Assembly: GCA_947461225.1 (NCBI GenBank)
Contig: CANHJV010000013.1
Coordinates: 1-39,006 of the forward strand
Direction of reading: 5' to 3'
Length of the DNA stretch: 39,006 nt
Origin: Gemmatimonadota bacterium
Lineage (GTDB): Bacteria > Gemmatimonadota > Gemmatimonadetes > Gemmatimonadales > Gemmatimonadaceae
Of this stretch, positions 1-39,006 are shown one piece after another. The stretch's first letter is position 1; each line of letters opens with the position of its first letter. Both the position numbers and the translations under genes were made by a program. A model generated the notes under the pieces. That model did no database searches, was not told the origin of the DNA, and worked only from the letters and a program-made list of their open reading frames with translations.

Positions 1-8
1 ATTACCGC

Positions 9-704
9 ATGCGCCCTGATCTGATTCGCGTCGTACTGGTGGATGATCACCAGATTGTTCGCGCTGGACTCAAAGCCGTATTGTCGACCGCGAAGGACAT
101 TGCCGTCGTTGGCGACGGCGGCAGCGGCAAAGATGCCCTCGCCCTCGCCGAACGCCTCGATCCGCACGTGATCGTGATGGATCTCTCCATGCCCGATATG
201 GATGGGCTTGCCGCCACCCGCGAGTTGCAGAAAGCAAACGCGCTGCGTAAGCCGACGCCGGGTGAGCCGATCACGCGCCGGGTACTCGTGCTCACCATGC
301 ACACGGAAGACGAACATCTCGTCGCGTTGCTCGAAGCCGGCGCCGGCGGATACCTGCTCAAGTCGGTGGCCGATCGCGAACTGGTCGATGCCGTGCGCAC
401 CGTCGCCGCCGGCGACGTGTACGTGCAGCCCACCGCCGCCCGTGCGCTCGCCCGCGGGTTGGCCCGTCGCGATGGCAACGCCGAAGAGCGCACCCGCTTC
501 GAGAAGCTCACGGATCGCGAGCAGGCCGTGCTCAAGATGGTCGCCGAGGGCTTTACGGCGCCGGAGATCGGCGAGCACCTCACCATCTCGCCGAAAACAG
601 TCGACACGTACAAGCAGCGCATCGGCGAGAAGCTCGGCCTCTCGCACCGCTCCGACTACGTGAAGTTCGCCCTCAAGCTGGGTCTGCTGAAGAACGAGGC
701 GTAA
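9..704 (+). CDS. NarL/FixJ-family two-component response regulator
   Basis: The 231-residue protein has an N-terminal receiver domain and a C-terminal LuxR-type helix-turn-helix. In the receiver, D12-D13 form the acidic pocket, D58 (in VIVMDLSMPDMDG) is the phospho-acceptor, T96 is the switch residue and K118 (GYLLKS) is the conserved lysine. The HTH spans about 166-227 (LTDREQAVLKMVAEG, then TISPKTVDTYKQRI). A proline-containing insert of roughly ten residues (about 77-90) precedes the fifth receiver strand. It should be a cytoplasmic DNA-binding regulator activated by a histidine kinase, which is not visible and may lie just left of the window. The ATG at 9 gives a normal N-terminus, but only eight bases lie upstream, so an earlier start cannot be excluded. 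Its last 32 bp overlap the 3' end of the convergent acyl-CoA dehydrogenase gene. Confidence 0.93.
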   Translation: MRPDLIRVVLVDDHQIVRAGLKAVLSTAKDIAVVGDGGSGKDALALAERLDPHVIVMDLSMPDMDGLAATRELQKANALRKPTPGEPITRRVLVLTMHTEDEHLVALLEAGAGGYLLKSVADRELVDAVRTVAAGDVYVQPTAARALARGLARRDGNAEERTRFEKLTDREQAVLKMVAEGFTAPEIGEHLTISPKTVDTYKQRIGEKLGLSHRSDYVKFALKLGLLKNEA

Positions 705-2553
705 CGGCGCGTTCCTGTTCGGCCTTGGTGAGACTCCACGCTGGCAGCGGGGGCACGGCCACATCCATCAGGGCATCGCTCGAGCCGTAGCCATGTTCGT
801 CGCGAATCCGTGCGGCAATGTCACGACGCAGATTGTCGAGCGACGCCCCAGCGTCGCCGTCGAGCTCGAAGTGGATCGCGCGGAAGCGACGCCCGGACTC
901 GATGCAGAACAGATCGGTCAGCGCGATCTCGCGGGCACACGCGTCGGCGCCGCGTTCGTCGATCAGGCGCTGCGTTCGGGCGATCGTCGTGGTCCGCGCG
1001 TACAGTTCGATCGCCATGTTGGCGAGGCGCTCCACGACCAGTTGTCGGTGCAAAATCTCCTGCTTGTGCGCGACAACCATTCGCTGCGTCGCGGCAGCCA
1101 ACGCGGCGACATGCTTCTCCACGAACACGGCGTGGGTGCGCAACGACGAGTGCAGCGTGATGTCGAAACGATCCTTCTTGCCCAGCGCGGACGCCACACG
1201 CTCCGCGGCATAACTCGACACCACTCCCCAGTGCTGAATCGGGTGCTTCAGTGCGCCGGCCAGCTCTCTCAGCTCCTCGGCCGGCCCTTGAATGCCATTG
1301 AGCCCGATGAACAAACGCAGCACTTCGTTGGCGCCTTCAAAAATGCGATTGATGCGCGCGTCACGCAGATAGCGCTCGTACGGCCACGGCTTCACGAAGC
1401 CACGGCCACCGGCGAGCTGCACGAGTTCGTCGGCGGTACGCCACACGAGTTCGCTCGCGAACACCTTGGCGCACGCGGCTTCGAGTGAGGCATCGACGCG
1501 GTCTTCGTCGAGCGCGGCCGCCAGCGCGCCCACCATCGCATCTGCCGCATACGTGTCGGCGGCGATCGTGGCCATCTTGCGCTGCGTGATCTCGAATGAT
1601 GCGAGCGGTCCGCCGAACTGCGTGCGCGCCTCGGCGTACCGCGAGAACTCGGCGAGCAATCGTTTACATCCCGACGCGCAGCCCGACGCGAGGGACAGGC
1701 GACCGGCGTTGAGCGCGTGCACCGCCACGCGGAATCCCTTGCCGACCTCGCCAAGCACGTGATCGTCGGGCACGAACAGCTCTTCGAACACCAGCTCCGC
1801 TTGCGTGGACGCTCGGATCCCGAGCTTCTTGATCGTGCCGTCCACGCGAAACCCCGGCATGTCTGGACGCACGATGAACGCCGTGGGACGCATGATGGTC
1901 TCGCCGTTGCGCACGATCGGCGTCTGCGCAAAGGTCGCGATCATCCCGGCGCGATGCCCGTTGCCGATCCAGTGCTTGCGGCCATTCAGCACCCAGCCGG
2001 TGTCGTCGTCGCTGCGGCGCGCCGTGGTGACAATGTGCTGCGCGTCAGAGCCCGTTTCCGGCTCGGTGAGCGCGTACGCCGCGAGCATATCTCCGCGGGC
2101 CAGCGCCGGCAGATAGCGCGCCTTCTGTTCGTCGTTTCCAAAGAGCACCAGGGCCTTGCCGCCGAGTCCGCAGTGCACGCCGATCAATACGCCGAGCGAG
2201 GCATCGACGGAGGCTACGGCGCCGAACACGCGCGCGTACGCGCTGGCCGACAGCCCGAGGCCACCGTACGCCGTCGGGATGGTCAGTCCGAGCAGTCCGG
2301 CGTCGGCGAAGGCCGTAATCACGGGTTCGCCAAGTGTCTCCTGCTCGTCCATCTCCCGCGGATCGATCAGCCCCGACGCGACCATGGCATTCAGCGCATC
2401 GACGAGGCGGTGCACCGTGGCCGCCTCGTCCGGGCGCCGCACGTCGAGGGTGGCGGGATACGGAAAGAGCAGACGGTCGGCGATCTCCCCCTGAAAGAGA
2501 TCACGCAGAAACGACGGCTTGGCCGTGCTCGCCGACGACGGGGACGCGCTCAT
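673..2553 (-). CDS. acyl-CoA dehydrogenase, VLCAD/ACAD9-like
   Basis: This 626-residue flavoenzyme should catalyse FAD-dependent alpha,beta-dehydrogenation of fatty acyl-CoA in beta-oxidation. Visible family motifs are YALTEPETGSDAQ (flavin/substrate binding), the middle-domain sequence VLNGRKHWIGNG, ARTQFGGPLASFEITQRKMA, and IFEGANEVLRLFIGLNGIQ, which carries the glutamate that acts as catalytic base in VLCAD-type enzymes. The length and the roughly 180-residue C-terminal extension fit the very-long-chain class rather than the 380-residue short/medium-chain class. I chose the ATG at 2553 (MSASPSSAST) because the in-frame extension to 2682 is low-complexity and runs back across a terminator-like hairpin. 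Chain-length specificity is inferred. The 3' end overlaps the response regulator gene. Confidence 0.9.
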   Translation of the reverse strand: MSASPSSASTAKPSFLRDLFQGEIADRLLFPYPATLDVRRPDEAATVHRLVDALNAMVASGLIDPREMDEQETLGEPVITAFADAGLLGLTIPTAYGGLGLSASAYARVFGAVASVDASLGVLIGVHCGLGGKALVLFGNDEQKARYLPALARGDMLAAYALTEPETGSDAQHIVTTARRSDDDTGWVLNGRKHWIGNGHRAGMIATFAQTPIVRNGETIMRPTAFIVRPDMPGFRVDGTIKKLGIRASTQAELVFEELFVPDDHVLGEVGKGFRVAVHALNAGRLSLASGCASGCKRLLAEFSRYAEARTQFGGPLASFEITQRKMATIAADTYAADAMVGALAAALDEDRVDASLEAACAKVFASELVWRTADELVQLAGGRGFVKPWPYERYLRDARINRIFEGANEVLRLFIGLNGIQGPAEELRELAGALKHPIQHWGVVSSYAAERVASALGKKDRFDITLHSSLRTHAVFVEKHVAALAAATQRMVVAHKQEILHRQLVVERLANMAIELYARTTTIARTQRLIDERGADACAREIALTDLFCIESGRRFRAIHFELDGDAGASLDNLRRDIAARIRDEHGYGSSDALMDVAVPPLPAWSLTKAEQERAVTPRSSADPA

Positions 2554-2582
2554 GAACCGATACTCCGGAAGCGGAAACGAAA

Positions 2583-2613
2583 GGCGGGGCGCTCTAGCAC
2601 GAAGCGCCCCGCC
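2583..2613 (-). terminator. intrinsic terminator after the Ig-like lipoprotein gene
   Basis: An 11-bp perfect inverted repeat (GGCGGGGCGCT at 2583-2593, AGCGCCCCGCC at 2603-2613) encloses a 9-nt loop. On the minus strand it is followed by TTTCGTTTCC, a moderate U-tract. It lies between the stop of the lipoprotein gene (2657) and the start of the acyl-CoA dehydrogenase (2553), so it probably ends the lipoprotein transcript and separates the two genes. Confidence 0.7.
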
Positions 2614-2656
2614 GGGAAAGCTAGACCGCGGGCCGGTGGCCGCGTCAGGGGGCGCG

Positions 2657-4393
2657 CTACGGAGCGCGCACCACCGGTCCAACCGGCGCGATCACGGTGA
2701 CCCGTACCCGCGTCGCTTTGCCTTCGTTCTGATTGTTGCCGTTGACCACCTGCAACGTGAGCATGGTTTCGCCCAGCGTGATGCCACTCACGCTCACGAG
2801 GGTGGACTGCGTGTTCGCGGCGCCCAGTGAAACGCCCGGCGTGTCGCTGCTTACGACGACGTTGCGGGTGCGCAGGGTGTTCCCGCGACTGTCCAACAAC
2901 GTGATGGCGAACGCGCTCGTCACGCCACGGGTGACCGTGAACGACGCGTTCGAGAGGTTCGCGACGATCGTGTCAACGGGCGTCTGTTGAATGATCACGG
3001 TGCTCTGCCCGAGGCGCGCCTCCGTGGTCGCGCCGATGTTTACCGTGCCCGCCGCGATCGCGGTGACCAGGCCAGTGCTCGACACCGTGGCCTTGGTCGG
3101 GTCGCTGGTCAGCCACTCGAGGGGGCGATCGGAGACCTCGCGTCCGGTGGAGTCGGTCACGACGGCGCGCAACTGTGTCGTGGCTCCCTCCTGCACGGAG
3201 ATCTGCACCGGCGACAGCGTCACCGTCGCAACCGGCACGTTCGTCACCGACAGCTGGACCGTGTCCGCGACCCCTTCCGCCGTGGCGATCACGCGCGCGG
3301 TTCCGAGCGACAATCCGGTGACGATGCCGGCCGACGTAATACCGATGACCGTGGGCGTGTTCGTGCTCCACGTGGTGATGCGTCCCGCCGGCACCTGCGA
3401 ATTCGTGGAGTCGAGCAGGGCCGCCGAGAAGCCACGCGGGATCCCGAGGCGGAGCGATCCGGTGCGCTGCTGGATCACCACCTGCACAATGCGTGGATCG
3501 ACGGCCTGAATGCTCGCATTGCAGGTGACCTGGGCATTCTCGGCCGGCGACGCCGTGATCGTGGTTGTCCCCGCCTTGCGGGTGGTGGCCAGCCCGGTAT
3601 TGGATACCGTGGCCACTATTTCGTTGCTGCTCGTCCACACGATCGGTCGCCCCTGCGACGAGATCACGTTGTTGGCGGTATCACGGACCACGAGGGTGGG
3701 CTGTACGCTCTGCGACACCGTGACCTTTGACGAGGCCGGGCTCAGCGTGCAGCTGCCGATCGGGATATCCGTCACGATAATGCTGGCACTGCCCACGGTC
3801 TGATCGGCGGTGGCGGTCACGACCACACTGCCCGGTGCGATCGCCGTGACCTTGCCGCTCTGATCGACCGACAGGATCGACGAGTTGCTGCTGCTCCACC
3901 GGAACGTGCTATTGGCAATGATGGTGTTCTGACTGTTGCGCGCCGTGGCCACGAGGTCCCGCGTGTTGGTACGGCGCAGGGTCAGCACGGACGGGTTGAT
4001 GATCACCGTGGCGGCGACCTCCGGCGTCACGGTCACGGGCACCGACGCGCTCTTGCCGTCGGCGACGACGGAAACGGAGGCACCGCCAACGCTGACCGCG
4101 ATCACATTGCCTTCCGTGGTCACCGTGGCGACCGCGGTATTGCTCGAGGAATACGAAATCTTCTTGTTGCGGATCGAATTCCCGCTGCAATCGAACGCGG
4201 TGCCGACGATCGACGACGTGCTGTTCACCGGGAGCGTCAGCGTGGCTGGTGCCACCGAGATGGAGCACGCGTCCGCCGTGGTCTTGAGATCGAGACAACC
4301 GGCCATCCCGATCAGGGCGAGCGTGGTCGTGGTCGCGCGAAGCGTCGCCGTCAGCGTCGCGCGGATATTGGCAATGGGGGCAGAGACCCGCAT
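2657..4393 (-). CDS. lipoprotein with six bacterial Ig-like (BIG2-type) repeats
   Basis: With the start at 4393 (MRVSAPIANIR) the protein has 578 residues: a long signal peptide ending in a lipobox-like LALIGMAGC, then six tandem Ig-like domains of about 85-95 residues. Each repeat has a WTSSN/YSSSN-type core, an A.V...G.V.A strand and a G...I.A closing strand (for example WSSSNSSILSVDQSGKVTAI). Such domains usually mediate adhesion or protein binding on the cell surface. No catalytic domain is visible. An alternative ATG at 4429 would add 12 residues before the signal peptide. It appears monocistronic, with a hairpin just downstream. The specific ligand is unknown. Confidence 0.85.
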   Translation of the reverse strand: MRVSAPIANIRATLTATLRATTTTLALIGMAGCLDLKTTADACSISVAPATLTLPVNSTSSIVGTAFDCSGNSIRNKKISYSSSNTAVATVTTEGNVIAVSVGGASVSVVADGKSASVPVTVTPEVAATVIINPSVLTLRRTNTRDLVATARNSQNTIIANSTFRWSSSNSSILSVDQSGKVTAIAPGSVVVTATADQTVGSASIIVTDIPIGSCTLSPASSKVTVSQSVQPTLVVRDTANNVISSQGRPIVWTSSNEIVATVSNTGLATTRKAGTTTITASPAENAQVTCNASIQAVDPRIVQVVIQQRTGSLRLGIPRGFSAALLDSTNSQVPAGRITTWSTNTPTVIGITSAGIVTGLSLGTARVIATAEGVADTVQLSVTNVPVATVTLSPVQISVQEGATTQLRAVVTDSTGREVSDRPLEWLTSDPTKATVSSTGLVTAIAAGTVNIGATTEARLGQSTVIIQQTPVDTIVANLSNASFTVTRGVTSAFAITLLDSRGNTLRTRNVVVSSDTPGVSLGAANTQSTLVSVSGITLGETMLTLQVVNGNNQNEGKATRVRVTVIAPVGPVVRAP

Positions 4394-4697
4394 GCAGGTC
4401 CGTCCTGTCAACAAAAGTGAATGAGCCATCCGGAAGGGTCTCCCGGACAGCGACGTCCATCTAGGACGCGTGGTCGGCGCCAGCCGTAACCGTCACTGCG
4501 CTGGCACCATGTCACCCTGTGGACAACCTGAACGATCGTTCACGTAGCGGCAAGCGACGTCGAGCGTTACTGCAAGAGTGTGGCCGCGTTGGTGACCGAC
4601 CGTTTTGCCCCCCCGACCATGTCGACGACCACGTCGACGACCTGTCGACGGATCGGTAGCGAGACGATCGGGCATGCGTGCAACTTACCCCGCGCCC
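4394..4697. other. intergenic region between divergent lipoprotein and GT39 genes
   Basis: This stretch of about 300 bp has no convincing coding frame. It should hold the divergent promoters of the lipoprotein and glycosyltransferase genes. It contains a 14-bp perfect palindrome (4529-4542, listed separately) and a short direct repeat, GTCGACGACC at 4621-4630 and 4633-4642, followed by a third GTCGAC at 4644-4649. I found no fluoride-riboswitch (crcB motif) signature here, although a fluoride channel gene lies downstream in the same operon. Confidence 0.6.
4529..4542. promoter_or_regulatory. 14-bp palindrome resembling a GAAC-N4-GTTC LexA box
   Basis: TGAACGATCGTTCA is a perfect 14-bp palindrome. 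It contains GAAC-N4-GTTC, the core of the LexA (SOS) box known from Bacillus and several other phyla. It lies about 135 bp upstream of the lipoprotein start and 155 bp upstream of the GT39 start. LexA binding is inference; any dimeric regulator could use it. Confidence 0.35.
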
Positions 4698-6281
4698 ATG
4701 ACGACACCGGTTGCCGTTGCCACCAAGCCCCCCATCGCCCCTCCCGGCTCGTGGACGTCGGCTGCGAGCTGGATCCTCGTGGCGGCCGTGCTGCGGGCCG
4801 GCCTGTCGGCACTCGTGCCGCTGCTCCCCGACGAGACGTACTACTGGGAGTGGTCGCGTCAGCTCCAAGCGGGCTACTTCGATCATCCCCCCGGCATCGC
4901 CTTCCTGATCGCCGCCGGGACGCGCCTGTTCGGCCACACCGCCATCGGCGTCCGCGCCGGTCCGGCAATCGCCGCGCTGCTCATGCACCTCGCCGCGGTC
5001 GTCTGCGCCTGGCAACTGGCCGGTCGTGGCCCGAACGGGCTCCGCGCTGCGACGCGTGCCGCGATGCTGGTGGCGCTGATCCCGATCGCGACCCTCGGCC
5101 TCGTGCTGGCCACACCCGATGCCGTGCTGTTCGCGAGCGCCATGTTCGCGCTCGTCGGCGTGGAGCGGGCCCTGGCCTCGCCACTGCGCTCATGGCGCAG
5201 CCTCGGCTGGTGGACGGTGGCCGGCGTCGGGCTTGGTGCGGCCTTCGTGGCCAAGTACACGGCGGTGCTGCTGCCGATGGGCTTGGTGATCGCCTGCGTG
5301 CTGCATCCCGCGCTGCGCAAACGCTTGGCGGAGCCGGGGCCGTGGCTCGCGTCCTTGATCGCGCTGGGGATGTTCGCGCCGGTGGTCGCATGGAACGCCT
5401 CCAATAATTGGGCGTCGTTCCGCTTTCAGTTGGGGCATGGATTCAACCCGAGTGCGCGTGGGAATCCCCTGTCGCGCGAACTCGAGATGCTGGGCGGACA
5501 GGTCGGCCTCGCGTCGCCGATCCTGTTTCTGTTGATGGCCGGTGCGGTGTGGTCCGCTATGCGCGACGGCTGGCGCATGCGCCGCGATCTGGCCCCCACC
5601 GACCCGATGGTGCGACGCTTCGCGTTGGCGGTGATCTCGGTGACCCCACTCGCGTTCTTTGCCGTGAGTGCGTGGCGCCGCTCGGTGGAAGCGAATTGGC
5701 CGGCGATGATCTATCCGGGCGCGATGATGCTGCTGGCCACCAGCGAAAAAGCGTGGTCGTCCGGTCGCTGGTGGCATCGCGGTCAGCTCCTCGCCGCGAT
5801 GCTCCTCGCGATCGTGACGTGGCAAGCGGCCACGCCCATCCTGCCGATCCCACCGCGCAAGGATCCGATTGCCCGTGCGCACGGATGGGACACGTTGGCG
5901 GCGGCCGTCGAGCTCAGCCGGCAGAGTGACTTCCTGAAGGGCACCGTCAATCGGTGGGTGGCTGCCGATCGCTATCAGGACGCCGCGGAGTTGGCCTTCC
6001 ACCTCCCCGATCAACCCACGGTATTCGCGCTCAACCTCGGCGGTCGTACGAATCAGTACGACCTCTGGCCGAACGCCTCCGACAAGATTCGCCCCGGCGA
6101 CGGTCTCGTGGCTGCCTTCGACGCGGACGCCAAGGGTGATTCACTGGCGGGCGTGGTGGGCTCGTGGTTCGCGGCGTCGCAGCGGGGCGTCACGGTACCC
6201 CTTCGCCGCGGTGACGGCGTGGTGGCCGAGCGGCGCATCTGGCTGTACCGGATAGCACGCGACGTACCGAGGCGGCCGTGA
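4698..6281 (+). CDS. GT39-family membrane glycosyltransferase (ArnT/PMT-like)
   Basis: The protein has about 527 residues and many hydrophobic segments, as expected for an integral inner-membrane glycosyltransferase that uses polyprenyl-phosphate sugars. The diagnostic N-terminal segment is present: PDETYYWEWSRQLQAG followed by YFDHPPG, whose acidic residues are essential in the ArnT/PMT superfamily. The C-terminal region from about residue 400 is soluble and probably extracytoplasmic. I chose the ATG at 4698 (MTTPVAVATK) because it gives a short N-terminus before the first membrane helix; an ATG at 4674 is possible. The gene shares a GTGA overlap with crcB, indicating cotranscription. The acceptor (lipid A, protein or glycan) cannot be told. 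Confidence 0.85.
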   Translation: MTTPVAVATKPPIAPPGSWTSAASWILVAAVLRAGLSALVPLLPDETYYWEWSRQLQAGYFDHPPGIAFLIAAGTRLFGHTAIGVRAGPAIAALLMHLAAVVCAWQLAGRGPNGLRAATRAAMLVALIPIATLGLVLATPDAVLFASAMFALVGVERALASPLRSWRSLGWWTVAGVGLGAAFVAKYTAVLLPMGLVIACVLHPALRKRLAEPGPWLASLIALGMFAPVVAWNASNNWASFRFQLGHGFNPSARGNPLSRELEMLGGQVGLASPILFLLMAGAVWSAMRDGWRMRRDLAPTDPMVRRFALAVISVTPLAFFAVSAWRRSVEANWPAMIYPGAMMLLATSEKAWSSGRWWHRGQLLAAMLLAIVTWQAATPILPIPPRKDPIARAHGWDTLAAAVELSRQSDFLKGTVNRWVAADRYQDAAELAFHLPDQPTVFALNLGGRTNQYDLWPNASDKIRPGDGLVAAFDADAKGDSLAGVVGSWFAASQRGVTVPLRRGDGVVAERRIWLYRIARDVPRRP

Positions 6282-6673
6282 ATTCAGCATGGTCGATGTC
6301 GATGCTGTTCGCCGTGGCCGGCGGCGGTGCGATCGGTTCGGTGACGCGATACCTGATCGGCGTCGTGCTGCAACGGGCCGGGAACGGGTTCCCGGTGTCG
6401 ACCCTGCTCATCAACGTGGTGGGCAGCTTTCTCATTGGCGTATTTTCACGCCTGTTCGACGCACCCGATCACAATCCCGTGCTGCGAGTGGCACTCATCG
6501 TGGGCATCTGCGGTGGCTTCACCACCTTTTCGACGTTCAGCGCCGAAACGGTCACGCTGTTGCAGCAGGGAAGAGCCGGGCGGGCCGCGCTGTACGTCAC
6601 GGTGAGCCTCGTCGCTGGCGTACTGGCCACCTTCGCCGGGCTGATGGTTGGCCGCGCCACGCGGGCTCTGTGA
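6278..6673 (+). CDS. crcB: CrcB/Fluc-family fluoride ion channel
   Basis: This 131-residue protein has four predicted membrane helices and the Fluc signature: GGGAIGSVTRYLIG near the N-terminus, NVVGSFLIGVF in helix 2, and GGFTTFSTFSAET in the broken third helix, where Phe and Thr residues line the fluoride path. Family members form antiparallel dual-topology dimers that export fluoride. Translation begins at a GTG overlapping the stop of the glycosyltransferase (GTGA), so translational coupling is likely. No fluoride riboswitch is apparent upstream of the operon. It is a single gene, so a homodimer is expected. Confidence 0.93.
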   Translation: MNSAWSMSMLFAVAGGGAIGSVTRYLIGVVLQRAGNGFPVSTLLINVVGSFLIGVFSRLFDAPDHNPVLRVALIVGICGGFTTFSTFSAETVTLLQQGRAGRAALYVTVSLVAGVLATFAGLMVGRATRAL

Positions 6674-6821
6674 CGTTGGCGAAAAGCAGGTAAAATCGGC
6701 TGCTATCCGTGGCTATTCGCTCATCTCCGTTCAGGCTGGAGTCGCCTGTTTCCGTTCCTATCCGGACCCGTTCCTCGCTTCGCGCCGAACGACGTACACA
6801 CGCCAACGCAGAACAGCTCAC

Positions 6822-8240
6822 ATGACCGCTCCCACGATTCCCGCCGATCTCGCCGCCTGGTGCAGCGCCAACGATGCACGCGCACAGGACGAGCTGTTCG
6901 CGTTCCTTCGCATCCCGAGCGTCAGTGCGCGTTCCGAGCACAAGGCCGATTGCGCCGCAGCGGCACAGTTCGTCGCCGACGCACTCACGCGAATCGGCTT
7001 CACCGCCACCATCGAGCCGACGCCGGGGCATCCCATCGTGGTCGGTGAATGGCGCAAGGCCGGACCCGATGCGCCTACGTTGCTCGTGTACGGGCACTAC
7101 GATGTGCAGCCGGCCGAACCCCTCGAGCTGTGGACCTCGCCGGCGTTCGAACCCACCGTGCGCGACGGTCGCATCTACGCGCGTGGATCGGTGGACGATA
7201 AGGGACAGCTATACCTGCATATCAAGGCCCTCGAGGCGCATCTCGCGGTGCGCGGCACGCTGCCCGTCAATGTGATCGTGCTGGCTGAAGGCGAAGAGGA
7301 AGTCGGCAGTGAAAACCTCGAGCAATTCCTCGAGCGCGAGAAAGCTCGGCTTGCCTGCGATGCCGTTGTGATCTCCGACTCCACCATGTTCGCGCCGGGG
7401 ATTCCCAGCATCCTGTCGTCGCTGCGCGGCATGGCATATCTCGAAATCAACGTGCGGGGCGCCAATGGCGACCTGCACTCCGGGATGTACGGCGGTGCCG
7501 TCGTCAATCCGGCCATGGCCCTCGCGCGCATTCTGGCCAGCATGCACGATGCCGAGGGGCGCATCGCAATCCCGGGGTTCTACGACGACGTGCGTCCGTT
7601 CCCCGACGCGGTGCTCGCACAGATGCGCGAACTGCCGTTCAGCGACGAGCACCTCATGCACGAAGTCGGCGTGACCGCACTTGGTGGAGAACCCGGACAC
7701 ACCACGCTCGAACGGCTGTGGACGCGGCCCACCTGCGAGGTGAACGGCATGCTGAGCGGCTACACCGGTGAGGGCGCCAAGACCGTGTTGCCCGCGGTAT
7801 CCATGGCGAAGGTCAGCTTCCGGCTCGTGCCCGATCAGAGCCCCGATGCCATCGCGGCGCTCGTGCGTGCGCACGTCGAGCGCGTGGCGCCGGCGGGTGT
7901 GACCGTGACCGTCGAGAACCTGCACGGTGGGCGCCCGTGGCGGGCCGACCTCAAGGGGCCGATCATCGAGGCCGGCAAGCGTGCCCTCGAAGCGGCCTTC
8001 GGACGGACGCCGGTCATCACCGGTGAAGGTGGAAGCATTCCCGTGGTGGGTGATTTCGAGCGCATCCTTGGTGCGCCCGTGCTGCTCATGGGCTTCGGAT
8101 TGCCCGGGGAAAACGCCCACGCCCCCGACGAATGGATCAGTGTCGAGAACTACCTCGGCGGCATTCGCGCCGCCGCCACGTTACTCGACGAGTATCGGGC
8201 GGCGGCGCGTGAAGGCAATCCCAGTGGTGGATCAGCGTGA
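6822..8240 (+). CDS. M20-family dipeptidase (carnosinase/CNDP-like)
   Basis: This 472-residue zinc peptidase should hydrolyse short peptides in the cytoplasm. Motifs: VYGHYDVQP near residue 90 supplies a metal-binding His and its neighbouring Asp, GRIYARGSVDDKGQ gives the bridging Asp, LAEGEEEVGSENL near 156 holds the catalytic base Glu and a metal-binding Glu, and GENAHAPDEW near 430 gives the last His. The dimerisation (lid) domain lies between them, starting around HSGMYGG. The ATG at 6822 (MTAPTIPADLAAW) is typical for the family; the frame stays open upstream to 6648 without a plausible N-terminus. The stop is separated by a single base from the stop of the convergent chemotaxis gene. 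Confidence 0.92.
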   Translation: MTAPTIPADLAAWCSANDARAQDELFAFLRIPSVSARSEHKADCAAAAQFVADALTRIGFTATIEPTPGHPIVVGEWRKAGPDAPTLLVYGHYDVQPAEPLELWTSPAFEPTVRDGRIYARGSVDDKGQLYLHIKALEAHLAVRGTLPVNVIVLAEGEEEVGSENLEQFLEREKARLACDAVVISDSTMFAPGIPSILSSLRGMAYLEINVRGANGDLHSGMYGGAVVNPAMALARILASMHDAEGRIAIPGFYDDVRPFPDAVLAQMRELPFSDEHLMHEVGVTALGGEPGHTTLERLWTRPTCEVNGMLSGYTGEGAKTVLPAVSMAKVSFRLVPDQSPDAIAALVRAHVERVAPAGVTVTVENLHGGRPWRADLKGPIIEAGKRALEAAFGRTPVITGEGGSIPVVGDFERILGAPVLLMGFGLPGENAHAPDEWISVENYLGGIRAAATLLDEYRAAAREGNPSGGSA

Positions 8241-8241
8241 G

Positions 8242-10524
8242 TTAGAACGAGCCGAGGATATCGTCGGACGATCCATCATCATCATCGTCGAACGGAATCA
8301 TCGCGGCCGCACTCATCGGGAAGACGTCATCCTGAGCGTGCATGCCGTTCGACGACGCACTCGAAACACGCGCCTTCACCAGCCCCTTGGTCGCTGGGCG
8401 AATCGGCGCCTTCGGAGTCGCTGACCCCTTCGCCGTGCCCGCCTTCGCAGCGGACGATGCACCGGCCTTCACTGGCGACTTCACTGGCGATTTCGCTGGC
8501 GTTGTCGGTGGCATCGCCGAACGGCGCGAGGAGAACGCCGGTGGTGCATGCCGCGCGGCCTGGCGGCGGGACGCCGACGTGACCGAGGGGTCGGCGTCGC
8601 GATGCGACGCGCGGGCGCGCACATCGAACTGCGACGCCAGCTCCTGCATTTCGCCAGCCTGTGCAGACAGTTCCGCCGCCGCACTCGCCGATTCCTCAGC
8701 GTTCGCGGCCGTACGTTGCGTCAGCCTCGCGATCTGATCCATCGATGACGTGACTTCGGCCAGCTCCTTCTGCTGCTCGGCCGCACCTTCGGCGATGTTG
8801 TTCATGATCGCCGAGGCGCGCTGCACGCCGGTTCGGATCTCGTGCAGACGCCGCGTGACACTTTCGTTCAGCTGCACGCCGGTCTCCGCCTTCTGCACCG
8901 ACTCCTCGATCAGCGTCGCCGTGTTGCGCGACGCTTCCGACGCACGGATGGCGAGGCTGCGCACTTCGTCCGCCACCACCGCAAAGCCCTTGCCGGCGTC
9001 GCCGGCGCGGGCCGCTTCGACCGCGGCGTTCAAGGCCAGCAGGTTCGTCTGGAACGCGATCTCGTCGATCGTCTTCACAATCTTGGCGGTGGCATCTGCC
9101 GAGCGCTTGATCTCGGCCACGGCGTCCGCAAGCGCCGTCATCCGCTCCACACCCTGCTCGGTGTCCACGTTCGCACGCTCCATTGCCGCACGCGCTTCGT
9201 TGGCATCGGCCACATTCGCCTTCGTGCGGTCGTCCACCACCTTGAGGCGGTTCGAGACCTGATCAATCGCGCCGGCCTGATCGGACGCGCCACTCGCCAA
9301 CTCCTGGCTGCCGTCACCGATCTCACGAGCCGCCGAGTTCACCTGGCCGATCGCGGTGGTCAGTGAGGCGAAGACTTCCGCGATATTCTCCAGCGCCATG
9401 TTGAGCGAATCCTTGATCGCCGCATGCTCGCCCACGTACTCGCCGGTCACACGCGCCGAGAGGTCACGGGCCGCCACACGCTCGAGCACCTGCTTGGCCT
9501 CGCTGATCGGCTCCACTACCGCGTCGAGCATCGCGTTCGTGCCCGAAATCAGCTGGGCATAGGCGCCGCGGAACTGCTGCGGGTTTCCGCGCGTGGCCAG
9601 TTCGCCATGCTTCGCCGCTTCGATCACGGCGTTGATCTCGCCGACCATGCCTTGCATCGTGTCCGTCGCATCGTTGATGCTCTTCGACAGCACGTCATGC
9701 GCCGAGCGCACCGTGACCTTCGACGTCAGATCGCCGGCCGCCAGTCGATCGGCCGCACGCGCCACGCCGCCGATGTACTCCAGCATCTCGCGGAAGGCGC
9801 CCGCCAGCGCGCCGATTTCATCCTGGCTGGTGATGTCGATGTTCTGTTCAAGTCGGCCACGGGCGATCTCCGTCGCCGCGGTAGACAGCGTCTGCATAGC
9901 GCCGATAATGCTGCGCAGCGTGCCAACCGCGAGCAGGCCTAGTGCGAGCAGCGACACGACCAGGACGACCGTCGTGACCCAGCGCGCCGTTTCCTGCAGC
10001 GTGCGGGCGTCGGCGAAGGCGGCGGTGATGGCCGCGTCCTTCGTCGTGGTGTGCTCCTGCAGCGCCTTCGACAGCGCGGCATGCTTCGTCGTCGCGTCCG
10101 CAGTGCCACCCACGACGTCTTTCGTCGCGCCGGTGATCACCCCGATGCTGGCGCTGCGCGCGGCGGCGGCATAGGTCGTGAAGTCGGCGCCGATCGCACG
10201 AATGGCAGCCGGGGCTACACTCGGGTTCGTGGCCAACGTGTCTGTCAACGCGAGGAAACGCGCCGCAATGCTGTCCGCAGCGACCACGGCGCCGGTGTCC
10301 CTGGCGCCGACCGCGTCCCGCAGCATCCGCTGGTACACGTCGAGCGTCGACTCGAGTCGGCGGCTGGCGTCGAGCGCCGGCGACGCCTGCTTCTCGATCC
10401 GCTCGAGCTGCGCCTGCGAACTCCGGCCAAGCACCACCGTCGTACCGAGGGTGACGAGGAAGCCGAGTGCGGCAACGACGGGGAGGGCCAGGATCTTGGC
10501 CCGGAGCGACAGAGTGCGAAACAT
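8242..10524 (-). CDS. methyl-accepting chemotaxis protein
   Basis: The 760-residue receptor starts at an ATG at 10524 ([12 protein letters not shown]). It has a first membrane helix at about 10-30, a periplasmic helical sensor of roughly 150 residues, a second helix ([18 protein letters not shown]), HAMP-type segments and the MCP signalling domain. The CheA/CheW-binding hairpin tip is well conserved: [20 protein letters not shown] followed by [20 protein letters not shown]. Between the first HAMP and the signalling domain are further HAMP-like repeats (for example [20 protein letters not shown] and [20 protein letters not shown]). The C-terminus is an Ala/Lys/Pro-rich linker ending in [18 protein letters not shown], not the NWETF-type CheR pentapeptide. 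No che genes are nearby. Confidence 0.93.
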
Positions 10525-10732
10525 GGGGGAATGACGAGGGACTACATGCGAGGGGCTCGGGCAGCGTTGCCGGGCACACCATCGTCTATGGGTATCGGAT
10601 ATTCCCCGACCGCACTTGAGCAATCGGCGGAAACCGTCACACTCCCGGCACCATTGTCATTCTCGCTTCTGGATGCGGGACCAGCGGTACACCGGTCGTC
10701 CCGTTCGGCGCGTCAAATCCACAGGTGGAATG

Positions 10733-10768
10733 CCACGCGGGGCGACGGAAATCCGTCGCCCCGCGTGG
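10733..10768 (-). terminator. perfect 17-bp hairpin downstream of rho
   Basis: CCACGCGGGGCGACGGA (10733-10749) and its exact reverse complement (10752-10768) form a 17-bp stem separated by only two bases. It begins 25 bp past the rho stop codon. On the minus strand it is followed by CATTCCACCTGT, with no U-tract, so it may act as a 3'-end stabiliser or pausing hairpin rather than a classical intrinsic terminator. Confidence 0.6.
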
Positions 10769-10792
10769 TTGGTATCACGACGTCGCTGGAAC

Positions 10793-12811
10793 TCAGAGTC
10801 CGTCGAGCAGGGAATCGTTGTTCGTGGTGGCGGCGATGCGCTTGATGAGCCACTCCATGCCCGCTTGCGGCGGGAGTTGGTGCAGCCCGCGACGCAGCAG
10901 GTGCACCTTCTCGAGCTGATCGGGGCGATAGAGCTTCTCTTCACGTCGCGTGCCGCTGGTGCCGATGTCGAACGCCGGGAAAATGCGACGGTCGGCGAGC
11001 GAGCGATCGAGCTTGATCTCGCAGTTGCCGGTGCCCTTGAACTCCTCGAAGATCACGTCGTCCATGCGCGAGCCGGTTTCAACCAGCGCGGTGGAGATGA
11101 TGGTGAGCGATCCACCACCATGTTGCGGCGCGATCATGCGCGCCGATCCGAAGAAGGCCTTCGGCTTCTGCATCGCATTGCTGTCGAGACCACCGGACAT
11201 CGTGCGGCCGGTGCCACGCTCCACCGTATTGTAGGCGCGCGCCAGACGGGTGATCGAGTCGAGCACGATCACGACATCCTTGCCCTGTTCCACCATGCGG
11301 CGGGCGCGCTCGAGTGTCATTTCCGCCACTTCCACGTGCCGTTTGGGCGGCATGTCGAAGCTGGAGGCGACGACCTCGCCGTAGCCCCACGTAATCATCT
11401 CGCTCACTTCTTCGGGGCGCTCGTCCACCAGCAGCACGAGCAGCGCCGCCTGCGGATGGTTGATGGCCACGCCTTCCACGATCGCCTGCAGCAGCGTGGT
11501 TTTACCGGCGCGGGCCGGGGCCACGATGAGCGCTCGCTGGCCGTAGCCAATCGGTGCAATCAGGTCGATCGCGCGCCGCGTGAGTTCGGGGCCGGTCTTG
11601 GCCGGACGTCCCGTTTCCAGTGTCAGCTTCCGGTCGGGATAGCTGGCGGTGAGCGTATTGAAGTCGGGGCGCTTTTCCAGCACGACCGGCGAACCGTCGT
11701 TGAGCTGCTGCACCTCGATCACCACCTGGCGGCCGCGCGGATCGCGTCCGTAGGTCACGTCGAGCTTGTCACTGCGTCGCAGCTGATGCAGGCGCACCAG
11801 CGCCGGCGGCACGAACGGATCGGTCGGGTCGGGCAGGTAGCTATTGATGGCGCGACGCAGGAAGCCGCCGTCACGCGAGGGGTCGAACCAGCCGGACATC
11901 GTGCCTTCCGCCACCGCGGGCGTGGATGGCACGGACGGGGCACGCTCGGCCTGACCGTCGCCACCCTGCGGCGGACGGCCTTCCCCACCAGCACCACCGC
12001 GACGGAAGCGATTGCGTCCGCGACGTCCATTCCGACGGAAGCCGGCGTCGCCACCGCGATCCGGGCCGTTGCGATCGCCACGGTCACCACCACGATCCGG
12101 TCCCCGGTCGGGGCCCCGATCGGGTCCACGATCCGGTCGCTCCTGTGGCGCGGCCGATCCACCCAGCGGCGCACCGGTGCCACCGTCGGGACGTTCGCCG
12201 CGCGGTCCGCGGTCGCCACGCTCATGGCGATGACGTCCACGGTCGCGTTGACGGCCACCGCGGTCGGGACGGTCCGGCCGCGGGGGGCGATCGCCATACG
12301 GACGATCGGGGCTCGGCTCCGGACGCTCCGCGCTGCTGGCGGGCGGATTGGCCGGCCGGTCGAAGGCACGATCGTATCGATCGGCGCTGTCCAGACGAGG
12401 ACGCTCGGCGGCCGGATCGAAGAACGCAGGAGGCGTCGTCGGCTCCGGTCGAGGCGCGGACCGCGGCCCAGGACGGCGTTCGCCGCGTGACTCGGAGCGA
12501 GGCTCGGCACGAGGCTCACTGGGCGCGTCACTGCGTGATTCGGCGCGAGGGGCGGGCGGAGCCGGCGGGGCGTCCCGTTCGACGCGGGCCGGAGCATCGG
12601 CGGCGGCGTCGGCCGCTGGACGACGCGGGGGCCGACCGCGGCGCGGACGAGGCGCCTCGTCGGGCGCTCCCGCCGTCGGCGGCGGTGGGGCGGCATCCCT
12701 CGGCGCGGGCGCCGACGGTGCATCGCGATACGGATTGTCATCCCCACCGGCATCGGGGGACGGCGCGGCACTGGTGCGGCTGCGGCGAATGGGGCGTTTG
12801 CGTTCGGTCAT
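10793..12811 (-). CDS. rho: transcription termination factor Rho with a long disordered N-terminal extension
   Basis: The 672-residue protein starts at an ATG at 12811 (MTERKRPIRRSR). Residues 1 to about 300 are low-complexity, rich in Pro, Arg, Asp and Gly, with DRGPDRGPDRGPDRGGDRGD and RRGRNRFRRGG tracts. The Rho core follows: the RNA-binding cold-shock-like domain (GWFDPSRDGGFLRR onward), then the hexameric RecA-type helicase with PIGYGQRALIVAPARAGKTT (Walker A), LLVDERPEEVSEM, VVIVLDSITRLARAYN (Walker B region) and the Q/R-loop region ending at DRSLADRRIFPAFDI. Rho loads on nascent RNA and terminates transcription. The usual N-terminal helical-bundle module is not recognisable. The frame stays open to 13081, but that part looks non-coding. 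Confidence 0.95.
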   Translation of the reverse strand: MTERKRPIRRSRTSAAPSPDAGGDDNPYRDAPSAPAPRDAAPPPPTAGAPDEAPRPRRGRPPRRPAADAAADAPARVERDAPPAPPAPRAESRSDAPSEPRAEPRSESRGERRPGPRSAPRPEPTTPPAFFDPAAERPRLDSADRYDRAFDRPANPPASSAERPEPSPDRPYGDRPPRPDRPDRGGRQRDRGRHRHERGDRGPRGERPDGGTGAPLGGSAAPQERPDRGPDRGPDRGPDRGGDRGDRNGPDRGGDAGFRRNGRRGRNRFRRGGAGGEGRPPQGGDGQAERAPSVPSTPAVAEGTMSGWFDPSRDGGFLRRAINSYLPDPTDPFVPPALVRLHQLRRSDKLDVTYGRDPRGRQVVIEVQQLNDGSPVVLEKRPDFNTLTASYPDRKLTLETGRPAKTGPELTRRAIDLIAPIGYGQRALIVAPARAGKTTLLQAIVEGVAINHPQAALLVLLVDERPEEVSEMITWGYGEVVASSFDMPPKRHVEVAEMTLERARRMVEQGKDVVIVLDSITRLARAYNTVERGTGRTMSGGLDSNAMQKPKAFFGSARMIAPQHGGGSLTIISTALVETGSRMDDVIFEEFKGTGNCEIKLDRSLADRRIFPAFDIGTSGTRREEKLYRPDQLEKVHLLRRGLHQLPPQAGMEWLIKRIAATTNNDSLLDGL

Positions 12812-13192
12812 TCGAAAACTGCGAGTGGTACAGTGGGCTCCGTTCCGATCTGGAAGGGAGCGCGACGCCACAGCCGGCATGAAGACATGCACCACCATGG
12901 GCCGAAAGTTCGATGCCCCTGGCGGGCTCGAGGTGCGCGAGGAGCGCGGATATTGCGGGTCGCTTTGGACGGGGAGAGGCGTACCGTCGCACTTGCCGGA
13001 AAAGCCGTAGTTGCCTTCCGGTACCGCGGGGGATGAAACCCGGGCGTAGCCAGCCGATGTCGGTGGGCTTGTTACGCGCACTTCGACAAGCGTCGCGTGA
13101 CACTAGGAGTATTACGATCCTGCTCCAATCGCGCAACCCATTATTCGTGTCCGTGACCTGACCGAATCACCGGATCTGTCTACTTTTCGACC
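12812..13192. other. long divergent intergenic region / rho leader
   Basis: These 381 bp separate divergent rho and the TPR-like gene, and I see no convincing gene in either strand. The rho-proximal part probably includes an untranslated leader, consistent with the autoregulation known for rho in other bacteria. One inverted repeat is visible: CCGGAA at 12996-13001 and TTCCGG at 13016-13021 with a 14-nt loop, flanked by two GTACCG copies (12981 and 13021). No leader function is shown by the sequence itself. Confidence 0.5.
13158..13186 (+). promoter_or_regulatory. candidate sigma-70-type promoter of the TPR-like gene
   Basis: CTGACC (13158-13163, 4/6 match to TTGACA) is separated by 17 bp from TACTTT (13181-13186, 3/6 match to TATAAT). 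The ATG at 13193 begins 6 nt after the hexamer, so transcription would start at or next to the start codon. There is no Shine-Dalgarno. The match is modest. Confidence 0.35.
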
Positions 13193-13786
13193 ATGATCGC
13201 TCCTCCTCTTGACCTCCCGGCTGCCCTCGCTGACGCGGTGGGCGCCTACGAAGCCTCCGGAAACGTCGGTGCTCTCATGGAGCGTCTGCATACGCTCCGT
13301 GCCACGGTCACGCCGGATGCCCTCGTGGCCGCCGCCGAGCCGTGGCTGCACATGCCCGAAGTCGCCGGCCCCCTCTATGAGCGCGTGGTGGACGAACAGC
13401 CCACCAACGCCCGCGCCCTCGTCATTCTGGCCAACGCCTACTGGCTCTCCGGCCGCGGTCCCGAAGTCGTCGGTGACCTGGCGAGTCGCGCCCTCGCGTC
13501 CGACCCACAGAATCGCGGCGCCTGGCATATGTGGGCACTGACCGAATCGAATCAGCGCGATCGGACGATCCGCTGGCTGCAGGTCACCCAACGCTTCCCC
13601 GAAGACCAGCTGGCCAAGGCGGCGCTCGCCGACAACGCCAGCTCGCTGGCTGCCGCTGAGCACGACAAGGAAGCCCTCGCGCTCGCGATTTCCGCGTACG
13701 AAGAGCTGTGGGCCAACTCGCCCACCGAGCAGCAGCGCGCGGCCCTGGAAACCGCGCTCGCCACCCTCCGCAATTACTCGCTGTGA
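13193..13786 (+). CDS. TPR-like helical repeat protein of unknown function
   Basis: The 197-residue protein is almost entirely alpha-helical by composition, with tetratricopeptide-like helix pairs. The clearest repeat is YERVVDEQPTNARALVILAN followed by YWLSGRGPEVVGDLASRALA; another is near EALALAISAYEELWANSPTE. There is no signal peptide or membrane helix, so it should be a cytoplasmic scaffold or adaptor. It overlaps the downstream AhpD-like gene by GTGA, so the two are probably translated together, which hints at a shared role. The start at 13193 directly follows a -10-like hexamer. I cannot assign a specific function. Confidence 0.75.
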   Translation: MIAPPLDLPAALADAVGAYEASGNVGALMERLHTLRATVTPDALVAAAEPWLHMPEVAGPLYERVVDEQPTNARALVILANAYWLSGRGPEVVGDLASRALASDPQNRGAWHMWALTESNQRDRTIRWLQVTQRFPEDQLAKAALADNASSLAAAEHDKEALALAISAYEELWANSPTEQQRAALETALATLRNYSL

Positions 13787-14199
13787 CCGACGCGCCGACC
13801 CCCAACACGCCGCCACACGATCACGTCGCGAGCGATCTCGTCGAAAGCGACGCCCTCGCGGAATTCCGCATGTTCCGCGAGCGCATGAACACGCGCATCC
13901 TCGGCGAAAACAATCTCGTTATCAATCGCTTCTTCAATCTCGACGGTCGCGCCTATGAAGGCGGCGCCCTGAGTGTGAAGACCAAGGAACTGCTCGGACT
14001 CGTGGCGTCGCTCGTGTTGCGCTGCGACGACTGCATTACCTACCACATCGTGCGCTGCGCCGAGGAAGGCGTGTCGCGCGACGAAGTGTTCGAGACGATG
14101 AGTATCGGGCTCATCGTCGGCGGCAGCATCGTGATTCCACATCTGCGGCGCGCCGTCGATCGCTGGGATGAAACCGAGAAGATGCGGGGCACGGCGTAG
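13783..14199 (+). CDS. carboxymuconolactone decarboxylase / AhpD-like protein
   Basis: The 138-residue protein starts at a GTG at 13783 that overlaps the stop of the TPR-like gene. It carries the AhpD-type redox motif: C81 and C84 (RCDDCITYH) with H88 in the CxxCxxxH arrangement that serves peroxide-reducing members of the family. The segment ALSVKTKELLGLVASLVLRC matches the helix preceding this motif in CMD-fold proteins. It is likely a cytoplasmic thiol-dependent peroxidase or related oxidoreductase. True gamma-carboxymuconolactone decarboxylases generally lack this cysteine pair, so a redox role is favoured. No OxyR or AhpC gene lies nearby. Confidence 0.87.
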   Translation: MTDAPTPNTPPHDHVASDLVESDALAEFRMFRERMNTRILGENNLVINRFFNLDGRAYEGGALSVKTKELLGLVASLVLRCDDCITYHIVRCAEEGVSRDEVFETMSIGLIVGGSIVIPHLRRAVDRWDETEKMRGTA

Positions 14200-14214
14200 C
14201 CACCAGCAATCGCG

Positions 14215-15339
14215 CTACGGCTTCGCGACGGTTTTCGGGTTGCCGTCGGAGACGTAGCGCGCCCACTTGCCGGGCTTGTCCATCTGGTCGAGCGTGGCCG
14301 ACAGTTTGGTGCCGCCCTGCAGCGGCACCCGCGGCAACGATTTGGGATTGAACTCCGGATCGAACGGGCTGCGCGCCGGACCACCGGCCACTTCGAACAC
14401 GGCCTCGTGACGGTAGCGCACGTCGCGCTTGCTCTTCTTGTCGAACCACGAGCCATTGAACGCAAGCGCACGGTTCTTCGGCCAGAGCCCATAGGGCAGC
14501 GCGAACCCGCGCACCTTGTAACCGGGCATGGCGGAGTCGATCGCCATCGCGCCACGCGCCAGCTGTTCCTGCACTACGGCGTCGGAATACTTGTTGAGCT
14601 TCGCATGCCACAACGTGTGGTTGCACAGCTCAAACCCCTGCTGCGCGAGGAACTGCACTTTCTTGAGGCGCCATTCGGTCTTCTGACCGTCGATGCCCTT
14701 GTCGCCGAAGAACGCGTGGCCGGCCTCGGCCGCCGGCAGCATGCAGAACAGCCCCTTTGCTTTCCAGTCGGGGTGCGCCTTGATGAAGTCAAGCAGTATG
14801 CCGACGGCGCTCGTCGGATCGACCACCAGCGTGCCGTTGCGATCGATGTAGCGGAACTGGCTGGGTGACGCGTCGTCGAAGGTGAAGAGCACCGGCGTCT
14901 TGCCCGCCGGTACGTCCATCGTCTTATCGAGCATCTCCGACAGGTTCACGGGCACATAGCCGCGCGTATGCAGCTCACGCAGTTCGGCGCGGAAGCGCTC
15001 GCGCGACACTTTGTACGTGCCGTCGGCGGCGACGACCTGATGCCACTCGACGATCGGAATCCGTCCCAGTTCATTGGGGACACGCGGGCCCGTCGGCGTG
15101 GCCGGCTGCACTGTGCCAGCCTGTGCCTTGGCGGGCGCCGCTTTTTTCGGCCGAGCAGGCTGAACCCTGGCACTTTCTGGGTGCTCATAGCGTACGAAGG
15201 CACGCGGACGCGCGTGAGCCGTCGCCGGAAGAAGAGCTGTCATAACCAACGCGGCTGCTCCCACTGCCTGTAGGAAAATTGACAGGCGCGGCGTGGTGCG
15301 GACGATGCAGTAGTGGATACGAAGTTTCTGACGTGCCAT
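14215..15339 (-). CDS. secreted polysaccharide deacetylase (NodB-like)
   Basis: The 374-residue protein starts at an ATG at 15339 (MARQKLRIHYC). It has a long positively charged n-region and a hydrophobic core (IFLQAVGAAALVMTALLPA) ending near AHARP, so export is expected. After a Pro/Ala/Lys linker comes a NodB-type domain: FTFDDASP near residue 153 gives the catalytic and metal Asp pair, and CNHTLWHAK near 240 gives the two metal-binding His residues (HxxxH). Family members de-N-acetylate peptidoglycan or other N-acetylated glycans. It is divergent from a penicillin-binding protein, which supports a cell-wall role. Only 17 bp separate the two starts. Confidence 0.85.
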   Translation of the reverse strand: MARQKLRIHYCIVRTTPRLSIFLQAVGAAALVMTALLPATAHARPRAFVRYEHPESARVQPARPKKAAPAKAQAGTVQPATPTGPRVPNELGRIPIVEWHQVVAADGTYKVSRERFRAELRELHTRGYVPVNLSEMLDKTMDVPAGKTPVLFTFDDASPSQFRYIDRNGTLVVDPTSAVGILLDFIKAHPDWKAKGLFCMLPAAEAGHAFFGDKGIDGQKTEWRLKKVQFLAQQGFELCNHTLWHAKLNKYSDAVVQEQLARGAMAIDSAMPGYKVRGFALPYGLWPKNRALAFNGSWFDKKSKRDVRYRHEAVFEVAGGPARSPFDPEFNPKSLPRVPLQGGTKLSATLDQMDKPGKWARYVSDGNPKTVAKP

Positions 15340-15345
15340 GATCGC

Positions 15346-15352
15346 AGAGGAG
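15346..15352 (+). promoter_or_regulatory. Shine-Dalgarno deciding the PBP start
   Basis: AGAGGAG lies 4 nt before the ATG at 15357 and only 1 nt before the alternative in-frame GTG at 15354. This spacing favours ATG 15357 as the start of the penicillin-binding protein. Confidence 0.6.
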
Positions 15353-15356
15353 TGTG

Positions 15357-17669
15357 ATGGAGGCGAAAGATAACGACACACCGGCGCAGGCCGCGACACC
15401 TGTTGCGGCACCGGTGGTGTCGTGGCGCACGCGGCTGTTCAAGCCCATGCTCTACGCGGGGGCTCTCGTCGTGGCGGGGACACTCACCACCGCATCGTGG
15501 TGGTGGTCGTGCGGCTGGCAGGGTTGCCCTACGCCATCGCAGCTGCGCGCGTGGACGCCCACCGAGGGCGGTGCCCTCCTGGCGCGCGACAGTGCCTTTG
15601 TCAGTGCGCTTTCACCCGTGAATCGCACGAACGTTCCGCTCAGTCGTGTCCCGGCGCACGTGCAGGCGGCCTTCATCGCCGTCGAAGATCGGCGCTTTTA
15701 CGCCCACCACGGGGTCGACTGGTACGGGGTCGGCCGCGCTACCGTGGCCAACATCATGGCCGGCAGCGTACGTGAAGGCGCCAGCACGATCACGATGCAG
15801 CTGGCCCGCAACGTGTTCCTGGGCAATCGCGCCACCGAGCGCACGTTCGGCCGCAAGTTGCTCGAATGGCGCTACGCCACGCTGCTCGAGGGATCGCTCT
15901 CCAAGCAGGACATTCTCGAGCGCTACCTCAACGCGATCTATCTCGGCAACGGCGTGTATGGGGTCGAGGGCGCGAGCCGCGACCTCTTCGGCAAATCGGT
16001 GGCCAATGTTTCGCTCAGCGACGCGGCGATGCTGGCCGGTCTCCCCAAGGCACCCTCGTCCTATTCGCCGCGTCGCGATCGATCACGCGCGTTGGCACGT
16101 CGCGCCGTGGTGTTTGACGTGCTCCTCCGCGAAGGCGTGGCCGACAGCGCCACCATGCAAGTGGCGCGCAACACGCCGCTCACGCTGGTGCGCGCGGAGT
16201 GGGCGCCGGCCCGCGCGGTTGATTCCTGGGCCGTCGAGGCCGTGCGCGTCACCCTCGATTCGCTGCGCAACGCGGGGGTGATTCCCAAGGCGCTCAACGA
16301 TGCGCAGCTGCGCGTGTGGAGTACGATCGATCGCCGCGCGCAGATCGCCGGCGAGCGCGTGATCGCAGCGGGCGCCTGGCAGATCGATCAAGAGCGTGCG
16401 TATGGCGGGTTTTCCGTGACCAGCGCCGGTTCCCGCACGCAGGGCGCGCTGGTGGCACTCGATCCGGCCACCGGCGCCCTGCGGGCCGTGGTCGGTGGTC
16501 GTCGCATTGAGCGCAAGGGCTTCAACCGCGCGCTGCGTGCCAAGCGACAGCCGGGAAGCACCTTTAAGCCGTTCGTGTACGCCGAAGCGCTGCGGCAGGG
16601 CTTCACCGCCGCATCGATGCTCGAAGACGAACCGGTCGAGATCGACATCGGTCGCACCACATGGACGCCGGCGAACTACGGTGACGATTACGCGGGCCAC
16701 ATCACCATGCGTGACGCGCTCGCGCGTTCCGCCAACGCCGCCACCGTGCGTCTCAGCAGCAGGCTGAGCGTGCAGCGCATCGCCGATCTCGCGCACGCGC
16801 AGGGCATCGTGAGCGACTTGCCCATCGTGCCCGCGCTGGCGCTTGGCGCGGGAGCGGTCACGCCGCTCGAACTCACCGCCGCCTACGCGCCCTTCGGGAA
16901 CGGCGGGACGCGCGTGAATCCGTATCTCGTCGAGCGTGTCGAAGACCAATTCGGACGCGTGATCTGGAGTCATCCGCGCACGGCCGGCGTCACGGTGCTC
17001 GACGCGACCGACGCGTTTCTCCTCACCTCCCTGCTGCAGGGCGTCGTCGATCGCGGCACCGGTCGTCCCGTGCGCGATGCCGGTATTCGCGGGCCGGTGG
17101 CGGGAAAGACCGGCACCACCAACGAAGGCACCGACGTCTGGTTCGTGGGTTACACGCCCACGCTCGTCGCCAGCGTCTGGTTCGGCGCCGATGATCCGCA
17201 GCCACTCGGCTGGAACGCGTCGGGTGGTCGTATGGCGGCGCCGGTGTGGGCGCGATTCCTGCGCGACGGGTGGCACAGTCCTGAGGAAGACAGCACGTGG
17301 GTGCAGCCCGCTGGCATCGAGACGAAGCAAATCGATATCGGCACGGGCAAGCTGGCCAGCGATTGGTGCGGACCGTCGCGCCGCGAATTCTTCGTGCGCG
17401 GCAGCGCCCCCAAGGCCTCGTGCGAAAACGATCCGTATCTCGCGATGCGTGACGCCGAGCCGCCTGACTGGCACGACAGTACCAGCGGAGGACCGGGCGA
17501 GATCGACCCCGCGCAGATTGTCGACGCCGTGGGCGGCGTCCTTGAATCCATCGGTGGCAATGCGAAGGCCCGCGCCGCCGCCGATCGCATCATGGTGGAG
17601 CTGCGAAAAGTGCAGCGTGACGCGGCGCGCGCGGCGCGCCGCGAGGCCGAGCGGCTGCGACGCCGCTGA
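15357..17669 (+). CDS. class A penicillin-binding protein (PBP1A-type, bifunctional)
   Basis: The 770-residue enzyme polymerises and cross-links peptidoglycan. It has a short cytoplasmic tail, a membrane anchor (LYAGALVVAGTLTTASWWW) and a GT51 glycosyltransferase domain with EDRRFYAHHG near residue 104, GASTITMQLARN, and ILERYLNAIYLGNGVYGVEG. The transpeptidase domain has all three penicillin-fold motifs: SxxK in PGSTFKPF near 402, SxN in RSANAAT near 458, and KTG in GKTGTTNEG near 583. The C-terminal tail is Arg/Glu-rich (EAERLRRR). It is divergent from a polysaccharide deacetylase gene. The stop lies 10 bp from the stop of the convergent DUF1501 gene. Confidence 0.95.
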   Translation: MEAKDNDTPAQAATPVAAPVVSWRTRLFKPMLYAGALVVAGTLTTASWWWSCGWQGCPTPSQLRAWTPTEGGALLARDSAFVSALSPVNRTNVPLSRVPAHVQAAFIAVEDRRFYAHHGVDWYGVGRATVANIMAGSVREGASTITMQLARNVFLGNRATERTFGRKLLEWRYATLLEGSLSKQDILERYLNAIYLGNGVYGVEGASRDLFGKSVANVSLSDAAMLAGLPKAPSSYSPRRDRSRALARRAVVFDVLLREGVADSATMQVARNTPLTLVRAEWAPARAVDSWAVEAVRVTLDSLRNAGVIPKALNDAQLRVWSTIDRRAQIAGERVIAAGAWQIDQERAYGGFSVTSAGSRTQGALVALDPATGALRAVVGGRRIERKGFNRALRAKRQPGSTFKPFVYAEALRQGFTAASMLEDEPVEIDIGRTTWTPANYGDDYAGHITMRDALARSANAATVRLSSRLSVQRIADLAHAQGIVSDLPIVPALALGAGAVTPLELTAAYAPFGNGGTRVNPYLVERVEDQFGRVIWSHPRTAGVTVLDATDAFLLTSLLQGVVDRGTGRPVRDAGIRGPVAGKTGTTNEGTDVWFVGYTPTLVASVWFGADDPQPLGWNASGGRMAAPVWARFLRDGWHSPEEDSTWVQPAGIETKQIDIGTGKLASDWCGPSRREFFVRGSAPKASCENDPYLAMRDAEPPDWHDSTSGGPGEIDPAQIVDAVGGVLESIGGNAKARAAADRIMVELRKVQRDAARAARREAERLRRR

Positions 17670-17679
17670 GCACGAGGGG

Positions 17680-18987
17680 TTACAGCACGCCCAGCCACTC
17701 CTTCTCGAAGCCACCATAGCCCGGGAAGATTTTCGGGAGCTGCGCCGCACCGAGATGCTTCGATGCGATCTCACTGAACACCGCGCGGAAGTCGGTAGTG
17801 AGCGCGAGATCGCGTCCTTCGTACAGCTGCTCCGGCGCCAACCCCGGCCAACGACCGTGTACTTTCTGCGCCGACCGCAGTGATCCGCCGATCACGAACA
17901 TCGCACCGGCGTGGCCGTGATCGGTGCCGCCGGTGCCGTTCTGTCGCACCGTGCGACCGAACTCCGAGCAGGTGAGAATCACCACGTCGTCCATGCGGTC
18001 GCCGAGGTCGGCGACCAAGGCGGCGATACTTTGCGAGAAGTCACCAAGTCGCGTGGCCAACTGCCCCTGCGCGCCGCCCTGATTCACGTGCGTATCCCAG
18101 CCGCCCACGTCGGCGAACGCCACTTCGAGCCCCACGCCCGACTTGATCAACTGCGCAATCTGCAGCAGCCGCTGACCGAACTGTGACCGCGGATATTCCA
18201 CGCCGGCCGCCGGTCGATACTGCTGCGGGTTGGCGGCGCGCAGCACCTTCAGTGCCTCAAACATGTCGCTGCCGCTGCCGTGCACGAGGTCCGATGAGCC
18301 CGTGCGATACAACGCTTCGATGCGGCGCTGCGCTTCACCGCCGTTGGTGCGGATCGAGAACTCGTCGATGGAGTTCATCGCCACCACCGGGTTCGCTCCC
18401 TCCAGAATGCGCGGCGTCTGGGCGGTCATCGCCACGGCACGGAACGGCGCGGCCGCCGAGCCCGGTGCGCACGATGACGCCTCACACGTGCCTTGCACCG
18501 CGAGATACCGATTGAGCCAACCGTCCGTCGTGCCCTTACGATCGGGCGTGCCGGTTTCCATGTAATCTTGCGCATCAAAGTGCGACCGCGTGGCACTCGG
18601 ACTGCCCACCGCGTGAATCGGCGCCAGCAGGCCACGATCCCACAGCGGCTTGAACGACGCCAGCGACGGATGCAGGCCGAAGAACCCGTCGAGATCGATC
18701 GCGCCCGCCGCGTTCGTCGAGCCGCCCACGCGCGCCGGTGTGGCAATCGCGAGCTGCGGTCGCGCCGCGTAGTAGCTCGTGTCGCCGAAGGGCACCAGCA
18801 CGTTGAGCGCGTCGGCGGCACCGCGCTGAAAGAGCACGATCAGCGTCTTACCGCGCACGGCGCGCGGCAGCGCCATCGCCAGGGCGGTACGCCGCAGGAA
18901 ACTCGGCGACAGCCCGAGCGTGACCAGCGACAGCGCGCCGCCCTTGAGAAACACCCGGCGATTCACCGGATTGTTGAAGGCAGACAT
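17680..18987 (-). CDS. DUF1501-family Tat-exported protein
   Basis: The 435-residue protein has a twin-arginine signal at the N-terminus (NRRVFLKGGALSLVTLG), so it should be exported folded to the periplasm or beyond. The body matches the DUF1501 pattern, distantly related to alkaline-phosphatase/sulfatase folds: KTLIVLFQRGAADALNVLVP, DVGGWDTHVNQGG, VILTCSEFGRTVRQNGTGGTDHGHAGAMFVIGG (split here only for reading) and a terminal PGYGGFEKEWLGVL. It follows the DUF1800 gene by 14 bp in the same direction; the pairing of these two families is widespread. The biochemical function of the family is not established. Confidence 0.88.
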   Translation of the reverse strand: MSAFNNPVNRRVFLKGGALSLVTLGLSPSFLRRTALAMALPRAVRGKTLIVLFQRGAADALNVLVPFGDTSYYAARPQLAIATPARVGGSTNAAGAIDLDGFFGLHPSLASFKPLWDRGLLAPIHAVGSPSATRSHFDAQDYMETGTPDRKGTTDGWLNRYLAVQGTCEASSCAPGSAAAPFRAVAMTAQTPRILEGANPVVAMNSIDEFSIRTNGGEAQRRIEALYRTGSSDLVHGSGSDMFEALKVLRAANPQQYRPAAGVEYPRSQFGQRLLQIAQLIKSGVGLEVAFADVGGWDTHVNQGGAQGQLATRLGDFSQSIAALVADLGDRMDDVVILTCSEFGRTVRQNGTGGTDHGHAGAMFVIGGSLRSAQKVHGRWPGLAPEQLYEGRDLALTTDFRAVFSEIASKHLGAAQLPKIFPGYGGFEKEWLGVL

Positions 18988-19001
18988 GATCGGATTCCCG
19001 C

Positions 19002-20879
19002 TCAGCGGCGTTGAAATTCAGGAGCTCCGAGCGCGAGGCCAACGATCTGCGCAAATCCCGTGATCGATGGCAACGATCCGATCGACTGCGTCAGCGTGGC
19101 GCCGCGTTCCGGTCGCACCGCTTCGCGGCCAGCGGCCTGCTGTTGCTGTGCCACGGGCGCACGGGCGGCCCGGCGTGCACTGGCGGCCTGCTTGCGCGTG
19201 TTCGCCGTCATATCGCGACTGACCATGCCACCGATCATCGCATCATCATCGTCAGCCACTAGCAGCGAGTCGTTGGCGCCGCCATGTGACTGGAGAAACG
19301 GATTCGTGCCGGTCAGGAGCACCTGTCGCGTATCCGACGACACCGCGCCACCGAACAGTTCCTTGATCACGGCATCCACCTGATCCTCGCGCGACGACGT
19401 CGCGGTCTCCGCCGTGAGCGGCCACGCCGAGAGCGTGATGCCCGGTACGCGCCCCGAGGCCGCGGCCAGTCCGAAGTTGATGCGATTCAGAATCGCGCCG
19501 GTGTTCATCCAGGCGTCGCCGGTTTCCGGATAGCCGTTGGGCGCCTGATGGCCGAAAATCGGTTGGCCGAGGCGGCTCACCAGCTGCGACGAGCGCGGCG
19601 TGGCATCGGGCGGCGCCTGCATCGCGCGCATCGTGCTCGTTACTAGTTCGAACGGCGACTTCACTTTCGCGCGATAACTGGCCGACGCGAAGAACTCGGG
19701 GCTCGTGACAATGGTGCGCACCACCTCGCGGATATTGCCGTTGGTGCGACGGAACGTGGCCGTCGCACGCTCCACCAGCGCCGCCGGTGGCGTGTCACTC
19801 ACGAAACGCCGCGCCAACTTGGTGGCGATGAACCTGGCCGTGCTCGGATGCGACGCCAGCAAATCGAGCACGGCTTCGCCTTCCTCGATGCCCCTGTTCG
19901 CCGCGAACGACGTGCCGAGGATGGTTTTGGCACTCGCGTCGTGCACCTCACCGCGAAAGGCGAAGCCGCCACCCTGCGCACCGCGCGCGATCGTCCATCC
20001 GGTGAGCGCGCGCGCTACCTCGATCACATCCTGCTGCGTGTAGCCGCCGTCCACGCCCAGCGTGTGCAGCTCCATGAGTTCCCGCGCGTAGTTCTCGTTC
20101 AATCCGCGCCGGCGTTGCGCCGCCTGCAGTAGTTGCGGGTTCTGCGCCATGCGCTGCTGCACCGCCGCCGCGCGTCGCGCCGCCTGACGCGCGTTCAATG
20201 AACGCGGCGCGGGGCGCAACGTGGGTCGCCCGCTGTCGGCCACGCTCTGCCAGTTGTCGAGGTAGTAGAGCATGGCCGGGCTCTTGGCCACGGCACCGAG
20301 CAGCTCACGGAACGTACCGAGGGCGTGGGGACGGATCGTCTGTGCGTCGTACTCCGGAAGGAAGTAGCGCGTGCGATCCTTGCCGGCGAACACGTTGAAG
20401 TGATTCTCCCAGAAATCGACCAGCACTTCGTTGAGCTGGCGCTCGCTCATCACCGCGCGCGCCACCCGGCTCGACGCGAGTTCGCCCAGAAAGGCGTACG
20501 ACGGGCGACTCTGCCCGCGGAGCGTGGCGGAATCGGCCAGCAACTGCTCGCCCGTTTTGCCCAAGGACGTGAAGCGCGCCACGAACTGCTCGGTGGCGGC
20601 GTCGGGGATGCGTTCGGGGTACAGCTGCCGGTCGATCCAGGCATCGACCCCCATGGTGCGCACGGCGTCCACGTCGCCCGGGCGGGCGCCGAAGGCAAGA
20701 CGGTTGAGGACGTGGTGCACCTGCTGGTCGGCCGTCTGCTCGCGGGATGCGATGACGCCAACGGATGCGGAGGACGCGGGGGACGTGTGCGGTGTAACGG
20801 TGGCGCAGCCGTTGGCGGTGGCCAGCGCGGCGAGGCACAGGGCCGCAGTGGGACGAAACGATGGGCGGAACAGCGGCAC
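19002..20879 (-). CDS. DUF1800-family exported protein, probable lipoprotein
   Basis: The 625-residue protein begins with a signal peptide ending in ALATANGCATV, which looks like a lipobox with Cys near residue 25. Family hallmarks follow: HVLNRLAFGARPGDVDAV, WIDRQLYPERIPD, LVDFWENHFNVFAGKDRTR, NENYARELMELHTLGVDGGY, and GWTIARGAQGG. The C-terminal region holds a Gln/Ala-rich low-complexity insert (VAQQQQAAGREAV) before the conserved LALGAPEFQRR end. It is the first gene of a two-gene operon with the DUF1501 protein. Function of the family is unknown; a role in export or surface assembly is inferred only from the signals and the pairing. Confidence 0.87.
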   Translation of the reverse strand: MPLFRPSFRPTAALCLAALATANGCATVTPHTSPASSASVGVIASREQTADQQVHHVLNRLAFGARPGDVDAVRTMGVDAWIDRQLYPERIPDAATEQFVARFTSLGKTGEQLLADSATLRGQSRPSYAFLGELASSRVARAVMSERQLNEVLVDFWENHFNVFAGKDRTRYFLPEYDAQTIRPHALGTFRELLGAVAKSPAMLYYLDNWQSVADSGRPTLRPAPRSLNARQAARRAAAVQQRMAQNPQLLQAAQRRRGLNENYARELMELHTLGVDGGYTQQDVIEVARALTGWTIARGAQGGGFAFRGEVHDASAKTILGTSFAANRGIEEGEAVLDLLASHPSTARFIATKLARRFVSDTPPAALVERATATFRRTNGNIREVVRTIVTSPEFFASASYRAKVKSPFELVTSTMRAMQAPPDATPRSSQLVSRLGQPIFGHQAPNGYPETGDAWMNTGAILNRINFGLAAASGRVPGITLSAWPLTAETATSSREDQVDAVIKELFGGAVSSDTRQVLLTGTNPFLQSHGGANDSLLVADDDDAMIGGMVSRDMTANTRKQAASARRAARAPVAQQQQAAGREAVRPERGATLTQSIGSLPSITGFAQIVGLALGAPEFQRR

Positions 20880-20948
20880 GCGTGAACCCTCGACTGAAGT
20901 CTTTGGTTATGACGGAAGGTCCACGGCATCGTTAACCCCGCCGCGCTT

Positions 20949-20954
20949 TATCTT
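20949..20954 (+). promoter_or_regulatory. -10-like hexamer just before the small membrane protein gene
   Basis: TATCTT lies 9 nt upstream of the ATG at 20964, with no Shine-Dalgarno between them. A transcript starting 6-7 nt downstream would have almost no leader. I see no convincing -35 element at the usual spacing. Confidence 0.3.
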
Positions 20955-20963
20955 TCTTCGACT

Positions 20964-21443
20964 ATGGACCACGGCAACGCGCACGGCCGCTTCACAAAAC
21001 TCATCGACGCCGCGCTCGCGGCCGGCACGCTCACCGCGATCGCGACCGGTGGCGCGCTGCTCGGTCTCGGTTGGCGTGAGGGCGAAGCGGGGCGCGTGTT
21101 CCGTCTCGCCGGGCGCGGGCTGCTCGAACGCGTCGGGGTGGCGTCGTCGGCCGCACCACTCACGTCCGTCGCGCTTGGGTATCTGCATCACTTGATCATC
21201 GCGACCGGCTGGGGCGTGCTCCTTGCACTGCTGGTGCTTCCGTTTCGCGGTGTGACACGCCTCGCAGCCGTCATGCTCGCCGCCGCGGGGTATGCGTCGC
21301 TCGCCCTCTGGGTGCTCCCGTCCACGTTACGAATTGGTTACGCGGTGACGGGAACGCCCTCCGGTGTGGTTGCCATTGGAGCGTCGGTTGCGGTCGCGCT
21401 ACTGGGCGCCGTGTGGGTGGCCATCGGCGAAGGATACGACTGA
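20964..21443 (+). CDS. small membrane protein of unknown function
   Basis: The 159-residue protein has about four hydrophobic segments (IDAALAAGTLTAIATGGALL, LHHLIIATGWGVLLALLVLP, LAAVMLAAAGYASLALWVL, VVAIGASVAVALLGAVWVAI), so it should sit in the inner membrane. The layout, with a HH pair in the second segment, does not match a family I can name. It is divergent from the DUF1800 operon across 84 bp. Codon usage resembles its neighbours, supporting a real gene. Confidence 0.7.
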   Translation: MDHGNAHGRFTKLIDAALAAGTLTAIATGGALLGLGWREGEAGRVFRLAGRGLLERVGVASSAAPLTSVALGYLHHLIIATGWGVLLALLVLPFRGVTRLAAVMLAAAGYASLALWVLPSTLRIGYAVTGTPSGVVAIGASVAVALLGAVWVAIGEGYD

Positions 21444-21561
21444 CGCACGATGGAGTTGGTGTGGTGTGGTTGGTGTTGCTCATCACTAGGTGGCCCGTCA
21501 TTCACGTGGACGGCGCACGTGCCGGACGGATCGCCTGGTCAGTGCTTACGCTTTTTCGCAC

Positions 21562-21568
21562 AGGAGGT
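21562..21568 (+). promoter_or_regulatory. strong Shine-Dalgarno deciding the start at 21575
   Basis: AGGAGGT lies 6 nt upstream of the ATG at 21575. It is the best ribosome binding site in the window and rules in favour of MDVLVRLEARP as the N-terminus, although the frame is open back to 21413. Confidence 0.75.
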
Positions 21569-21574
21569 AGAAAC

Positions 21575-22132
21575 ATGGACGTCCTCGTACGACTCGAGGC
21601 GCGTCCGACCGATTCGCCGGTAGTTGCGCACGTGAATTCCATTCCCGTGCTTCCATTCGGCACCCGCTCGCGGCGTGAAGTCGTAACGCTGTACGGCGTC
21701 GCCGACGCGCAGTCGCTGGCGCTGGCCCTCGCGGCCACCGTCGAGAGTGAACGCCTGGAAGTACACACGGGAGTCGTGCGCCATCTGGGCGTGTGGCCGG
21801 ACCGCGGTGCGGTCGGTGATTCGGCGTGGCGGGATGGAACGACGGGTCGGTTGGTCACGCAGGATCTTGATATACCGCTGCTGACACTCGAGGCCCGTGC
21901 CTCCGAGCTGCTCGGCTCGTGTGGGTCGACACTCCGGCGCGTCGCGGCTGGCTTAGCCATGCCCGACTGGCCCGAAGGCACGGAGCGGGCCCTCAGCTTT
22001 TCGTTCGCATCCACCGATTCGGCCGCCTCGGGTGGAGCCGGACAGTCGCTAGAAGACGATGCCGGTGTCGAACGCTGGCTCGATTCCATCCGCCAGGCTG
22101 ACACTTTCACTTTCGACGTCGAGGGAGACTGA
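21575..22132 (+). CDS. hypothetical protein, 185 residues
   Basis: I do not recognise this protein. It has no signal peptide or membrane helix. The N-terminal part looks like an alpha/beta domain (VVTLYGVADAQSLALALAAT), and the C-terminal third is acidic (GQSLEDDAGVERWLDSIRQA, ending TFDVEGD). The start is supported by a perfect AGGAGGT 6 nt upstream, suggesting high translation. It is followed by a strong hairpin terminator and is convergent with thyX. Cytoplasmic location is inferred. Confidence 0.7.
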   Translation: MDVLVRLEARPTDSPVVAHVNSIPVLPFGTRSRREVVTLYGVADAQSLALALAATVESERLEVHTGVVRHLGVWPDRGAVGDSAWRDGTTGRLVTQDLDIPLLTLEARASELLGSCGSTLRRVAAGLAMPDWPEGTERALSFSFASTDSAASGGAGQSLEDDAGVERWLDSIRQADTFTFDVEGD

Positions 22133-22161
22133 ATTCACACTTGCTTCGTCTATGAACGACG

Positions 22162-22196
22162 ACGGGCCGCGAACACTTCACGTGATCGCGGCCCGT
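22162..22196. terminator. bidirectional terminator between the 185-aa gene and thyX
   Basis: ACGGGCCGCGA (22162-22172) and TCGCGGCCCGT (22186-22196) form an 11-bp perfect stem with a 13-nt loop between two convergent genes. The plus-strand side is followed by CTGTATTGG, a poor U-tract, and the minus side by CGTCGTTCATA. The position argues for termination from both directions. Confidence 0.65.
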
Positions 22197-22213
22197 CTGT
22201 ATTGGTAACCGAG

Positions 22214-22981
22214 CTACACCTTGTGGTAGCTGATGCGCGCCGCTTCCCGTCGATCCGCCCCTTCGTAAATCTCGAAGTCGCTAAAGAACGCCGGCGCTTC
22301 CTGCCCCAGCACGCGCAACGCCATCACCGCCAACCGACGGATCTCGAGCTCAGCCCCTTCGCTCGAGCGCAGCTCCAGCATCGTGCGCCACGCACGCGCG
22401 TTCGCCGTCACCACGATCTTCGTTTCCGTGCTGTTCGGCAGCACGCCGCGCGCGGCTTCACGCGCCATTTTGCGACGGTGCACTTTGTCGTCCACCCACG
22501 CGTACCGCGTCATCAGCGACTCGACCAGCGAGATATAGCTCTCCACCGCGCTGGTGACCTGCGCCCGCCACGCCTGCTCCAGCGGTTCGTCGCCGATCAT
22601 GGCCGGCGGCATCACGAACTGGGCGTCACTTTCGTCGACGTAGCGCTGCGATAGCTGGGAATACGCGAAGCCCGCGCGGTGCCGCACCAACTCATGCGTG
22701 AGCGATCGGCTCACCCCTTCGAACAGAATCGAGTAGTTCGCATGCTCGAGCACGCTGCCGTGCCCCTGCTTTTTGATGTTCTCGAGATAGTCCCGCGTGG
22801 TCCGACCCGCCGGATTGCGCTGACTCATGTAGCAGAGACGGCCGGCAAACTCGGCGAGCCGCTCGCCGTCGGTAGACTCACCGATCCATTGCACCGGGAG
22901 ATGGCTGGCCTCGACAAACTGGGGACGGGCGAGCACGGTGATCTTGGGCTCGCGGAGAATCGCGGCGTCAGAGAGCGGCAT
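22214..22981 (-). CDS. thyX: flavin-dependent thymidylate synthase ThyX
   Basis: The 255-residue enzyme makes dTMP from dUMP with methylene-tetrahydrofolate and FAD/NADPH, and replaces ThyA in many bacteria. The ThyX signature is present: R100-H-R102 followed by eight residues and serine (RHRAGFAYSQLSQRYVDES). Other conserved segments are GHGSVLEHANYSILFEGVSR and the C-terminal LRSSEGAELEIRRLA. The ATG at 22981 (MPLSDAAIL) fits family length; the upstream in-frame extension to 23059 runs into the promoter region shared with the divergent MarR gene. No thyA is seen in the window. Confidence 0.96.
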   Translation of the reverse strand: MPLSDAAILREPKITVLARPQFVEASHLPVQWIGESTDGERLAEFAGRLCYMSQRNPAGRTTRDYLENIKKQGHGSVLEHANYSILFEGVSRSLTHELVRHRAGFAYSQLSQRYVDESDAQFVMPPAMIGDEPLEQAWRAQVTSAVESYISLVESLMTRYAWVDDKVHRRKMAREAARGVLPNSTETKIVVTANARAWRTMLELRSSEGAELEIRRLAVMALRVLGQEAPAFFSDFEIYEGADRREAARISYHKV

Positions 22982-23014
22982 GGCAGAGAAATCGGGTGAA
23001 TGAGGCGCTGGCGT

Positions 23015-23047
23015 CGGTATGGTACTACCGTAATATCGCCAATATCG
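23015..23047. promoter_or_regulatory. candidate operator/promoter between thyX and the MarR gene
   Basis: Inverted repeat CGGTA (23015-23019) and TACCG (23026-23030) with a 6-bp spacer lies next to two AATATCG direct repeats (23032-23038 and 23041-23047). This AT-richer patch sits in the divergent region and could bind the MarR-type regulator encoded to the right. TAATAT at 23031-23036 could also serve as a -10 element. The evidence is positional. Confidence 0.35.
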
Positions 23048-23095
23048 TCGGCGGCGCACCCACCTCAGGCCGTCTGGCTCCCCTTAGCTGTCCCC

Positions 23096-23584
23096 ATGTC
23101 CGAACGCACTCCTGATCGCACGCTGCAAGACGAGCTTCAACAGTCGCGGCCATTCCGCTCCCAGTCTCAGGAAGCGACGATCGCCCTAATGCGTACGGCC
23201 TCAGTCGTGAGCCGGCGATTCGCCCGGGTCGTGGAGCCGCACGGCCTGAGTCTCGCCCAGTACAACGTGCTCCGTATCCTGCGGGGCGCCGGCCCCGAGG
23301 GACTGCCCACGCTGGCCATTCGCGACCGTATGATCGACGAGGGGTCAACCGTGACCCGTCTGCTCGACAAGCTGGAGCAAGCCTCGCTCGTCACCCGCGA
23401 TCGCTCCCGCCCCGACCGCCGTCAGGTCGTGTGCCAGATCACGAAGCAGGGAGAGGCGCTGCTGGCTACGCTCGACCCGCAAATCGACGCCACCGATCTC
23501 TCGTCGATGGCCATGCTTACACCGGATCAACGCGCCGCCCTGCTCGCCCTGCTCACCGCCGTTCGCCAGGAATTGGGCGATTGA
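23096..23584 (+). CDS. MarR-family transcriptional regulator
   Basis: The 162-residue protein has the MarR winged-helix layout: a dimerisation helix (ATIALMRTASVVSRRFARVV), the recognition region (LSLAQYNVLRILRGAGPEGL, then LAIRDRMIDEGSTVTRLLDK), and the wing with DRSRPDRRQVVCQITKQGEA. The ATG at 23096 (MSERTPDRTL) gives the usual N-terminus. Such regulators act as dimers on palindromic operators and often control neighbouring genes; a candidate operator lies 50-80 bp upstream. The ligand and targets are unknown. ThyX is the divergent neighbour. Confidence 0.92.
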   Translation: MSERTPDRTLQDELQQSRPFRSQSQEATIALMRTASVVSRRFARVVEPHGLSLAQYNVLRILRGAGPEGLPTLAIRDRMIDEGSTVTRLLDKLEQASLVTRDRSRPDRRQVVCQITKQGEALLATLDPQIDATDLSSMAMLTPDQRAALLALLTAVRQELGD

Positions 23585-23628
23585 TCGCGCTTCCATAGCG
23601 CCAGTTAAGCGCCATTAAAGAAGCTACA

Positions 23629-24747
23629 TCAGAACAGCTGCACCCAAGAGCGGTGCTTCGAGCGCGACGGCACCGACTGACCCCCCATGGCCTTGTCGAT
23701 CGCGCACGCTGAATAATTCAGGCTGGCATTGCCACTGATCTTGGTGTCGCCGCCGTCTTCGTTGCGCGAAACCAGGGCCCCGTACAGTTCCATCGTGCCC
23801 TCGGCCTCGAACTCGTCACGTACCAGAATCACACCGGCGAACACGAAGTTGCCGCGAATGCGGAGGCGTCCGTCCACGATCAACAGCCCCTGCCCGCTAC
23901 CGCTCGTGAGGTCGAGATCGCCCGCGGAGTAGATGACGGGGAAGTAGTTCTGGCAACCCACCACCGCGCTTTTGCTGCGACTGGGTTCGCCCCAGTTCGA
24001 CGCGCTGTAGGTGCAGGTCTTCTCGCTGCCCACTGGCGACGGCTTCACTTTGTCGCTCGCCTTGATGGTCGCGCGGGCCACCAGCGACTCCCAGCTCTCC
24101 GTGCCAAAAGTGGTCAGCGCGTTTTTGTCGCTCAAGCTGGGATCGGCATAGGTGCCGCCGACCACTTGGCTCTCCTCCTTCTTCACTTCGGGTGTCTCCC
24201 CGGGCTTGTAGCTGATAGCGAACGTGTCGCGCGCGCTGGCACAGGCCAGCCAGCCGGGGGGCGTGGTATTCTTGCCCGTGAGGGAGGATGACCCACCGAT
24301 CTCGACCTCGCCGAGCGAGGTCAGGACACTGCCCGCCATGAGCGCCGAACCCGCCACCCGCACCAACATCGACACCTGACGTTGCGATTCGAGTTGCCCG
24401 TTGCCGACACTCGAACGCCCCAGTGAACTCACCAGGAACGTGGTCGCGTTGAGGCGCATCACCGCCACCTTCGCCGTGTCACCAGCCGTGACGACCACGT
24501 TGCTCGAGTCGATGCCGCCAACGGCGAGTGCGCTGCGCGCCGCCGTCCAGTTTTCCAGCTGGCCGTTCAACCCGTACTCGGCGATCGTCAGCGCACGCTG
24601 CTGCGAGAGCATGTTTCGCCCCGCTTTGAACTCATGCATCGTTCCCATGATCGCGCTGAGCGACAGCACGGCCAGCAGCACCATGGCGATGATCACGAAC
24701 ATCAGGGCGCTGCCGCGGCGCTCGCGGACCAATCGTTGGGCGTTCAT
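23629..24747 (-). CDS. PilX-like type IV pilus assembly / minor pilin protein
   Basis: The 372-residue protein has a PilX-type N-terminus: a short basic segment then a hydrophobic helix (GSALMFVIIAMVLLAVLSLS), without the canonical GFTLIE processing site. The C-terminal half holds short beta-repeat sequence (LLIVDGRLRIRGNFVFAGVI, then FEAEGTMELYGALV), suggesting a beta-solenoid-like surface domain, with cysteines near the end (NYSACAIDK). It is the last gene of a four-gene operon and overlaps the PilW-like gene by ATGA. It is inferred to be part of a pilus-tip or pseudopilus complex. Confidence 0.8.
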   Translation of the reverse strand: MNAQRLVRERRGSALMFVIIAMVLLAVLSLSAIMGTMHEFKAGRNMLSQQRALTIAEYGLNGQLENWTAARSALAVGGIDSSNVVVTAGDTAKVAVMRLNATTFLVSSLGRSSVGNGQLESQRQVSMLVRVAGSALMAGSVLTSLGEVEIGGSSSLTGKNTTPPGWLACASARDTFAISYKPGETPEVKKEESQVVGGTYADPSLSDKNALTTFGTESWESLVARATIKASDKVKPSPVGSEKTCTYSASNWGEPSRSKSAVVGCQNYFPVIYSAGDLDLTSGSGQGLLIVDGRLRIRGNFVFAGVILVRDEFEAEGTMELYGALVSRNEDGGDTKISGNASLNYSACAIDKAMGGQSVPSRSKHRSWVQLF

Positions 24748-25661
24748 CGGCGATTCCGGAGGGCTATGCTCACGAGGAGCGAGTCGAGGACTTCGGTGGA
24801 GCTCGAACCCATGACGCCGGAACTGCGTTCACCGGCAGCGCGCGCCACGACGTCGATACGGGAAATGCGGTTGCTGGAGCCGACCGCCGTCACGGCCACG
24901 CCGAGGCTGTCGTACATCGCGAGACCAAGGCCACCGGTGCCGGCGGCACTGGCGGCTTGAAACGGCCCCGCCACCGGAACGGCAGCCGTCCACGCCCCGC
25001 CGGTGTACTCGGAGCGGCCCAGATACCAGGCGCCCGATGTCTGTGTCGCCAGCGCATAGCGCGTGGTCCGTAGCAACCGAAGCGGCGCCCCGGCCACCAC
25101 GGAGTCGGGCAGGTTCGGCGTCACGGCAAGGCGCAGGCGCGACTTCCCGGCATCGAGCGTGGCATCCACGTACGGCGACGGGGAACAGGTCGTCGTACTG
25201 CTCGAGACGCTCGTGATCCGATGCGCCGACCAGTACTCGCCGGACACCCCGGACGAATCGTTGCGCAACACGACCACGGAGTCCCCGACCGCCGGATCAC
25301 TCGTAAAGTTGGACAATTGCATCCGTGCCGTATTCGTCGGCACCAGATCCAACTGGGCACGCGTCGGTGTCGCACATACGACCGCCGCGCCCAGTAAGCC
25401 GCGAAAGGTGATCGACATGCGATCGAACGTCACGATATCGCCCGCCGCCGAGGACACACTACGCAGGTCGGCCGACAGCATCGTGACCGCGGTCCGCAGT
25501 TCGCGGCGCACATCCATTTGCTGCGTCGTGCGCTGGAAGAATCGCTGCTGCCCCACCATCACGGCCGTCACCATGGTGCCGAGCAGCCCTAGGATGGTCA
25601 TCGTAATGAGCAGCTCGACGAGCGTGAAGCCGCTCCGGCGCGGTCGACGCGGATGCATCAT
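24744..25661 (-). CDS. PilW/PulJ-like prepilin
   Basis: The 305-residue protein carries a type IV prepilin leader: RRPRRSG|FTLVELLITMTI, to be cut after Gly and N-methylated by PilD-type peptidase, with Glu at position +5. The large C-terminal domain is Ser/Thr-rich and probably extracytoplasmic. Size and operon position match PilW/GspJ-type minor pilins. Two consecutive ATG codons (25661, 25658) are possible starts; both overlap the upstream PilV-like stop. The downstream gene overlaps by ATGA. Confidence 0.85.
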   Translation of the reverse strand: MMHPRRPRRSGFTLVELLITMTILGLLGTMVTAVMVGQQRFFQRTTQQMDVRRELRTAVTMLSADLRSVSSAAGDIVTFDRMSITFRGLLGAAVVCATPTRAQLDLVPTNTARMQLSNFTSDPAVGDSVVVLRNDSSGVSGEYWSAHRITSVSSSTTTCSPSPYVDATLDAGKSRLRLAVTPNLPDSVVAGAPLRLLRTTRYALATQTSGAWYLGRSEYTGGAWTAAVPVAGPFQAASAAGTGGLGLAMYDSLGVAVTAVGSSNRISRIDVVARAAGERSSGVMGSSSTEVLDSLLVSIALRNRR

Positions 25662-26017
25662 CGGCAGGCCACGATCGTGGTATACACCATGGGCTTCGTC
25701 TGTCGCGGAATGGTTACCGTGACCTCAACGACGGCCGTGTTCACGCCCTGCGTGACGACCCAGGATTCCTGAATGCCGCGCGTGGTACGGGTGGCTGAGG
25801 CCACGCCCGACTGCGACAGATTGCTGCACGACAAACTGGAGAGCGAATCCAGACGTGACTGTGCCACGGCGGCCGCGATCGACTGACGCCGACCACCGCC
25901 CATCTGCTTCGCCACGGCGTTGGACGTCGACAGCAACCCACCGACCGCGACCATCAGAAGCACGAAGGCGATCAACACCTCGATAATCGAAGAGCCGCGT
26001 CGTACGCGGCGCCTCAT
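25658..26017 (-). CDS. PilV/GspI-like prepilin
   Basis: The 119-residue protein starts at an ATG at 26017 (MRRRVRRGSSIIEVLIAF). The leader is cut after Gly in RRG|SSIIEVLIAF, with the conserved Glu at +5 and a long hydrophobic helix (VLLMVAVGGLLS). The two cysteines (SCSN and the terminal VACR) could form a disulphide in the pilin head. The start overlaps the stop of the FimT-like gene (ATGA) and the stop overlaps the PilW-like gene. Small size fits PilV/GspI minor pilins. Confidence 0.82.
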   Translation of the reverse strand: MRRRVRRGSSIIEVLIAFVLLMVAVGGLLSTSNAVAKQMGGGRRQSIAAAVAQSRLDSLSSLSCSNLSQSGVASATRTTRGIQESWVVTQGVNTAVVEVTVTIPRQTKPMVYTTIVACR

Positions 26018-26502
26018 AGTTGGCACCCGCGCCGGATCACCACGCCGGCGCCACTCACGCACACGGTATCGGCATAGCTGCCGAGCGTGATCTGATACTT
26101 CGCAATCGTCCCACTCACTGGGGTCACCAGACCGCGGGCGTCGAACGCGATACTCGTCGGGGCCGTGCCGATCGCGGTCACGGCGGTACCGAACGTCGAG
26201 CTAAAGAGCAGCGGCCGTACGACTTGGGTCGACGTATTCGTCAGTCCGCTCAAGACGGTCACCCCCAGGGTGTTCCCGCTCAAGGAGAGCGTGGAGCGCT
26301 TCCCCTTCTGCATCGCCGAGGCGCGCGCGGTGGCGAACGCCGCCTCCAGCGTTTCACGGCTGCCACGCAGCGCCGTCCGAGCCTTCAGCTCCGTGATCTT
26401 CGGAACCGTGATCACGAACAAGGTCCCCATGATCGCGACGACCATGAGGACTTCGGCGAGTGTGAACCCGCGGGGGCGAGACTGAACGTCGGAGATGGGC
26501 AC
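26014..26502 (-). CDS. FimT/GspH-like prepilin
   Basis: The 162-residue protein has a clear prepilin leader, RPRG|FTLAEVLMVVAIM, followed by the amphipathic pilin helix. The body resembles GspH/FimT heads (SRETLEAAFATARASAMQKG and a beta-rich remainder), with two cysteines near the C-terminus (TVCVSG and RRGCQL). It is the first gene of the minor-pilin operon. The start is a GTG at 26502 with no clear Shine-Dalgarno; an alternative start would not change the mature protein. No major pilin or assembly ATPase gene is in the window. Confidence 0.85.
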   Translation of the reverse strand: MPISDVQSRPRGFTLAEVLMVVAIMGTLFVITVPKITELKARTALRGSRETLEAAFATARASAMQKGKRSTLSLSGNTLGVTVLSGLTNTSTQVVRPLLFSSTFGTAVTAIGTAPTSIAFDARGLVTPVSGTIAKYQITLGSYADTVCVSGAGVVIRRGCQL

Positions 26503-26684
26503 AGGTATTGAAGGGTGTCGGCCGCAGACGACCTAATCTTGAGTCCCGTGGCGCTCAAAATTTTGCCGTTTCGCTCGTGGCTCATGAGCGGTGTCTACTC
26601 TCGAACGCACGAGAGGACCGACCGTCACTTTCCTGAAATTGGAATACTGCCAAACGCCCCAATCCGTCGGGTGCCCAGCGGGCG

Positions 26685-28322
26685 CTAGCCCTCGATCGCG
26701 TCCAACCGGAAGCGGTTCCAGCTCCGCGTGCGCTCGATCTCGTCGAGCGCCGCGCGGGCGGCGGCGGGCAGTGGCACCGCGTCGGGATCATGCCGCAGCG
26801 CCGTGATCGGGCGGTCGCCATCGCGGGCGATCTTGCAGCCCGGGTTGAGCACCCCCGACGGATCCGCCGCGTCCTTCACATGCGTGAAGGCCGCCCGCGC
26901 CTCGAGCCCCCACACGCGGTCCATCAGCGGCGCCCGCAGGCGCCCATCCCCATGCTCGCCCGCCAACGTGCCACCCAGCACGGCCGTGAGCTCGCAGACG
27001 CGATCCAGAATCCCATGCACGCGATCCCGCCATCCCGTGCGCGTGACGTCCACCAGGGGATTCACATGGGCGTGTGCATCGCCCGCGTGGCCGAAGATCA
27101 CCCCCGGCATCTCGAAGTGATCGAGCGCGCGGCGCACGCCCCGCACGTAGTCGGCAAATCGGTCGGGGGGCACGCAGCCGTCTTCGATGAACTGCATGGA
27201 GCGCAGTCGGGGCGCGAGGCGCGACAGGATGGGACTCGCAGCATGGCGCAGCGCCCACAACCGATGCTCGTCGTCGGCCTCGACCGCCGTGTGGACCTCG
27301 CTCGCGCCATGGCGGGTGGCCCGTGCTGCCAGCTGGGTCATGGCGTGCAGCGTCGCGGTCGCCGATTCGCCCTCCACCTCCATCAGCAGCACCGCCTCGG
27401 CGTGCGATGGAATGCCCGTCGGCCCATCGGTCGCCGCCACGTCGAGAAAGCTGCGATCCAACATCTCGCAGGCCGTCGCGCCATCGAGCCGAGCCTCGAC
27501 CGCACAGGCGGTGGCCGCCTCCAGCGAGTCGAAGATCGCCAGAATCGTGGCGGTCGCCCCCGCCACCGGAATCAGCGCCAGCTCCACTTCTGTAAAGAGG
27601 GCGAGCGTGCCCTCGCTGCCGACTAACAGATCTACCAGATGTCCGTCGGCGCGCAGCGCGTCGGCGATCGCATACCCCGACGACTCCTTCCGCACGCCGG
27701 CATGCGCCAGCGCAGTCGCCGGGATCTCGCTCCCGAGTTGGGCCCTGATCTGCGACAGCGCGTTCGAGAGCCGCCGCACGGCGGGCACGCCAATCGGCCA
27801 CGGCGCATCACGCCGCACCCACACATCGGTCCCGTCGTCGAACACGCACCGGACGCCCAGTACCCATGGTCGTGTCGCGCCGAACTTGAGCGTCCGCGCG
27901 CCCGCGGCGTTGGCGCCCACCATACCGCCGATCGTGCAAAACCGGCCGCTCGAGGGGTCCACCGGAAATCGCAACCCCTCGCGCCGCGCGGCGTCGTCGA
28001 TCTCGCCACGCGTCGCGCCGGCACCGACCCGGATACGCCGCGCATCGACATCGACCGGGCCGAGCCCTCGTAAGCGGCTCAGGTCCACGATTACGCCGGG
28101 GCCCACGGCGCCGGCGGCCATGCCGCTCCCCGAGCCGCGCGGCATCAGCGCCACGCCCTCGCGCTTGCTCCATCGCATGAGCGCCGGCACGTCGTCGGCG
28201 TCGGCCGGTACCGCCACCCCCGCCGGCACACACCGCGCGATCCCGGCACCCTCGGCATACATCGCCCGGGCAAGCAGGTCGGTGCGCAACACACCACGGA
28301 AATCGGCAGGCGACTCGATCAC
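26685..28322 (-). CDS. FAD-linked oxidase, GlcD / D-lactate dehydrogenase-like
   Basis: The 545-residue protein has the FAD_binding_4 domain in the first half (LMPRGSGSGMAAGAVGPGVI; SSGRFCTIGGMVGANAAGAR) and a FAD-oxidase C-terminal domain in the second (VIFGHAGDAHAHVNPLVDVT; GTLAGEHGDGRLRAPLMDRV). The His pairs in these two segments match substrate/metal-binding positions of D-2-hydroxyacid dehydrogenases. There is no C-terminal Fe-S domain, so it is the GlcD/DLD-type subunit without a fused CCG module. Translation would start at a GTG at 28322. It is divergent from the squalene/phytoene synthase gene. The substrate is not determinable. Confidence 0.9.
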   Translation of the reverse strand: MIESPADFRGVLRTDLLARAMYAEGAGIARCVPAGVAVPADADDVPALMRWSKREGVALMPRGSGSGMAAGAVGPGVIVDLSRLRGLGPVDVDARRIRVGAGATRGEIDDAARREGLRFPVDPSSGRFCTIGGMVGANAAGARTLKFGATRPWVLGVRCVFDDGTDVWVRRDAPWPIGVPAVRRLSNALSQIRAQLGSEIPATALAHAGVRKESSGYAIADALRADGHLVDLLVGSEGTLALFTEVELALIPVAGATATILAIFDSLEAATACAVEARLDGATACEMLDRSFLDVAATDGPTGIPSHAEAVLLMEVEGESATATLHAMTQLAARATRHGASEVHTAVEADDEHRLWALRHAASPILSRLAPRLRSMQFIEDGCVPPDRFADYVRGVRRALDHFEMPGVIFGHAGDAHAHVNPLVDVTRTGWRDRVHGILDRVCELTAVLGGTLAGEHGDGRLRAPLMDRVWGLEARAAFTHVKDAADPSGVLNPGCKIARDGDRPITALRHDPDAVPLPAAARAALDEIERTRSWNRFRLDAIEG

Positions 28323-28406
28323 CTATGGAACCTCGTGCCCCCCCAGCGACCGCGGCAAGGCCTGTGGGGCCCCGACCTGTGTATTCGACAGACTCCCCGT
28401 CCAGAC

Positions 28407-28439
28407 TTGGTGACGCACGACGGCCGCCTATCGTATCTT
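28407..28439 (+). promoter_or_regulatory. candidate promoter of the squalene/phytoene synthase gene
   Basis: TTGGTG (28407-28412) is followed after 16 bp by TATCGT (28429-28434); an overlapping TATCTT is at 28434-28439. The ATG at 28447 is 7-12 nt beyond these, leaving little or no leader and no Shine-Dalgarno. A TTG in the same frame at 28438 would be an alternative start but overlaps the hexamer. Confidence 0.35.
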
Positions 28440-28446
28440 GCACGAC

Positions 28447-29514
28447 ATGACACTGCCGACCGCCGTCTCTGCCGCGCTTGCCCAGCGCGATGCCGCCCGC
28501 TTCTGCGAGGCCATCCTGCCGGCCGTGTCACGCACCTTCGCCCTCGGCATCAAAGTGCTCCCTGGTGCCCTCGGGCAGGCGGTGCTCGACGCGTACCTAT
28601 TGTGCCGCATCGCCGACACGGTTGAGGACGCCCCAGCGGTTGATCCGCAGGTGAAGGCTGCGCTGTTCGACGACTTTTTGGCGGCCTTCGATGACGCCGC
28701 CGCGCTTGAGCGGTTTCTGCAGGGGGTAAAGCCGCTCGTCGGCGACGAGGCGCACCTGTCGCTCACGCTCAACGCCGATCTCGTTTTTGCCCACTTCTCG
28801 GTGCTGCCGCCGAAAACGCGCGCCGTGGTGCAGAAATGGGTTGCCGAGATGGCGATCGGCATGCGCAAGTTCGTGCTGCTGTATCCCGACGGCATTCGCA
28901 TTCAGACCGTCGAGGAGTACAAGGAGTACTGCTACTACGTGGCAGGGACGGTGGGCTACATGCTCACCGATCTGTGGCATGAACATTCGTCGCACATCGG
29001 CACCAAGCGCTACGCCATTCTGCGCGAGCGGTGTCGTGCATTCGCGGAGGCGCTGCAGACGGTGAACATCCTCAAGGATGTCGCGGTCGATGCGGAGCAG
29101 GAGAACTCGGTGTACGTACCCGAGGAGCTGTTACGCGCGTACGGCAGCTCGCAGAGCCGCATTCTGGCGCCGGAACTGATCGCGAAGAACCGCGAAGCGC
29201 TCACGCAGCTCATCCAGCTGGCGTGGCACGATCTCGAAGAGGCGCGCATGTATCTGCTGCTCATTCCGCGCCGCGCCATTTCGATCCGCCTGTTCTGTAT
29301 TCTGCCGTTGCTGCTGGCCTACGCCACGCTGCGCGATCTGGTGCAGAGCACAGCCATGCTCAAGCCGGGCGGCTCGGTCAAGATTTCGCGTCGCGAAGTG
29401 AAGTCGCTGCTCATGACCGGCTCGATGCTCGTCATGAGCAACACGGGCGTGCGCTGGCTGGTGGAACGCGTGCGCCGTCGCGCCTTCGTGCTGGAGCTGG
29501 TTACCTCGCCGTAA
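28447..29514 (+). CDS. squalene/phytoene synthase family protein
   Basis: The 355-residue enzyme belongs to the head-to-head prenyltransferases that condense two prenyl diphosphates. It has both Asp-rich motifs: DAYLLCRIADTVED near residue 50 and LQTVNILKDVAVDAEQEN near 210. Between them is YCYYVAGTVGYMLTDLW, which resembles eukaryotic-type squalene synthases (YCHYVAG-like) more than CrtB. Hydrophobic stretches near the C-terminus may associate it with the membrane. The product could be squalene (hopanoids/sterols) or a carotenoid precursor; no hopanoid or carotenoid gene adjoins it to decide. Its last 14 bp overlap the convergent membrane-protein gene. Confidence 0.9.
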   Translation: MTLPTAVSAALAQRDAARFCEAILPAVSRTFALGIKVLPGALGQAVLDAYLLCRIADTVEDAPAVDPQVKAALFDDFLAAFDDAAALERFLQGVKPLVGDEAHLSLTLNADLVFAHFSVLPPKTRAVVQKWVAEMAIGMRKFVLLYPDGIRIQTVEEYKEYCYYVAGTVGYMLTDLWHEHSSHIGTKRYAILRERCRAFAEALQTVNILKDVAVDAEQENSVYVPEELLRAYGSSQSRILAPELIAKNREALTQLIQLAWHDLEEARMYLLLIPRRAISIRLFCILPLLLAYATLRDLVQSTAMLKPGGSVKISRREVKSLLMTGSMLVMSNTGVRWLVERVRRRAFVLELVTSP

Positions 29515-30316
29515 TCTGCGTCACGACCTTTTGTAGCAGATTTGGCGGTTCTTTCATGCGATCTTGCTCCAGTTCGTCGAGCAATTGTTCGATGCGCAGA
29601 TGCATACGGTCGACCGCGTGGCGATAGGCGCGTCGCAGTGCCCGCCAGCCAACGAATCCGCCACCGCCTACGAAGGCGGTGAGTCCGGCGAGGATGCCGG
29701 TACCGGCGCCAGTGCTGACCAGTAAGAGCACCGGCACCGCGATGACGGCGTACAGCACGCCGAGGGCGATCACCAGCGCCACGGCCTGATTGCGTTGCAT
29801 GCGGCGCATACCGGCGATGTCGGCATCGAGTCGGACCACGCTGCGAGCGCTGTCGATGGATGTGACGCTGGCCGTGAGTTGATCTACCCGCACGAGATCG
29901 AAGCGCCGACCGCCCACGCCGAACGACCGCAGGAAATTGCCAAACGGATCGCGGCGCGGCTCCCAGCTCTGGCGGTCGCCGATGCGACGACGCGTGGAGA
30001 GTGACTCCATGCGCGGCATCCATGCATCGAGTCGACGCAAGATGTCGTCGGGCGTACCCGGCACTGTGCGCTGCGCGCCCAGTGACGCCGGCCCCAGGCT
30101 GTCGAGCAGCGGGCCTGTGTCGATCTCCGTCATCGGCAGGCGGGCCCGTTCCTCGGCGATCGCTTGACGCACATGCGCCAGATCGAGCCCGACCTCCTTG
30201 GCGATTTCAAGCAGGCGCTCTTCCGACACGCTTTCGACGCCGTCGGCGGTGGTGGTCTGCAGCTCGCTGGCGCGGGCCAGCACGCGCTCGAGCGCGGTGC
30301 GCGGAATGTCAGCCAT
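29501..30316 (-). CDS. membrane protein of unknown function
   Basis: The 271-residue protein has a soluble N-terminal half, with a helix-turn-helix-like or EF-like helical start (SEERLLEIAKEVGLDLAHVR, QAIAEERARL), and two adjacent membrane helices at about 178-225 (VALVIALGVLYAVIAVPVLL and GILAGLTAFVGGGGFVGWRA), followed by an Arg/Glu-rich amphipathic C-terminus (MHLRIEQLLDELEQDRM). I do not recognise the family. It follows the lipoprotein gene by 33 bp on the same strand, so cotranscription is likely. Confidence 0.7.
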   Translation of the reverse strand: MADIPRTALERVLARASELQTTTADGVESVSEERLLEIAKEVGLDLAHVRQAIAEERARLPMTEIDTGPLLDSLGPASLGAQRTVPGTPDDILRRLDAWMPRMESLSTRRRIGDRQSWEPRRDPFGNFLRSFGVGGRRFDLVRVDQLTASVTSIDSARSVVRLDADIAGMRRMQRNQAVALVIALGVLYAVIAVPVLLLVSTGAGTGILAGLTAFVGGGGFVGWRALRRAYRHAVDRMHLRIEQLLDELEQDRMKEPPNLLQKVVTQITAR

Positions 30317-30349
30317 GAATCCGGGAAACCAGAGGGACGCGAATCAGCA

Positions 30350-31516
30350 CTAGATGCCGCTCAAAATGATATCGATTTGCCGCTGCAAGGCCTCGCGCAT
30401 GGCCGGCGGCAGCGCGAAGCCGGAGTCGAAGAGGGCGCTGTACGTCGCGGTGCCCGAACGGCGGATGTCGGCCTGCTCCACGTAATATCGCATGTACCCG
30501 TCGCGCAGTTCCGGCGCGATGGCCGCCAACAGCATCGCGCCCGCCTGCACCTGGCCCATCGAGACATAGCGGTCCGCGGTGCCCGCGCGCTGTTCGGCCG
30601 GTGTCGTGTTGTCCGCAACCACCGTACCGACCAGCGAGCCGGTGATCTCGTGCGCCAGCACGTACAACACCTGCACCGCATCGGCACTGCGGGCGGGGAA
30701 GGGCACCGCCACCATCGTTTGCCGGTTCGGCCCCGCGGCCGTGCGCCCTTCGCCGCCGATCGGCAGCGACAACAGCACATCGCCCTGCCGCTGCGACGTG
30801 TTGTTCAGGAATCGCTCGAACTTCGGGCGATACACCTGGTGCCACAGACTGTCCACTGACGTAATCACGGGCGCACGCGTGCGCAGCAGGCGCGAATGCT
30901 CGGCGCTGAAGAATTGGTCTTGTTCATCCACCACGCCGGCCAGAAACAGGCGAAGCCACTCACGATCAGCCGCGGTCGGAAACATCGACGCGATGAGCGC
31001 CACGCGGGCTTGCGTTTCGCGATCAGGAGCCCGTCGCGGATCACCCGCGAACTGCAGGAACCGTTCGATCGCATACTTCATGGCATCCCAGTTCGCGAAT
31101 TCGAACGGGAGAAACTGCGCCGTCAGATAGCCGCCGGTCAGTGGCAACCGCTTGGCGAGCGTCGCGCGATTCGCATCGAGGCTCGTGAGCACATTGCGCT
31201 GGTTCTTCACCACGACCAGCGAGTCGCGATAGCCGCTCCGATACAACCGCACGCGGGTCGTGTCTTCACTGATCAGCGCGAACGCATGCAACCACAGGTC
31301 GATGTGCTCCGCGGTGCGCACGGGCCAGCGGAGTGGCGGCTGAGCCGACGGTGCCACGGGAGATCCGCTGGCGGACGCCGCGCCGTTCGGGCCGATCGGC
31401 CCTCCCATCGGCGCTCCAACGGGGATCGCCGACGCACACGCCCCGCACAGGGCGAGCGCCGACGCGGCGACGAGCGCGTGATGCACCAATGACCGGACAG
31501 GCAACACGTGAGGCAT
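30350..31516 (-). CDS. exported protein of unknown function
   Basis: The 388-residue protein has an N-terminal signal (LVHHALVAASALALCGACAS) with cysteines that could serve as a lipobox, though the residues before them are atypical. A Gly/Pro/Ala-rich linker precedes a mostly helical domain. The segment LYVLAHEITGSLVGTVVADN has a HE pair but not HExxH, so I do not call it a metalloprotease. The RLFLAGVVDEQDQFFSAEHS and YYVEQADIRRSG segments are also unassigned. The start overlaps an imperfect palindrome and follows a -10-like TATACT by 5 nt. Confidence 0.7.
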   Translation of the reverse strand: MPHVLPVRSLVHHALVAASALALCGACASAIPVGAPMGGPIGPNGAASASGSPVAPSAQPPLRWPVRTAEHIDLWLHAFALISEDTTRVRLYRSGYRDSLVVVKNQRNVLTSLDANRATLAKRLPLTGGYLTAQFLPFEFANWDAMKYAIERFLQFAGDPRRAPDRETQARVALIASMFPTAADREWLRLFLAGVVDEQDQFFSAEHSRLLRTRAPVITSVDSLWHQVYRPKFERFLNNTSQRQGDVLLSLPIGGEGRTAAGPNRQTMVAVPFPARSADAVQVLYVLAHEITGSLVGTVVADNTTPAEQRAGTADRYVSMGQVQAGAMLLAAIAPELRDGYMRYYVEQADIRRSGTATYSALFDSGFALPPAMREALQRQIDIILSGI

Positions 31517-31537
31517 ACACGAGTATACACCTCACGT
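31506..31537 (-). promoter_or_regulatory. imperfect palindrome and -10 element over the start of the exported-protein gene
   Basis: ACGTGAGG (31506-31513) and CCTCACGT (31530-31537) are inverted arms, with an inner ATAC/GTAT pair (31515-31518, 31523-31526). The minus strand of this block contains TATACT (31527-31522), 5 nt before the ATG at 31516. Operator, promoter and start codon therefore coincide, compatible with a repressed leaderless promoter. No good -35 is seen. Confidence 0.45.
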
Positions 31538-31567
31538 CATGAACAGGATTCCCCGGACGATAGAGAA

Positions 31568-32194
31568 CTAGCCGGCTCGTCGGATCGGTATGGCGATATC
31601 GGGAAGATCGGCGCCGCGCCCGCAGGTCACGCAGAAACGCCAGTTGACGTCGAGCTCGGTGCTGCAGGCGGGACAGTGCCGCTTGGTCATATCCATACCG
31701 CAATGCGGGCAGAACGTCATGCGGCGGTTGTCCGGCAGGCGATTCCCGCAGAAGCGACAGCCGCACGGCTTGGTCTCAGCCTTGAGCTCACCCGTACGGT
31801 CACTGATATCGGTCGTCGGCGGGGTCGCGAAGCGCTCCGTGCCGACCGAGGTGGCCTGCTTGGCCAGCTTCAGCGAGGTCGTGGCCCAGGCCCGCACCAA
31901 CGAGATCGACGGCGACGGCGATGCAAGGGCCTGCGCGCAGGCCGTCCGCAGCTCGGACTCGGTCTGCAGATAGCCGCGCTCGCCTCCGATCAGGCGAAGC
32001 ACCGCTCGCTCGAAGGCGTCGGCACCGCCGTCCGCCATTTCACGGCGCGCGTCGCGAAAGGGCAGCAGCCGCTCCTCGAGATCGGTGAGCGTGAAGCCCT
32101 GCCCCAAGAGATGCGGGTACTGCGTGCGCACGGTGCGCGAGAGGCGAAAGGCGAGACGATCGAGATCGTCCAGCGAGCGGGACACAACGCTCAT
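31568..32194 (-). CDS. double zinc-ribbon protein
   Basis: The 208-residue protein has a helical N-terminal domain of about 130 residues (SLDDLDRLAFRLSRTVRTQY; DLEERLLPFRDARREMADGG) and a C-terminal double zinc ribbon with four CxxC knuckles: CRFC, CPHC, CPAC and CVTC. Each knuckle pair would bind one Zn ion, as in double zinc-ribbon (DZR) proteins that bind nucleic acid or protein. Its start overlaps the stop of the upstream 60-residue membrane protein by ATGA, which points to translational coupling. The specific role is unknown. Confidence 0.82.
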   Translation of the reverse strand: MSVVSRSLDDLDRLAFRLSRTVRTQYPHLLGQGFTLTDLEERLLPFRDARREMADGGADAFERAVLRLIGGERGYLQTESELRTACAQALASPSPSISLVRAWATTSLKLAKQATSVGTERFATPPTTDISDRTGELKAETKPCGCRFCGNRLPDNRRMTFCPHCGMDMTKRHCPACSTELDVNWRFCVTCGRGADLPDIAIPIRRAG

Positions 32195-32373
32195 CGGCTG
32201 TCAGACGCCTGAAAACGCGTGTCGACGTCGTTCCCCATGCGCTCACGGGTCTCGCCGCCGATGCGATCAAGGACTCGCTCGGCCACGTTCTTTTCGTTCG
32301 CGTGCGCGTCCTTCCATCCATAGCCGTATCCCATGGCTACGCCGACCGCGAGGATGACTAGATACTTGAGCAT
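32191..32373 (-). CDS. 60-residue single-helix membrane protein
   Basis: The short protein has one N-terminal hydrophobic helix (MLKYLVILAVGVAMGYGYGW) followed by a charged tail (NEKNVAERVLDRIGGETRER). It overlaps the zinc-ribbon gene by ATGA, which supports its being real. It lies 40 bp downstream of the RNase HI-like gene in the same direction. A small hairpin (CCGGT at 32380-32384, ACCGG at 32390-32394) sits just before its start codon and could affect its translation. Function unknown; it may anchor a partner to the membrane. Confidence 0.65.
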   Translation of the reverse strand: MLKYLVILAVGVAMGYGYGWKDAHANEKNVAERVLDRIGGETRERMGNDVDTRFQASDSR

Positions 32374-32413
32374 GAGCGTCCGGTGTTAGACCGGCACTCA
32401 TGCGCCGGAGTCC

Positions 32414-33052
32414 TTACGTCATTCGACGCGCAGTCTTGGCCCCGGGTAACGCGGCCGCCGGGGCAAACGCGTCCGGCGCGGGAAACGGTGACAAGGGGGC
32501 CCGCTTGGTGTTGGCCCGGACCGGCTGGGCGGCCCACCACTCCTCGAACGACGACACGACGAGTCCATCCGATCGGTCCTGCACCGCGGCCGCCCGCGTG
32601 GCCAAATGATTGGCATACTCGTTCTGCGGATGGCCGGCGTGCCCCTTCACCCACGCCCACTGGGTCTCGTGCATGGCCACGGCATCGACGGCCGCCTGCC
32701 AGAGCTCCACGTTTTCGACGGGACCCTGGGCACGTTTCCAGCCCCGCGCCATCCACCCGCGCACCCAGGACGTCATGCCGTCCACGATGTAGCGCGAATC
32801 GGTCGTGAAGAGCACCGACAGCGGATTGCCCTTCCGCGACATCGCCTCATAGCTGTCGATCACCGAGCGCAGCGCCATCCGGTTGTTCGTGGTGTCGGGT
32901 TCCGACGCCCACAGATCGAAGCGTTGCACCGCCCCGTCGGCCCGACGGAATTCGATCAGCGCGCCCAGTCCGCCGGGGGTATCACCACTCTTGCCGTTGC
33001 CGAGACACGATTCGTCGGCGAACACCGCGACCAAGGGATACTTCGCGCTCAC
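32414..33052 (-). CDS. RNase HI-fold protein with altered active site
   Basis: The 212-residue protein aligns well by eye with E. coli RNase HI: FADESCLGNG, TTNNRMALRSVI, TTDSRYIVDGMTSWVRGW, ARGWK, WVKGHAGHPQNEYANHLAT. Of the four catalytic carboxylates, D10 is kept (D13 here) and D70 is kept (D85), but E48 is Ala (A60 in NNRMA) and D134 is Asn (N148 in EYANH). The residue after D13 is Glu instead of the usual Gly. A Pro/Ala-rich tail of about 50 residues follows the domain. RNase HI normally cuts RNA in RNA-DNA hybrids; here activity is doubtful and hybrid binding is possible. It overlaps the upstream 71-residue gene by ATGA. Confidence 0.88.
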   Translation of the reverse strand: MSAKYPLVAVFADESCLGNGKSGDTPGGLGALIEFRRADGAVQRFDLWASEPDTTNNRMALRSVIDSYEAMSRKGNPLSVLFTTDSRYIVDGMTSWVRGWMARGWKRAQGPVENVELWQAAVDAVAMHETQWAWVKGHAGHPQNEYANHLATRAAAVQDRSDGLVVSSFEEWWAAQPVRANTKRAPLSPFPAPDAFAPAAALPGAKTARRMT

Positions 33053-33264
33053 TTCACGATCTCCATGCCGTCCAGTTCATCGATGTAGATCTCGAGCAGA
33101 CTGCCGGTGCTCGGATGACGTGCCACGATCAGCTCGCGTCCGTTCTGCAGCCGAAGGCGCTCGGGGATCACCAGGAACTCGGTGCCGCGGCGATAGAGCT
33201 GAAGGCGCGTCCCATCCGTGATGGCGCGCTCAAGCTTGTCGTATTGGAGGACGGAGAGGTGCAT
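33049..33264 (-). CDS. 71-residue protein of unknown function
   Basis: The protein (MHLSVLQYDKLERAITDG and on) is predicted to be mainly beta, with LQLYRRGTEFLVIPERLRLQ and a C-terminal acidic strand region (LLEIYIDELDGMEIVK). It has no membrane helix. The ATGA overlap with the RNase HI-like gene indicates coupled translation and supports its being a real gene. A role as partner or regulator of the RNase HI-like protein is only suggested by position. Confidence 0.65.
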   Translation of the reverse strand: MHLSVLQYDKLERAITDGTRLQLYRRGTEFLVIPERLRLQNGRELIVARHPSTGSLLEIYIDELDGMEIVK

Positions 33265-33309
33265 AAGTCACTGCAAGGTACAAGGGCGGTAGGGGCGAGA
33301 GGCGGCTGC

Positions 33310-33495
33310 GGGCCGTGGGCTGCGGGCTTGGGGCCGTGGGTACTGGGTACTGGGTAATGGGTCGGAACCCAAAACCCAGAACACAAAACCCATTACCTCG
33401 AACCAACAGCCAACAGCTCACAGCCGCTGTTCCTGCGGGCTGTGGGCTTGGGGCTGTTGGTATTGGGTAGTGAGTAGTGGGTACTGGGTGTTGGG
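33310..33495. repeat. heptamer-periodic G-rich/C-rich intergenic repeat block
   Basis: GGG tracts start at 33310, 33317, 33324, 33331, 33338, 33345, 33352 and 33359, an exact 7-bp period with loops such as CCGT and TACT. The complementary pattern follows, with CCC at 33368, 33375 and 33389, still on the 7-bp phase. CCAACAG is repeated at 33403 and 33410 with CTCACAG at 33417. A second G-rich array runs 33437-33495 on its own 7-bp phase (GGG at 33437, 33444, 33451, 33465, 33479, 33486, 33493). It fills the gap between the ArgE-like gene and the 71-residue gene. Both G-arrays satisfy the simple G-quadruplex pattern on the plus strand. Confidence 0.85.
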
Positions 33496-33499
33496 GAGC

Positions 33500-33513
33500 G
33501 GGTTCGAGAACCC
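33500..33513 (-). terminator. short hairpin after the ArgE-like gene
   Basis: GGGTTC (33500-33505) and GAACCC (33508-33513) form a 6-bp perfect stem with a 2-nt loop, beginning 8 bp past the stop of the ArgE-like gene on the minus strand. No U-tract follows, so its terminator role is weakly supported. Confidence 0.35.
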
Positions 33514-33521
33514 AAAGCTCG

Positions 33522-34676
33522 TTACTTCCCCCACCCCTCGCATACCGTTTCCAGTATCGCCGTGGCGCGCTCGAGGTCCGCGATTTCCACCCACTCGGTG
33601 GCCGAATGCGCGCGCGAGATATCCCCGGGCCCAAAGCAGAGCGCCGGTATGCCCGCCTCGGCGAACAGCGCGGCATCGGTCCAGCACGACAATCCCGCGA
33701 TGGTGGGCGCCACGCCTGCCGCTGTACAGGCCGCGCGCATCGAGGCGATCAGCGGGGCCTCGCCGTCGAGATCGAGCGGAGGCTGGGCGCACACCAGCGC
33801 GACATCGGCCCGAAAGTCCGGCCGCGAGGCGGCAAGGGTATCGCACAGCGCGCGGATATCGGCCAGCGCCTGCTCGCCACTCTCGCCGGGCAGCGTGCGA
33901 CGTTCAAGGCGCAGCGCGCAGCGTTCGGCGTAGGTGGACCAGCCGGTTCCGCCCGCGATCGACGACGCGTGCAGCGAGGCGCGGCCCAACAGCGGGTGCA
34001 CGCGGGAGGTGAGCACGTCGCGTTCGTATTGATCGAGGGCGGCCAGCAGCAGACCGGCATGACGGTTCGCATCGATGCCCACGTCGTAGCGACTGCCGTG
34101 GGCGGCGCGACCATGCAGCACCACTTCGATCCAGGCGAAGCCTTTGTGCGCGGGTGCGATCGCCATGCGGGTGGGCTCGGTGATGATCGCACCGGTCGCG
34201 CGAAGTCCTTGGGCAAGCAACGCCCGCGTCCCGATCGACTCGTACTCTTCGTCGCACACGGCCGTCACGATGATCTCACTGGCCAGCGAACCACGCGCGG
34301 CGGCGCGGGCGGCGGCCACGCACATGGCCGCCACGCCGCCTTTCATGTCGGTCGAGCCGCGCCCGAACAGGTTGCCGTCTCGCACCTCGGGCACGAATGG
34401 CGCGTGCGACATGCCGTCCACGCCGACGACATCGAGATGGCCATTCAAGATGAGCGGCGTACGGCCGGTGGGGCCGATGCGCGCGATCACGTTGGCTCGG
34501 CCGGGGGCGATCTCCTGCAGCGACACCGCGAAGCCCCACGCATGCAGCACGCCGGCCAGGTGCGTGGCACAGGCGAGTTCACCCGGCCCATCGGGCACGA
34601 GTGACGGATTGCGCGAATCGATTGCGACCAGCGAAGCGGTCAGCGCGACGGGATCGAGCGGATATCGGTGCGTCAC
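33522..34676 (-). CDS. M20 deacylase, ArgE/DapE-like (acetylornithine deacetylase family)
   Basis: The 384-residue zinc enzyme has the ArgE/DapE/ACY1 pattern: NGHLDVVG near residue 79 (metal His plus Asp), RGSTDMKGG (bridging Asp), CDEEYES near 140 (catalytic Glu and metal Glu), and SRAHSATEWV near 355 (last metal His). The lid domain includes GRAAHGSRYDVGIDA. Likely substrates are N-acetylornithine or another N-acyl amino acid; no arginine or lysine biosynthesis genes adjoin it, so the symbol is left blank. Translation starts at a GTG at 34676, 10 bp downstream of the GHMP-kinase stop, suggesting an operon with that gene. Confidence 0.85.
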   Translation of the reverse strand: MTHRYPLDPVALTASLVAIDSRNPSLVPDGPGELACATHLAGVLHAWGFAVSLQEIAPGRANVIARIGPTGRTPLILNGHLDVVGVDGMSHAPFVPEVRDGNLFGRGSTDMKGGVAAMCVAAARAAARGSLASEIIVTAVCDEEYESIGTRALLAQGLRATGAIITEPTRMAIAPAHKGFAWIEVVLHGRAAHGSRYDVGIDANRHAGLLLAALDQYERDVLTSRVHPLLGRASLHASSIAGGTGWSTYAERCALRLERRTLPGESGEQALADIRALCDTLAASRPDFRADVALVCAQPPLDLDGEAPLIASMRAACTAAGVAPTIAGLSCWTDAALFAEAGIPALCFGPGDISRAHSATEWVEIADLERATAILETVCEGWGK

Positions 34677-34686
34677 GACCTACAGT

Positions 34687-35658
34687 CTAGGCGTCGGGCG
34701 AGAGCTGCGACACCTCTACCCCGCGCGCGGCGATGCGCCACGGCAACACCTCGCCGAACGGCGAGACGGCCTCGGCCACGCGAGCCACGTCGTCGGCATC
34801 ACTCACGATCATCACGCAACCGCCGCCGCTGGCGCCGAGGGCCTTCAGTCCCTGAGCGCCAGCGGCGCGGGCCGCGCGCTCGAGCACGTCGATGCGTTCG
34901 GTGGTGATGCGCGGATGCAGGGCACGCTGATGGATCCAGTGCTCGTCCACGAGTGCGCCCAACGCGGTCACGTCGGCCGCATGCAATGCGCGTCGCATCT
35001 CGCGGGCCAACGCACCCATCCGATCGAGCGCCTCCACGACGCGCGGCGAGCGAGCGCGATAGGCGTCGAGTACGGCCGTGATGGTGTCCCCTGAAATGCG
35101 CGACTCGCCCGTGTACACGAGGGTGATGCGCGCCTCGAGCGCGGCGTGTGCGGCGGCAGACAGTGGAATCTGTTCCACCAATACGGTGTCGCCTGACACG
35201 CGGTCGCCGAACGTCAGACCCAACGCGCCGCCAAAGGCGGCGGCGTAGTGATCCTGACGGCCGCCGGCGATGCCCAGTTCGTCCACCTCGATTGCGCGAC
35301 TCCACTCCGCGAGCCACGCCGGATGCGGGTGGTGTGCCTGCGCGGTGGCGCTGTCCGCCGCGGTGGCGGCGGCGAGGGCTGCCGCGAGGGCGACGCCGGC
35401 CGCAGAGGATCCGCCAAGTCCCGCGCCGATCGGGAAGTCGCTCGCGATGGTGACCCGCCCCTCGTAGCCGGCGCGGCGCAACGCGGCGGAGACCAGCGGC
35501 AGCCGGTTCGCCTCAGGTGGGCCCGGTTCGAGGGTAACGCGGGCCCGCCGTTCGATGGCGAGGTTACAAACAAAGCCGCCTCGCTCTCCGGGATAGGGTG
35601 GGACATCTGTCCACCCTCCTCCGAAGTCGAGGCGACTCGGTGCCGACGCGGCAAACAC
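34687..35658 (-). CDS. GHMP-family sugar kinase (HddA-like)
   Basis: The 323-residue protein is a GHMP kinase by three motifs: N-terminal SRLDFGGGWTDVPPY, the ATP-binding loop PIGAGLGGSSAAG near residue 76, and the C-terminal KALGASGGGCVMI near 280. The first motif and ELGIAGGRQDHYAAAFGGA resemble D-glycero-D-manno-heptose 7-phosphate kinases (HddA) and fucose-kinase C-terminal domains. Such an enzyme would act in nucleotide-heptose or related sugar activation. No GmhA, GmhB or HddC neighbour is present, so the substrate stays open. It starts at a GTG only 6 bp after the stop of the histone-like gene, an unusual partner. Confidence 0.85.
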   Translation of the reverse strand: MFAASAPSRLDFGGGWTDVPPYPGERGGFVCNLAIERRARVTLEPGPPEANRLPLVSAALRRAGYEGRVTIASDFPIGAGLGGSSAAGVALAAALAAATAADSATAQAHHPHPAWLAEWSRAIEVDELGIAGGRQDHYAAAFGGALGLTFGDRVSGDTVLVEQIPLSAAAHAALEARITLVYTGESRISGDTITAVLDAYRARSPRVVEALDRMGALAREMRRALHAADVTALGALVDEHWIHQRALHPRITTERIDVLERAARAAGAQGLKALGASGGGCVMIVSDADDVARVAEAVSPFGEVLPWRIAARGVEVSQLSPDA

Positions 35659-35664
35659 GTCGAA

Positions 35665-36654
35665 CTACTTCTTCTTGGCCGGCGCCTTCTTCGCGGGAGC
35701 TTTGGCCGCCGGCTTGGCGGGGGCCTTGGCGGGGGCCTTCGCCGGAGCCTTGGCCGGAGCCTTGGCCGGAGCCTTGGCCGGAGCCTTGGCCGGAGCCTTG
35801 GCCGGAGCCTTCACCGGAGCCTTCACCGGAGCCTTCACCGGAGCCTTGGCCGGAGCCTTGGCGGGCGCCTTGGCCGGAGCCTTGGCGGGCGCCTTGGCCG
35901 GAGCCTTCGCGGGCGCCTTCACCGCGCCCTTCGCCGGAGCCGCGGCCTTGGCCGGTGCTTTCGCCGAAGGTGCGGCCTTGGCCGGAGCCGCCGCCTTCGT
36001 GGCCGGCGCCTTTGCCGGAGCCGCCGGTTTGGCTTCGGCCTTGGCCTCAGCCTTGACCTCGGCCTTCGGAGTCGGCTTGGCCTCGACCGGTGCCTCGACG
36101 ACCTCGACTTTCGGCACCGGCGGCTTCGGCGCCGGCTTTGGCGGGAGCGGCGCGAAGGTGACCTTATCCGACGGCTTCTGCGGTTCGATGCGCATGGCGG
36201 CCCGCGCTTCGAGGGCTGCTTCAGCGGCGGCCGCAGGCGCCGTGACTGCCTTCGGCAGCTGGCCGAGTGGGACCGGCTTGGGCGGCGGCGCTTTCGGGCC
36301 GGGAATCGGCAGGGAGCCGTGCTTCGCGATGTACGCGGCTTCAGCCTGTTGAATCAGCACTTCGGCTTCTTCCTGACCCATCTGGCCGCGGCGGACCATA
36401 TAGTTGATCAGGTCGCGCGCACTCTCGATCGCGAAGGCGCTGAACCCAGCCGCCGCACCGATCACCTCACGCATGGCGCCGGCCATCTTGCTGCCGGCTT
36501 CCAAGCTGATCTCGTGCGCTCGCTGTGCCATCTCGGCCGCGGTGTCGCGTGCGTCTGCAGCCCGATGCCCAGGGCCACGGCGCGGAGCCGGACTGGCAGG
36601 AGGTGCGTCACCTTCGGTGATCGTGTCGTCGTCAGCCTGCGGCAAATCGGCCAT
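35665..36654 (-). CDS. phasin-like domain with histone H1-like Lys/Ala/Pro tail
   Basis: The 329-residue protein starts at an ATG at 36654 (MADLPQADDD), with an AAGGAG sequence about 12 nt upstream. The N-terminal third is helical and phasin-like (AQRAHEISLEAGSKMAGAMR; RDLINYMVRRGQMGQEEAEV). It is followed by a Pro-rich linker and a strongly basic tail of more than 20 KAPA/KAPV tetrapeptides ending AKKAPAKKK. The same layout occurs in PhaF-type granule-associated proteins, where the tail binds DNA. By analogy it may link storage granules or membranes to the nucleoid. No PHA synthase gene is present, so the granule role is inference. Annotation as a plain histone H1-like protein is possible. 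Confidence 0.75.
   Translation of the reverse strand: MADLPQADDDTITEGDAPPASPAPRRGPGHRAADARDTAAEMAQRAHEISLEAGSKMAGAMREVIGAAAGFSAFAIESARDLINYMVRRGQMGQEEAEVLIQQAEAAYIAKHGSLPIPGPKAPPPKPVPLGQLPKAVTAPAAAAEAALEARAAMRIEPQKPSDKVTFAPLPPKPAPKPPVPKVEVVEAPVEAKPTPKAEVKAEAKAEAKPAAPAKAPATKAAAPAKAAPSAKAPAKAAAPAKGAVKAPAKAPAKAPAKAPAKAPAKAPAKAPVKAPVKAPVKAPAKAPAKAPAKAPAKAPAKAPAKAPAKAPAKPAAKAPAKKAPAKKK
35711..35925. repeat. 12-bp tandem repeat encoding KAPA/KAPV
   Basis: Degenerate 12-bp units of the type GCCTTGGCCGGA (plus strand) repeat through this stretch inside the phasin/histone-like gene, with variants changing Ala to Val (GCCTTCACCGGA). Such in-frame repeats can expand or contract by slippage without breaking the frame. 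The boundaries are approximate. Confidence 0.75.
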
Positions 36655-36738
36655 GGGTCGAACGCACTCCTTCCGCCAGCAATGGAGGTAGAGGTGAACG
36701 TCCGACTTTTCTACGGAGGGGTACTGCTCAGGCCTCAA

Positions 36739-36935
36739 TAGTATGGTCCACGCCCACCAGAACGGGGGTAACTATATGATTTTCAGTCATCTATGCAAGG
36801 TATCTGGACGTGATTTGCGAGGTGAACCGCATATTGTAGGGAGGATCAGGCGTCGTTTGTCTCGTTGCCGCTCTGCCTGCGCTCTGCACAAAACGCCATT
36901 ATTTAGATACTTCATTAAAGCATTATAACAGCATC
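36739..36935. other. AT-rich intergenic region
   Basis: This stretch is visibly richer in A+T than its surroundings, especially 36760-36800 and 36890-36935. A 61-codon frame here (36743-36928) has no recognisable features and I do not call it a gene. It probably holds promoters for the divergent histone-like and CoA-transferase genes. Confidence 0.5.
36902..36929 (+). promoter_or_regulatory. promoter of the CoA-transferase gene, probably leaderless
   Basis: TTTAGA (36902-36907, 4/6 match to TTGACA) and TATAAC (36924-36929, 5/6 match to TATAAT) are separated by 16 bp. The ATG at 36936 begins 6 nt after the -10 element, where transcription should start. There is no Shine-Dalgarno. This is the best sigma-70-type promoter seen in the window. 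Confidence 0.6.
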
Positions 36936-38078
36936 ATGAAGACACTACCGCTTGAAGGAGTCAAAGTCGTCGATCTTTCTCGAGTGCTCGCCGGACCGCA
37001 CTGCAGCATGGCGCTCGGTGATCTGGGCGCGCACATCATCAAGGTTGAACGGTCCGGTTCCGGCGACGACACCCGCGGTTGGGGGCCGCCGTTCGACGCC
37101 AACGGCGAGTCCGCCTACTTTCTGAGCACCAATCGGAACAAGTTGTCGCTCGCGGCCGACTTTCGGTCGGCCCACGACGTGGCGCTGTTGCTCGAGCTGA
37201 TCGCCGGCGCCGATATCGTCATCGACAACTTCTTTCCCGGTGCACTGGCACGGTATGGGCTTGATCCTGATCTGTTACTGGCGCAAAATGCGCGGCTGAT
37301 ATGGTGCACGATCTCTGGATTCGGAGCGACCAGCCTCCGCCCGGGCTACGACTTCGTGCTCCAGGCCGAAAGTGGCTGGATGGCCATCACCGGCGAGCCC
37401 GAGGGCGCGCCGATGAAAACCGGTGTCGCCTGGGTCGACCTGATGACCGGCAAGGACGCGGCGATTGCGGTCCTGGGCGCCTTGGCAGGGCGGGATCGCC
37501 TCACCACGCCGGAGGATCGCCGGATCCATGTCACCCTCAGGGCGTCGGCGTTGGCTGGGCTCGCGAACGTGGCGCAGAACGCATTGGTGTCGGGGCGCGA
37601 TGCCCGCCGCTGGGGCAACGCCCACGCCAATCTGGTACCCTATCAACTCTTCGCGGCCGCCGACCGGCCGTTCGTCTTGGCCGTCGGGGCCGATTCACAG
37701 TGGCCGCCCGCCGCTCGGGCGCTTGGGCTCGATGCCCTCGCCGCCGATCCCGCGCTGGCCACCAATGCCGGACGGGTGGCGCACCGCGACCGCGTGGTGG
37801 CCGCCATCGCCACGGCCGTGGTGCAGCGTCCGGCCGCCGACTGGATCGCGGCGCTCGATTCGGCTGGCGTCCCCTGTGGTCTGGTGCGCGGCGTGCAGGA
37901 GGCGCTCACGGAGGCGATCGATCAGGGTGAGGCCTCGCCACGCACCGGCATCGCGCCGCAAGGACATGGTCGTGTTCGCTACGAACCGCCCCGCCTCGAT
38001 GCTCATGGCGCACTGATCCGCAATCACCACTGGAGTGCATTCCATCACGTGCCGATACTCCCGCAACGGCTTGCGTGA
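36936..38078 (+). CDS. CaiB/BaiF family (class III) CoA-transferase
   Basis: The 380-residue protein matches family III CoA-transferases: LEGVKVVDLSRVLAGPHCSM at the N-terminus, LGAHIIKVERSGSGDDTRGW, NRNKLSLAADF, and WCTISGFGATSLRPGYDFVL. The likely catalytic Asp lies in KTGVAWVDLMTGKDA. Enzymes of this type move CoA between carboxylic acids and form interlocked dimers. It is about 20 residues shorter than many relatives but has a complete C-terminus. It stands alone, without an obvious acyl-CoA partner gene, so the substrate is unknown. Confidence 0.92.
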   Translation: MKTLPLEGVKVVDLSRVLAGPHCSMALGDLGAHIIKVERSGSGDDTRGWGPPFDANGESAYFLSTNRNKLSLAADFRSAHDVALLLELIAGADIVIDNFFPGALARYGLDPDLLLAQNARLIWCTISGFGATSLRPGYDFVLQAESGWMAITGEPEGAPMKTGVAWVDLMTGKDAAIAVLGALAGRDRLTTPEDRRIHVTLRASALAGLANVAQNALVSGRDARRWGNAHANLVPYQLFAAADRPFVLAVGADSQWPPAARALGLDALAADPALATNAGRVAHRDRVVAAIATAVVQRPAADWIAALDSAGVPCGLVRGVQEALTEAIDQGEASPRTGIAPQGHGRVRYEPPRLDAHGALIRNHHWSAFHHVPILPQRLA

Positions 38079-38174
38079 CCTCCTCCGCGGCCATTCGTCC
38101 ATCCTGCGAGACGATCAGCGACCTGGTTCGCGCCTCGTTTGTCGGCAGGGGTGTCAATACCGTTCGGACGGCGT

Positions 38175-38180
38175 TATCCT
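38175..38180 (+). promoter_or_regulatory. -10-like hexamer before the sigma factor gene
   Basis: TATCCT lies 6 nt before a GTG (38187) and 12 nt before the ATG (38193), both in frame. No Shine-Dalgarno is visible, so a leaderless or near-leaderless transcript is plausible. No good -35 was seen. Confidence 0.3.
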
Positions 38181-38192
38181 AGCGCCGTGACC

Positions 38193-38753
38193 ATGACGGA
38201 AGAAGAACCCACTCCCGCAGACGTCGATTCGGACCAAGACGTCATCTCCCGCATTCTCGCGGGCGAACGCGATGCCTTCGCGATGCTGATCGGTCGATAC
38301 AGCGATCCGCTGTATCGGCATGCTTTGGGCATGACGGGAAGTCCCGACGTAGCCGAAGACATTCTCCAGACATCCTTCATCAAGGCCTATCACCATCTCG
38401 GTGAAGTCCGTGGTCGATTCGATGCCTGGGTGTTTCGGATCGTTGCGAACGGGTGCAAGGACTGGCTGAAGAACATTCGGCGCACGCACCTGAGCTACGA
38501 CGAAGACGACCAGCCCTCCACCTACGCGAGTCCCGATGAGGACCTCGACCGCACGGAACTGCGGCAGGACCTCGACTCTGCCCTCGCGCAGCTGGCCCCG
38601 TCCCTTCGGGAGGCCTTCATCATGAAACATGTTGAAGGACGCTCCTACGAAGAGATGGCGGATCTCTTGGGTACCACCGTTGGAGCACTGAAGATGCGCG
38701 TGCATCGGGCACGAGAAGCCCTTCAGACTCTGCTCGAGGAGAAATACGACTGA
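38193..38753 (+). CDS. ECF-type RNA polymerase sigma factor
   Basis: The protein has 186 residues from the ATG at 38193 (MTEEEPTPADV); a GTG at 38187 would add two. Region 2 is clear (FAMLIGRYSDPLYRHALGMT; VAEDILQTSFIKAYHHL; RFDAWVFRIVANGCKDWLKN), and region 4 follows (LAPSLREAFIMKHVEGRSYE; EMADLLGTTVGALKMRVHRA). A variable acidic linker (LSYDEDDQPSTYASPDEDLD) joins them. Region 1 and region 3 are absent, as in ECF sigma factors. Its TGA overlaps the ATG of the next gene (TGATG), the usual arrangement with an anti-sigma factor. Confidence 0.94.
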   Translation: MTEEEPTPADVDSDQDVISRILAGERDAFAMLIGRYSDPLYRHALGMTGSPDVAEDILQTSFIKAYHHLGEVRGRFDAWVFRIVANGCKDWLKNIRRTHLSYDEDDQPSTYASPDEDLDRTELRQDLDSALAQLAPSLREAFIMKHVEGRSYEEMADLLGTTVGALKMRVHRAREALQTLLEEKYD

Positions 38754-39006
38754 TGCTCGACCGACCTGAAGCGCACGACGACCGGAACCTCGGTCAGGAT
38801 TTGCCGCAACGCGAAGCCGCGCCGGTTGCTGATCGTCCGATGGCAGATCGTGAAGTGCCGCTTCCCGGTACGGCAGCGGCGGTAGATGGCCCCGCGCTGG
38901 TCATCCAGCAGTGGCTCGATGGCGAAACCAGCGAGGCCGAGGCTCGCCGTGCCGACGCCAAGCAGGTCGACTTGTGGAAGATGATCTCGGCGGAAACCGA
39001 TCAGCG
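38753..39006 (+). CDS. probable anti-sigma factor, N-terminal part (runs off the window)
   Basis: An open frame starts at the ATG at 38753, which overlaps the sigma-factor stop, and continues to the window edge (84 codons). It begins MLDRPEAHDDRNLG with an acidic, Pro-rich, low-complexity leader, then IQQWLDGETSEAEARRADAK and QVDLWKMISAETDQR, which looks like the cytoplasmic helical start of an anti-sigma factor (WLDGETSEAEA resembles the LDGELS...E motif in such proteins). No zinc-binding HxxxCxxC is visible in the part seen. Identity is inferred from position and this motif. Confidence 0.65.
   Translation, partial: MLDRPEAHDDRNLGQDLPQREAAPVADRPMADREVPLPGTAAAVDGPALVIQQWLDGETSEAEARRADAKQVDLWKMISAETDQ

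Follow-up and report, generated by a model that had tools for sequence, protein, structure and literature searches.

The gene on the minus strand at 33052..32414 of the window (the whole 39,006-nt stretch of a Gemmatimonadota contig analysed here) encodes a homologue of RNase HI in which two of the four canonical catalytic carboxylates are missing, and it raises the question of whether such a protein can still be a nuclease. The open reading frame of 212 amino acids begins with GTG, and its start residue coincides with the start of the alignment in relatives. The product scores 98.6 bits against Pfam RNase_H (PF00075; curated cut-off 25.8), which places it in RNase H type 1, and it is predicted to adopt the RNase HI fold. 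With the NCBIfam equivalog for ribonuclease HI (NF001236), it reaches 133.6 bits and thus stays below the curated cut-off of 160. Its highest similarity is to PDB entry 4ibn (LC9-RNase H1), over nearly the full length and including a C-terminal extension. The gene is the single PF00075 gene found in the genome assembly, which is 88.7% complete; the missing portion might encode another RNase HI. RNase HII (PF01351) is encoded once, by a separate gene on contig C109.

Residue equivalences were set by aligning the protein with entries for E. coli RNase HI, and codons (all on the minus strand) were read directly. D13 (GAC, 33014..33016), D85 (GAT, 32798..32800), and H138 (32639..32641) correspond to E. 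coli D10, D70, and H124, and are invariant in 25/25 relatives in alignment A1. The position of E. coli E48 is occupied by A60 (GCG, 32873..32875), so that the glutamate is lost here, and the fourth site, E. coli D134, by N148 (AAT, 32609..32611). The canonical DEDD pattern, with Glu at 48 and Asp at 134, is thus absent, exactly as the initial annotation had read it (E48 to Ala, D134 to Asn, and DES instead of DGS). In place of E. coli Gly11, directly behind the first catalytic Asp, the protein has E14 (GAA, 33011..33013), also invariant in 25/25 relatives. Glu after the first Asp, Ala at 48, and Asn at 134 are the residues of 4ibn.

The window protein is very probably a type 1 RNase H that is active and belongs with LC9-RNase H1, having a relocated glutamate and an atypical D-E-D-N site. 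In E. coli RNase HI, Asp10 and Glu48 are described as ligands of metal B, and Asp10, Asp134, and Gly11 as ligands of metal A (PMC8900815). Since Gly11 is a ligand of metal A, position 11 already lies at the metal site, where a Glu could take over from Glu48. The E48 glutamate would thus have moved to position 11, from which it could ligand the same metal, and the resulting D-E order would be that of RNase H2. The fourth ligand would be Asn instead of Asp, at a position where the phylum has N, D, or, rarely, H. In another study of E. coli RNase HI, activation of the water is proposed to involve His124 and Asp134 (PMC13310575). By analogy with LC9-RNase H1, the window protein probably cuts RNA-DNA hybrids. 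The support for this reading consists of the sequence itself, the clade, conservation, coupling between sites, the predicted fold, and the match to 4ibn.

The coupling becomes apparent across the phylum. Of 395 phylum genomes, 367 have a match with an E-value of 0.001 or lower, and motifs were read in 175 genomes with matches, 8 of them only partly, in some cases because of contig ends. When the residues at E. coli positions 10, 11, 48, 70, and 134 are written as a five-letter string, the 167 fully read genomes comprise 133 with DEADN, 31 with DEADD, 2 with DEADH, and 2 with DGEDD, one assembly (G111) being counted twice. Glu14 and Ala60 occur together in 165 of these genomes, Gly and Glu in 2, and mixed pairs in none. 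The clade predicted for the DES/NNRMA/EYANH combination exists and spans the phylum. Moreover, the suggestion that the Glu after the first Asp could serve as a replacement carboxylate in a rewired site is borne out by this coupling (165 versus 2, with 0 mixed) and by the title of 4ibn, which names a type 2 active-site motif. The G111 assembly contains two copies on separate contigs (L056 and L069), one DEADD and the other DEADN, which could reflect a duplication or a mixture of strains.

Two trees were built to follow these changes. For the first, 333 rows were thinned to 191 and then to 121, and the motif columns were left out; its outgroup of 16 rows comprised 14 viral rows, one plasmid row, and the locus L053, named bacteria having been removed by thinning. 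The second contained 130 rows, including 20 named bacterial outgroups. On both trees, the difference between DE..A and DG..E requires one change (SH-aLRT 94 each, slightly below the threshold for starred branches). At the fourth site, 24 changes are counted within the clade on both trees, a soft count, and 22 when N/D is counted alone; the changes forced by starred branches number from 7 (DEADN label) to 8 (DEADD label). The hypothesis that the 33 DEADD rows form one clade can be rejected (p-AU 0.0002). Branch support is often weak, with 14/118 inner branches starred on the first tree and 18/127 on the second. On the trees obtained here, the glutamate thus appears to have moved once, and the fourth metal ligand to have changed repeatedly.

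An active enzyme might nevertheless depend mainly on Mn2+ or prefer another substrate, for instance by cutting junctions in the manner of RNase H2, a reading that overlaps the preferred one and differs from it in metal or substrate alone. It is suggested by the D-E order, which resembles that of RNase H2 (title of 4ibn). Asn at the fourth site would, in addition, be a weaker metal ligand than Asp. However, the genome encodes its own RNase HII. LC9-RNase H1, in which mutations reportedly support the motif, is also said to be RNase H1-like in activity and other properties, and such a shift is on balance unlikely.

It had also been proposed that a damaged site was kept for hybrid binding, that is, that a dead or much weakened RNase H fold is retained for binding RNA-DNA hybrids. 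Of the four canonical carboxylates, two are indeed gone, and the title of 1wsg presents the corresponding E. coli E48A/D134N protein as an active-site mutant. However, every one of the 165 fully read genomes that have Ala60 also has Glu14, and the equivalents of D10, D70, and H124, which a mere binder could dispense with, are invariant in 25/25 relatives. Furthermore, this is the lone RNase HI found in the genome, and 4ibn, with the same residues, is described by its title as having a type 2 active-site motif. The proposal is not supported by these observations, and such a binder is very improbable. Decay of the gene was likewise considered and is rejected on dN of 0.014-0.185 against dS of 0.48-1.15 in comparisons with five same-genus genomes. 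The chance that a sequencing error or private mutation underlies the residues is negligible, because all five are identical in the two closest genomes of the same genus (97% identity) and in 35/35 fully readable genomes of the window's family, f1 (own genome included). Close relatives with Glu and Asp, which the initial annotation had named as a sign of such an artefact, were not encountered among these; homologues with Asp at 134 do exist, in other families only (31 genomes, DEADD), and there are none in f1.

Some genomes of the phylum depart from the relocated-glutamate type. The two genomes with DGEDD (G265 and G165) and a partly read one with E48 and D134 (G227) encode a different, shorter RNase HI with a better Pfam score (116-118 bits), which looks like a replacement. 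In two others (G097 and G293), the sole RNase H is of another type with NNQAEYEA; it lies near a recJ-like ORF and an ORF resembling a coiled-coil zinc-ribbon protein, both named by eye. A PF00075 gene was absent in 18/33 rechecked phylum genomes, all 18 coming from the 20 examined of the 28 unmatched at E 0.001, and RNase HI may therefore be dispensable in the phylum. Some absences are perhaps assembly gaps; one of them (G351) looks like such a gap because the contig terminates within the upstream neighbour gene. RNase HII was matched in 17/23 genomes, a set made up of the 20 unmatched ones and the 3 whose RNase HI is foreign.

Among named genome contigs, the matches listed cover 80 of 585 confirmed loci. 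Of these, 60 are window-type (50 DEADN, 8 DEADD, 1 DEADH, and 1 partial), and the remaining 20, which come from different records, are uniformly DGEDD. Record titles contain 'Gemmatimon' for 56/60 window-type loci, which suggests that the phylum sampled above is Gemmatimonadota; the other four name a Kuenenia, two unnamed bacteria, and a member of the Longimicrobiales. Among these 80 of 585 loci, no DE..A was assigned outside the phylum, which is no proof of absence. The Kuenenia record (CALQGY020000049.1), whose title reads Candidatus Kuenenia stuttgartiensis, contains this RNase HI (75% identity) together with the 71-aa neighbour described below, and is perhaps a mislabelled or contaminated bin. 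Among the viral matches listed (80 of 143 confirmed loci), 76 are DGEDD, 2 DGEDN, and 2 partial (EDD); the DGEDN pair, on viral contigs, combines canonical Gly11 and Glu48 with Asn at the fourth site. The only plasmid locus whose motif was read is DGEDD, and a single-protein viral scan found no relative of the window protein. A viral or plasmid origin is rejected as far as tested, the viral loci listed and the one plasmid locus being without DE..A; plasmid and phage searches otherwise matched 764 and 995 records, and 745 in another scan.

Immediately upstream, a gene at 33049..33264 on the minus strand encodes a 71-aa protein with a predicted Sm/WYL-like fold, and its stop codon and the start codon of RNase HI overlap (GTGA). 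Among genomes with enough flank, it lies upstream within approx. 100 nt in 28/29 of family f1 and 19/32 of family f2, and it is absent beside RNase HI in the other families tested. The protein has no Pfam match of its own; WYL matches of its family in Pfam are weak (8/50 members, best E 0.0073) and equalled by other families (E 0.0035 and 0.0069). A PDB profile search gave one chance-level match (E 0.66), and nothing emerged when its profile was compared with the RNase HI alignment. A hybrid-binding domain is present in other RNases H1. Tentatively, the relocated-Glu RNase HI and the 71-aa protein of f1 might form one unit, with the latter as a nucleic-acid-binding or sensing subunit that substitutes for such a domain; the phylum would also represent a natural series, a single active-site relocation having left the fourth ligand free to alternate repeatedly among N, D, and H. 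This scenario is possible but doubtful. The intergenic region at 33304-33502 contains GGGTACTGGGTACTGGGT-type heptad repeats, near an imperfect 58-nt inverted repeat at 33368-33495. An 18-mer of the repeat (up to 2 mismatches) has 39 matches in the genome, overlaps counted apart, versus 2 for the reversed control, and a search of the window against Rfam found no match.

Judged by the E. coli motif, the site seems lost, yet it is the signature of an enzyme type that extends across the phylum and whose essential Glu has moved. The protein belongs to an unusual, already described type and is most likely not a dead enzyme. The type has been known since 2013, as indicated by its citation (FEBS Lett 587:1418). 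The present analysis adds its phylum-wide spread, the single move of the Glu, the repeated switching among N, D, and H, and the conservation of the small neighbour. No paper on the spread, the single change, or the switching was found in a search of mostly open-access literature with few queries on the phylum or the Glu move. The natural DEADN and DEADD pairs, present together even in G111, offer material for weighing each carboxylate in two-metal nucleases.

Among known systems, E. coli RNase HI (DEDD, e.g., 1rnh) differs in having E48, G11, and D134 where the window protein has Ala, Glu, and Asn, and the latter also carries a C-terminal extension of approx. 50 residues. RNase H2 has a motif with D and E adjacent. 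RNase HII/RNase H2 (PF01351) shares this adjacency at the first two catalytic positions with the window protein, as the title of 4ibn implies, but RNase HII is a different family. The consulted portion of a 2022 review of RNases H gives DEDD only for type HI/1, and DEDN and LC9 are absent from that text (PMC9719913). The fourth-site N and H and the A/N pair that are natural in the phylum have been engineered in E. coli, as D134N, D134H, and E48A/D134N, with no compensating Glu. The D134N and D134H mutants reportedly retain activity. Both have been crystallised (1kvc and 1kvb), and the double mutant is 1wsg. The closest counterpart is LC9-RNase H1, a metagenome-derived enzyme crystallised in 2013, whose 'DEDN' or type 2 motif is named in the titles of 4ibn and of FEBS Lett 587:1418 (2013). 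It has the same D-E, A48, and N134 residues, although approx. 40% of its residues differ from those of the window protein, and LC9 is a metagenomic clone, whereas the window gene is part of a genome and sits beside the gene for the 71-aa Sm/WYL-fold protein.
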